From a virus, in the IMG/VR virus record IMGVR_UViG_3300033979_000392, positions 1 to 41,625 of that record: 41,625 nt of DNA; one strand, given 5' to 3'. Below are positions 1 to 41,625 of this stretch, in pieces. The notes beneath the pieces were generated by a model. It searched no databases, was not told the DNA's origin, and saw only the letters and a list, made by a program, of their open reading frames with translations. A program made the position numbers and the translations under genes. Each line of letters starts with the position of its first letter. Position 1 is the stretch's first letter.

Positions 1-127
1 TCCTCGCTCCCCCACCGCGCCACGGTCCGGGCATCGAGCCCGACGACCTGGGCGAGCTTGCCCAGGGTGACGCCGTCGCGCTCGAGGGCCGCTTGCAGCT
101 TTGGGTGAAGGTCGGGCACTAGCGCTC
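1..127. repeat. Terminal direct repeat, left copy (circle closure)
   Basis: Bases 1-127 are identical to 41499-41625. Joining them gives a circle of 41,498 bp. The reverse strand of this copy holds the first codons of the regulator that is complete at 40985-41617, so that gene simply continues across the joint. An exact overlap of 127 bases equals a common assembly k-mer length, so it is more likely an assembly overlap than a physical terminal repeat of the virion DNA. Confidence 0.95.
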
Positions 128-718
128 CTAGTCGTGGCAGAACTTGATGTCGAGTCGACCCATGCCGGCCTGAAACCCGGGCGGCAGGTTCCGGAAGGTG
201 AAGTCGACCGCGCGTATGTCACCGTTCCCAAGGTCAGTCAGCATGACGGAATCGGAGTCGCCGATGTTCCCAGCCTTGTCGAGCAGCACGTATTCGAGTG
301 CCACGGTCGACCATGCCTTGCCCGACATGTTTCGCACTTGAGCTATTGCCTCCGGTCTTCCCCTCCCTCGGGGCTCGGGGTTTGTCATCAGGAAGACGCA
401 GCCCTTTGAGTTCTCAGCCTTGAAAGGCCAGTCGGTCGGCCCGAGCATCCTGGCATAAGCCGGATCAACCCCCTCGGGCACGGCTCGCATCGGGCACTCA
501 GGACAGGCCGGCGCCGGCGGACACGCCTCGCAGACGCAGCTCGGGCAAGCCTTGCAAGGCTGGCAGACACACGGCGCCGGCTGGGGGCAAGGGACCACGG
601 GAGCGCACGCAGTGCACTCGGGGCACGCCGGTGGCTCCGGATGCAGTACGGCGGCGGTCCCGGCACCGATGAGAATACCGGCCAACGCTGTCAGAGTCGC
701 GAGTAGGTTCGGGTTCAT
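128..718 (-). CDS. Membrane-anchored Cys/Pro-rich protein with C-terminal FxLYD-like domain
   Basis: The 196-residue product starts with a hydrophobic segment (about residues 5-25), a signal anchor. Residues 30-78 follow as a Cys/Pro-rich stretch with many CxxC pairs (CPEC, CQPC, CKAC, CPSC). The C-terminal part (about 100-196) has alternating hydrophobic beta-strand patterns and a late LPPG turn, resembling FxLYD/DUF3426-type periplasmic beta-sandwich domains; this match is by eye. The layout suggests an exported protein whose Cys pairs bind metal or form disulfides. It is the first leftward gene after the divergent region. Its stop codon carries AGGAG, the ribosome site of the next gene, the HTH/RHH regulator that starts 8 bases on across the joint, so the two are an operon. 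Function is unknown; exclusion or another lysogenic trait is possible. Confidence 0.75.
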   Translation of the reverse strand: MNPNLLATLTALAGILIGAGTAAVLHPEPPACPECTACAPVVPCPQPAPCVCQPCKACPSCVCEACPPAPACPECPMRAVPEGVDPAYARMLGPTDWPFKAENSKGCVFLMTNPEPRGRGRPEAIAQVRNMSGKAWSTVALEYVLLDKAGNIGDSDSVMLTDLGNGDIRAVDFTFRNLPPGFQAGMGRLDIKFCHD

Positions 719-938
719 GCCCAGACGCTACCACCGCCCCGCGCCCGCCGGAACACTGCTCGTGAGTACAGGCAAGCCTTGCATTTCCGGATCGCTTCCG
801 GATGCAAGCCTTGCGACCTCGCGCACCAGCCCGTAGCGTCCTCCCTGCGAGTCGCGCCGGCTGGCCGAAGGTTGCGAGCGGGCTGCGGATGACATGCGTC
901 CGGCGGGTCCGGCGCGCTCGCACATACACGAGGGACAC
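719..938. promoter_or_regulatory. Divergent control region with repeated palindromic operators
   Basis: This gap of 220 bases separates the leftward gene starting at 718 from the rightward gene starting at 939. It contains two copies of the perfect 11-bp palindrome GCAAGCCTTGC (772-782 and 804-814), 32 bases or about three helical turns apart. Between them lie two direct copies of TTCCGGAT (785-792 and 796-803), 11 bases or one turn apart. A third copy of the palindrome lies inside the flanking gene at 545-555. The arrangement is what is expected of operators for a phage switch protein. The -10/-35 elements are not obvious, so the exact promoters cannot be placed. Confidence 0.65.
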
Positions 939-1136
939 ATGCCACACCCACTCACCATCATCGCGCTGACGCTCTACTCACGAGAGCGCGCCCGGGCCGC
1001 AGCGCTTCGAGCGCGCGACGCCGAGGCGCTCGTGCGTGCCGGCGTCGAGTTCCACACGGCTGACCGCTGCCTCTCGGTGGCGGTCACGGCGCTGGCTAAC
1101 CGGGCGCTGGGCGTTCCGTTCGGAGGTGGCCAGTGA
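939..1136 (+). CDS. Small hypothetical protein, first rightward gene
   Basis: The 65-residue product starts at ATG 939, preceded by AGGG at 931-934; the longer reading from 894 lacks a ribosome site. It is Ala/Arg-rich and helical with no recognised motif. Its stop overlaps the GTG start of the next gene by four bases (GTGA), which indicates translational coupling. Being first after the divergent operators, it is likely one of the earliest genes expressed from the rightward promoter. No function can be assigned. Confidence 0.55.
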   Translation: MPHPLTIIALTLYSRERARAAALRARDAEALVRAGVEFHTADRCLSVAVTALANRALGVPFGGGQ

Positions 1137-1399
1137 ACAAGGATACGCCGTCGTGTATCGATTTGGGCGCCGCGATCGTGGCTCTCATCAAGTCGGGCGG
1201 CGCCTGCATCATCACGGGTGACCCGTGCGACGACGGCACGTTCGATATTGCCGTCTCGCAAACGCTTCAACCTGACGATGTGGCGCGTCTCAAGCAAATG
1301 TCAGACGAACTCGTAAAAGATGGCCCTCACTACGATGCCGACGAGATCAAGGCATCCATTGCGCATGGCCGTGAACCGCAGCAACGCGGAAAGCACTGA
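1133..1399 (+). CDS. Hypothetical protein (88 aa)
   Basis: GTG start at 1133 overlaps the previous stop. The product is a small soluble, mildly acidic protein with an N-terminal alpha/beta pattern (residues 8-30, including SGGACIITGDPC) and a helical C-terminus. No family is recognised. It sits between two other small early genes with tight spacing, so it belongs to the same transcript. Confidence 0.55.
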   Translation: MNKDTPSCIDLGAAIVALIKSGGACIITGDPCDDGTFDIAVSQTLQPDDVARLKQMSDELVKDGPHYDADEIKASIAHGREPQQRGKH

Positions 1400-1408
1400 G
1401 GTGATGTG

Positions 1409-1906
1409 ATGAACGTAGCCGAGACACTCCGCGAGTGGGCCAGCGGAGCGGACGAAGAAATGGCGGGGCCGCTCCGCGAGCTCGCCGCGCAGTACGAGGC
1501 CGAGGTCAAGGCGCTCGAGATGAACCTCCTGACGCCCATCGCCGAGGCGCTGTCCCACCCAGACGCCGACAAGGTCAAGCCCGAGCTGTTCTCGGTCCTG
1601 GCGTCGGTGCGCGGCGCTCTCACGCAGCTCGACGAAGACGCGAAGCTTCGTGAGTCGATGGGCGCCAAGCTCGAGGCCTTCGAAGCGGCCGAAGCGGAGC
1701 GCCGCCGCAAGCGGGAGCTCGGCCAGAAGATCCTGGCGGACAAGCGAGAGACGCGCCTGGCCGCGCTCGATCAGCTCGTCTCGAGTCTCGTCGCTCTCCG
1801 CGATATCGACATGAGCACCATCAGCGACCTCGAGCGAGCCGCATACGACCGACACATCTCCGACATCCGCGCTCGGTACGGCCAAGACGCGGCGATTCGC
1901 GACTGA
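1409..1906 (+). CDS. Hypothetical helical/coiled-coil protein
   Basis: Translation most likely starts at ATG 1409, with GAGGTGAT just upstream at 1398-1405; an in-frame GTG at 1406 is the alternative. The 165-residue product is almost entirely charged helix with heptad-like Leu/Ala spacing (about residues 65-115). It resembles phage accessory coiled-coil proteins, but no family is recognised. It ends the first cluster of small early genes; a non-coding gap of 216 bases follows. Confidence 0.6.
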   Translation: MNVAETLREWASGADEEMAGPLRELAAQYEAEVKALEMNLLTPIAEALSHPDADKVKPELFSVLASVRGALTQLDEDAKLRESMGAKLEAFEAAEAERRRKRELGQKILADKRETRLAALDQLVSSLVALRDIDMSTISDLERAAYDRHISDIRARYGQDAAIRD

Positions 1907-2122
1907 TGAACACAAACCAAGGGTGGCGCGTCTCCCGGCCGCTCGCAGCGACCGGGCCATGACCCCTGAAACCCGGCCACCCGGCTCCCCTACCACTGCA
2001 ATGGCGAGCGCAATGGGGAGATAGGGCAAGGGCACCAGGACTGCGACGCCGACCCGGCGACGTGACCGAGGCTGACTGAAGCCGAGGACCGGGGACCTTC
2101 ACCATGACAGGAGCGAGAGACC
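1907..2122. other. Non-coding gap in the early region
   Basis: No credible gene is seen on either strand. Open frames here are short Arg-rich readings without ribosome sites. The last bases (ACAGGAGCGAG) hold the ribosome site of the gene at 2123. A promoter or leader for the nuclease/helicase genes could lie here, but no convincing -35/-10 pair is visible. Confidence 0.4.
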
Positions 2123-2518
2123 ATGAGCGAACGTACACCCAGCGCCCACAGCATGACCGTCGAGACGCCCGACCCCGAGACCGAGCGCGAGAACCTCGCT
2201 CAGAAGGTGTTCCTGCTCGAGAAGTGGCAGGCCGAGGCCGTCAAGACCATCAGCAAGCTCGAGGGCGAGCGCGACGAGGCCGTCGCTGAGGTGAAGGCCG
2301 CGCGAGCGGAGATTGCTCGGCTCGGCGCCGTCGTCGACGAGGTGGCCTCACAGGCCGTCCGTGACGAGCGTGAGATAGCCGACAAGCTCAAGAGAGCCGA
2401 GTTCGACCTCGACCATTACAAAGCCGAAGTGGCCGGCCTCGTGAAGGCGACCGACTTCCAACGGGACCGCGCCAATCGGCTGCATCGCATGTTCGTCAAA
2501 GCGCTCGACGCGATCTGA
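2123..2518 (+). CDS. Coiled-coil protein (131 aa)
   Basis: ATG 2123 follows AGGAG at a suitable distance. From residue 20 to 115 the product is a continuous charged helix with regular hydrophobic spacing, a classic coiled coil, ending in a short basic tail. It is followed after 3 bases by a winged-helix gene and then the Cas4-like nuclease and helicase. A structural or scaffolding role in that recombination/replication group is possible but not shown. Confidence 0.6.
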   Translation: MSERTPSAHSMTVETPDPETERENLAQKVFLLEKWQAEAVKTISKLEGERDEAVAEVKAARAEIARLGAVVDEVASQAVRDEREIADKLKRAEFDLDHYKAEVAGLVKATDFQRDRANRLHRMFVKALDAI

Positions 2519-2521
2519 CCC

Positions 2522-2740
2522 ATGTCCCGCGACCTGGTCACCGCCGAGATCCTCGCCAAGCTGCACGAGCTTCACCGCAAGGTGCCCGTGCACGTCTCGG
2601 CGCGGGAACTCGCCTACGAACTGAACGCACACCCGAACTCGGTGCGGCACTGGCTCGCCAAGGCCGAGGTCGCGGGGCTGGTGCGCTGCGTCGTCGAAAC
2701 CCCGGAGCGCCGGTATGTGCCGGCGGACGTGCACCCGTGA
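2522..2740 (+). CDS. Small winged-helix DNA-binding protein
   Basis: This 72-residue protein is essentially one winged helix-turn-helix. It has a first helix (about 4-20), a turn-helix with ARELAYELNAHPNSVRHWL (about 27-45), then a two-strand wing (GLVRCVVETPERRYVP). The pattern is that of ArsR/MarR-like or DeoR N-terminal domains. It overlaps the start of the nuclease gene by four bases (GTGA), so the two are co-translated. It may regulate this operon or help recruit the nuclease to DNA. Confidence 0.6.
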   Translation: MSRDLVTAEILAKLHELHRKVPVHVSARELAYELNAHPNSVRHWLAKAEVAGLVRCVVETPERRYVPADVHP

Positions 2741-4893
2741 GCATGGATGCCCTCGACATACTCGACGCCGTCGAGTTGCCGGCCGTGACGGCCGAGCGCC
2801 TGCGACCCCGCCCCGAGGGCTGGTCACTGTGCTCGGCGTCACAGCTCGCGCTTCACGGCGACGATAGCGGGGGCGAGACCGGCTGTCCGCGCCGGTGGTG
2901 GATCTCCAGCGTGGCCGGCGAGACCGAGCCCGAGCAGCCGCACCAGGCCGAGGGGCGACGACTCCACGCCGAGGTGGCCGAGTACCTCACGAAGGGCACC
3001 CAGCCCGGGCCCGAGGCGTCGACCGTCATCGAGTACCTGCCGCCGGTGCCGGTGCCGCGTTGTTGCGTCGAGCGACCTTTCGCCCTCGCAGGCCTGCCGG
3101 TCATGACCGTCGGCGCCGTCGACCTGGCATGGACGAAGCCCGACCGGATCGCGGTCCGCGACCTGAAGTTCGTTTCGAGCATCCGGCGCGAGCATCGGCA
3201 ACAAGATCTCTCACGGGACCCACAAGCGATCTTGTACTCGGCGGCGCTGCAGCCGTCCTGCCGCCCGACGCACCGCTTCCCCGTCGTGCTCGGCGAGACG
3301 CGCCACGAGATCTATCAGCTCGCCCCGGCGTCGACTGGCGTCGAGTTCTGCAAGATCTACGCGTCGCGCAGCGCCCCCAAGGCCGAGCTCGTCGGCGCCT
3401 ACTTCGCGCCCGAGGTCATCGACGACGGCATGGCTCGGATCGCGGCGCAGATGCTGACGATGGTCGAGCGCTCCCAGATTGAGCGCGTCGACCAGACCCC
3501 TGCCAACCCCAACGCGTGCCGCTCTTACGGCGTCATGTGCCCTCACCGAGGTCTGTGCGACCTCATCGGAGACAGTGTGATCCGCAACCCCTTCGCCAAG
3601 AACACCGCCGACGTCTCGGCCGTGAACGCCGCGGCGCAAGCCGAGCTGATGGCGCCGCCGCCCCCGGCGCCGCCCGCCCCTCCCGCGCCGCCGGCACCGA
3701 GCGCCAACAAGCCGCTGCCGCCGCTCGCGGAGATCGAGCGCACGGCGCGATGGCAGCAGCGGCAGGGCATGAACCGCAACGCGGCGCGCCCCGCCGTCTG
3801 CAACGTCGAGCACTATCAGGGCTACTCGGCGCCGCTGCCCGAGCTGGTCGAGGTCGGTCTTCGCAACGTGTACGGGCAGTACATGAACCTCGGTGACGCG
3901 GACTATGCGCTCTCTGAGCACCGCCGGCTTCGCACGCCGCACACGCAATGGACGGTCGAGGCCTGGCGGCAGTTCTTCGAGCGCGCCACGGTGACGGGCG
4001 TGCCGGTCCCGACGCTCTGGGACATCGCCTGCTACGTCTTCGACGGGTCGGTGCGCGCTGAGGAGCGGGGCTACAAGTACGAGCCGCCGGCGGGGGCGCC
4101 ACCGGTCGAGACGCTGCCGGCGATGTCGAGCGACGACAAGGCCGCGGAGATGGCCGCTGCAGCCGCCCCACCGGCGCCCCCGCCGCCCGCGCCGAAGCCC
4201 CCGAAGCGCGCGAAAGAAGCGATTCCGGATCACCCGTTGATCCCTGCGGACCTCCGCGGCGCGCTGCGCCAGCAGATCACGCTGGCCCTCGCCGGCCGCG
4301 CCCTCACGTCGCTGGTCGTTGCGGCTCGCGAGGCCGGCCACGACATCATGGCGAGGGGCAACACGACCCGGCGCGAGCTGCTCGCGGAGATTGCCGACGT
4401 CGTCGAGCTCCTCACCGGCCAGCGGCCATGGGGCGCCGAGTCCGACGATTCCGCTGAAGCCCCGCCGGCCCCGCCCGTTCCATCCTCTAGCGCGGCCGCG
4501 ACTGCCGCCCCGCCGGTTCCACCGGCGCCCGCCCCACCTGCCCCACCATCGCCCCCGGAGCCGCCCGCGTCGTCTGACGTGGCCGGGGGCGTCTCCCCCT
4601 CCCGAACGACCGTCTACGTCGACTGCCTGCCGATGGGCGTCGCGGCCCTGGACTTCAGCGAGTGGGTCGCGCCGTACGAGGTTCAGGCATCGGCTGAGCT
4701 GGGCCAGGACTACCGGCTGGGCAAGTTCCGCGAGGGGAATCGCCTCGTGGCGTCGCTCGCCTACCGGGCGCTGCGCGACGGAACGGCTGCGCTGCCCGAG
4801 GCACTCTTCGTCTCGACGCGTCACCCGCTCTTCGAGGAGCTCGAGTCCATCATCGCGCAGTTCGCGCCGCGGCAGGTGAGGGCCGTGCGATGA
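2737..4893 (+). CDS. Cas4/AddB-like [4Fe-4S] PD-(D/E)XK nuclease with long Pro-rich C-terminal extension
   Basis: The first 285 residues carry the RecB-type nuclease core: H77, D129 (GAVDL), D142-L-K144, and a Q163...Y167 helix motif. Four cysteines, C50 near the N-terminus and C261, C268, C274 after the core, match the 1+3 iron-sulfur staple of Cas4, AddB and Dna2. Such enzymes resect DNA ends with a partner helicase; a SNF2-like helicase is encoded two genes downstream. No Cas1/Cas2 is present, so a recombination or replication role is inferred rather than CRISPR adaptation. Beyond residue 290 the protein carries Pro/Ala linkers (about 305-325, 480-495, 590-630) separating two extra domains of unknown type, making it about 2.5 times the usual phage Cas4 length. 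GTG 2737 is the likely start; ATG 2743 is an alternative. Confidence 0.8.
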   Translation: MSMDALDILDAVELPAVTAERLRPRPEGWSLCSASQLALHGDDSGGETGCPRRWWISSVAGETEPEQPHQAEGRRLHAEVAEYLTKGTQPGPEASTVIEYLPPVPVPRCCVERPFALAGLPVMTVGAVDLAWTKPDRIAVRDLKFVSSIRREHRQQDLSRDPQAILYSAALQPSCRPTHRFPVVLGETRHEIYQLAPASTGVEFCKIYASRSAPKAELVGAYFAPEVIDDGMARIAAQMLTMVERSQIERVDQTPANPNACRSYGVMCPHRGLCDLIGDSVIRNPFAKNTADVSAVNAAAQAELMAPPPPAPPAPPAPPAPSANKPLPPLAEIERTARWQQRQGMNRNAARPAVCNVEHYQGYSAPLPELVEVGLRNVYGQYMNLGDADYALSEHRRLRTPHTQWTVEAWRQFFERATVTGVPVPTLWDIACYVFDGSVRAEERGYKYEPPAGAPPVETLPAMSSDDKAAEMAAAAAPPAPPPPAPKPPKRAKEAIPDHPLIPADLRGALRQQITLALAGRALTSLVVAAREAGHDIMARGNTTRRELLAEIADVVELLTGQRPWGAESDDSAEAPPAPPVPSSSAAATAAPPVPPAPAPPAPPSPPEPPASSDVAGGVSPSRTTVYVDCLPMGVAALDFSEWVAPYEVQASAELGQDYRLGKFREGNRLVASLAYRALRDGTAALPEALFVSTRHPLFEELESIIAQFAPRQVRAVR

Positions 4894-5150
4894 GCATCGG
4901 AGACGTGCACAGACTCTACTACGCCGCTGCTCTGAAGGCGCCCTTCGATACAGCGTCTCTCGCATGGATGCTCGCTGCGGACAGCGTCATTCTTCGTATG
5001 AGAGCAGTAGTCTATCACCACAACCCCGACATGGAGGGCACGGACGGCGTCACCGCGCAAGCATGCCAGTCGGCAGCGTACGCCCTCAGTCGGCTCGTAG
5101 AAGCTCTGTGCGCCACGGTTCGGCTCTCTCACGAAGGGGCCGCGACCTGA
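4890..5150 (+). CDS. Small hypothetical protein between nuclease and helicase
   Basis: The 86-residue product overlaps the nuclease stop by four bases (ATGA) and its own stop overlaps the helicase start (TGATG), so it is co-translated with both. It is helical with a conserved-looking Tyr/His-containing segment (RAVVYHHNPD, about 38-47). No family is recognised. Its position suggests an accessory factor of the nuclease-helicase pair. Confidence 0.6.
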   Translation: MSIGDVHRLYYAAALKAPFDTASLAWMLAADSVILRMRAVVYHHNPDMEGTDGVTAQACQSAAYALSRLVEALCATVRLSHEGAAT

Positions 5151-6985
5151 TGCACTCCCCGCCCCCGATGCTGGCCACGCTGGCCCACCGGCCCCCGCGC
5201 CCGCCGATGACGTTTGGCGCGCTCGCGGGGCTGGCGCTGCCGCCGATGGCCGACTGGCCGACGGAGACGGTGCGCGCGGCGCGCGTCCCTCGCGTCGACT
5301 ACTCGGCCTTTGAGGCGGCGCTAATCGACGAGGTGAACGCGCGACTGGTGCGGCCGGGGGCGATGTTGGACGGCCGTCCGCTGCGATTGAACGGTCTTCA
5401 GTGCATGGCGCTGGCTGCCATCGCGCACGCTCGCGGGGCCGTCTTGCCCATCGGCGTCGGCGGGGGCAAGACCTTTATCGCGCTGCTCGCCGGGACCGTG
5501 CTCGGCGTCGACCACACGTTGATCCTCACGAAGCCCAACGTGGTCGCTCAAACGGATCGGTGGATCAAGCGAGCCAAGCAACTGTTCTTCGTCGAAGGGA
5601 CGATGCAGTGCAGGAGCTACCCCTGGGTCTCGGCGAAGGGCAACTCGCGCGAACTCGAGCAGCTCGCGGCGAACGTCGGGCCGGGACGCCTGGCTATCGT
5701 CTGCGACGAGGCGCACGCGCTCGGGGACCTCGACGCCGCCCGCACGCGCCGTTTTGGCCGGGCCGTCCAGAGCGGGGTCCCGGTCGTGGCGATGTCGGGG
5801 ACGCTGTCTCACGATTCGATCCAGCAGTTCGCGCACATCGCCGAGTGGGCCCTCGGCACCCGCAGCTTCCTCCCGCGCAACTCGGAGCAGAACCACGAGC
5901 ACCACGTCCTGGCGTGGTCGGCGTGCCTCGACCGCCGCGGGCGCCCGACGTCGCACGACTGGCGCACCGTCGCGCCGCTGCTCGACGCTTTCGGCGAAGG
6001 TGAGCGCCCCGACGGCGGCAAGGGCCTCGTCTCCTACGCGCGCCAGGCGTTCCAGCGTCGGATGCGCTCGGCGCCCGGCGTCGTCTGCTCGAGCGAGTCA
6101 AGCATCGGCACGAGCCTCACGATCACGCCGATCGAGATTGAAGTGCCGGCCCGTGTGAAGCAACTCCTCGCCCAGGTCATGGACGCGTCAGTAGACCCCG
6201 AAGGGGAGATCCTTCCAGACGACCTTTCGCGCGCCCGAGTCGGGACGCACCTGTCACTCGGGTACTACCAGAAATGGCGCTGGCCCCTCGGCCCCGACGG
6301 GCTGGCCATCGTCGACGAGGAATGGGTGAGGTCGCGGCGGGGCTGGGCCAAGGTGGTGCGTGACGAGCTCGCGGAGCGGGCCGGGCCCGATTACGACTCT
6401 GAGGCGCTCGTGCGGGCCGCCATCGGCGCCGAGCTCGAGAGCGGGGCGATGCAGTGGCCGCACCTGGCGCTCAAGCGCTGGGAGCCCCAGCGTAAGAAGC
6501 CCGAGCCGCCGAGCGTCCCGACGTGGATCGACCTGTATCTCGTGTCGGACGTGCTCGACCGGGTCATGGACTTCGAGCGTCGCCGCCAGCACGTCATCGT
6601 CTGGTACGGCTCTACGGCGCTCGAGCCGTTGTTCCGTGAGGCGGGCCTGCCGGTCTACGGGGCCGGCTCCAAGATCCCGACCGAGAAGCGCCAGAGCTTC
6701 GCCGCGTCGTGGAACGTCCACAAAGAGGGCGTCGACGGCCTGCAGCGCTGGTGCCGCACGAACCTGGTCGTCGAGCCCCCGGGCTCCGGTGGGATCTGGG
6801 AACAGATGCTGGGCCGCACTCACCGTCAAGGCCAAGAGGCCGACGAGGTCGAGGTGCACGTCTACGCACACACCGAGCCGTTCCGGCGCTCGCTCCGGTC
6901 TGCGATCGAGAGCGCCCGCTACATCGAAGAGTCTTTCGGGACCCGTCAGAAGCTGGCGATGGCCACTTGGACGGCCCCGATCTAA
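5150..6985 (+). CDS. SNF2-like superfamily 2 helicase/translocase
   Basis: Motifs in order are: Q-like (LNGLQCMAL, about 80-88); Walker A GGGKT (104-108); motif Ia (ILTKPN); DEAH box (186-189); motif III SGT (216-218); and a motif VI of SNF2 type, EQMLGRTHRQGQ (about 551-562). This defines an ATP-driven DNA translocase of the SNF2/DEAD class as found in many phage replication modules. The ATG at 5150 is chosen because it is coupled to the preceding stop and the Pro-rich N-terminus begins there; an upstream extension would overlap the previous gene in another frame. The likely partner is the [4Fe-4S] nuclease upstream; origin melting or strand processing is inferred. Confidence 0.88.
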   Translation: MHSPPPMLATLAHRPPRPPMTFGALAGLALPPMADWPTETVRAARVPRVDYSAFEAALIDEVNARLVRPGAMLDGRPLRLNGLQCMALAAIAHARGAVLPIGVGGGKTFIALLAGTVLGVDHTLILTKPNVVAQTDRWIKRAKQLFFVEGTMQCRSYPWVSAKGNSRELEQLAANVGPGRLAIVCDEAHALGDLDAARTRRFGRAVQSGVPVVAMSGTLSHDSIQQFAHIAEWALGTRSFLPRNSEQNHEHHVLAWSACLDRRGRPTSHDWRTVAPLLDAFGEGERPDGGKGLVSYARQAFQRRMRSAPGVVCSSESSIGTSLTITPIEIEVPARVKQLLAQVMDASVDPEGEILPDDLSRARVGTHLSLGYYQKWRWPLGPDGLAIVDEEWVRSRRGWAKVVRDELAERAGPDYDSEALVRAAIGAELESGAMQWPHLALKRWEPQRKKPEPPSVPTWIDLYLVSDVLDRVMDFERRRQHVIVWYGSTALEPLFREAGLPVYGAGSKIPTEKRQSFAASWNVHKEGVDGLQRWCRTNLVVEPPGSGGIWEQMLGRTHRQGQEADEVEVHVYAHTEPFRRSLRSAIESARYIEESFGTRQKLAMATWTAPI

Positions 6986-7018
6986 CGCCCGAGAGGGCAT
7001 CGTGTGTTGAGGTTGAAG

Positions 7019-7780
7019 ATGAGTGATTACGAAGATGACGCCCTGGACAACGTGAGTGAGAAGGGGCACCGCGATCCGACCATTGGTGAGGGCCGAACCC
7101 GCATCGAGGTCGTGGAGGTGACCGACCGTCCCGGCCAGGGACCTAAGTCGCGGGGCGCTCTGGTGTATCGGATCTCGGGCAAGGTGATTAGCTGCGTCGG
7201 TCCCGCGGCGCACTACCAAGGTCAGCGGGTGGCCGTGATCTTCATGCATGGCGTCGGGTCGGCTGGATACGACGCCAAGACCGGGACCAGCTACGGTGAC
7301 GTAGACATCAAGGGCTTTCTCATCGAGCTCGTGAAGTCGACGAACACGCCGCCGCCCAAGTCGGGATGGGGCCCCATCGGCCGGGGCGTATCCGGTCCCG
7401 CCCAGACTGCTCGCGGGATGGTCATCGACGTGATCGGCTTTCCGAAGCCCAGCAAGGACGGGTCGAACTGGATCCGGCATCGGTTCGAAGCCGTGCCGGG
7501 ACAGGTCGCGTTCGGCGCCGCGCTCCTCGCAGGCCCGGGGGCTCCGGTCACGCCTCGGACTGCCTCGGCTCCCGCGACCCCGGGGGCCCCGACCCCACCG
7601 CGCCCGCCCGCCCCGCCCGCGGCCGAGCATCCGATGGCGGATGAGGTTCGCAAGCAAGCGGCGGGCTGGGCGGCCTCGGGCCAGACGGCCGAGGCGGCGA
7701 TCAACGGTCTCCTCGGCTGGGCCGTGGGTCTCGGCCTCACCGACGCCCAGGCCCGTGCGGCCATCAAGTCGCAGTTCTGA
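7019..7780 (+). CDS. Hypothetical protein, possible replication accessory
   Basis: ATG 7019 follows GAGG at 7009-7012; an upstream TTG at 7004 is less likely. Residues 25-175 form a beta-rich domain with Gly turns. A Pro/Ala linker (about 185-205) follows, then a small helical tail (about 210-253, ending in AQARAAIKSQF) that looks like a compact protein-binding domain. This layout recalls single-strand-binding or DUF2815/DUF669-type phage proteins that accompany helicases and nucleases, but no diagnostic motif is seen. It is kept as hypothetical, with a ssDNA-binding role as a guess from context. Confidence 0.65.
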   Translation: MSDYEDDALDNVSEKGHRDPTIGEGRTRIEVVEVTDRPGQGPKSRGALVYRISGKVISCVGPAAHYQGQRVAVIFMHGVGSAGYDAKTGTSYGDVDIKGFLIELVKSTNTPPPKSGWGPIGRGVSGPAQTARGMVIDVIGFPKPSKDGSNWIRHRFEAVPGQVAFGAALLAGPGAPVTPRTASAPATPGAPTPPRPPAPPAAEHPMADEVRKQAAGWAASGQTAEAAINGLLGWAVGLGLTDAQARAAIKSQF

Positions 7781-7782
7781 TC

Positions 7783-8061
7783 ATGAAGATCACTGCGAAG
7801 CTGAGCAGCACCGAAATCGAAGCGACGCTGCGCCGAGACCTGACGCGCCGTGGTCACGAAGTGGTGTCCGTCAAGCTGGTGCACACGCTCCAGTTTCCAG
7901 ACCGACAGGCCGGCCCGCCGGATGCCATCATCAGCGCCGAGGTCGAGATGAAGATGCCGGAGTCACGCGACTCCGACACCTTGCCCGAGCCGATGGACGA
8001 GAAGACCCGAGCATGGGCCATGGCCAGAGCGAAGGCGCGTCCTGACAGGTCTGGGGATTGA
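7783..8061 (+). CDS. Hypothetical protein (92 aa)
   Basis: Starts two bases after the preceding stop at an ATG. The N-terminal 60 residues have an alpha-beta-beta pattern (helix at 9-25, strands VVSVKLV and AIISAEVEM), followed by a charged helical tail. No family is recognised. It is part of the tightly packed rightward operon leading to the integration genes. Confidence 0.55.
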   Translation: MKITAKLSSTEIEATLRRDLTRRGHEVVSVKLVHTLQFPDRQAGPPDAIISAEVEMKMPESRDSDTLPEPMDEKTRAWAMARAKARPDRSGD

Positions 8062-8062
8062 C

Positions 8063-8443
8063 ATGGCCCGCCCGCTGACCAGCATCGAGGTGGCCGAGCT
8101 GCTGCGCGTGTCGACGCACACGCTGGCGCGTCTCCTCGCCGATGGTGAGCGGGCGGGTCTCACGCCCCCCTGCGTAATGGTGGGGCGCCAGCGGCGCTGG
8201 TACGCTGACCAGCTCGACGACTGGCTGAGGGAGGTCGAGGCATGGCGACGATCACGAAACGGGGCGACGCGTACCTCGTGCGCTGGTACGGGGTCCACGG
8301 CGACCGCCGGGCGCGGTCGTGCCCGACCCGTCGAAGTGCCGAGCAACTCGGCCGCAGCGTCGAAGAAGAGAAAGCCAACGGGCGGGACTGGGAGCCTCCG
8401 AAGCCTAGTGCAACAGTTGAGGCGGTCGTCGCGGGCTACCTGA
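8063..8443 (+). CDS. xis: Excisionase-like HTH protein
   Basis: Residues 5-60 are a MerR/HTH_17-type helix-turn-helix (SIEVAELLRVSTHTLARLL) followed by a wing with GRQRRWYADQLDDWL. This is the usual form of small recombination directionality factors and lies directly before the integrase. The frame stays open 202 bases into the integrase gene. The C-terminal 66 residues are Ser/Arg-rich and look like a by-product of the integrase reading, so only the first 60-65 residues are well supported. The integrase frame is -1 relative to this one; a fusion by frameshift is not supported by any slippery site. The symbol is by analogy. Confidence 0.65.
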   Translation: MARPLTSIEVAELLRVSTHTLARLLADGERAGLTPPCVMVGRQRRWYADQLDDWLREVEAWRRSRNGATRTSCAGTGSTATAGRGRARPVEVPSNSAAASKKRKPTGGTGSLRSLVQQLRRSSRAT

Positions 8444-9306
8444 AACACGTCGCTCGGACTAAACGGCCGGCAACGCTCGCGACGTACAGCGCCCAAGCGC
8501 TTTCGTTCGTGGCCTTCGTCGGGGCCGATGAGGATGCGAGCAAGGTCCTCAGCCGCAGGACCCTGGCCGACTACTACGACCACTTGTCGGCCAGCATGAC
8601 CGAGAGCAGCCGTCAGCAGTACATCCAGGCCGCCCAGCGTCTCTGGGAGTGGGCGCACGACTCCGATGAGTTTGGCGACGACATCGGCCGGCCTCGGCTG
8701 CTCGAGATGCGGACGCTGGAATCCACCCCCACCGTCGCCCCGACGTGGGCCGAGTGTGACCGCTGCATTGCCGAGCTGCCCGAGACCGCCGCCGGCTACC
8801 GAGCGGCGATCATCATGCGCTACACGGGGCTCCGGGTGAGCCAGGCCTGCGGGCTCGTGTTCGGAGACATCGACACCACTGCCAAGACCATCCGTCTGCG
8901 CGGCGAGCTCGGGAAGTCGAAGACGGAGCGCGCAGGCCGAATCATGCCGGCGTCGCCGCACCTGGTCGCGGCCGTGGAATCGTGGGGAGGTCGGCCGACG
9001 GACCGGATCGTGACCGGCGCCCGCGCTGAGCAACACATCCCGGCGGCGTGGGCCCGCTCGGGTGTCCGGGCCGAAGCCTACGAGGGCCAGCCTGATCACG
9101 CGTTCCGCAAGGCGTTCGTGTCCGAGTTGAGGCGCGCCGGGGCGGACCCCGACGCCGTCGAATACCTGGTCGGTCACAGCTCTGGGATTCGCGGTGTCTA
9201 CACCGATCCGAGCGCGCTCCCGCTGGTGGCGACGGTGGGTCTGATTGCGCCGATCAGGATCACGGCAGGATCAGGCAACGTCGTCGCGCTTCGCAAGCGC
9301 ACGTAA
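8242..9306 (+). CDS. int: Tyrosine recombinase, phage integrase
   Basis: The 354-residue product has an N-terminal arm-binding-like segment (1-50), a SAM-like core-binding domain (about 55-150) and a catalytic domain. The catalytic residues are all visible: R198 (YTGLRVSQ), a beta-hairpin Lys at 225/227 (GKSKTER), H286-x-x-R289, H312 (GHS) and the nucleophile Y320 (GVYTDP). It catalyses site-specific integration and, with the HTH protein before it, excision. Repeats around its stop codon look like attP arm sites, the usual place for them. The start at ATG 8242 gives the typical MATITKRG beginning of this family. Confidence 0.93.
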   Translation: MATITKRGDAYLVRWYGVHGDRRARSCPTRRSAEQLGRSVEEEKANGRDWEPPKPSATVEAVVAGYLKHVARTKRPATLATYSAQALSFVAFVGADEDASKVLSRRTLADYYDHLSASMTESSRQQYIQAAQRLWEWAHDSDEFGDDIGRPRLLEMRTLESTPTVAPTWAECDRCIAELPETAAGYRAAIIMRYTGLRVSQACGLVFGDIDTTAKTIRLRGELGKSKTERAGRIMPASPHLVAAVESWGGRPTDRIVTGARAEQHIPAAWARSGVRAEAYEGQPDHAFRKAFVSELRRAGADPDAVEYLVGHSSGIRGVYTDPSALPLVATVGLIAPIRITAGSGNVVALRKRT

Positions 9307-9471
9307 GCGTTGCTTATTTGCCTCGACTGGCACTTAAGCGACCTTAATTGGAGGGGCCCGGGCCCGGTGCAGCCACCACCGGCAGATCGCGTCGAGACCG
9401 TGATCGCCGAGTTGCGTCCGCGCTGAACGAGCGAGCAGTAGAGTGGTCTGGACAGGATCAGGGTAGGATCA
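9256..9471. other. Candidate attP region
   Basis: Two pairs of AGGATCA, each pair with an 11-bp period, flank the integrase 3' end: 9256-9262 with 9267-9273, and 9454-9460 with 9465-9471. Between them are two direct repeats GCAC(G/T)TAAGCG at 9299-9309 and 9330-9340, and an inverted GCTTA at 9312. The arrangement of paired outer sites around an inner core, placed next to int, is that of tyrosine-integrase attachment sites. The crossover core itself is not identified and no tRNA fragment is visible. Confidence 0.6.
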
Positions 9472-9519
9472 AGCGGGACCGCCCCATGTTTTATATACGC
9501 CGTAGCTTTATTTTTCATG

Positions 9520-9548
9520 TTGCGCATCGCGCCGGGATGCCCTAGTCT
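9520..9548 (+). promoter_or_regulatory. Candidate sigma70-type promoter
   Basis: TTGCGC (9520-9525), a 17-bp spacer and TAGTCT (9543-9548) precede the gene at 9596, directly downstream of the most A+T-rich stretch of this neighbourhood (about 9488-9519). It would start transcription of the two genes at 9596-10548 independently of the early operon. The remaining bases of the gap 9307-9595 outside the attP repeats show no gene. Confidence 0.45.
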
Positions 9549-9595
9549 TCATCTCGTGGTCGCCGAGGTGGCGGCCCGGCACCAAGGAGAGCACC

Positions 9596-9994
9596 ATGAC
9601 CACGACCTACATCGTCATCGAAGAGAACGTTTACCTGACCAACACGGCCGAGGAGATTGCGGAGGCCCAAGCGGCGCTCCGAGATGCCGGACTCGCGTCG
9701 GCTCCGGTCTACGTGGGCGAGCCCGATGGGCTCGGGGAGAGCTACCGAAACGGGCAAGTGTTGTGGGCCGGTCAGCACACGAAGGTGGAAGTGGAAGTGA
9801 CGGTGGACGGGGTGGAGTACACGGCGCAGATCGACGGCGAGAAGGTCATCATCTCGGCGGGTGGCGTTTGGGCTGGTAACGGTCGCTGGAACGGCCACCA
9901 AGTCGAAGACTGTGCGGCGGATCTTGGCGACGCCGCCTACGAAGCGATCGATGCTGCGATCCGCAATGCGCTCGACGCGGTGGCCGAGCGATGA
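9596..9994 (+). CDS. Hypothetical protein (132 aa)
   Basis: A strong ribosome site (AAGGAG, 9584-9589) precedes ATG 9596. The product has an N-terminal strand and helix, a central beta-rich part (residues 55-95, with repeated Val-Glu strands) and a C-terminal helix rich in Ala. No family is recognised. It has its own candidate promoter, so it could be expressed separately, for instance in the lysogen. It overlaps the next gene by four bases (ATGA). Confidence 0.65.
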   Translation: MTTTYIVIEENVYLTNTAEEIAEAQAALRDAGLASAPVYVGEPDGLGESYRNGQVLWAGQHTKVEVEVTVDGVEYTAQIDGEKVIISAGGVWAGNGRWNGHQVEDCAADLGDAAYEAIDAAIRNALDAVAER

Positions 9995-10548
9995 CCCCTG
10001 CTCACGAACGGATGGCCGAGCTCGTCGGCCTCCTGCCGTACTCTCGCGCCGAGGTGGCCCAGCACCTCGGCGTGAGCCTGCCGACGCTGCAGGGCTGGCT
10101 CCGCGCGGCTCGAGAGCCGCTCACGAAGCGCCAGCCGGGCTATGCGCCGCCCAGCGTCGCGGCGCTTAGAGCAGCTCAGGCCTTGTTGATTGACCACACG
10201 ACCGAGTGCCAAGACGCGCTCGCAAAGGACACGACCATGAATACCTACGACTCACTCGCCGACGCCCTCAAGGCCGCTGGCCCGACTCACCACATTGTCG
10301 AAACGTCGAGCGGCTTCGTTCTCACGGACGGCACGGCGGCGACGCTGAAGCTCGCCGTCGCTGCGAACCCATCGACCCGGCCCAACGGCCACATAAATGA
10401 CGCGCTGCAAGCGCTCGAGCAGGACCTGAACGACTACGAGGGCGAGGGCCCGGCGCTAGTCACGTACGCGGCCGGCTGGTGGACGGTCGCGCCGGCTGAG
10501 TCGGGCGACGAGCTCGACGGAGTCGGCTTTGCAACTCACGGCGCGTGA
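9991..10548 (+). CDS. HTH-containing hypothetical protein
   Basis: The N-terminal 40 residues hold a helix-turn-helix (SRAEVAQHLGVSLPTLQGWL, about 18-37). The remaining part (about 80-185) begins with a new methionine-led segment (MNTYDSLADAL) and has an alpha-beta pattern with a WW-containing strand. It may be two small domains joined by a linker, a DNA-binding head and an unknown tail. It is the last rightward gene; it meets the leftward lysis genes tail to tail with 11 bases between stops and no visible terminator. Confidence 0.6.
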   Translation: MTPAHERMAELVGLLPYSRAEVAQHLGVSLPTLQGWLRAAREPLTKRQPGYAPPSVAALRAAQALLIDHTTECQDALAKDTTMNTYDSLADALKAAGPTHHIVETSSGFVLTDGTAATLKLAVAANPSTRPNGHINDALQALEQDLNDYEGEGPALVTYAAGWWTVAPAESGDELDGVGFATHGA

Positions 10549-10559
10549 CCCGCGGCGCG

Positions 10560-10826
10560 CTACCCCCGCTCGTCGACCAGCTCGACGGACGTCGGGGCCC
10601 CGGGCGTCCGCTCGTCGACGACGGTGAGCGACCGGGCCTGGACGACGGCGCGCTGCACCTGGCGCTCGATGACAGCGTCCGCGAACTTCGACCAAAGAGC
10701 CTGGGCGATGCGTCGAGCCGGCTGCGGCAGTTGGTCGAGCACGAGCTCGGCGATGTCGCTGAGCGCCCCCGATGCCGCGGCGCGGGCGATGCGCTGGGCG
10801 TCGTGTGAGAGTAGGTCGGTGGTCAC
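10560..10826 (-). CDS. Hypothetical protein at end of lysis cassette
   Basis: The start is GTG 10826, overlapping the stop of the lipoprotein gene by four bases. The 88-residue product is helical (about 5-65) with a short beta-like tail and no membrane segment or known motif. It is the last gene of the leftward late block. A role in lysis control or an unrelated late function cannot be distinguished. Confidence 0.5.
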   Translation of the reverse strand: MTTDLLSHDAQRIARAAASGALSDIAELVLDQLPQPARRIAQALWSKFADAVIERQVQRAVVQARSLTVVDERTPGAPTSVELVDERG

Positions 10827-11065
10827 GGCCCCACCACCGGCGCGACGGTCTCGACGACCAGCGTGGGCGCGGGCCCCGTCGGGCACTCGACGATCACTCG
10901 GTGAGACTGCAGGCGAGCCTTAGCCGGCCCGTCACAGCGCCACGTCACCGAACGAGCCTGCTCGTCGACCACGCCGCCGAGAGTGGCGCAGGACGTGAGC
11001 AAGCCCGCGGTGCAGCTCGCCACGATGAGCCGGAGCGTTGTCCAGATGACGTGCTTGGTGTTCAT
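10823..11065 (-). CDS. Small lipoprotein, o-spanin-like
   Basis: The 80-residue product has a signal peptide with a lipobox LLTSC; the Cys is residue 26. A short mature domain with a single further Cys follows (TWRC and VEC region). In a lysis cassette after membrane proteins this is the expected place for an outer-membrane spanin (Rz1-like) that destroys the outer membrane together with an inner-membrane partner. It lacks the usual Pro-rich linker, so the assignment rests on lipobox, size and position. It implies a Gram-negative host. Confidence 0.6.
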   Translation of the reverse strand: MNTKHVIWTTLRLIVASCTAGLLTSCATLGGVVDEQARSVTWRCDGPAKARLQSHRVIVECPTGPAPTLVVETVAPVVGP

Positions 11066-11244
11066 CGCTTACCCCCGCGCTTGTCCTGCACGTAGAGCGT
11101 CGCCACGACGAGCTGCAGCGCGCCCACGAGCGACGCGACCTCATCGGGAGTGAGGCCGACGCGGGGGCCGACGATGGCGACCACGACGGTAGCCAGGGCA
11201 GTCCAGGCGGTGCGCGAGCGGGCGAGGGCGGTTGCGGCGTTCAC
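11062..11244 (-). CDS. Small membrane protein, holin-like
   Basis: The 60-residue product has a hydrophobic segment (about residues 13-28) and a second one (about 36-50), then a basic tail (DKRGGKR). Size, two potential membrane segments and position between endolysin and lipoprotein fit a class II holin or a phage r1t/Mu-type holin. Overlaps both neighbours by four bases. The actual lysis timing role is inferred. Confidence 0.55.
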   Translation of the reverse strand: MNAATALARSRTAWTALATVVVAIVGPRVGLTPDEVASLVGALQLVVATLYVQDKRGGKR

Positions 11245-11453
11245 AGCGCGGCCTCCTGGCGGGTCTCGACCCGAGCGATGCGCTCGCCGTGCTCAGAGAT
11301 GAGCCCCGCGTGAGCGCTGATGTCGGTTCGAAGCGCCGCGATCTGCTCGGCTATCTGCTCGACGGACCGAGCGATTCTGCCGCCCCAGTACGTCACGGCG
11401 CCGGCTGCGCCGGCAATGCTGCCGATGGCCAACGCCAGTTGAATGACGTCCAT
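11241..11453 (-). CDS. Membrane protein with coiled coil, lysis cassette
   Basis: The 70-residue product starts with a hydrophobic, Gly/Ala-rich segment (about 4-22), followed by a charged helix with heptads (27-68). This is an N-in/C-out membrane anchor with a periplasmic coiled coil, as in inner-membrane spanins (Rz). It overlaps the next and previous genes by a few bases. One of this and the similar 73-residue protein upstream is likely the i-spanin partner of the lipoprotein; the other may be a holin or antiholin. Confidence 0.55.
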   Translation of the reverse strand: MDVIQLALAIGSIAGAAGAVTYWGGRIARSVEQIAEQIAALRTDISAHAGLISEHGERIARVETRQEAAL

Positions 11454-11674
11454 CAGGTACGCCCCTTTCCGCCCGAGATGATTTCGAGGCGGCCCATGGT
11501 CTTGTGAAGGTCGTCGACTCGGACATCGAGTCGGTGGATCTCGTCGGTCTGGCGCTTGTGCGCCTCCCGCACTTCGCGGATGAGCAGCTCGATCTGACCG
11601 GCCAGCTTGCCGACGAGCCAGGCGCCGATCGCAATCGCGACCACGATGATCGAGACGCCGACCAGCTCGATCAC
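11453..11674 (-). CDS. Membrane protein with coiled coil, lysis cassette (i-spanin or holin candidate)
   Basis: Residues 3-27 are a strong membrane helix (VGVSIIVVAIAIGAWLVG); residues 28-65 form an amphipathic charged coiled coil. It begins four bases inside the end of the endolysin gene and ends at the start of a second protein of the same design. Two adjacent TM-plus-coiled-coil genes are unusual; one may have arisen by duplication or they may act as holin/i-spanin pair. Confidence 0.55.
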   Translation of the reverse strand: MIELVGVSIIVVAIAIGAWLVGKLAGQIELLIREVREAHKRQTDEIHRLDVRVDDLHKTMGRLEIISGGKGRT

Positions 11675-12579
11675 GGCTTGAGGTCCTCAGCGAGAGCCCA
11701 GTTGAGGTCGACCTTGCCGTCGACGCCGTCGATCTGACCCGAGCCCGAGAACTGCCAGACGCGCCAGGGGTAACCGGCGATCGTCCGCTTCGGCTCAGAG
11801 CCGGTGTTGTAGCTGGCAAGCCAGAGACCGTGGCGTCGAAGGCGCTCGAGCAGTTCGGCAGGAGCGGTCGAGAGGTAGCCCTGCCAGGCCCACCGGCCGG
11901 TGTAGAGCATCGGCGTCCGGCCCGTGGCGCGCTCGACGTGCTCGAGCCAGGTGAGGCACCAGAGCGCGCACAGCTCGGCTCGGCGCCGGGACGTGCCGCC
12001 AATGGCGGCCCACATCGCGGCTTTCAGGTTGGCCTGGTAGGCCTCCTCGAGGTCGAGGACGTCGGAGAGGGTCGGGGCGCCGATGACCGCGCCGCGCCAT
12101 TGCAGGTAGTGGTCGGCCTCGGCTACGGCGTCGGCGGCCAGGGCGACAGCGTCGAGCGGACGCTTCGCGGACGGGTCACCGAAGTGATAGCCGCCGAGGT
12201 CCAGGCCCCGGCGCTGGCACTCGTCGGCCTGCCGCATGGCCTCGTGATTGCGGTAGCTCTCGTGTTCGGTGAGCTTGAGCCATACGAAGCTGACGCCGGC
12301 CGCCTTGACCTTGTCGAAGTTCACGGGGCGCTTGTTGCCGCCCTCGTTGTGGCCCGAGAGGTCGATGCCGAGACGCACGTCGATCCCGAGGCGGGCCAGC
12401 TCGACGCGGCCGATCGCCTTGGGCGACGGGAGGCAGAGCGCCCGGGCGACGGCGCCCATGGTCTTCGGGCCGCACTTGCCGTCGATGGCGAGGTCTTCGC
12501 CGCGGCGCACGAGCTCGGCCTGCATGCGCTCCACGATGCGACCCGTCGAGCCAGAGGAGATGGTCAGGTCGTAGCGCAT
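11671..12579 (-). CDS. Endolysin: peptidoglycan-binding domain plus GH25 muramidase
   Basis: Residues 1-50 match a peptidoglycan-binding domain type 1 (GSTGRIVERMQ ... DGKCGPKTMGAVARAL). Residues 68-300 are a glycoside hydrolase 25 lysozyme. They contain GIDLSGHN (catalytic Asp region), a central VLDLEE with the catalytic acid pair, YTGRWAW, and a terminal WQFSGSG...DLNW. It cleaves the glycan backbone of host cell wall at the end of infection. ATG 12579 is preceded by GGAGG. No signal peptide is seen, so a holin is needed for export. It heads the lysis cassette. Confidence 0.9.
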   Translation of the reverse strand: MRYDLTISSGSTGRIVERMQAELVRRGEDLAIDGKCGPKTMGAVARALCLPSPKAIGRVELARLGIDVRLGIDLSGHNEGGNKRPVNFDKVKAAGVSFVWLKLTEHESYRNHEAMRQADECQRRGLDLGGYHFGDPSAKRPLDAVALAADAVAEADHYLQWRGAVIGAPTLSDVLDLEEAYQANLKAAMWAAIGGTSRRRAELCALWCLTWLEHVERATGRTPMLYTGRWAWQGYLSTAPAELLERLRRHGLWLASYNTGSEPKRTIAGYPWRVWQFSGSGQIDGVDGKVDLNWALAEDLKP

Positions 12580-12714
12580 GGGCCTCCGTGATTGGGGGGA
12601 TGCCGGCCGCGCCCGAAAGCACTGAACCGGCGATCAGGCGTTTACCCTACATGCGCGAGCAATATCGGGCAAGTGCGAGTTGACCCGCCGCCCTTGAATC
12701 GGCACGCTGACGTC
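12580..12714. promoter_or_regulatory. Divergent intergenic region between endolysin and rightward gene
   Basis: The 135 bases separate the leftward endolysin from the rightward gene at 12715. On the forward strand TTGACC at 12680-12685 is a good -35, but the -10 at proper spacing is weak (CACGCT). A relatively A+T-rich stretch (12650-12670) could serve the leftward lysis promoter. Both directions need a promoter here because transcription diverges. Confidence 0.4.
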
Positions 12715-13452
12715 ATGGCAGTCGTCACCACGATCCGGCTCGACCTGTCTCGGCTCCGGGAGTTCGAAGAGTGGGCCGACCAGTTTCCGTTTGCGATCTC
12801 CCGAGGCATGAACTGGACGGCGAAACTCGCGCGAGACCGGCTCGTGCGCGAGTTGAGCAATCACTTCACGGTTCGTAACGAGTGGACGAAGAAAGGCATC
12901 GGCATCGGCCCGGACCGGGGGACGTACAAAGGCGCGTCGAAGCATGACCTACGCCTCCACATCTTCGGCCGGCACGACTATCTCGAGGTTCACAACACGG
13001 GCGGCGCGCGCCCGAACGGCGACCAGCCGATCAGCGCCGTCCCCATCGGGGCCCGGCCGTCTGAGACGGACACGACGAAGCGTCGGAGCGAGTGGCCGCT
13101 GAACCTGATCCGCCGCGGCCTCGCCTACCGGCCCGGCATCGACCGCCTACGGAAGACGCTGACGTCGAAGGTCTCGAAGGCCGACAAGTCGGGCAAGGTC
13201 CGGACGCGTACGGTCCGACGCCGGGAGGCGGTGCCGAAGCTCGCTCACGGCCAAGTCATTCGAGCGAGCAAGAGGCACCCGACGGCAACGCCGGGCTCGG
13301 TCCTCTGGTACATCGCCGACGACGCCAAGATCAACTTGAAGAAGCGCTGGCCCATCGACGAGACCGTCAAAGAGGTCTTCGACGGGGAGTTTCCCGACCA
13401 GCTCTACCGCTCGATTGTCCAGGCCGTTCGCACGGCCCGTCGGCGGCGTTAG
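12715..13452 (+). CDS. Lone rightward gene in late block; HK97-gp10/GPZ-like virion protein candidate
   Basis: The 245-residue basic protein begins with a strand and a long helix (FPFAISRGMNWTAKLARDRL, about 22-41). Short beta segments follow (DLRLHIFGRHDYLEVHN, about 76-92) with a following Gly-rich turn, and the tail is basic. This pattern resembles tail-completion/minor tail proteins of the HK97 gp10 or lambda gpZ type, by eye only. It is the only gene on the forward strand between 10560 and 41617; its stop overlaps the fibre gene stop by four bases. Such an inverted gene inside a late operon could be a lysogenic-conversion (moron) gene, and a toxin or exclusion role is possible. Confidence 0.6.
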   Translation: MAVVTTIRLDLSRLREFEEWADQFPFAISRGMNWTAKLARDRLVRELSNHFTVRNEWTKKGIGIGPDRGTYKGASKHDLRLHIFGRHDYLEVHNTGGARPNGDQPISAVPIGARPSETDTTKRRSEWPLNLIRRGLAYRPGIDRLRKTLTSKVSKADKSGKVRTRTVRRREAVPKLAHGQVIRASKRHPTATPGSVLWYIADDAKINLKKRWPIDETVKEVFDGEFPDQLYRSIVQAVRTARRRR

Positions 13453-15224
13453 CCGACCAGGCAGAGCGCCACGCCGTAGCCCCGCGCGGCGTCGAACGGC
13501 GTCGTGATCTCCATCACCTCCACAGGCCGACCGTCGGGGCGGGCCAGCGTGCCGAGCGCGCAACCGTCCGCGCCAGGCGTGAGGTAGTCGCCCTCCTCGA
13601 CGCCCTTCCCGATCCGGACGCGGACCTGGCCCACGAGAGCAACCGCAGTCCACTCGTCGGGGCGTGCCGTGCGGGCGACGTTGGGCCGCTGGGTGTCGTA
13701 GCCAGGGGCGTCCATGCGCGAGCCGTCCTCGTTGAGCAGCGGCCGACCAAACTCGTTGGTGGCGTAGCGCTTCGCGTAGTGGAGACCGCCCGTCCCGAGC
13801 AGAATACCAGGCGTCGCCGAGACCACGCCCATGACGCGGTCCCCCGGTCGAGCGATTCGGACTTTCCTCCCCACCCGAGCCAAGAGCGTGCCGTCGGGAA
13901 TGATGCCGGGCTCCGCGTTTTCGAACATCTCGGCGAAGTCCGAGTTGGGGTCCGTCGATGCCGTGATGGCCCCCGACGTCTGGATGATGCCGTGCTTACC
14001 TGCGAGCATGATCGTCAGGTTAGTGTTGACCGTGACGGCACCGGGCGCACTGCCTGAGTACCCAAGAGCGAGGCAGTACCCGTCCGCACCGCCGGCGCTC
14101 GGATCGCCATCGCTCGCAAGTCGGGCGTTCTTCGAGCTCACGAGGACCATGTGATCGAACGAAGCGTTGTCGAGCGTGCGCGAAGCGTCGCACATCACAA
14201 CGGCCGAAGCGTCGGCGTTGGCGAAGTTGTCGTCACCGCCAAGGCACTGCGAATCGAGTCCGTCGGCCGTGTTCGTATCGCCGCCGAGGCACACACCCTT
14301 GGAACCGCTGACGATGTTGTTGGCGCCGCCAAGAGCTACAGCGTCCGCGCTGGTCAGAATGTGGTTCGAGCCGCCGAGCGCTATGCCCCGAGCCCCGCTG
14401 ATCGTGTGGTTGTCTCCACCGACAGCCGCTGCGCGCGTTGCTCCCGCCTGGATGTCGTGGCTATTGCCACCCCCGCAGAACGACTCGGACGCCGCCGCGA
14501 CGTTCGTATCGCCGCCGATGGCCGCGGCGTTCTCGCCGCTCGCCGTCAGGTCGTGACCGCCCGCCGCGACCGCCTTCAAACCGCTGGCCGTCGGGTTGTC
14601 ACCGGCGAAGGTGCCGGCGTCGGCGGCCGAGGCTGCCCCGCTGGTGCCGCCCACGACAGCCGTCCGAGCCGCCGTCGCGTTCTGCGCAGTGCCGCCGAGG
14701 CACACCGACTGCGCCCCGCTCGCCGTGGCCGAGTCGCACCCGAGAACCACGGCTTGAGCGGCCCCTGCCAGGCCCGCGTTACTCGCGATCACGGCGGCGT
14801 TTCGAGCCGTGGCCGTCGACGTCCCTTGGGTGCCAAGGCACATCGACTCTTCGCCGCTGGCGACGCCGCCGCTCGATGCCCCGACCAGCGCTTTCGCGGC
14901 GCTCGCCGTCGAGCTCGTCGAGCCGACCACAGTCCGGGTCTTTGGCGTGCTCACGTTGGTCAGGGTCGTCGCATGCGCCTTGATGCCGTGCACGCCCGCG
15001 ACCACGTTTTTGAACTGGTCAAAGTCGGTCCGAGACGGCGTCTCGCCGGCATCCTCGATCACTCGGACGCGTGCCTCCTGGGTGTGGTTCACCCAGCACG
15101 CATCGAGAGCGGTCGGCGTGGCGCTCGGCGTGGTGCCCGCGTCGGCTGCATATCCCGGTGTGCCGCTGGCGACCGGATGCGTAGGGAGCGACGCGACTTG
15201 AGAGCCAGTGGCGATTCGAGACAT
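13449..15224 (-). CDS. Tail fibre/adhesin: YadA-like head repeats plus Peptidase_G2 autoprotease
   Basis: Residues 98-350 carry repeats of about 14 residues with the pattern xSGxxSxCxGG and frequent Ala/Gly/Asn, as in the left-handed parallel roll of trimeric YadA-type adhesins. Residues 427-591 begin with NSDFAEMFE and contain GVVSATPG, the hallmarks of Peptidase_G2. That is an intramolecular chaperone domain which trimerises the fibre and then cuts itself off. The short N-terminus (1-95) should attach to the baseplate. It occupies the Mu gp49 position after gp48 and is the likely host-recognition fibre. No separate fibre-assembly chaperone follows, consistent with a self-chaperoning fibre. 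Confidence 0.82.
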   Translation of the reverse strand: MSRIATGSQVASLPTHPVASGTPGYAADAGTTPSATPTALDACWVNHTQEARVRVIEDAGETPSRTDFDQFKNVVAGVHGIKAHATTLTNVSTPKTRTVVGSTSSTASAAKALVGASSGGVASGEESMCLGTQGTSTATARNAAVIASNAGLAGAAQAVVLGCDSATASGAQSVCLGGTAQNATAARTAVVGGTSGAASAADAGTFAGDNPTASGLKAVAAGGHDLTASGENAAAIGGDTNVAAASESFCGGGNSHDIQAGATRAAAVGGDNHTISGARGIALGGSNHILTSADAVALGGANNIVSGSKGVCLGGDTNTADGLDSQCLGGDDNFANADASAVVMCDASRTLDNASFDHMVLVSSKNARLASDGDPSAGGADGYCLALGYSGSAPGAVTVNTNLTIMLAGKHGIIQTSGAITASTDPNSDFAEMFENAEPGIIPDGTLLARVGRKVRIARPGDRVMGVVSATPGILLGTGGLHYAKRYATNEFGRPLLNEDGSRMDAPGYDTQRPNVARTARPDEWTAVALVGQVRVRIGKGVEEGDYLTPGADGCALGTLARPDGRPVEVMEITTPFDAARGYGVALCLVG

Positions 15225-15235
15225 AGCCTAACCCC

Positions 15236-15799
15236 TCAGACGTAAACGAATATGAGCCGCGTGTGCGCGGGCTTGATCTTGTTGGCGAGGGCTTCGAACG
15301 CGGTGTTCTGACTGCCCGTCATGGTCAGCGTCCACGCCGCCGCGCAGTAGTAGGGCCCCGTGACCAGGGCGTTACACCGGCTGTTACAGGTGAACTGCGC
15401 CGCGTGCCCGCTCGTGATCGTCACGTTCGTGTAGCCCGCCGCCTCGGCGAACGCGACCCACTGCGCCTTGGTGACGACGGCCCGCGCCAGGAGCTTCGCC
15501 GTGATGTCCAGGCGGCGCTCGGCATTGGTGGCGGCGATCACCTCGCCCGACTCGGGCAGGCCCAGCGACCGCTCCCATGCGTCGAGCGTGTCGGTCGCTG
15601 TGCGCGGGTCGAACTCCGCGACCAGGGCGACAAACCAATCGTGCGCGCGCACGAGCTCGCGCGACACCCCGAGCCAGAAGAGCGCAGTTCGCGACGACGG
15701 CTGCGGCATCCATGCCCGACCCCGTCCCGCCAGCGCGATGAGGCCCGCGACGTATTGCGTGGCCACGCCCGCCCACGGTTTGCGCGTGTACTCGCTCAC
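15236..15799 (-). CDS. Baseplate protein, Mu gp48/YmfQ-like (DUF2313)
   Basis: The 187-residue product has the family signature: a GRGRAW turn near residue 27, an acidic segment EFDPRTATDTLDAWERSLGLP (about 63-83), then an RRLDITAKLL helix. A Cys-containing beta tail follows. In Mu-like and P2-like phages this protein lies at the base of the fibre (P2 gpI equivalent). Overlap with gp47-like gene upstream by four bases and position before the fibre gene agree. Confidence 0.82.
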   Translation of the reverse strand: MSEYTRKPWAGVATQYVAGLIALAGRGRAWMPQPSSRTALFWLGVSRELVRAHDWFVALVAEFDPRTATDTLDAWERSLGLPESGEVIAATNAERRLDITAKLLARAVVTKAQWVAFAEAAGYTNVTITSGHAAQFTCNSRCNALVTGPYYCAAAWTLTMTGSQNTAFEALANKIKPAHTRLIFVYV

Positions 15800-16938
15800 G
15801 TCCAGGCGCCCCCGTCCTCAGTCAGGACACCGAGCACCGGGAGCACGCCATCGGCCAAGTCGATGTCGGCCGGCGGCGCACCCTCGATGGTGTTCAAGAC
15901 GAACTTGCCGTCCGCATCCACCGACTTGACCCCGCGGCGGATGGCGTCCCGGATGTCGTCTTCATCGAGGATCCCACCGGGCTCGACGTCGAGCGTACCG
16001 AAGAGGTCCTCAAGCTCGTTTGTGATGGCCTCCCGGATCTCCGTTGTGTCGGGCGTCAGGGTCACGTCGATGTCGATGGCTCGCGGCGTCGGGACCGCCG
16101 CATAGACGTAGTCGGCCATGTGCGCAGGAGCGCGAAGTCGGAGCGCCGCCTGCAGCGCCGTCGCGTCACCCGCTTCCGGGATCACGTCAGTGGGGTCGCC
16201 ACCCTCCGGCACTCGTAACGCGAACCGCACCGTGATCTGACCCATGTAGGGTTCGTGGGGATAGACCCAGACTCGAAGGATCTCCGGGTTCGATGCCTTC
16301 GCCCATGCCACGTAATCCGCGTCTGCGCCGCCTTGCGGGGGCGACGACAGGTTCGCGAGCATCCGCTCTTTCAGCGCGGGAAGCGTCTCCAGATCTGCGC
16401 CGCTCGTTGCCGATGTGACCGTCACCGTCGCCGACACGTTGGCAATCGGGGACTGGAACGTCAGCGTATCGCCCACGTCAAGCGAACTTTCGGAGCCCGC
16501 CTCGCTCGCCGTGATAGCCTTGCCGGTGTAGTTGCCGGCACCGCTCGGACCGTAGCCCACCCCGGTGTTGAGCGTGTACTCGGCGCCGTCCTCGCGGACG
16601 AAGACCGTCCCATCGGGCACCGTCGCCGACCCCGTGTGAACGATCGTGATCTGAGCCGTCGCCGCCGTCGCCGCCGTCCGTGTGAGCCCCCGGAGCTGAG
16701 CCCAGATCAGGATACCCCACGACTTCGCCGTGACCGGGTGGAGCTCCGCGGCCACGCGAGCGCCAAATCCGTACAGGCTGTGCATCGCTCGCGCCATGGC
16801 GTACGCCGCCCCGCGAGCGAACGTGCGACGGAGGTACACGTCCTGCTCGCCCATGTCGCTCGCGATATCGGCCTGTACCCGAGACCGGATCGTCGCGAAG
16901 TCAGGTACGGAGACCGGGAGGTCAAGGGGCATACGCAC
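15796..16938 (-). CDS. Baseplate wedge J-like protein, Mu gp47
   Basis: The 380-residue product shows the Baseplate_J pattern. It has an N-terminal helix with FATIRSRVQADI, a central TAATAQITIVHTGSATVPDG strand with GTVF turn, the GGADADYVAWA helix and a C-terminal domain with PRAIDIDVTLTPDT. It forms the wedge arms that join hub to fibres. It overlaps the upstream gp46-like gene by 17 bases. Length is in the usual range of 350-390. Confidence 0.9.
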   Translation of the reverse strand: MRMPLDLPVSVPDFATIRSRVQADIASDMGEQDVYLRRTFARGAAYAMARAMHSLYGFGARVAAELHPVTAKSWGILIWAQLRGLTRTAATAATAQITIVHTGSATVPDGTVFVREDGAEYTLNTGVGYGPSGAGNYTGKAITASEAGSESSLDVGDTLTFQSPIANVSATVTVTSATSGADLETLPALKERMLANLSSPPQGGADADYVAWAKASNPEILRVWVYPHEPYMGQITVRFALRVPEGGDPTDVIPEAGDATALQAALRLRAPAHMADYVYAAVPTPRAIDIDVTLTPDTTEIREAITNELEDLFGTLDVEPGGILDEDDIRDAIRRGVKSVDADGKFVLNTIEGAPPADIDLADGVLPVLGVLTEDGGAWT

Positions 16939-18643
16939 TCCAGAGGTCGGGATAGGCGAGTTGCTTCCGGTCGCCGGTGGTCAGCCCCATGTCGATGACC
17001 ACGCCCGCGCGCTGGCCTTCGATGGTCGCCACCACTGCGATAGTACTGCACAGCCGATCAGTGATCATCCACGAAAGCGCCGCCCGAACCGCATCTTCGA
17101 TCTCGCGCGCCGTCGTCCCTGCACGGCCCATCAAGTACCAGAGCCGAGAACCCGTGTTGTCCGGACGCTCCGAGTACGAGTCACCCCACCACCCCCGGCG
17201 GTCGCGCGTCCCATCCGGTGGCGTCTCGTCATCCGCGATCCGAGCGTCGGAGAACAGAGAGACGAAGACGAGCCGCTCGAGCGTCGCCTCCGATCCGACA
17301 CCACTCGGCATCGGATCCCACCCGGGCAGGTAGTCCACCGATCCGCCCGTGCTCGTCACGGCATACATCACCGCCCCCGACGTCTCCGAGTCGTACCAGC
17401 CGAGCTCTCGCGACCAGCTCGCGAGCGCATTGCCCGCGAGGTCCTCGACTCCCGCGACCGTGAGCACCATCGAGTCGACGGCCGGCGACAGTGTGAGCGT
17501 CACCTCGTTCGTGTCGGTAAGCGTCGCAGTGACAGACCGCATGGGGCTCGTCGTGTAATTGCCTGCCGTCTCCGCGCTCGTCTCGTCGAGGTCCTCGCTG
17601 AACGTGAGGACGACCGTCGTCTTGCTGGTGCGCGTCCAGCCGGTGATCGTCGGCGCCGTGACGTCGAGCACCATCTCGTATGCGCCCGCGTCGGTCGGAT
17701 CGCTGCGGGAGTCGCCTTCGTAGTCGAGCAGAACCGTCGCGTTTCTGCTGAGTGAACGGATCGCGGGGCTCGTGAGCTCCAGCGTCAGGTCACCGCCCGC
17801 CGCGTCTGCGAACAAGGGGTCTTCGTTGTAGTTCTCGCCGCCGTTGGTGCCTGCAAACCGTGTCGTGAAGGTGCCGAACGCACGGTTCTCGACGTAGGTT
17901 CCCGAACCCGCATCGATGGCGTGCGAGCCGCCCGTGCCGAGGTTCTTGATCAGGTTGCCCCGAACGGTCGTGATGCTGCCTGCGATGACCTTGCAGTTGC
18001 CGCCCGTGTTCCAGGTGCCCGAAACGGAGTTGTGCGCCACGAGCAGCGCATCGCCCGAGTGGAACTGCACGTTCGTCGGACACACGACGTCGTTGTTGTA
18101 AACCTCGGTCAGACTGCCGTACGTGAGCACGATTCCCGCGGAGCCGCTGCCGGTCGAGCCCGACGTGCGCACCTTGCAGTTGATGAACTTCGACCAGCGG
18201 TTGGCGAAGCTGCCCAGGTTGACGATGCACGCGCGGCCCGTATTCCCGACGAACTCGCACCCGTCGATCACGATTCCGTCATTGAGCTGCCGGATCACAC
18301 CGAGCGATGCGTTGGTCCAGCCCGAGAACACGAGGTTTCGGAGCGTCAGCTCACCAGCCGCGACCGAGAACGAACGATAGGTTCCGCAGTTGATCGCGGT
18401 CGTTGCGCCGGTCGAGGCGATGATCGGTTTGTTGTCCGGGTCGGCTGCCTCGATGACGCACACGACGCCCCAATAGCCGTCGGTGACTTTCTGTGTGTCG
18501 AGCGCTTCGGTGTACGTCCCGCCATCGACGACGATCCGATCCATGTCCGCGCGGCTGGTCGCCGTCGTTCGGCACGCTTGGATCGCCGCTTGGATCGTCG
18601 TGTAGTCCCGGCCAGACGGCCCCACCGTGTAGGTCGTGCCCAC
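16922..18643 (-). CDS. Fusion: beta-helix (pectate-lyase-like) + SbsA Ig-like + Mu gp46 baseplate domain
   Basis: Three parts are visible. Residues 1-325 begin TVGPSGRDYTTIQAAI and repeat short beta strands with buried Asn/Val. They end DPLFAD...PAI...GAYE, which is a right-handed beta-helix with choice-of-anchor style end. Residues 328-405 (VTAPTITG...VVLTFSEDL...VAGVEDLAGNAL) form a Big_5/SbsA Ig-like domain. Residues 457-573 (RLVFVSLFSDAR, DRRGWWGD, GSRLWYL) are the Mu gp46 domain, which in Mu is the whole protein of about 140-150 residues. The gene lies exactly in the gp46 slot between gp45 and gp47. The fused N-terminus would project a tailspike-like domain from the baseplate. Enzymatic residues for polysaccharide cleavage cannot be assigned by eye. 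Confidence 0.82.
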   Translation of the reverse strand: MGTTYTVGPSGRDYTTIQAAIQACRTTATSRADMDRIVVDGGTYTEALDTQKVTDGYWGVVCVIEAADPDNKPIIASTGATTAINCGTYRSFSVAAGELTLRNLVFSGWTNASLGVIRQLNDGIVIDGCEFVGNTGRACIVNLGSFANRWSKFINCKVRTSGSTGSGSAGIVLTYGSLTEVYNNDVVCPTNVQFHSGDALLVAHNSVSGTWNTGGNCKVIAGSITTVRGNLIKNLGTGGSHAIDAGSGTYVENRAFGTFTTRFAGTNGGENYNEDPLFADAAGGDLTLELTSPAIRSLSRNATVLLDYEGDSRSDPTDAGAYEMVLDVTAPTITGWTRTSKTTVVLTFSEDLDETSAETAGNYTTSPMRSVTATLTDTNEVTLTLSPAVDSMVLTVAGVEDLAGNALASWSRELGWYDSETSGAVMYAVTSTGGSVDYLPGWDPMPSGVGSEATLERLVFVSLFSDARIADDETPPDGTRDRRGWWGDSYSERPDNTGSRLWYLMGRAGTTAREIEDAVRAALSWMITDRLCSTIAVVATIEGQRAGVVIDMGLTTGDRKQLAYPDLWSAYAP

Positions 18644-19146
18644 TAGTCCACCGCCTTGACCGTCGCGCTGCCGCTCGTGATCGTGCCCGTCAGTGTGATC
18701 GGTAACGCGTTCATCACGGCCGACCCGCCCGAGAATCCGACGGCCACCGTGTTCGCGGGAATGGTCACGCTCACCGTGTCGGTGTTGCGCGCGACGCCCT
18801 TGCTCGCGCTGGTGCCGAGCTGGATCCCCGAGGTCGAGAGGGTCACCACCTTACCCGTCGAGTCGTAGAGCGCGACCTGGCCCGCCGTCAGGCCGCTCGG
18901 CCGGTGCGACCGGTGCGACGTAGCAATCCCAACCGGGTGCGACTCGTCTCCGCCAACGTGGACGATCAGGACATCTGCGCCCGACGGCGCCACCGACGCC
19001 ACGCCATAGTGCTCGAAGAGCTCGACATCATCGACGACCGCCCCGTCGACCTTGGCTTGGATCTGACGGAGCGCGCCGTCAGCCAACTTCGAGCCGACGA
19101 GAACCCCGCGCCGGATCATCCCCAGCACCTTGCCCGCAGCGCTCAC
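18643..19146 (-). CDS. Baseplate spike protein, Mu gp45
   Basis: The 167-residue product has the gp45 pattern. The OB-like N-terminal domain has IRRGVLVGSKLADGALRQIQ, VELFEHYGVASVAP and GDESHPVGIA. A short beta tail with SGSATVKAVD follows. In Mu, gp45 is the trimeric membrane-piercing spike. It overlaps hub and gp46-like genes by a few bases, in Mu order. Confidence 0.88.
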   Translation of the reverse strand: MSAAGKVLGMIRRGVLVGSKLADGALRQIQAKVDGAVVDDVELFEHYGVASVAPSGADVLIVHVGGDESHPVGIATSHRSHRPSGLTAGQVALYDSTGKVVTLSTSGIQLGTSASKGVARNTDTVSVTIPANTVAVGFSGGSAVMNALPITLTGTITSGSATVKAVD

Positions 19147-20267
19147 CGGTTCGCCTCCGCTCGCCGTCCCGCCGCAACCGCTTCGGACTCCGTTAGAAAG
19201 AACCCCTTCTCAGACCGAGCACCGCGGCGCCCACGCCCCGGCGGCGTGTACGCGGCAAACGCCTCGCGGGGCTGCAGCGTGAGGGTGGTCCGGGTGCCGT
19301 CTTTGGCGTCCCGCAGAAACTGCGCCGAGACAATCAGTAGATCGTCGTCGATGAGCGCAGGCAAGACGCGCACTCGAATGTTCCGATTGATCTCCCAGAC
19401 TGCGCCGTCGGGACCGCGCCACCCCGGCACCGTCGCCGTGACCGACGTCGAGCGCCCGTACCGAGTGAGCATCTCCCACTCCGCACGTGACTTGCAGGCG
19501 GCCGCGTCCGTGCGCCCGTCCGGCTGGATGACCAGGCGTCGGGTGCGGCTTGTCCCATCCGTGCTTCGGCCGGTCACGAGCTGAGCGGCGTCGGCGTCGA
19601 TGGTGGCCCCGCCTGCCCGCTGCCCACGGCACAGATACTCGCTGTACCGATCGGAGCCGTCGAACTCGCATGACACCGACTCGACATTGCTCCCGTAGAC
19701 CAGCGCGCCCGGAAGCACCTCCGAGCTCGCCCGCGTGATCACGAGGCGCCCGCGCTCGTCGTCACAGAGCATCAGCTGGCGGAGCCCGCACGCCCGCTCG
19801 ATCGCCTCATACACGGTCTCGTTGGTCTGAAGCGCGAACCGGTCAAGCGGCGCACCCGTGCTCGCGTCGGTCACGACGTCGACGCCATATTCGGCGGCGA
19901 GTTGCGCGGCGAGGTACTCGACCTTGATCCGACTCCATCGCCGAGGGCCATCGGGATTGGGATGGCAGTCGACCAGGTCGGCCGTCTTGCTCCGACCCGC
20001 GACAGGCATGTCGATGCCATCGCGTGTGCAGCTCACTCTCACTCGGTCGACATAGCCCGTGATCACCGGCGTTCGGTCGATCCGAACCACACACGACGAC
20101 TGAGGCCGAATGACTGCCGGCTCGGCAGCGGTCGCCCCCTGGTACAGCTCTAGCGAGTACGTCCAGCCCACCTGCTCGAGGCTCCGCGTGATGTCAACGG
20201 AGCTCCATCCGGTGAACGCCTTGCCGCCGACTTCCAGCCGCACATCGTGGTTCGGTAGCTCGCTCAT
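19143..20267 (-). CDS. Baseplate hub, Mu gpP (gp44)-like
   Basis: The 374-residue product begins with a beta-barrel pattern typical of T4 gp27/P2 gpD-type hubs (VRLEVGGKAFTGWSSVDITRSLEQ). It continues with GYVDRV, SKTADLVDC and a peptidase-free C-terminal region. It connects tube to spike. Position between the DNA circularisation-like protein and gp45 is identical to Mu. Confidence 0.87.
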   Translation of the reverse strand: MSELPNHDVRLEVGGKAFTGWSSVDITRSLEQVGWTYSLELYQGATAAEPAVIRPQSSCVVRIDRTPVITGYVDRVRVSCTRDGIDMPVAGRSKTADLVDCHPNPDGPRRWSRIKVEYLAAQLAAEYGVDVVTDASTGAPLDRFALQTNETVYEAIERACGLRQLMLCDDERGRLVITRASSEVLPGALVYGSNVESVSCEFDGSDRYSEYLCRGQRAGGATIDADAAQLVTGRSTDGTSRTRRLVIQPDGRTDAAACKSRAEWEMLTRYGRSTSVTATVPGWRGPDGAVWEINRNIRVRVLPALIDDDLLIVSAQFLRDAKDGTRTTLTLQPREAFAAYTPPGRGRRGARSEKGFFLTESEAVAAGRRAEANR

Positions 20268-21424
20268 GTGGTGAGCACCGACAGCGGCTCGACCGGCGCG
20301 AACATCGGATGGATGATGTCGTTCCGGGCGATGATCTCAGTCTCGCGGTCCGCATCCCCGTAAAGCGCCTGCGCAATCAAAACCGTCGGCACGACGCCCG
20401 GCGGCGTGAAGAGCGTCGTCCGCGGGAGCCTCGCGACCCGAGCGGTGACGTCCTCGATGAGCGCAGTCCGAAGCGACCGAAGAGCGTCCACCACGTCGCC
20501 GTCGCTGACCTCCTCCTCGGCGGCAATCAGGGCCGCCACGGCGTCACGGTCGGCGATCGCCGCGTCGTACTCCGTCAAGTCGGTGTCTCGAATGTGAGCA
20601 CACGCGGCGCCGAGCGCGTATCGTATCTGGGCGCGCTCGGCTGCGTACGCCACCTGCGCCGCCTGGTCACGCGACGGCGTCGACGGCGTCGGCGCCACGT
20701 AGGCGTTGCCCGCCCCCGCGGCCAGTCGACGGAGCCCGAACAGGTCACCGAGTTGCCGCATCAGCGACTGCACCGCCGCGCCGAAGTCTGCCGGCGCGTT
20801 GGCCAGCGCCGTCGCCCGCGACTTGAGCAGTTGCGCCTCCGTCAGGACCGAAGACACTTCGGCGACTGCGGCGAACGGCGTCGCGACGATTTCCTCGATT
20901 GCCGTCATCACATCTTCGACTGCGGCTATCGCCGCATCAAGGACGGCCAGCGAAAAGCCTTCGGTGACCATCTGGTCTTCGAGCTCGGCGAGCGTCGCTG
21001 CGTCCATCGCGTCGAGCGCCGTGTCGAGCGCCGAGCCCGAATCGAGCGTAATGAACGACAGTTCGCCCGCCTCGATGCAGCTCAGCGAGAGCAGGATCAC
21101 ATTGCCGTTGTCCCAGCTGTCGACCTGACGGTACTCCGGGATGTTGACCGTGATCTCCCCATAGATCGGATGCACCAGCGTGCCCGGGCCCGGCGCTTCG
21201 ATGGCCGCTATGAGCGCGATCGACTGAGCGACCGCGTCGTCGCCGATGACGTACGCCTCCACGTTGATGGCACGCGTCCGGCGACCGAGATCCTCGGTCA
21301 CCGCATTGTCGCCACCGGGCGTCTCATGGACGCCGACGCGACGACCGCCCGTCATCTGCGCGGTGTCGACCTCGAAGGGGACGCCGCGGAACGACGACGC
21401 CCGTAGTGAGTCCGTCCACGCCAT
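20264..21424 (-). CDS. DNA circularisation protein N-like, Mu gp43
   Basis: The N-terminal 125 residues match the DNA_circ_N domain: WTDSLRASSFRGVPFEVD, GRRVGVHETPGGD, RRTRAINVEAYVIGDD, GPGTLVHPIYG. The remainder (130-386) is Ala-rich helix. ATG 21424 is preferred because it is coupled to the tape measure stop (TGATG); TTG 21427 is less likely. In Mu the equivalent protein is a baseplate/tail component despite the family name. Confidence 0.88.
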   Translation of the reverse strand: MAWTDSLRASSFRGVPFEVDTAQMTGGRRVGVHETPGGDNAVTEDLGRRTRAINVEAYVIGDDAVAQSIALIAAIEAPGPGTLVHPIYGEITVNIPEYRQVDSWDNGNVILLSLSCIEAGELSFITLDSGSALDTALDAMDAATLAELEDQMVTEGFSLAVLDAAIAAVEDVMTAIEEIVATPFAAVAEVSSVLTEAQLLKSRATALANAPADFGAAVQSLMRQLGDLFGLRRLAAGAGNAYVAPTPSTPSRDQAAQVAYAAERAQIRYALGAACAHIRDTDLTEYDAAIADRDAVAALIAAEEEVSDGDVVDALRSLRTALIEDVTARVARLPRTTLFTPPGVVPTVLIAQALYGDADRETEIIARNDIIHPMFAPVEPLSVLTT

Positions 21425-22968
21425 CAATGCGGCCCCGTTCCCACGTTTCGCTTGCCCACCCGGACGTTGCTCGACTTCGGCTGTTTGACCACCGTCGCTG
21501 TCGTGCCCGGCTCTGACTCCACTCGGATCACGACCTCCTGCGGCGGCGCCGGCGGGCCCGCCGAGTGCACCTGGCCGAGACCGTACGGAAGCGCGTTCAG
21601 GCGCTCGGCCGCCGTGCGCGGGGCGTTCAACGCCTCCATGCTGCGGCCGAAGAAGCCGGCACCTTGGACGGGCAAGTTGTACATGCCCGAGCGCTGGCCT
21701 CGATATCGCGACTCGTTAGCCCGGTTTTCTTCGAGCAAAGCGTCCAGCTTCTGCTGTTCCCCGAGAGAATAGGCATACGCTCCCCATCTCTGCTGCGGGG
21801 ACGCAAAGCCAAGGGGTTCAAGAGCGGCCAACGCCTCAGCGCGTGCCGCAGCCTCAGTCGCCTTCTCCTGGGCGTCAGGGATCATACGTCCAAGCCGAGC
21901 CTGCTCGTTTCGGAACGCTCGCTCGTCAGCCCAGTCGGCTGCCTTCGTCCCGATATGCTCCCCGAACTGAGGCAGCAGATCGATAGCCTCTTTGACATCA
22001 GACACGACGCCGTACAGCCCGTCGAAGACATCCTTGACCGTGCGAGCGCCGCTCGCGATGGCATCCCAGTCAATTCGAGAGAACGCATCCGCGAGCCACT
22101 CGACACCCCCGGCCACATTTTGACCAATGACGTCCTGGTTTCGATCGAACCACTGCCCTAGCCCCGCCATGTGCGGCTCGAGCGCGGCGAGGAAGTGGCT
22201 ACCGATCGTCGTGGTGAAAGTCTCATAGCGACCCTTGAGCCGCGCTACCTGGTCGCCGAGGGCTTCGTTTTTCTCAGCGGTCTCGGTGGACTGAACGCCG
22301 TCGTGCCGCTTCTCCTCCCGAAGCCGCTTGAGCTCCACCGCGCCAGCCGCCGCAAGCGCCGTCATGTCTTTGCCGGCGCGACCGAAGATCGCCTGGGCCG
22401 CCGCCGCCCGCTTCGACGGGTCCTCGATCTCCTCGAGCGCCGCGATGTAGAGCCCGAGCGCCTCTTCGGTTGAGGTCGTCGCCTTGACCTGCGCGAGCAA
22501 CGCCGGATTAAGTGTGCCCTTCGTGTACTTGGCGAGCTTGCCTGTCCCGTTCCGTAGCGGGCCGAGCTGCTTGGAAAGGTTCATGATCGCCGCGTTGAAG
22601 GTGCTAGTCTCAACGCCCGACTGATTGGCCGCGTACCGCCACTCCTGAAGCGCTTCGATTGCGAACCCCGTCTTCGATCGGAAGTCGACGAGCTCGCCGC
22701 TCATTTCGAGTGCGCCGTCTGCCCAGTTCTTCGCAGCAATCCCCGCACCTACCATGCCGGCGCCGATGGCGCCCACGCCATACAGCAGCGCGCGTCCCGT
22801 CCCCTCGCGGATGCTCGCCCCGACGCTTGACAGTGCGGATGATGCGCTCGTCGCCTGCCCGCGGATCCCCGACAGCGAACGCCCGATCTGCCGCGCCGTG
22901 CGGCCAATGACCTCGGACGCCGAGTCCTTGGCCTTGACGTGGACTGCTACGGGATAGGTCGTCGCCAC
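21424..22968 (-). CDS. Tail tape measure protein
   Basis: The 514-residue product starts at GTG 22968 with AGGAG upstream. It has an N-terminal helical domain (ASEVIGRTARQIGRSLSGI), a Gly/Ala-rich hydrophobic segment (about 58-82, VGAIGAGMVGAGIA) and long helices, typical of tape measures. At 514 residues it predicts a short contractile tail (at about 0.15 nm per residue, roughly 75 nm). It sits directly after the frameshifted chaperone gene, as expected. Confidence 0.87.
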   Translation of the reverse strand: MATTYPVAVHVKAKDSASEVIGRTARQIGRSLSGIRGQATSASSALSSVGASIREGTGRALLYGVGAIGAGMVGAGIAAKNWADGALEMSGELVDFRSKTGFAIEALQEWRYAANQSGVETSTFNAAIMNLSKQLGPLRNGTGKLAKYTKGTLNPALLAQVKATTSTEEALGLYIAALEEIEDPSKRAAAAQAIFGRAGKDMTALAAAGAVELKRLREEKRHDGVQSTETAEKNEALGDQVARLKGRYETFTTTIGSHFLAALEPHMAGLGQWFDRNQDVIGQNVAGGVEWLADAFSRIDWDAIASGARTVKDVFDGLYGVVSDVKEAIDLLPQFGEHIGTKAADWADERAFRNEQARLGRMIPDAQEKATEAAARAEALAALEPLGFASPQQRWGAYAYSLGEQQKLDALLEENRANESRYRGQRSGMYNLPVQGAGFFGRSMEALNAPRTAAERLNALPYGLGQVHSAGPPAPPQEVVIRVESEPGTTATVVKQPKSSNVRVGKRNVGTGPH

Positions 22969-22971
22969 CGC

Positions 22972-23513
22972 TCACTCCTGGCCGCGTGGCCGTAGCAGCT
23001 CGACCGTGTCGAGCCACCAGTTCAGCTCCGAGACCGTCAGCTCTGCGACGTCTCGGGGTCCCCATCCGAAACGCTCTGCGAGTCGGACGGCTCCGGTTCG
23101 CCAATCGAACGGGAGCCGTCCAAGAAAGGGGCGAGCGCTCGGCCCAATCGAGCGAAGTCCTCGAGCGGCACCAGCGACGCCTGCTCGTGCGACAGGGCGC
23201 CACAGTTCACGAGCACAAGGCGTTGCCAGTCAATACGGAAAGGCAACACCTCCAGCGTCCGCTGCATGTCCTCAGTGCTGCTCTCGTCGAGCCAGCCCGC
23301 GAGCTCGCCGAGACCCGGCAGCCGCTTGAACCGGAGCTTCGACGTCATCACCGCCGGGAGCCCCGCGAGGATCGCCCGCGACATCGTGAACTCGAACACC
23401 GCCGGCGTTTCTGGCGTCGGTGCAGGGTTCGGCCGCGGGGACGGCGGCGGAGCGTTAGCCTGCCGCTGAGTCGGGACCCCGGGGCGCGGCGGCGTGGTCG
23501 GTCGCGACGCCAT
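22972..23513 (-). CDS. Tail assembly chaperone, long form made by -1 frameshift
   Basis: If ribosomes slip by -1 at the CCCTTTC heptamer, residues 1-130 of the short form are joined to 50 residues read from the -1 frame, which ends at the TGA at 22972-22974. The extension contains AERFGWGPRDV and LTVSELNWWLD, typical of the C-terminal part of tail chaperones (lambda gpGT, Mu gp41 class). It has no start codon or ribosome site of its own. The predicted product has 180 residues. Long and short forms together coat the tape measure before tube assembly. Confidence 0.82.
23037..23513 (-). CDS. Tail assembly chaperone, short form
   Basis: The zero-frame product of 158 residues has a Pro-rich N-terminus (1-36) and a helical chaperone domain (about 40-130, ending LGRALAPF). 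Then comes a low-complexity acidic tail (DSQSVSDGDPETSQS) that is only read when no frameshift occurs. It lies between tail tube and tape measure, the invariant place for this gene in tailed phages. ATG 23513 overlaps the tube stop (TAATG). Confidence 0.8.
   Translation of the reverse strand: MASRPTTPPRPGVPTQRQANAPPPSPRPNPAPTPETPAVFEFTMSRAILAGLPAVMTSKLRFKRLPGLGELAGWLDESSTEDMQRTLEVLPFRIDWQRLVLVNCGALSHEQASLVPLEDFARLGRALAPFLDGSRSIGEPEPSDSQSVSDGDPETSQS
23124..23130 (-). other. Programmed -1 ribosomal frameshift site
   Basis: On the reverse strand the heptamer is C CCT TTC in the zero frame, i.e. X XXY YYZ with XXX = CCC and YYY = TTT. Slippage gives CCC TTT and then CTT GGA, entering the conserved chaperone extension. 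It is the only position in the frame overlap where the canonical heptamer rule is met. Confidence 0.8.
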
Positions 23514-23869
23514 TAGGATTCACTGCACTCCTGAGCAAAGACCTCGATCTCGACCGTGCCCTCGACCAGGTCGTGCTCGAACGTCCCCTTCGAGGTCGCG
23601 CCCGTGAACGAATAGGTCCGGCCGCGCGTCCGGACCTGGCACGGCTTGTTCACGAAGTCGTGATACCGCTTGGCCGTGTTCGTGTCGTACACCTGCATGG
23701 TGCCCTTGAACCCCGGAGCGATCGGCGTGCGCTTGATCCCCACCTTGCCGGAGTGACTGATCTTCTCCTCGCGCATCTCCGAGTTCGGCTGGACCGTGAA
23801 GCCGCCCTCGAACTCACAGATCACGCCGTCCATCTCGACCATCAGAACGCCACTACAGAGCTCGGCCAT
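23513..23869 (-). CDS. Tail tube protein (Mu gpM-like)
   Basis: The 118-residue product is beta-rich, with GVICEFEGGFTVQP, FKGTMQVYDTNTAKRYHDF and a final VEGTVEIEVF strand. This matches the short tube proteins of Mu-like myoviruses (Phage_tail_tube, PF10618 type). It directly follows the sheath gene with three bases between. Confidence 0.88.
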   Translation of the reverse strand: MAELCSGVLMVEMDGVICEFEGGFTVQPNSEMREEKISHSGKVGIKRTPIAPGFKGTMQVYDTNTAKRYHDFVNKPCQVRTRGRTYSFTGATSKGTFEHDLVEGTVEIEVFAQECSES

Positions 23870-23872
23870 GGC

Positions 23873-25360
23873 TTACGCCCCCGGGAATTGCAGATAGGGG
23901 CGGAAGATCGCCGCTACCACGTTGAGTTGATTCGCGAAGTCGACCGGGTAGCTGATGTCCAGCCGGTGCGCTTCCGACTCGTTGCGCTCGACGACGAGGT
24001 CTTCGGCGAAGCGCTCGAGGTTCTCGGTGATTGCGTTCGAGACATGGAGCTTGTACCGGCCCACCAAGTGGCCGTGCACCATCGCGGCATCGACCGCCGG
24101 AGTTCCCTGCGACACGACGGCCGCGTTGTCGACGAGGATCTTGCCGCTACAGAACTGACGCGTCGCGCCCTCCATGTCGTCGATGACGTACATGGCCTGA
24201 TGCAGCGTGTTGGTCCACCGAAGCGTTCTGTCGGCGACCCCGTTGCCATCGGTCTTGTAGTGCGTAACCGCGGCCTCGATCCGAAGCTGGCCATACTGGT
24301 CGGTGAAGAGACCTGCGACGCCAGCGAGACCAAGGGTATTGCGCTCGGTCGGCGTGAATCGCGACCCCTCGACTGGGCCCGGCATCGGCTGTCCTAGCGA
24401 GTCGAGCAGCGCCAGATCCATGTACGGGACCGACGGGTGGGCGCGCGTCGACTTGACGATCTGACCCGCGGCCGCCGCCGCAATCTCCCACTCCGGGCAG
24501 GGCGGCGCCGCGAGGCCGAACGTCGATTGGTGAGGCGAGTTGCGCGAGCCCGACCAGGTCGTCAGGTCCGAGACGCTCGCCACCATGCACGAGTAGGCGT
24601 GCGAGCGATTGGCCCGCAGCGCCGACCAGCGATCGAGCAGCTCGGCGTCGAACGCGTCCATGATCGTGTCATCGGTCCGAGGCACCACGATGTGGCGAAC
24701 GTTCTGCGCCGCCATCGCCGTGATGAGAGTCGAGACCGCCGGGTCGGTCGAGCCGCCCGAGACTTGCGTGATGGTGAGCGCCACGCCCGCCGGAAGGACA
24801 TCGCCCGGGTCCGGGTTGACTTCGATTCGGCCAGTGTTGCCGGCGACGCCCGCGTTCTTGGCGGTCAAGGTGACGGTGTCCGTGGACACCGTGGGCACCG
24901 TCGGCAGGTACGTGTGCAGCGCGAGCTCGGCCTGGATGGCCGCGGCGATGGTGTTCGCCGAGTCGCCCGCCGAGACGCCGACGCTGATCCGCTTGCCGAA
25001 TGCTCGGAGCTTGATGACCCCGTCGCCAGTGGCAGCCGCCGTGACCTGGATCGACCCGGTCGCTTTGGTAGTGCCGTTGTCCGCGAGGACCCCGCCCCAG
25101 AGGTCGGCGGTCGGATCGTTGCGCAGGAAGGTCTGGCACATGATCGCGAGCTGGGAGCCCACGCCGAACAAGGCAACGGCCCGCTCCGGACTCGTCACCT
25201 GAACGCAGGTGTTGGCCGTCGCGCTGCCCGCGCTCGTCTTCTGCCCGACGATCCCGACCCGGTGGGCCGCCTCACTCGGGGTCGTGCCCTGCCGGCTGAG
25301 CTGCACGGCGACAAGGGACACGAGCGTCGTGGTCGGGACATCGCTGATCGGGATCGTCAT
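23873..25360 (-). CDS. Contractile tail sheath protein (Mu gpL-like)
   Basis: The 495-residue product has the sheath layout. The N-terminal arm has SDVPTTTLVSLVAVQLSRQG; a beta-sandwich insertion domain (about 95-200) follows. The conserved core has RHIVVPRTDDTIMDAFDAEL and a C-terminal segment with RFTPTERNTLGLAGV...YGQLRIEAAVTHYKT. Start ATG 25360 follows AGGAG. It polymerises around the tube and contracts on infection; it makes the virion a myovirus. Confidence 0.93.
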   Translation of the reverse strand: MTIPISDVPTTTLVSLVAVQLSRQGTTPSEAAHRVGIVGQKTSAGSATANTCVQVTSPERAVALFGVGSQLAIMCQTFLRNDPTADLWGGVLADNGTTKATGSIQVTAAATGDGVIKLRAFGKRISVGVSAGDSANTIAAAIQAELALHTYLPTVPTVSTDTVTLTAKNAGVAGNTGRIEVNPDPGDVLPAGVALTITQVSGGSTDPAVSTLITAMAAQNVRHIVVPRTDDTIMDAFDAELLDRWSALRANRSHAYSCMVASVSDLTTWSGSRNSPHQSTFGLAAPPCPEWEIAAAAAGQIVKSTRAHPSVPYMDLALLDSLGQPMPGPVEGSRFTPTERNTLGLAGVAGLFTDQYGQLRIEAAVTHYKTDGNGVADRTLRWTNTLHQAMYVIDDMEGATRQFCSGKILVDNAAVVSQGTPAVDAAMVHGHLVGRYKLHVSNAITENLERFAEDLVVERNESEAHRLDISYPVDFANQLNVVAAIFRPYLQFPGA

Positions 25361-25363
25361 GAC

Positions 25364-25567
25364 TTACTCCTGCCCTTCGGACGCCGACTCGGCGACCGGC
25401 TCGGCGCGAACGCCGCCGTCTGCGATCCGTGCTCGCCAGTACGGATCGAGATTGACCTCTTCGCCCGTCTTAAGGAGCGCTCTGCCCTGTTTCGGCGTGC
25501 CCGCCGGCCAGAGAATCCGAGCGCCGTCGCGCGGTATGAGTCGGACACGTTCACGTTTCGGAGCCAT
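25364..25567 (-). CDS. Mu gp38-like small protein (DUF2635)
   Basis: The 67-residue product contains RLIPRDGARILWPAG and LKTGEEVNLDPYWRARIADG, the full DUF2635 signature. This small protein lies just before the sheath gene in Mu and relatives; its role in tail assembly is not established. ATG 25567 is coupled to the preceding stop (TGATG). Confidence 0.85.
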   Translation of the reverse strand: MAPKRERVRLIPRDGARILWPAGTPKQGRALLKTGEEVNLDPYWRARIADGGVRAEPVAESASEGQE

Positions 25568-26157
25568 CACGCCTCCAGGTCTTGCAGGTCGACCGTCGCG
25601 ATCGTCGCGTCGTCGGTCGTGATCGTGGCGACGACGCGCTCAAGCGCATCGCCACCTGTATATGCCGGCCGGACGACTCGGCGTTTGATTTCGTGCACTT
25701 GGCGAAAGCGGCCCAGGCGTATGCCTGACTCGTCTTTGTAGACCGCCTTGTCGGTCGGCCTAGGCTCGAGTCCCTCGCCCGCACCCGATCCCTGGCGGTA
25801 CTGCACCAGCCAGTCGCCGTCCTGCCACAGCGCGACGAACGCTTGCTCCTCAAGCGTATCGAGGCGGGCCGCCAACGCCGCGTCAGACTCACCGTCCGTC
25901 GGCACCACATAGCCCTGAACAACGAGATCGAGGATCTCGACGAAGTCGTTCTTACTGTGGCTCCTCAGCTCACGCTGCACCCCACCAGTCTCGACGACGA
26001 GCATTGGCGTGACGTCGGCCGTGACGCTCCCGTCTTGCGTATCGGCTTGGATCCCGCGGGTCATCGAGTCGCGAACGCGCGTGCTCGCGATGGTCCCCGC
26101 GGCTGCCAGCCGCGTGATCGCATCGGTCCGCACTGTAGTCGCCCACGCTGCCGGCAC
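25567..26157 (-). CDS. Tail terminator/completion protein, Mu gp37-like position
   Basis: The 196-residue product starts at GTG 26157. It has an N-terminal helix pair (DAITRLAAAGTIASTRV), then strands with TPMLVVET and FVEILDLVVQGYV, and a C-terminal beta strand region ending DATIATVDLQDLEA. This resembles gpU-like tail terminators. The position between the head-tail connector and DUF2635 supports the assignment; sequence evidence alone is moderate. Confidence 0.7.
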   Translation of the reverse strand: MPAAWATTVRTDAITRLAAAGTIASTRVRDSMTRGIQADTQDGSVTADVTPMLVVETGGVQRELRSHSKNDFVEILDLVVQGYVVPTDGESDAALAARLDTLEEQAFVALWQDGDWLVQYRQGSGAGEGLEPRPTDKAVYKDESGIRLGRFRQVHEIKRRVVRPAYTGGDALERVVATITTDDATIATVDLQDLEA

Positions 26158-26160
26158 AGG

Positions 26161-26481
26161 TCACCGCCTCAAGATCAGGATCAACGCGCCAACCCCGTTG
26201 GGGCGGGCTTCGGTGATCGTGTAGGTGATGCCGCGGACCGTGACTGTGTCGACGTCGACGGTGATCGCGGCATCGTCGAACTGCTCGCGTTGAACGCAGA
26301 TCTGAGTCGGAGTCTCGATTACCGCTGGCCCGTCAGAGAGGACCTCTTCTCGAGCGGTTGCGGAATCGAACTCACCCCGGATCGAGTACTCTTCGCCGCC
26401 GATGGTCAGGGTCGCCGACTCACCCCAGACACGCCCACTCGTTCGTTGGGCGAGTCTTGCGAGCCGGTCGAACCTGGCCAC
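26161..26481 (-). CDS. Head-tail joining protein (FII-like)
   Basis: The 106-residue product starts at GTG 26481 directly after the TAA of the decoration gene. It has a helical beginning (FDRLARLAQRT), then a beta-barrel pattern: ATLTIGGEEYSIRGEFD, a loop and TVDVDTVTVRGITYTITE...GALILILRR. This is the layout of lambda gpFII-type connectors. It would join the head neck to the tail terminator. Confidence 0.75.
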   Translation of the reverse strand: MARFDRLARLAQRTSGRVWGESATLTIGGEEYSIRGEFDSATAREEVLSDGPAVIETPTQICVQREQFDDAAITVDVDTVTVRGITYTITEARPNGVGALILILRR

Positions 26482-27237
26482 TTAGGTGAAGGTCCCGAGC
26501 AGGATCCACTCGACCCAGACGACGAGGACCGAGTCCGTGTTGCTCGTGCCCTCGACCGCGACGGTCGCGCGGATCTTCCGCTCGGCCGTGGTCGGCGCCA
26601 GGACCGCCGCGGACGCGGCGACCGGCGTGCCGGTCGCGTCCCAGGTGGTGCCCGAGCTGATCGCCGTGGCCGCCTTCAGGCTCGCGGCGCTGTCCTCGGT
26701 GCCGAGCGCGATCGTCGCACCGTCCGTCGTCGGGGACGCGAAGTTGTTGCGCAGCACCTTGTAGATGTAGCGCAGGGGCAGCGCACCGGCGGGGATGAGC
26801 CCGCCCTCCAGGTCGTGCGCGCCCGTGGTCAGCCCGCCGTTGCCGTCGAGCCAGCCGCACGTCCATCCGGAAAGCGCGTGATCCATCGGACGGAGTTGCA
26901 CGCGCACCTTCGTCGCCGAGGACGCGGCCGCCTCGATGCAAACGCCGATGAACGGACCGAGCGGCTTGCCCGTAGCGACCTCGTTCTCCCGGTCCCAGTA
27001 GACGCGGGCACCGAACGCGATGGCCTCGGCCGCCTCGTGAGGCGTGTCGGCAATCGCGGCCGAGACCTTGTCGAGCCGAAGCTGGCCCGCCGTCTCGAGA
27101 GCCACCTTGGCGCCACTGGCCGCGTCCGAGTAGGGCACGCCGAACAGGTTCGGCGCGATCACGAGCGGCTCGCCACTGACGAGCGCGGACGGCGCCGTCA
27201 ACGTGACTCGAGTCGACTCCGAAACTCCATTCTGCAT
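26482..27237 (-). CDS. Capsid decoration protein (DUF2190) with C-terminal extension
   Basis: Residues 10-110 match DUF2190: TLTAPSALVSGEPLVIAPNLFGVPYSDAASG, VALETAGQLRLDKV, GARVYWD. DUF2190 is the beta-tulip decoration fold of many phages. Residues 115-251 form a second beta-rich, Ala/Thr-rich domain that ends with VLVVWVEWILLGTFT. It is longer than usual decoration proteins (about 110 residues), so two domains are inferred. Start ATG 27237 follows AGGAGAG. It is separated from the capsid gene by a hairpin terminator. Confidence 0.82.
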   Translation of the reverse strand: MQNGVSESTRVTLTAPSALVSGEPLVIAPNLFGVPYSDAASGAKVALETAGQLRLDKVSAAIADTPHEAAEAIAFGARVYWDRENEVATGKPLGPFIGVCIEAAASSATKVRVQLRPMDHALSGWTCGWLDGNGGLTTGAHDLEGGLIPAGALPLRYIYKVLRNNFASPTTDGATIALGTEDSAASLKAATAISSGTTWDATGTPVAASAAVLAPTTAERKIRATVAVEGTSNTDSVLVVWVEWILLGTFT

Positions 27238-27268
27238 GCCTCTCTCCTCTTGCGCCGGTGGCCCGGCA

Positions 27269-27290
27269 GGGAGCCCGCTACCGGGCTCCC
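27269..27290 (-). terminator. Hairpin between capsid and decoration genes
   Basis: A perfect 9-bp stem (GGGAGCCCG and CGGGCTCCC) with a 4-base loop lies 11 bases after the capsid stop. No T-tract follows, so it is an attenuator or mRNA stabiliser rather than a full intrinsic terminator. It may set the ratio of capsid to downstream transcripts. Confidence 0.65.
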
Positions 27291-27300
27291 GTTGGATTGG

Positions 27301-29334
27301 TTACGCGCCGGCGTTGCGAGCGCAGCCGCGGAAGCTGAGCGCGTTGGCCTTCGCCGCGACGCGGACGATCGTCTCGACGCCGCGCGACCGCTCGTCGAAG
27401 ATCTGGTCGACGAGGACGCCTTCGTTGCCGAGGACCGCTTCGCCGAAGCACGGGTGCATGCCCGGATCCGCGAAGCCGTAGAACGACGTGGTCGACGTGA
27501 TGTGCGGCGACGCGACGTGACGCTTGCGGATGCTCTCGGTCACGACGCCGCTCGACGTCGTCGGCATGTAGCCGTTGGTGGCCAGGAGCTGCTCCATCTT
27601 GTGCTCGAGCGTGGTGCCCGTGAGCCAGAGCGCGATCTCCGCGTCGAGCTTCAGCGAGCCGCCTTCGAGGTCGGTCACGCTGCTCTGCTCGCGGACCTTC
27701 TTCCGGAGCTCCGCCAGAAGGTCAGCCGACAGGGCCCCCGTCGTGCCGACGTTGCCGTTGGCCGTGCTGAAGAGGTACGTGCCGGCCTCGTTCTGGGTGA
27801 GCTGAGGACCCGAGCCGCTGTTCTGCTGCAGGAGCGCGTACATCTTCGCGTCGCGGAACGCGCTGATGCGGCGGCCGTAGTTCCGGAAGGTGCGGCCGAT
27901 GATCCCGTAGCGGTCATTGACGCCCGCCTTGCGGCTGAACTTGATCCGACGCCCCCACTCGGTGAGAGAGATCGGCTCGCCCTTCTCCGCGATCGTACCC
28001 TCGGTCGGCACGCCCGACTCGGGCACCTCCTCGAGGTCCGGGAACTCCGAGAGATCGACGTACTTCGTCTCTCGGAAGTCGCCCATCGGGATGGGGATCG
28101 ACCAGTACTGGTAGGTCGTCGGCTGGGCCTTGACGCCGTCCATGATGACGAGCTCGGTGGCCGAGCCGAAGACGATGTCGAGGTCGTCGATCGTCACCTC
28201 GCCCAGGCGCTCGACGAAGTTCTGCTCGTACTTCGGCCGGCTCAGGCGGTAGCGCATCACCGACTCGGCCGTCGTCGAGTGGAGTCGCGCGTACTCCATG
28301 ATCTCGCCGTCGTCGAGGTGGCCGAACTTCACGCCCTTGCGGGAGAGCACGCCTTCAGCCAGGCGCCGCTGCGAGAGGTTCGGCACGTTCTCGTGGAGGT
28401 ACTGCCGCTCGTCGTCCTTGAGCTTGACGCTCTCGGCGCCCATCTCGATGGCGAGCGCCTTGACCAGCATCTTGCCGAGCTTGTGTCGGCCTTCGCTCTT
28501 GACCGACGCGCCCTGCTGCCCGTGCACGACCTGCTCGGCGTCCCACGCCAGACGAGCATCGACGAACTTGGGCCCGATCTCGGAGATCGGAAGCTCGCTC
28601 TCGGCGAACTTCTCGATCATCGCGTCGAGCTTTTCTTGCCCGATCGGAGCCGCGATCCGCGACGCCGCCTTGATCGCTCGGAGTCGCTCCTTCTGCTCGT
28701 TCAGGAGCTGAGCGCGGAGCTGCGCCTTCTCCGCATCGGTCGGTGCATACGCGGTCGTCATCGGTGGATCTCCTGCGCCGTGGTCGGCCGAGAGGGTCTG
28801 TGCGCCGGGGTCAGCCCCGACCGTCACGAATGAAAGTTCGTAGGGCGTCCACTTCATGGCCCGAAGACGCGTCACCGTCTGGCCTGCGACGCCCTTCTTC
28901 GAGATGTACGCCAGCGTCGACCGGTCGATGTCGGCGCCCATGGACAGGTTCTTGCGGATCCCGTCCTTCACGTCCTGAACGAATGCGGCAAGAGCCGGGT
29001 CCCGCGAGAACTGCACGCGGGCTTTGCCCATGCCATTCTCGACCCGCGCCGTGTTCTCCATGACCTTGCCGATCTGAGCGTCCGACGTGTGATCGCGATG
29101 GTCCTTCAGGACTGCCGCGCCCGCGTTGTATCGGCTCAGATCGACCCCGGCGAAGTCGAACGACAGGAAGAACTCGCCGTCCTCCCAGTTGTACCGTGCG
29201 ACTTCTGCGCCGGTGTACCAGGTGACCTCGATCGAATTCGTCTCATCATCCCACGTCCCGGGGACAAACGACGCCGCCGTGCGGGGCTTCGATTTGAGCT
29301 GGTCGAGATGAAGGCGGTCGATCATGACGACCAC
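27301..29334 (-). CDS. Prohead protease-major capsid protein fusion
   Basis: Residues 1-185 are an HK97/assemblin-type serine protease: H79 in VLKDHRDH and S131 in KNLSMGAD are the likely catalytic pair. Residues about 186-390 are charged helix, suitable as an internal scaffold (delta-like) domain. Residues about 390-677 are an HK97-fold capsid protein of the Mu gpT/lambda-like class (GEPISLTEWGRRIKFSR, YALLQQNSG, DLEGGSLKLDAEIALWL). The protease is expected to cut itself and the scaffold off mature capsid. GTG 29334 is used; ATG 29325 is the alternative, both with poor ribosome sites. Confidence 0.85.
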   Translation of the reverse strand: MVVMIDRLHLDQLKSKPRTAASFVPGTWDDETNSIEVTWYTGAEVARYNWEDGEFFLSFDFAGVDLSRYNAGAAVLKDHRDHTSDAQIGKVMENTARVENGMGKARVQFSRDPALAAFVQDVKDGIRKNLSMGADIDRSTLAYISKKGVAGQTVTRLRAMKWTPYELSFVTVGADPGAQTLSADHGAGDPPMTTAYAPTDAEKAQLRAQLLNEQKERLRAIKAASRIAAPIGQEKLDAMIEKFAESELPISEIGPKFVDARLAWDAEQVVHGQQGASVKSEGRHKLGKMLVKALAIEMGAESVKLKDDERQYLHENVPNLSQRRLAEGVLSRKGVKFGHLDDGEIMEYARLHSTTAESVMRYRLSRPKYEQNFVERLGEVTIDDLDIVFGSATELVIMDGVKAQPTTYQYWSIPIPMGDFRETKYVDLSEFPDLEEVPESGVPTEGTIAEKGEPISLTEWGRRIKFSRKAGVNDRYGIIGRTFRNYGRRISAFRDAKMYALLQQNSGSGPQLTQNEAGTYLFSTANGNVGTTGALSADLLAELRKKVREQSSVTDLEGGSLKLDAEIALWLTGTTLEHKMEQLLATNGYMPTTSSGVVTESIRKRHVASPHITSTTSFYGFADPGMHPCFGEAVLGNEGVLVDQIFDERSRGVETIVRVAAKANALSFRGCARNAGA

Positions 29335-29341
29335 GCTACAC

Positions 29342-29361
29342 CTGAACCCCTGAGCAGTGAA
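29342..29361 (-). repeat. 20-bp intergenic motif, copy 1
   Basis: The forward reading is ctgaacccctgagcagtgaa, which differs from 34627-34646 in two of 20 bases. It lies in the short gap before the capsid gene on the leftward strand. On that strand it reads as a TTCACT followed by a G-rich spacer and TTCAG, so it may be part of a promoter, activator site or mRNA processing site. Confidence 0.5.
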
Positions 29362-29384
29362 AATGCCTTACGCTGTGTGCCGTG

Positions 29385-30869
29385 CTACGGAGCCGAGTTG
29401 CGCTCCGGATCGGCTGGCGACTGCTGCGTCTGTCCGCTCGACGTGGTCATCGATGGCAGGCAATCCAGCACGATCCCGCGCTTCTTCGCTTCCTCGTTCT
29501 GACGCTGCAGACGGTCCCAAACCACCGACGGATCGTGACCCTCTTCCTCCCAGACCCGCTCGATGTCGGTGAGGCCGTTTCTGAGCTGAAGGTTCGTGGC
29601 CTTCGCCTCCGCGGCGCGATCGACTTCCGAGAACGGGGGATAGACGGACCGCATCGGGTAGTTGACCCGGTACGATCCACCGCCACGGATCGTCCGCTCG
29701 GAGCTCATCGCCGCGCGCGGGATGAGACCCGCCGCGACCCCAGCGTCGATGAACCACACGTAGACGCGGCGCATCGCCATCGGCACGACGATCTCGCGTT
29801 GAATGAACCGCACCAGCGCCCTGTGATCGATCTGGCCCGCCTTGTAGCTCGTCCAGTTCGTACGCGAGAGGTCGGCGGTGAGTTGCTCGTATGTGACGCC
29901 GAGCGCGGCCGCGACTTTGCCCACCTCGTCGCGCTTCAGCGCATCGAACGTCGTTCCGACCGGGCTGTGAATCTTCACGTCCTGCCCCGCCTTGAGGTAC
30001 GTCCACGTCCCCGGGATGAAGTGCTCGAGCACTTCGTCATCGTCGTTCGTGTTGCCTTCGTCGTCAGGGTTGCCAGTGATCCCGGCGCCGTCCTCATCGC
30101 CGGAGGTCGTCACCACGCCCATGAACGCAGACTCACCGATCGCCCGTGTCCGCTGAGCGTCGCCCAGGACCTGCAGGTCTCGAATATTGACCAGCGCTGG
30201 CGTCGCGAACGGGATGCCCCGGGTCTGTCCGATCTCCTGCGGGACGAACACGTGCGCCAGGACCTGCTCGGGCACACGGACGATCCGCCCGTCGGCGAAG
30301 TCGCCGTTGGGGAGCTCTCGCCACAGGTGATAGGCCAGCAGACGGCCGATCGAATCGAACTCGATGCCTTGGGTGATCCGCCCGCCGCGTTCGGTGCGCT
30401 GTGTCAGGTGGGTTGCGATGTGACCGATGTCGAGCGTTTCGAGTTGCAGAGGGACCGTCAGCCCGTCTTCGATGCGCCGAGCTCGTGCGCGCAGAATCGC
30501 GCCGCCGCCGCCCAGCATCCCGCCGATGAGCTGCCACATGAGACCGGAGAACGTCAGGTAGCCCGACGTTGATGCCTCTTTCTCCCACTCGTCCCAGAGC
30601 TGATCGATATCGCGGTTCAGAACCGGGTCGTTCGTGCCCGCGCGCGGCCGGACTCCAGCAATGGCCATCGAGAGCTTGCGGAGCGCCGTCGCAGCAAGAA
30701 TGTCGTTACGTGCCATGTCGACCGAACGCGCTCGGAGTCGATCGCCCTGGCGTCGGGTCAGCGAGTCGACTGCGCGAGGCGTTACCGCCGACCAGTCCGC
30801 GTGGCGTCCCTCCGTGCTCGCCGCATCGAAGTTGAGGCTCGCGTGCTTCATGCCCAGACTGCCCAGCAT
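29385..30869 (-). CDS. Portal protein (lambda gpB family)
   Basis: The 494-residue product has the Phage_portal_2 pattern: early RARSVDMARNDILAATALRKL, RGIPFATPALVNIRDLQVLGDAQ (conserved crown helix), LKRDEVGKVAAALGVTYEQL and DLSRTNWTSYKAGQID. It forms the dodecameric DNA gate at one capsid vertex. It overlaps the gpW-like connector upstream (TGATG) and is followed by the protease-capsid gene, as in lambda. Confidence 0.92.
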   Translation of the reverse strand: MLGSLGMKHASLNFDAASTEGRHADWSAVTPRAVDSLTRRQGDRLRARSVDMARNDILAATALRKLSMAIAGVRPRAGTNDPVLNRDIDQLWDEWEKEASTSGYLTFSGLMWQLIGGMLGGGGAILRARARRIEDGLTVPLQLETLDIGHIATHLTQRTERGGRITQGIEFDSIGRLLAYHLWRELPNGDFADGRIVRVPEQVLAHVFVPQEIGQTRGIPFATPALVNIRDLQVLGDAQRTRAIGESAFMGVVTTSGDEDGAGITGNPDDEGNTNDDDEVLEHFIPGTWTYLKAGQDVKIHSPVGTTFDALKRDEVGKVAAALGVTYEQLTADLSRTNWTSYKAGQIDHRALVRFIQREIVVPMAMRRVYVWFIDAGVAAGLIPRAAMSSERTIRGGGSYRVNYPMRSVYPPFSEVDRAAEAKATNLQLRNGLTDIERVWEEEGHDPSVVWDRLQRQNEEAKKRGIVLDCLPSMTTSSGQTQQSPADPERNSAP

Positions 30870-31090
30870 CAGAGCCCCCTTCCGACCGTCATGCGTCCGA
30901 CTCTCCGACGAGTCGGTGTCTGTCCCAACAGCCGCTGCAGTCGGTTCCGCGCCCGGATCATGGCGTCCTCGCCACGGAACGTGGTCGCCCGCGTGGAGCC
31001 ACCCGTGGTGATCGTCACCGACGCCGCGCCCGTGTCGATGGCCTCTTCGAGTTCGTCTAGCCTCTGCTGGAGTTCGGCAGTCGTCGCCAC
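30869..31090 (-). CDS. Head-tail joining protein gpW-like
   Basis: The product of 73 residues (from GTG 31090; GTG 31102 gives 77) has an N-terminal helix (TTAELQQRLDELEEAI), a two-strand hairpin (SVTITTGGSTRATTF) and a C-terminal helix. This is the gpW fold. It sits between terminase and portal as in lambda and overlaps the terminase end by over 30 bases. gpW plugs the portal after packaging. Confidence 0.8.
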   Translation of the reverse strand: MATTAELQQRLDELEEAIDTGAASVTITTGGSTRATTFRGEDAMIRARNRLQRLLGQTPTRRRVGRMTVGRGL

Positions 31091-33054
31091 GAGTCCCCCC
31101 ACGGCGACGACTTGGCCGCCTTCTTCTTTGGCGCCTTGGGAGGCGCTGCCTTCACTATCGCCGCTGGCGAACCACTGCGCAACGGTTCAGTGTAAACCAC
31201 CGGGCACGGCGGCAGATCGTCTCGCTCCCCGCAGGGCAGAGGCAGCCGTCTGTAGTCGAGGGACAGGAACGCCGCGTAGGCCCCGACGAAACAGTCGAGC
31301 GCCTCGTTGCGGTCGTGGCCCTTTTTGAGTCGCCACCGAGCCACACTGCGCCCGGTCGCGTCGGCCGTCCGCACGCGCTCCTCGGCGCAGAGCTGGGTGT
31401 AGTACTCGGGCTGTATCGTTGGCGTCGTTTCACGCGGGAAACGGATCATTGGCGGATCATCTTTGGCCAGGCGAAGCATCAGGTCTCGCTTCGCCCGCGA
31501 CACGTTGATCGGAATCTGGTGCAGCGTCCCCTTCTTCTTCGCGATCTTCTGGTGCCAGATAGGCCGGTTGTCGTTCTCGCCCTGCGGTGATGACAGGCCC
31601 TTCGTCAAAAACTGCCGGCGCTTCTGCCATCCGTACGCCCGGCTGGCCGCCGCCGCCGCGTCCCAGTGCGACCCCGACCCGGTGTCGATACCGCCTGCGC
31701 TGATCGAGAGCATGCCCGCCGGCGTCCGGAATCGGCGCGTGATGATCTCGTTCGCCTCGCCCCACACGGCATGACCGCGCGTCGGCGGGTCGCCGAACAG
31801 AATCCAGTGACCGATGAGCGCGGCCTCGTTCCGAACTGTCCAGCCCCAGACCGACACCTCGAGTCGATCCTCTTGGACGTCCACGAACGAGGTCAGCGCC
31901 TGGACCCATGCCGGGACCTCGAGGCGCTGCCCCGCACCCCAGCCGGCCTCGGCGCGCTGCGCGAGCGAGTCGGGGTCGACGACGGCACCGCTGCCGTGAC
32001 GCCAGGCCTCGGCCAGGTCGAGCGTAATGAAGTCGCGCATCAGAACCGGGTCTTTCTTCGCGGCGAGGAACTTGCCGGCGAGCTTGCCCCAGTCGACCCA
32101 CGGGCTGTAGAGCGCATTGAGCCGAAAGCCTCGCGCTCGAGGTAGCGTCGCCGTCGCAGTTGCGCGCCATCGACCAGCGGCCAGCATGTCGGTCTTGTGC
32201 CGGTGCTCTATCCAGTGCCCGCACTCGGAGCACTCGTAGCAGGCCTCGGCGGGCTCGCCTTCGCGCCACACGACGCCGCCCAGCCGGTCGGGCGACTTAC
32301 GGAACTTCAGCTCCTGGTATGTCCCGCACTCGGGGCAAGGGACCTCGTACACGCACTGGTCGGTCTTTGCGTACCACTCATCGATGGGGCTATCCCCTTC
32401 GTCGGTCGGCGTCGAAACCAGTCCGATTTTGCGATTGAGGAAGTTCTGCGAACGGTGCTCGACGATGTGCACCGGCGAGCCCTCGCCCTCGAGCTCGCGC
32501 GGAAATCGGTTCAGCTCGTCGAGCAGCAGCACGCCGCACGGCTTCGAAGCGAGCGCCGCCTTCGACGTCGCCGGCAACAGGAAGAGCATCCCGCCCGGGA
32601 ACTTCTTCGCGTTGATCGCGTCCTTGCCCTTGCGTCCGTCCGCATCCTTCGAGTGTTGCCCGCCGACGAGGGCGCGGAGCGCGGGCGAGGCCTTGATACC
32701 GTCGTCGACGCGCTGCTCGCTGAAGTCGTTGCACGCCTGCTCGTTCGGCAGAACGTAGGCGATCGGGCGCGGAAACTGGTGCATGTAGAAGTACAGGACC
32801 GTGAGCAAGAGCTCCGTTTTTCCCACCTGGGTTCCGGTCAGGAACACCACCCATTCGGTCGGGTTGTCCGGGTGAAAGCACTCCATGATCTCGCGGTCGT
32901 AGGGAACACGATCCGTCGACCATGGACCCGGCTCTGGCGAACTCATCGACGACAGGTGGCGGTGGAGGTCGGCCCAGTCCGCGATGCTGATCGTCATCTT
33001 CGGATAGAGCCGCGCCGCAAGAGCGCGGACTGCGGCTCGAAGTTCAGGATGCAC
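31057..33054 (-). CDS. Terminase large subunit (GpA family)
   Basis: The start is GTG 33054, inside the small-subunit end. Visible parts of the 665-residue product are: Walker A TGTQVGKT (73-80); Walker B VLLLDE (175-180); a pair of zinc-type CxxC motifs (CPEC, CYECSEC, about 230-265); and an endonuclease domain opening with FVDVQEDRLEVSVWGW and an SGG-I-DTGSGSH segment. It packages DNA by ATP hydrolysis and cuts concatemers. GpA-type enzymes usually act at cos sites. Reading further upstream to 33315 only adds an Arg-rich shadow of the small-subunit gene. Confidence 0.93.
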   Translation of the reverse strand: MHPELRAAVRALAARLYPKMTISIADWADLHRHLSSMSSPEPGPWSTDRVPYDREIMECFHPDNPTEWVVFLTGTQVGKTELLLTVLYFYMHQFPRPIAYVLPNEQACNDFSEQRVDDGIKASPALRALVGGQHSKDADGRKGKDAINAKKFPGGMLFLLPATSKAALASKPCGVLLLDELNRFPRELEGEGSPVHIVEHRSQNFLNRKIGLVSTPTDEGDSPIDEWYAKTDQCVYEVPCPECGTYQELKFRKSPDRLGGVVWREGEPAEACYECSECGHWIEHRHKTDMLAAGRWRATATATLPRARGFRLNALYSPWVDWGKLAGKFLAAKKDPVLMRDFITLDLAEAWRHGSGAVVDPDSLAQRAEAGWGAGQRLEVPAWVQALTSFVDVQEDRLEVSVWGWTVRNEAALIGHWILFGDPPTRGHAVWGEANEIITRRFRTPAGMLSISAGGIDTGSGSHWDAAAAASRAYGWQKRRQFLTKGLSSPQGENDNRPIWHQKIAKKKGTLHQIPINVSRAKRDLMLRLAKDDPPMIRFPRETTPTIQPEYYTQLCAEERVRTADATGRSVARWRLKKGHDRNEALDCFVGAYAAFLSLDYRRLPLPCGERDDLPPCPVVYTEPLRSGSPAAIVKAAPPKAPKKKAAKSSPWGDSWRRLPNSSRG

Positions 33055-33655
33055 TGCGGCCCCCCTTCTTCGATGGGCGTCCGCGCTTCTTCGGCGCCGT
33101 CGGCGGTGCCGGCTCTTCGTCGTCGCCGAGCAACTCGGAAAGCGGCTGCGCTTCGGCTTCCGCTTCGACGGCGAGCTGCTCGACGCGCTGGCCCAGCCCC
33201 TTGCGTTCCTTGGCGATGACTGCCCGGATCTTGGCCACGTCCTCCCGCTTGTAGCCCAAAGCGGCGACGATCTTTTCGGCGAGCGAGTCGAGGACACTGT
33301 CAATAGCCGCGCCAATGGCTACCCACGTTGCCACGACCTCCGCGACCGGCACGAGCTTCTTCTCAAGCGCGTCGGCCTTCAGTTCGGTGAGACGGGCACG
33401 AGCCAACTCGTTCCGGAGCTTCGCCTGCTCGAGCGAGCCCGCCTCGGCGTCGTCGTCGCGCTCGTCGTCCTGGCCCGGGACTGGGCTCTTGACCTCGCCG
33501 CGTCGGTACGCCGCCTGCCAAGCGGCGTCCATCAGCTCGACATCGACCTGGGCCATGCCCGGTTGCCAGGGCATGTGCAGCCGCTTCGACGAGAGTTGCA
33601 GGGTTCGTATGTCGACGCCCAGGCGACGGGCGTACTGACCTGGGCTAAGTGTCAT
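33044..33655 (-). CDS. Terminase small subunit (Nu1-like)
   Basis: The 203-residue product has an N-terminal HTH (SPGQYARRLGVDIRTLQLSSKRL, about 4-26), a charged linker, a long helix (LEQAKLRNELARARLTELKADALEKKLVPV) of the Nu1/Terminase_2 kind, and a basic AT-hook-like tail (KKRGRPSKK). It recognises the packaging site. ATG 33655 has no clear ribosome site, but an A+T-rich stretch with TTGTAA-N16-TGTATT lies just upstream as a weak promoter candidate. Confidence 0.85.
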   Translation of the reverse strand: MTLSPGQYARRLGVDIRTLQLSSKRLHMPWQPGMAQVDVELMDAAWQAAYRRGEVKSPVPGQDDERDDDAEAGSLEQAKLRNELARARLTELKADALEKKLVPVAEVVATWVAIGAAIDSVLDSLAEKIVAALGYKREDVAKIRAVIAKERKGLGQRVEQLAVEAEAEAQPLSELLGDDEEPAPPTAPKKRGRPSKKGGRSAS

Positions 33656-33692
33656 GAATACACGAAGCGAAATAAGGTTTACAACTCATGTA

Positions 33693-33911
33693 CTAGCCAC
33701 CCCCCGAGCCCGACAGGCACCCACGAACGACCCCACCCCCCTGGGAAGGACCCAAGGGGCCCCCCTCCCTTGGGGTGTGTCGATTTTGACACACCTTCGC
33801 GCGGGCCCGCTCGACGAAGGCGACGAAGGCCTCGGGCCAGTGCACGGGGCACGGCTCCGGGCGCGCGTAGCCTCGCGCGTCCTTGAAGTCGGGGCTGCAG
33901 CTGCATCTCAC
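33693..33911 (-). CDS. Small Cys-containing protein upstream of terminase
   Basis: The first 45 residues look genuine: CSCSPDFKDARGYARPEPCPVHW with four Cys that could bind zinc, then a helix (AFVAFVERARAKV). ATG 33911 overlaps the previous stop (TGAGATG). The last 25 residues are Gly/Pro-rich and are read through two strong hairpins (33751-33795), so the true function of the end may be at DNA level. No family recognised. Confidence 0.5.
   Translation of the reverse strand: MRCSCSPDFKDARGYARPEPCPVHWPEAFVAFVERARAKVCQNRHTPREGGPLGPSQGGGVVRGCLSGSGGG
33751..33795. promoter_or_regulatory. Two adjacent hairpins upstream of terminase small subunit (cos/pac candidate)
   Basis: The first inverted repeat pairs CCCAAGGG (33751-33758) with CCCTTGGG (33767-33774). 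The second pairs GGTGTGTC (33774-33781) with GACACACC (33788-33795) around the loop GATTTT. Together they sit about 100 bases before the terminase small-subunit gene, where lambda-type phages carry cos. There is no T-tract, so a terminator is less likely. Confidence 0.5.
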
Positions 33912-34180
33912 CGCGTGCCCTCCATCGTCTCGAGGTGCTCTCGTAGTCGAGCGACACGTCGAGCACGCGCGGCGCTCAGCGTCTCAGCGCGTAGGCCATC
34001 GACGGACCAAGGAAACTGGTCAGCGTCGATGTAGTACACGATGGCATGGACCAGCCCGTTGGTGATGTGCACGCTCCATTGCCGCTGCCTCCATGTCTTC
34101 TCGAGGTGGTCGATCGTCCAGCCCTTGAACTCGGCCTGGATGGCCCGTCGAACCTGCTGTTCCATCTCGTAGTCGTTCAT
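33908..34180 (-). CDS. Hypothetical protein (90 aa)
   Basis: ATG 34180 has AGGAG at proper distance; readings from further upstream are Arg/Pro-rich and rejected. The product has helix (EMEQQVRRAIQAEF), an alpha-beta core (WSVHITNGLVHAIVYYIDADQFP) and a C-terminal Arg-rich helix. No family is recognised. It is part of the leftward middle operon. Confidence 0.65.
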   Translation of the reverse strand: MNDYEMEQQVRRAIQAEFKGWTIDHLEKTWRQRQWSVHITNGLVHAIVYYIDADQFPWSVDGLRAETLSAARARRVARLREHLETMEGTR

Positions 34181-34188
34181 GACCACTC

Positions 34189-34383
34189 CTATGCGGCCCA
34201 CACCGCGAGCAGGGACAGGCATGCGCCCACCACGTTGGCGACGGCCCCGAGCACGGGGGCAGGGATGACCCGCAACCACCGCGCCCAGCGGCGAGCAAGG
34301 AAGGGCACGGTGCTACCCACCGTGTACGAGAGGCAGGGCCAGAGGCAGAGCGCAACGATCGCTTCGGTGATGTCGATGGTCAT
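34189..34383 (-). CDS. Small two-pass membrane protein
   Basis: ATG 34383 overlaps the previous gene end (ATGA). The 64-residue product has two hydrophobic segments (about 8-25 and 43-62) with an Arg-rich loop between (LARRWARWLR), giving a hairpin with the loop facing the cytoplasm. It could be a holin-like or superinfection-exclusion protein, but it is far from the lysis cassette. Unknown function. Confidence 0.6.
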   Translation of the reverse strand: MTIDITEAIVALCLWPCLSYTVGSTVPFLARRWARWLRVIPAPVLGAVANVVGACLSLLAVWAA

Positions 34384-34592
34384 TGGTACCCCATGATGGT
34401 GAGGCGCTCGCAGGCGCGTCTGATGGCAGGCGTTGATCGCCGTGGCGGATAGGCGAGCCACGTCCGAAGCGTCCCGTAGGGCACGTCCAGAAGCCTCGCC
34501 AGGGTCCGTAGCGTCCGGCCCTGGCGAGCTGCAGCGATGCGCCGCGTGAACGGCGTCGGCTCCTGCGACGTCGTCTTTCGCCATAGCCGCAT
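34380..34592 (-). CDS. Small HTH protein
   Basis: From ATG 34592 (GTG 34610 is another option) the 70-residue product has a helix-turn-helix (LRTLARLLDVPYGTLRTWL, about 31-49) flanked by basic residues. It resembles small phage regulators or terminase-like HTH domains. The 20-bp motif at 34627-34646 lies 34 bases upstream and could drive or control it. Confidence 0.55.
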   Translation of the reverse strand: MRLWRKTTSQEPTPFTRRIAAARQGRTLRTLARLLDVPYGTLRTWLAYPPRRSTPAIRRACERLTIMGYQ

Positions 34593-34626
34593 CCGTTCGC
34601 AATCGCTCACGAAGTCAGCTTGGATA

Positions 34627-34646
34627 CTGAACCCCCGAGCAGTCAA
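34627..34646 (-). repeat. 20-bp intergenic motif, copy 2
   Basis: The forward reading is ctgaacccccgagcagtcaa. On the leftward strand it opens with TTGACT, a good -35-like hexamer, followed by GCTCGGGGGTTCAG. It overlaps the end of the VRR-NUC gene and precedes the small HTH gene. The other copy precedes the capsid gene. Confidence 0.5.
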
Positions 34647-34996
34647 GTTGGAACCTCGTAACCGAGGCTCTTGAGCTGCACGAGCGCATCCTCGTAGCCG
34701 TACGCCACGACGACCGCCCACCCGAGCCGGGCGAGCTGCTCGAGCCAGGTCCGTTGCTCGTCGCTGACGCGACCGCCCGGCGCCTTCAGCTCGAGGGCGC
34801 AGCCCCTGGGCGCGTCCTTGGACGGGGTGAAGACCAGCACGTCAGGCACGCCCGCCTTGACCCCCGACATCCGCAGCTCGGCCGCTTCGCGCTTGCCTCG
34901 CCTGCCCCCGTTCGGGACGTGGCACCAGACGAGCTGAGCGCGGTCGAGGTAGCCCGCCAGCGTGATCTGGTGCCAGGACTCGGCGCCGCCCTTCAT
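34643..34996 (-). CDS. VRR-NUC domain nuclease
   Basis: The 117-residue product from ATG 34996 is a complete VRR-NUC domain: WCHVPNGGRRGKREAAELRMSG, then GVPDVLVF (Asp), CALELKAPGG (E-x-K) and SDEQRTWLEQLARLGWAVVVA. These small PD-(D/E)XK enzymes act on branched DNA as Holliday-junction or structure-specific nucleases in phage replication and recombination. It is coupled to the previous gene (ATGA). Confidence 0.88.
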   Translation of the reverse strand: MKGGAESWHQITLAGYLDRAQLVWCHVPNGGRRGKREAAELRMSGVKAGVPDVLVFTPSKDAPRGCALELKAPGGRVSDEQRTWLEQLARLGWAVVVAYGYEDALVQLKSLGYEVPT

Positions 34997-35379
34997 AGGG
35001 GCGACGGCCCGAAGTCGAAGCTGTCCCACCGCTCGCGAAAGCGCGACCGATGCGTCGAACGCGGCCCGTCGTCGTACCAACGCTCCACGTCGCCGTCGTC
35101 CATTGCCGTGAGGCGGGTCTCGGCCGCACGAAACACGGCCGTCGGCACCTTGCCGCTGCAGGCCTCCCGCACGAGCCCGACCACCCCTGCGAGGTCTTCG
35201 CCGTCGAGCGCTGCGGCGACGCCCTCGAGCGCGTTGGCCAGGAACTCCTGCCAGGACGTGTAGCCGTCCGGTGCTGGCGGCCCCGGGGGCGGCGGTGGTG
35301 GAGGCGGCGCCAGCGTGAGCTGGGGCGGCGGGGGAGGGGGAGGCGCCATAGCGGCGCGGACCTGGGAAACGAAGCTCAT
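34993..35379 (-). CDS. Pro-rich hypothetical protein
   Basis: ATG 35379 follows AGGAG. A poly-Pro region (about residues 13-37) links a short N-terminus to a helical domain (YTSWQEFLANALEGVAAALDGEDL, about 40-63) and a charged tail with WYDDG and RERWDSFDF. No known domain. It is the first gene after the nonamer cluster and is co-translated with the VRR-NUC nuclease. Confidence 0.6.
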   Translation of the reverse strand: MSFVSQVRAAMAPPPPPPPQLTLAPPPPPPPPGPPAPDGYTSWQEFLANALEGVAAALDGEDLAGVVGLVREACSGKVPTAVFRAAETRLTAMDDGDVERWYDDGPRSTHRSRFRERWDSFDFGPSPL

Positions 35380-35397
35380 CGCGCGTTCTCCTGTGCC

Positions 35398-35565
35398 GTG
35401 AGGGATGTGAGGGATTTTTGCCCTGTGAGGTTCGCGCACGATCCCGCGCGCGTGTTGTGCGTGCGCGTAGTGCGCGAGCGTAGGAGACTTACAGGCCTGA
35501 TATCCCTCACATCCCTCACGGCGAGCCGAAAGCCCTGTCCTGGCCGTGGGTTACGTGTGAGGGAT
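35398..35565. repeat. Five-copy nonamer cluster with 18-bp inverted pair (ori/operator candidate)
   Basis: GTGAGGGAT occurs at 35398-35406, 35407-35415 and 35557-35565, and inverted at 35502-35510 and 35511-35519. The two tandem pairs form a perfect 18-bp inverted repeat with 86 bases between. The middle contains alternating purine-pyrimidine tracts (about 35436-35478), prone to Z-DNA or melting. It occupies the whole gap of 193 bases between the primase-helicase end and the next gene. Confidence 0.75.
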
Positions 35566-35572
35566 TTCGAGA

Positions 35573-38095
35573 TCACGACGCATCTCCACCGAAGCGAAGC
35601 AGAAGGCCTCTTGCCTCCCCACCTCTCGAATGAATCGATGAGACGCCCAGCCGAGAAAGCCGTCGACCGAACTTCTGGATGGTGACCGGCCGCATGCCGA
35701 CCGACGTGACCCAGTTGCGATAGTCGACGTAGAGCTTCGCCCCGAGGGTCGTGGCGGTGGACCGCTCGCACCTGGCGTCGACCCAGACCGAGACGCTGTC
35801 AGCCTCGTTGACCCAGCGATAGACCTCGGCCTCGCTCGACGCCACGTTCGTGTACCGAAGGTCTGGTAGCACTCGGGCGACGCAGCGGGCGTACCAGCTC
35901 GCGATCGCGCCGAGCTCGCTCGTGAGCAGCTCGGGCCAGTCCGTGCGCCTCTTCGGCGAGTCCTTCGGAAACACGTTCGGAAACCCGATGATGCGCCACC
36001 GGCGCTGAAACCCGGCGCTGAAGTCGCGAAGGGCCGGCAGGTCGTTGGCGGCGTAGAGGTGACCGGCTCGGCAGTTGAGATCGAAGGGCGCTTCTCGGAT
36101 GTGCCGGGCCTGGACAGTCTCCCCGCTGATGATGGCCTTGACCGCCTCGGCGCCGAGGATGTCGCCGTCGGGCATCTCGGAGACGATGTTGATGGCCGAG
36201 CCGACCAAACTCGCCCGGTTGTATTCCTTGCCCATGTCCTGCGGGGACACCGCCGTGATGGACGACGCCGGGAAGATGGGCCGCACGGCGTGGTTCAGGA
36301 ACGTGCTCTTACCGTTGGCGCCGTGGCCGAGCAGGATGGTCGCGGTCTCGAAGCGAGTCGCCACGCCAGCGAGGCAGGCCCCGACGAACTCGGACAGGAA
36401 GAGCGCCCTCTCGGCGGCGTCGTCGCAGCCTTCGAAGCACGAGCCGAGCAAGTCGAAGAGGTGAACCGGGTCCTTGTCGGTGTACTCGAGGTCGATAACG
36501 TGCCGAACCCGATGGTCGGGTGACGGCGGTTCGACCACGACCCCGCCTCTACGAAGCGTCGCCATGCCGTTACGGAAGGCGATGGCGCCGACGTGGTCGC
36601 GGAAGAACTCGGGGTCAGCACGCTCGACCTTGGCCCGCTCGACGACGCTCTTGATCTTGGCGTTGCCGAGCCGCATCGGCATCGGATCGCCTCGGAACGA
36701 TGGGATGGGCGAGCCCTCCCACGCCGCAACGTGGTTCTCGATCTGAAACGCCTTGAGCGGTCGCCACCGTGGCGACTCGTAGCGCCAGAGGGTGCCCTCG
36801 CAGCCGACGACGGGCGCTTCGAGCCCGGCCTCGAGCTCCTGACAGAGCGCGATCGCCAGGGTCACGTCCGAGTCGCTCTCGAAGCGGACCTCGTTGGCGC
36901 CGTCGAATTGACGGGGCCGCTCGGTCTTGCCCTTCGCCTTCTCGCCCTTCGGCTGCGCCGCCCTCACCGCCTCCCAGTCCTGGCGCGCGAGCTCGCCGCC
37001 GCGGACCAGGTCAATCAGGTCGGGGTCTGCGAGCCGGTCGACGTAGGGCTCGAGGTGCCCTTCGTCTACGAGCTGGTCGCGCACGCGCTTGGCCGCTTCG
37101 TCCGGGGCCATGCCCCACGTCGCCGCCATGAGGCCGAACGGCGTGTAGCTCTTGTTCCCGTCGAGCCCGTGCGGCTCCATGCTCGTCGTTCGGACGAACA
37201 GGTTGCCGTCGGGCGTGACGTAGGCACTGTGCTCGCTCGGCGTCTTCTTCGAGCCGGGGCGCCGATAGGCGGGTCGTCCCTGGTGGTCGTGTGACCGCAT
37301 CCAGCCCATGGGCAAGAGGACGTCATCCCAGGACTTCACGCGGTTGAACGTGTCGCCGGGACGCTCGGACTCGCCGTTGTACTGCACGGGCCGCGGGGGC
37401 CTTGGCGGTGCCGGTGGGAGTGGCGGCGGCGGTGGAACGTGCATCGCCAGAGTCGCGGCGAGCTCGACCGGGAGCGGCGTGCTCATCGGTCCGACGTCGA
37501 CCTTGTACGCCTGGCGCTTGCCTTCCCGCATGACGTTCGGGAGTCGCATGAGGCGGTTCCAGTCGGTCAGCCGGTCGACCTCCATCCCGGCATTGACACA
37601 GAGTGCATAGAGCCCGTCGCGCGCCCGCTCGTAGGCATCGAGCTCGAGCGGCTCGGTGACGACGAGCAGGCGAGCCCCGCCGCGCGTGTCGTAGCGGACG
37701 AGATGAGGCTGCAGCCACGCCGGGAGGCGGGCGACGGACTCACTGAACGCCGCTCGCCACTCGGGCCGAGCGCTCCGGTCCGGTGACGAGTCCTTGCCGA
37801 CCTTGTCATCCAGGTCGATGAGCAGGGCGCTAAAGACCGGACGGATCCCGAGCGCCGCGAGCGCCGGCAGGGCTTCCTTGTTGATGCGCGGCGCCTGCGG
37901 CAGGACAGCCCCGGCCGCGTTGACCAGGTCGTACGAGACGCAGTGCGCATCGGTCTGGTGCTCGGCGCCGAAGGCCTGCACAGGCGACATCGACGGCCAG
38001 AACCGGACGGTCTTGCCGTCGGCTCGGGTAGCACCATCCCTGAACGGACAGTCGCCCTCGAAGCCCACGATCTCGGCTCTCGGAAAGACGATCAT
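35573..38095 (-). CDS. Primase-polymerase/SF3 helicase (D5-like)
   Basis: The 840-residue product has an N-terminal AEP primase-like domain: D94 and D96 in LIDLD, YDTRGGARLL (135-144), DWNRLMRLPN (178-187). A Pro-rich linker (about 220-238) and a middle domain of D5_N type follow. The SF3 helicase has Walker A GHGANGKST (590-598), Walker B-like INIVSEM, the sensor AANDLP and Arg finger region FQRRWRI (about 682-705). Such proteins melt the origin, unwind and prime, and they initiate phage and plasmid replication. Repeat clusters lie immediately upstream and downstream of the gene. Start ATG 38095 is coupled to the preceding stop (ATGA). Confidence 0.9.
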   Translation of the reverse strand: MIVFPRAEIVGFEGDCPFRDGATRADGKTVRFWPSMSPVQAFGAEHQTDAHCVSYDLVNAAGAVLPQAPRINKEALPALAALGIRPVFSALLIDLDDKVGKDSSPDRSARPEWRAAFSESVARLPAWLQPHLVRYDTRGGARLLVVTEPLELDAYERARDGLYALCVNAGMEVDRLTDWNRLMRLPNVMREGKRQAYKVDVGPMSTPLPVELAATLAMHVPPPPPLPPAPPRPPRPVQYNGESERPGDTFNRVKSWDDVLLPMGWMRSHDHQGRPAYRRPGSKKTPSEHSAYVTPDGNLFVRTTSMEPHGLDGNKSYTPFGLMAATWGMAPDEAAKRVRDQLVDEGHLEPYVDRLADPDLIDLVRGGELARQDWEAVRAAQPKGEKAKGKTERPRQFDGANEVRFESDSDVTLAIALCQELEAGLEAPVVGCEGTLWRYESPRWRPLKAFQIENHVAAWEGSPIPSFRGDPMPMRLGNAKIKSVVERAKVERADPEFFRDHVGAIAFRNGMATLRRGGVVVEPPSPDHRVRHVIDLEYTDKDPVHLFDLLGSCFEGCDDAAERALFLSEFVGACLAGVATRFETATILLGHGANGKSTFLNHAVRPIFPASSITAVSPQDMGKEYNRASLVGSAINIVSEMPDGDILGAEAVKAIISGETVQARHIREAPFDLNCRAGHLYAANDLPALRDFSAGFQRRWRIIGFPNVFPKDSPKRRTDWPELLTSELGAIASWYARCVARVLPDLRYTNVASSEAEVYRWVNEADSVSVWVDARCERSTATTLGAKLYVDYRNWVTSVGMRPVTIQKFGRRLSRLGVSSIHSRGGEARGLLLRFGGDAS

Positions 38096-38571
38096 GGGCG
38101 CGATTCCATCAGGTATCTAGATTGATTTACCGCGTGTAGTCCCGCAGCAGTGCTGCGGGACTCCTCCTGCACTTGGGGCGACAGTCCCGCAGCACTGCTG
38201 CGGGACTCCCCCTGCACTTGGGGCGACAGTCCCGCAGCAGTGCTGCGGGACTCCCCCTGCACTTGGGGCGACAGTCCCGCAGCAGTGCTGCGGGACTCCC
38301 CCTGCACTTGGGACGACAGTCCCGCAGCAGTGCTGCGGGACTCTGAGGCCGAAGCCCGCCGCTGCCGCTGCCGTGTGCGAAGCCGGACCCGCTCCGCGTC
38401 CTTCGACTCCTCGGACCGCCCGCGCTTCGCCTCGCAGCGCTTGCAGTGGTTCCGGTACACGTTGCGGCCGTCGACGGGAGACGTACCGATCCACCGGAAG
38501 TCCTGCAGTGACCGGGATTCGAAGCATCCGATGCAGCAGATCTGAAAGTTGACGCCGTGGTCGAACTTCAT
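38092..38571 (-). CDS. Zinc-finger protein with 15-residue tandem repeats
   Basis: From ATG 38571 the 159-residue product has an N-terminal zinc ribbon or HNH-like CxxC pair (ICCIGC and CKRC, about residues 12-46, with FRWIGTSPVDG between). An Arg-rich helix and five repeats of ESRSTAAGLSPQVQG follow. The repeats are encoded by the palindromic DNA array. The zinc part resembles phage HNH/recombination-endonuclease remnants (CKRCEAKRG), but the catalytic His pair is not seen. It immediately precedes the primase gene. Confidence 0.65.
   Translation of the reverse strand: MKFDHGVNFQICCIGCFESRSLQDFRWIGTSPVDGRNVYRNHCKRCEAKRGRSEESKDAERVRLRTRQRQRRASASESRSTAAGLSSQVQGESRSTAAGLSPQVQGESRSTAAGLSPQVQGESRSSAAGLSPQVQEESRSTAAGLHAVNQSRYLMESRP
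38138..38342. repeat. Five 25-bp palindromes at exact 45-bp period
   Basis: Copies start at 38138, 38183, 38228, 38273 and 38318. Each has arms AGTCCCGCAGCA and TGCTGCGGGACT around one central base (G, or C in copy 2). The four 20-base spacers are nearly identical (CCCCCTGCACTTGGGGCGAC, with one change in the first and one in the last). All arms are identical. The array lies within the 3' end of the zinc-finger gene, 43 to 247 bases before the primase start. Iterons, a partition site or a regulator array are possible roles. Confidence 0.92.
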
Positions 38572-38780
38572 GGTTCCACCGCCTGGCGTCGCCCGCCCGG
38601 CCGCTTGTTGGCTAGCCCAATGTGCCCCTGGCCGCCGTGCTTGAACGCCAGCAAGTCGAGCCAGATGAAGAACTGAACCTGCGCTGACAGTTGTGTCGGC
38701 TGCGGTCGCTCCTGAACCTGAGGCTCGCCGGGGCTTCGGTCGTGTTGCACGACCAGCCTGATCCTGCTGCGCCCCCTCAT
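38568..38780 (-). CDS. Small basic hypothetical protein
   Basis: ATG 38780 overlaps the previous stop; the 70-residue product contains QVQFFIWLDLLAFKHGGQGHIG, a short hydrophobic helix, and basic ends (MRGRSRIRL, KRPGGRR). No family is recognised. It is coupled to the zinc-finger gene by a four-base overlap. Confidence 0.5.
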   Translation of the reverse strand: MRGRSRIRLVVQHDRSPGEPQVQERPQPTQLSAQVQFFIWLDLLAFKHGGQGHIGLANKRPGGRRQAVEP

Positions 38781-39097
38781 AACCGCACCTCCACGCCATG
38801 GGCCTCGAGCAAGGCCACGACCGCCGCCCGAGCGCGCTCGCCGTCCGTCGGGGCGCCGGTGGTCGCCACCACGAGGGCGATAGCCAGGTCTCGCGTCGTC
38901 GCCGCCCTGAACGCCGCGAAGTGCACGGCGGCGGGCGAGTGGTCTGGTAGGCGCCCGGTCGCGGCGCACGGATGGCACCACCAGGCGGAGACCCAGCCGG
39001 TGCCGTCGCAGCACCCGCACGGGAAGTTGAGGCGCTGGAAGCCCGGCACCTTGGCCTCGGCCAGTCGGGCGAGATCTTCGAGCGTGAGCGCGCTCAT
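38777..39097 (-). CDS. DnaJ-type zinc-ribbon protein
   Basis: ATG 39097 is coupled to the previous gene. The 106-residue product has CGCCDGTG and CHPCAATG (about residues 27-48), two CxxC(x)GxG motifs of the DnaJ cysteine-rich type that bind one zinc. Helices follow (AAVHFAAFRAATTRDLAIALVVA). A small DNA- or protein-binding factor of the leftward early operon is likely. Confidence 0.6.
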   Translation of the reverse strand: MSALTLEDLARLAEAKVPGFQRLNFPCGCCDGTGWVSAWWCHPCAATGRLPDHSPAAVHFAAFRAATTRDLAIALVVATTGAPTDGERARAAVVALLEAHGVEVRL

Positions 39098-39306
39098 TGA
39101 ACCCGCCCCCGCCCATACCGGGCCCGCAGGTACGAGAGCCGCAGGTGCTCCCGCTCGTCGACGACCTTGGCGAGCTGGCGTCGCAGCTCGGTGGCCTCGG
39201 CCCGGGCGTTCTTGAGCTGACCATCGAGCCAGAGCACGTAGATCAGGGCGCAGACGGCCACGATCCCGCCGAGGAAGCCGGCGGCGTACAGGTGGTGCGG
39301 CGTCAT
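39094..39306 (-). CDS. Membrane anchor with coiled coil (70 aa)
   Basis: Residues 6-26 are a membrane helix (AAGFLGGIVAVCALIYVLW); 28-66 are a charged coiled coil with Arg-rich end. The design is like the small membrane proteins of the lysis cassette but it lies in the control operon, so it may anchor a partner or act in exclusion. Overlaps both neighbours by four bases. Confidence 0.6.
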   Translation of the reverse strand: MTPHHLYAAGFLGGIVAVCALIYVLWLDGQLKNARAEATELRRQLAKVVDEREHLRLSYLRARYGRGRVQ

Positions 39307-39818
39307 ACCTGCACCCCCTCACCCCGCGCATAGGCCGTCCGTCGCCGCTCGCCGTCCCTGCAGTCCCGGCAGGGGACCTTGACGGCTCGAGCCGTGGCGT
39401 CGGTGTACCGGTCGATGCAGGAGCCGAAGGTCACGAAGTGGCCGAGCTTCTTGCACACGAAGCCCTCGCCAGTGGGCATGGTCTGGACCCACACGGTCGC
39501 GCGGTCGTCGTCGGTGGGCCGGTCCGTGTCGTCGTGCGTGTCGACCGTCACGCTCGGGGCCCGGGGCGTCGTGTCGGGCGCCGCTGGAAGCTCGACATCG
39601 CCGGTGCGGGCAACCAGGGCCCAGACCTTGCGGGCCCGGGGTCCGTTCGGCGTGCGGGGAGCGAAGCCCGCGACGTCAGCGGTCCCGGCCGCCCTGAGGT
39701 TGAAGAGCGTCTTCTGCACCGTCATGAACGGCAGGCCCGTCGCCTCGGCGATCTGGTACTGCGTCATGGCGATGGGCGCGCGCTCGAGCAGCTCGATGAT
39801 TCGTCGGGCGGCGGTCAT
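39303..39818 (-). CDS. Winged-helix protein with C-terminal Cys motif
   Basis: Residues 1-70 are a winged helix (RRIIELLERAPIAMTQYQIAEATGLPFMTVQKTLFNL...VWALV). A Thr/Asp-rich linker (about 80-107) precedes a C-terminal domain with three Cys (GFVCKKL, GSCIDRY, VPCRDCRDG) that could hold zinc. It resembles plasmid/phage replication-control or transcription regulators. One of several DNA-binding small proteins in this operon. Confidence 0.65.
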   Translation of the reverse strand: MTAARRIIELLERAPIAMTQYQIAEATGLPFMTVQKTLFNLRAAGTADVAGFAPRTPNGPRARKVWALVARTGDVELPAAPDTTPRAPSVTVDTHDDTDRPTDDDRATVWVQTMPTGEGFVCKKLGHFVTFGSCIDRYTDATARAVKVPCRDCRDGERRRTAYARGEGVQV

Positions 39819-40468
39819 CGGCCACCTCGCGGGTTGGCCGGGATGCTGTCCGGTTCGACGTACCGGGTCGCGACCTTCGTCACACCCTTGGCCTTGATGT
39901 GCGCTTCGATGAGCTCGCGCTCACGGGCGCGGTCCTCGGTGACGGCGGGAGCCGAGGGCGCCGGCTTCGGCGGCGTGGCGCTCGGGACCGCTTCGGCGGG
40001 GACAGGGGCGACCTCATCTCGCTTGAGCGCCTGGCGTGCCTTGTAGACCGCCGATGCCGTCACGCCGTACTTTGCGGCAAGCTCCGTCGGCGATTCTGTC
40101 CAGAGGTCAGGGACACGGCTCCAGTCGATGCCGCTGCGCTTGCCACGCCCACGCTCGACCACATTGGCCTTGGCCTTAGCCGTCGCCGGCTTCACGGGCG
40201 TCGTAGGCTCGGGCCGCACGGGCACCGGCACGACCGGCACGAAGGGCACGGGCTGGTCGAGCTCGGACCCCCCGACCGGCTCGTAGGGGCAGGGATCACC
40301 TGCCATGAGAGAGAGGGGGACCGATGGCGCCTTGCCGGTCGCGACCGATTCGGCCACGACGTCGAGCAGAGCGAGGTGATGCGGGAGATGCGCGACCCGG
40401 TCGGCCGGTACGCCCGCGGGATAGAGCACCTGCGTCAGACGCGAGACGATAGAGATGCGGTCGATCAT
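39815..40468 (-). CDS. HTH protein with Pro-rich linkers
   Basis: From ATG 40468, coupled to the previous gene, the 217-residue product has an N-terminal helical part (ISIVSRLTQVLYPAGVPADRV). After a Pro/Val-rich linker (about 72-92) comes a basic helix-turn-helix (SPTELAAKYGVTASAVYKARQAL, about 126-148) and a charged tail. The HTH is of the resolvase/Mor type. Likely a regulator or replication accessory. Confidence 0.6.
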   Translation of the reverse strand: MIDRISIVSRLTQVLYPAGVPADRVAHLPHHLALLDVVAESVATGKAPSVPLSLMAGDPCPYEPVGGSELDQPVPFVPVVPVPVRPEPTTPVKPATAKAKANVVERGRGKRSGIDWSRVPDLWTESPTELAAKYGVTASAVYKARQALKRDEVAPVPAEAVPSATPPKPAPSAPAVTEDRARERELIEAHIKAKGVTKVATRYVEPDSIPANPRGGR

Positions 40469-40767
40469 TGCCGTCCCTCCATCGCGTCGCGAAGCTGCTG
40501 GGCGAGCTGCTCGGCCAGACCGAGCTCCATCGCGGACTGCACGATCGCTCGGAGCCGCGCGGCGGTCCCGGCATCGGGGAGCGCGAGGCGCGTCATGCAC
40601 CCGCCGCCGATCCGCACGAGCTCGCCGCTCTGCAGCAGGGGCACGATAAGCTGACGGGCTCGACGGTCCGTGACATTGAGGGCCGCGGCCACGTCGGCCG
40701 CAGACGGAGGGGCCTGCATCTTTTTCGTCAGGTCGGCCACGACCTGAACCACATTGGTTTCGGACAT
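40465..40767 (-). CDS. Winged-helix regulator
   Basis: ATG 40767 (100 residues) starts MSETNVVQ; GGAG lies about 13 bases upstream. Residues 1-60 are a winged helix (PPSAADVAAALNVTDRRARQLIVPLLQSGELVRIGGG) and the rest a helical dimerisation tail. It is first in the operon running through 40767-38092 to the primase and follows the palindromic control region at 40792-40847, so it may regulate itself. Confidence 0.65.
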   Translation of the reverse strand: MSETNVVQVVADLTKKMQAPPSAADVAAALNVTDRRARQLIVPLLQSGELVRIGGGCMTRLALPDAGTAARLRAIVQSAMELGLAEQLAQQLRDAMEGRQ

Positions 40768-40791
40768 TTGGGCGCAACTCCAGGGCAACGC

Positions 40792-40847
40792 TCGTTCAGT
40801 CCTGAACGAACGGCCAGCATTGCAGCGCGCCTCGTAGGGTCTACCCT
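40792..40847. promoter_or_regulatory. Two palindromes upstream of winged-helix operon
   Basis: TCGTTCAG (40792-40799), two bases, then CTGAACGA (40802-40809) form an 8+8 palindrome. AGGGT (40836-40840), CT, ACCCT (40843-40847) form a 5+5 palindrome. Both lie upstream of the leftward start at 40767, where a promoter is expected after the hairpin at 40926-40974. They differ from the repeats at 772-814, implying another DNA-binding protein. Confidence 0.55.
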
Positions 40848-40860
40848 GGAAGAGTCACGA

Positions 40861-40909
40861 CGGCCTGCCAGGGCTCGTCATGAACCTTCCACGGTCGGCC
40901 TGCCAGGGC
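40861..40909. repeat. 14-bp direct repeat pair
   Basis: CGGCCTGCCAGGGC occurs at 40861-40874 and 40896-40909, 35 bases apart, in the non-coding gap between the regulator end and the next operon. With the palindromes nearby it is part of the same control region. Confidence 0.55.
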
Positions 40910-40925
40910 GGGCTGGGAAGTGAGA

Positions 40926-40974
40926 CCAGGTGAGCGGCGGCGTCAGGCGACTAACCATGACGCCGCTCACCTGG
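40926..40974 (-). terminator. Long hairpin after the HTH/RHH regulator
   Basis: CCAGGTGAGCGGCGGCGTCA (40926-40945) can pair with TGACGCCGCTCACCTGG (40958-40974), 17 pairs with a three-base bulge and a 12-base loop. It lies 10 bases after the regulator stop. There is no T-tract, but the length suggests termination or RNA protection, separating this operon from the winged-helix operon. Confidence 0.65.
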
Positions 40975-40984
40975 GAGCTAATAC

Positions 40985-41617
40985 CTACGACTTTTCGGGC
41001 GGCGGAAGCTGACACTCCACCAGGGCGCGGAGTACGTCAGAAGGTTTCATCCCCCATTGCCGCGCGGCCTCTTCCAGGCGAGCCTGGAAATCGGGTTGCA
41101 CGCGCTGGGCGAAGTAGACCATATGTCCCTTGTGACGGGAACGGATGGTCGAAGCCACATCCTTGAGCACCGAAGCGTTCATGGATGGCAAGCTACCCTG
41201 CGTCTCGAACGGCTGCAAGTCCCCCGTTTTACTTTTCTCGTCATTCAATGGCGTTTCTGCCGTAGTTGCTGGGAGCCTTGTATAACTCGCAAGCGTGGCC
41301 CGGGCTTGCTGGAGCTGGCCTAACAACTCGGCAGCGGCATCTTCAGCGATGTCCAACGCGAGCGTGATCGCTGCCATCGGCACGCCCTCCCCAAGCTCCT
41401 CGAGCACCAACGCCCCGAGCTCCGTCTCGACAACGCGCGCCCTCCCGGCGATGACATCCTCGAGCCGTCGAAACGCCGACGCCCGGGTCCCGTACTCGTC
41501 CTCGCTCCCCCACCGCGCCACGGTCCGGGCATCGAGCCCGACGACCTGGGCGAGCTTGCCCAGGGTGACGCCGTCGCGCTCGAGGGCCGCTTGCAGCTTT
41601 GGGTGAAGGTCGGGCAC
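40985..41617 (-). CDS. HTH plus ribbon-helix-helix regulator (repressor candidate)
   Basis: GTG 41617 is preceded by AGGAG within the stop of the upstream Cys-rich gene (across the joint). Residues 1-40 are a lambda-repressor-like helix-turn-helix (TLGKLAQVVGLDARTVARW). Residues 45-125 are helical. Residues 165-205 fit a ribbon-helix-helix: strand VYFAQRVQ, helix DFQARLEEAARQWG, turn MKPS, helix DVLRALVECQL. Two DNA-binding folds in one chain are rare. Being in the first leftward operon off the divergent operators, it is the best candidate for the lysogeny regulator, by inference. Confidence 0.7.
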   Translation of the reverse strand: MPDLHPKLQAALERDGVTLGKLAQVVGLDARTVARWGSEDEYGTRASAFRRLEDVIAGRARVVETELGALVLEELGEGVPMAAITLALDIAEDAAAELLGQLQQARATLASYTRLPATTAETPLNDEKSKTGDLQPFETQGSLPSMNASVLKDVASTIRSRHKGHMVYFAQRVQPDFQARLEEAARQWGMKPSDVLRALVECQLPPPEKS

Positions 41618-41625
41618 TAGCGCTC
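41499..41625. repeat. Terminal direct repeat, right copy (circle closure)
   Basis: Identical to 1-127. It contains the start codon and first codons of the regulator gene ending at 40985 and the region leading into the Cys-rich gene at 128. Confidence 0.95.

Follow-up and report, generated by a model that had tools for sequence, protein, structure and literature searches.

A run of five perfect palindromes, contained in an open reading frame that ends at the start of a phage primase gene, raises the question of whether these repeats serve the phage as DNA sites, for replication or for another purpose, or have arisen by tandem expansion of a palindrome without acquiring a function. The array lies in IMG/VR virus record IMGVR_UViG_3300033979_000392, analyzed here over its full 41,625 nucleotides (the window). 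We give slightly better than even weight to the reading that a palindromic unit has recently expanded, in tandem and in frame, into a coding minisatellite, and that the C-terminal tail of the zinc-ribbon protein in which this happened is dispensable. The mechanism of expansion and the lack of a function for the array are what we infer. Features of the locus are given in Table 1.

Table 1. Features of the primase locus in window coordinates.
Feature	Coordinates	Strand	Description
Candidate replication origin	35398..35565	.	ATCCCTCAC x5, both orientations, non-coding gap 3' of primase
D5/P4-type primase-helicase	35573..38095	-	phrog_1156 DNA primase (2.8e-39); DUF5906; PDB profile match 7ola DNA primase (1e-37)
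ATGA overlap	38092..38095	-	Zinc-ribbon stop and primase start; sequence read directly
Zinc-ribbon protein	38092..38571	-	159 aa (ICCIGC ... HCKRC); residues 12-83 match phrog_2340 endonuclease
Locally A+T-rich stretch	38100..38129	.	Array to primase start; 37% GC over 30 bp
Palindrome array	38138..38342	.	Five palindromes and four 20-bp spacers (P-s-P-s-P-s-P-s-P), period 45

Structure of the palindrome array

Direct reading of the sequence and TRF both bear out a preliminary description of five identical 25-bp palindromes at an exact 45-bp period in a coding region next to the primase. The perfect palindrome AGTCCCGCAGCANTGCTGCGGGACT, with the same 12-bp arms in every copy, is found five times, starting at 38138, 38183, 38228, 38273 and 38318. 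TRF reports a single array (38138-38343, period 45, 4.6 copies, 97% matches) with a score of 391, and every other row scores 61 or less. Copies differ at exactly three positions, as had also been described: the dyad center of copy 2 (G/C), a spacer base after copy 1 (C/T) and a spacer base before copy 5 (G/A). All three are non-silent in the zinc-ribbon frame, giving T/S, E/G and S/P. The longest direct repeat in the array region is 72 bp, shorter than the 127-bp end overlap of the assembly, so the copy number should be resolved.

In 60 simulated first-order Markov genomes of the same size, the model on which the rarity of the seed palindrome rests, the longest perfect arm (loop of at most 3) was usually 8-10 bp and reached 12 once. 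A single palindrome with arms of 12 bp is already a rarity, and chance does not account for five in tandem. The array starts and ends exactly at a palindrome and its flanks match the spacer at only 4/20 and 5/20 positions, so the seed was palindrome-spacer-palindrome, probably two palindromes 45 bp apart. The array can be read through in all six frames, the 45-bp unit being free of stops in each, and an open frame there is thus, by itself, no evidence of coding. The open frame that the earlier remark linked to the 45-bp period is weak evidence either way.

The invariance of the arms had been taken as a sign of selection on the DNA. The probability that all three differences in 205 bp miss the arms by chance is 0.07, and it rises to 0.17 if the G/C change at the dyad center, which is what an inverted palindrome gives, is counted as an inversion and only the two other differences are considered. 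Template switching between inverted repeats needs no selection to homogenize arms and to invert spacers (PMC8604942).

Genome completeness and uniqueness of the array

The record carries an exact 127-bp terminal repeat (window positions 1-127 and 41499-41625), the sign of a complete circular phage assembly of 41,498 bp, which makes a search for further copies in the genome meaningful. No further copy of the palindrome with fewer than 8 mismatches is present in the window, and no exact copy occurs elsewhere in 85k genomes; the array is absent from IMG/VR and GTDB genomes. Neither the array nor its gene has a relative in IMG/VR, GTDB genomes, INPHARED phages or PLSDB plasmids, and the comparison with related phages proposed in the preliminary description returned no array sharing the arms in the collections searched. 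The many dispersed copies that define a mobile palindromic element (REP or RPE type) are not found.

Two partial matches were rejected as relatives. A 19-bp core of the palindrome occurs as a single copy in one contig (L045), in an unrelated prophage-like structural region. A Streptomyces plasmid match to the repeat peptide (H111) runs antisense to the annotated gene, its source being a different 45-bp minisatellite whose array has no palindromes. TerL and helicase have relatives (78-96% best-segment identity), but the contigs of these are without the replication module. No relatives of the VRR-NUC-like protein were found, and a profile search with the primase gave distant matches only.

The zinc-ribbon gene and its surroundings

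The reading frame that carries the array is taken to be coding because its stop forms the ATGA overlap with the primase ATG and because its codon usage upstream of the array is good. The protein has CxxC...CxxC motifs, and its C-terminal half consists of the 15-aa repeat ESRSTAAGLSPQVQG. Its best family match, phrog_2340 (E=1.2e-4), covers only family positions 10-77 of 171, and a Pfam search gave no match at E<=1. In several comparator phages the primase is closely preceded by a gene of the HNH/endonuclease VII-like or RusA-like kind; the zinc-ribbon gene may accordingly be the decayed remnant of a nuclease, with the nuclease domain lost. The log-likelihood ratio (LLR) per codon is +0.23 bits in the zinc part and -0.30 to -0.69 bits in the repeat, whichever frame is read; the repeat unit falls among the lowest 3.4% (LLR) and 4.4% (CAI) of 15-codon gene windows. 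Because codon usage ranks so low and the ends of the array coincide exactly with palindromes, the array is supported as a DNA feature and not an ordinary protein stretch, and the repeat is not shaped as ordinary coding DNA.

The PrimPol/SF3 helicase that had been placed after the array is a D5/P4-type primase-helicase, and its start lies 43 bp from the array. The A+T-rich stretch between them is among the few lowest in GC in a genome of 67.5% GC, with similar minima at 9486, 33646 and 41227. No DnaA box occurs at the array, and the GC skew of the genome shows no clear V and is uninformative. Scans of the array region for promoters and terminators found nothing, and an Rfam search of it returned no family. 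Among the proteins examined, a non-systematic selection, no ParA or ParB gene was noticed; a centromere-like site or a recruiting array for the zinc-finger protein, both suggested in the preliminary description, would still be conceivable.

A candidate replication origin 3' of the primase

The preliminary description had suggested that the palindromes are iterons of a replication origin. This was also our initial view, backed by a test of k=11 repeat clusters in which 8 of 12 lie within 500 bp of a primase end against 1.7 expected, with none of 20000 random placements as high, in a permutation test without correction for the selection of loci. It was dropped once a 9-mer search revealed a second repeat cluster on the other side of the primase. 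ATCCCTCAC has five exact copies in the genome, all within 35398-35565, and the shorter-word search found no other. The cluster ends 8 bp from the primase stop, in the gap that extends to the downstream gene, whose ribosome-binding site and ATG lie near 35380. It has the layout of SaPI/D5-type iteron origins, namely multiple short iterons in non-coding DNA directly 3' of the initiator gene; the palindrome array, 5' of the primase and inside an ORF, does not. The SaPI-type initiators SaPI5 Rep and Cch2 have their iteron binding sites immediately 3' of the genes that encode them (PMC7581432). Given this arrangement, and since the clusters of comparator loci are also 3', 35398-35565 is the better candidate, and the phage origin is more probably located there than at the palindrome array.

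The same test, a 9-mer with at least four copies in 350 bp, was used for all loci. Clusters were found at the primase 3' end in 8 of 26 comparator loci (phages and plasmids with D5/P4-type primases) and at the 5' end in none, at a threshold chosen after the cluster in the window was known and then left unchanged across loci. These comparators were hand-picked from a spread list and have only about 25% identity with the window primase; the eight are not all independent, Mycobacterium phages JF1 and Patt being near relatives, and the unannotated locus L042 was left out of the scoring. Shuffled comparator loci almost never contain any 9-mer cluster. In Lactobacillus phage phiadh, a rep_origin is annotated at the primase 3' end.

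Several comparators merit mention in their own right. Gordonia phage GMA4 (L022 6190-6580) has GCGGCACCC iterons in both orientations, together with the DnaA-box-like TTATCCACA, on the 3' side of a D5-type primase that carries only a hypothetical annotation, and this region looks like an unannotated origin. In JF1 (L027 5880-6108) and Patt (L044 5905-6087), repeated CATGTCCC-type 9-mers form an origin-like cluster at the primase 3' end. Caulobacter phage Seuss (L015 4726-4843) has tandem GACCCGCGAGCGG repeats approximately 400 bp 3' of the primase.

The candidate origin is arguably more useful than the array, as it offers a testable prediction for a phage whose replication genes are without a close relative in the databases searched. 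A working rule would be to look for the origin directly 3' of D5/P4-type primases.

Possible explanations for the array

As a coding minisatellite, the array would have begun with two identical, hairpin-forming palindromes 45 bp apart, multiplied by replication slippage or by recombination between the palindromes, both of which palindromes favor. The expansion would be tolerated because stops are absent from every frame of the unit and the ATGA coupling to the downstream primase is preserved. The youth of the copies, together with hairpin template switching that homogenizes their arms, would account for their continued identity. The array has what an in-frame coding minisatellite should have: near-identical tandem copies, a period divisible by 3 and an ORF that stays open throughout. 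Consistent with this explanation are the three differences in 205 bp, the absence of a copy or relative from the genome and from IMG/VR and GTDB genomes, the ends at palindromes with flanks unlike the spacer, the six open frames, the poor coding scores of the repeat beside the positive score of the zinc part, and the incomplete match to the endonuclease family. An origin role has the better candidate described above, and palindrome-free 45-bp in-frame minisatellites occur in other GC-rich DNA (11.4 copies in a Streptomyces plasmid, see below). On the other side, a perfect palindrome this long arose in only one of the 60 simulations, and the exact ends make the palindrome, and not an arbitrary segment, the unit. 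The array also lies close to the primase start and beside the A+T-rich stretch, and a neutral array of long hairpins should be unstable and tend to be deleted; that it survives is a hint of a role. No relative with the zinc-ribbon gene was found in the databases searched, and recency and dispensability are presumed.

The same edges and position, with ten half-sites in perfect dyads, would suit a second cis-acting site, with the five palindromes bound by a phage protein that acts as a dimer. This could be the primase-helicase, the zinc-ribbon protein or a nearby HTH protein, and its binding might, e.g., autoregulate the primase operon, titrate the initiator or assist the 3' origin in replication. 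Phage lambda offers a precedent, having dyad iterons within a replication gene (PMC5043065; PMC4488673). We regard such binding as unlikely, though worth serious consideration: the 45-bp spacing amounts to 4.3 helical turns, which is not a whole number, the same test shows a 5' array in none of the comparators, and the half-site matches the 3' iteron at best at 6/9 positions, where most random 45-mers of the genome reach 5-6. Rather unlikely, too, is a joint action of the array and the 3' iteron origin, in which a dimeric protein on the five intragenic dyads would couple initiator expression to copy number; if true, the primase gene would be flanked by two different repeat systems. It is improbable that the repeats act in the mRNA, as five stem-loops in the zinc-ribbon/primase transcript that slow ribosomes or RNases and tune the primase through the ATGA coupling. 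The two genes are same-strand neighbors with overlapping stop and start, a single palindrome folds at -20.8 kcal/mol and the 289-nt region at -187.3 (z = -9.5); however, the folding has no discriminating power, since every DNA palindrome yields an RNA hairpin, and Rfam contributes no family. Nor is a 5' hairpin general, since single palindromes with arms of at least 9 bp occur 5' in 3/25 comparator loci, two of which are close relatives. Least of all do we expect a core replication origin in which an initiator opens DNA at the five palindromes. The k=11 clusters near primases of this class and the adjoining A+T-rich stretch speak for it, but the canonical cluster is 3' of the primase, where SaPI5 Rep and Cch2 place theirs, as are the phiadh rep_origin and all comparator 9-mer clusters at the primase, and neither DnaA boxes nor GC skew point to the array. 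A possible lambda-like intragenic origin is no longer our leading idea. What stands of the overall reading in the preliminary description is that the array is a DNA feature and that a primase follows it; the argument from selection and the assignment as origin iterons are not supported.

Comparison with known repeat systems

The array resembles a coding minisatellite in Streptomyces plasmid NZ_CP108097, which also has a 45-bp period and near-identical copies within an annotated gene in GC-rich DNA. That minisatellite contains no long palindrome, whereas the phage unit is dominated by the perfect 25-bp palindrome that opens and closes the array. PARCEL elements are likewise tandem dyad-symmetric repeats inside ORFs, associated with mobile elements in some taxa, but they encode a 25-residue (75-nt) amphipathic DUF285-type repeat with imperfect dyads. 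The phage repeat has 15 residues, a perfect dyad and no Pfam match, and does not correspond to the 25-residue DUF285-type HMM repeat of PARCEL. The lambda ori shares with the array several dyad repeats inside a replication-module gene (gene O in lambda) and an A+T-rich neighbor. The lambda repeats, however, are 19 bp, near-perfect, closely spaced and located in the initiator gene, and in the phage another repeat cluster occupies the usual place of the origin. The SaPI Rep and Cch2 origins, in which the iterons immediately follow, on the 3' side, the gene of a self-loading helicase of the same D5-type class, are matched by the 3' cluster; the palindrome array, 5' of the primase and within a gene, is not a SaPI-type element.

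Under the minisatellite explanation, the array would show how palindromic units can expand in frame within a phage operon. Two rival cis-elements flank one primase, and the 3' element has the canonical form and position for this class of initiator.

Two further repeats or motifs were observed. The minisatellite of NZ_CP108097 (L021 1446-1959) has 11.4 copies with 98% matches, and its annotated gene is hypothetical. The contigs of relatives (L005, L007-L010) all have their first base on (G)GTGCCTGTCGGG or a few bases from it at most, a short distance before the small terminase gene and corresponding to approximately 33721 in the window. This pattern points to a physical genome end (cos site) at this position.
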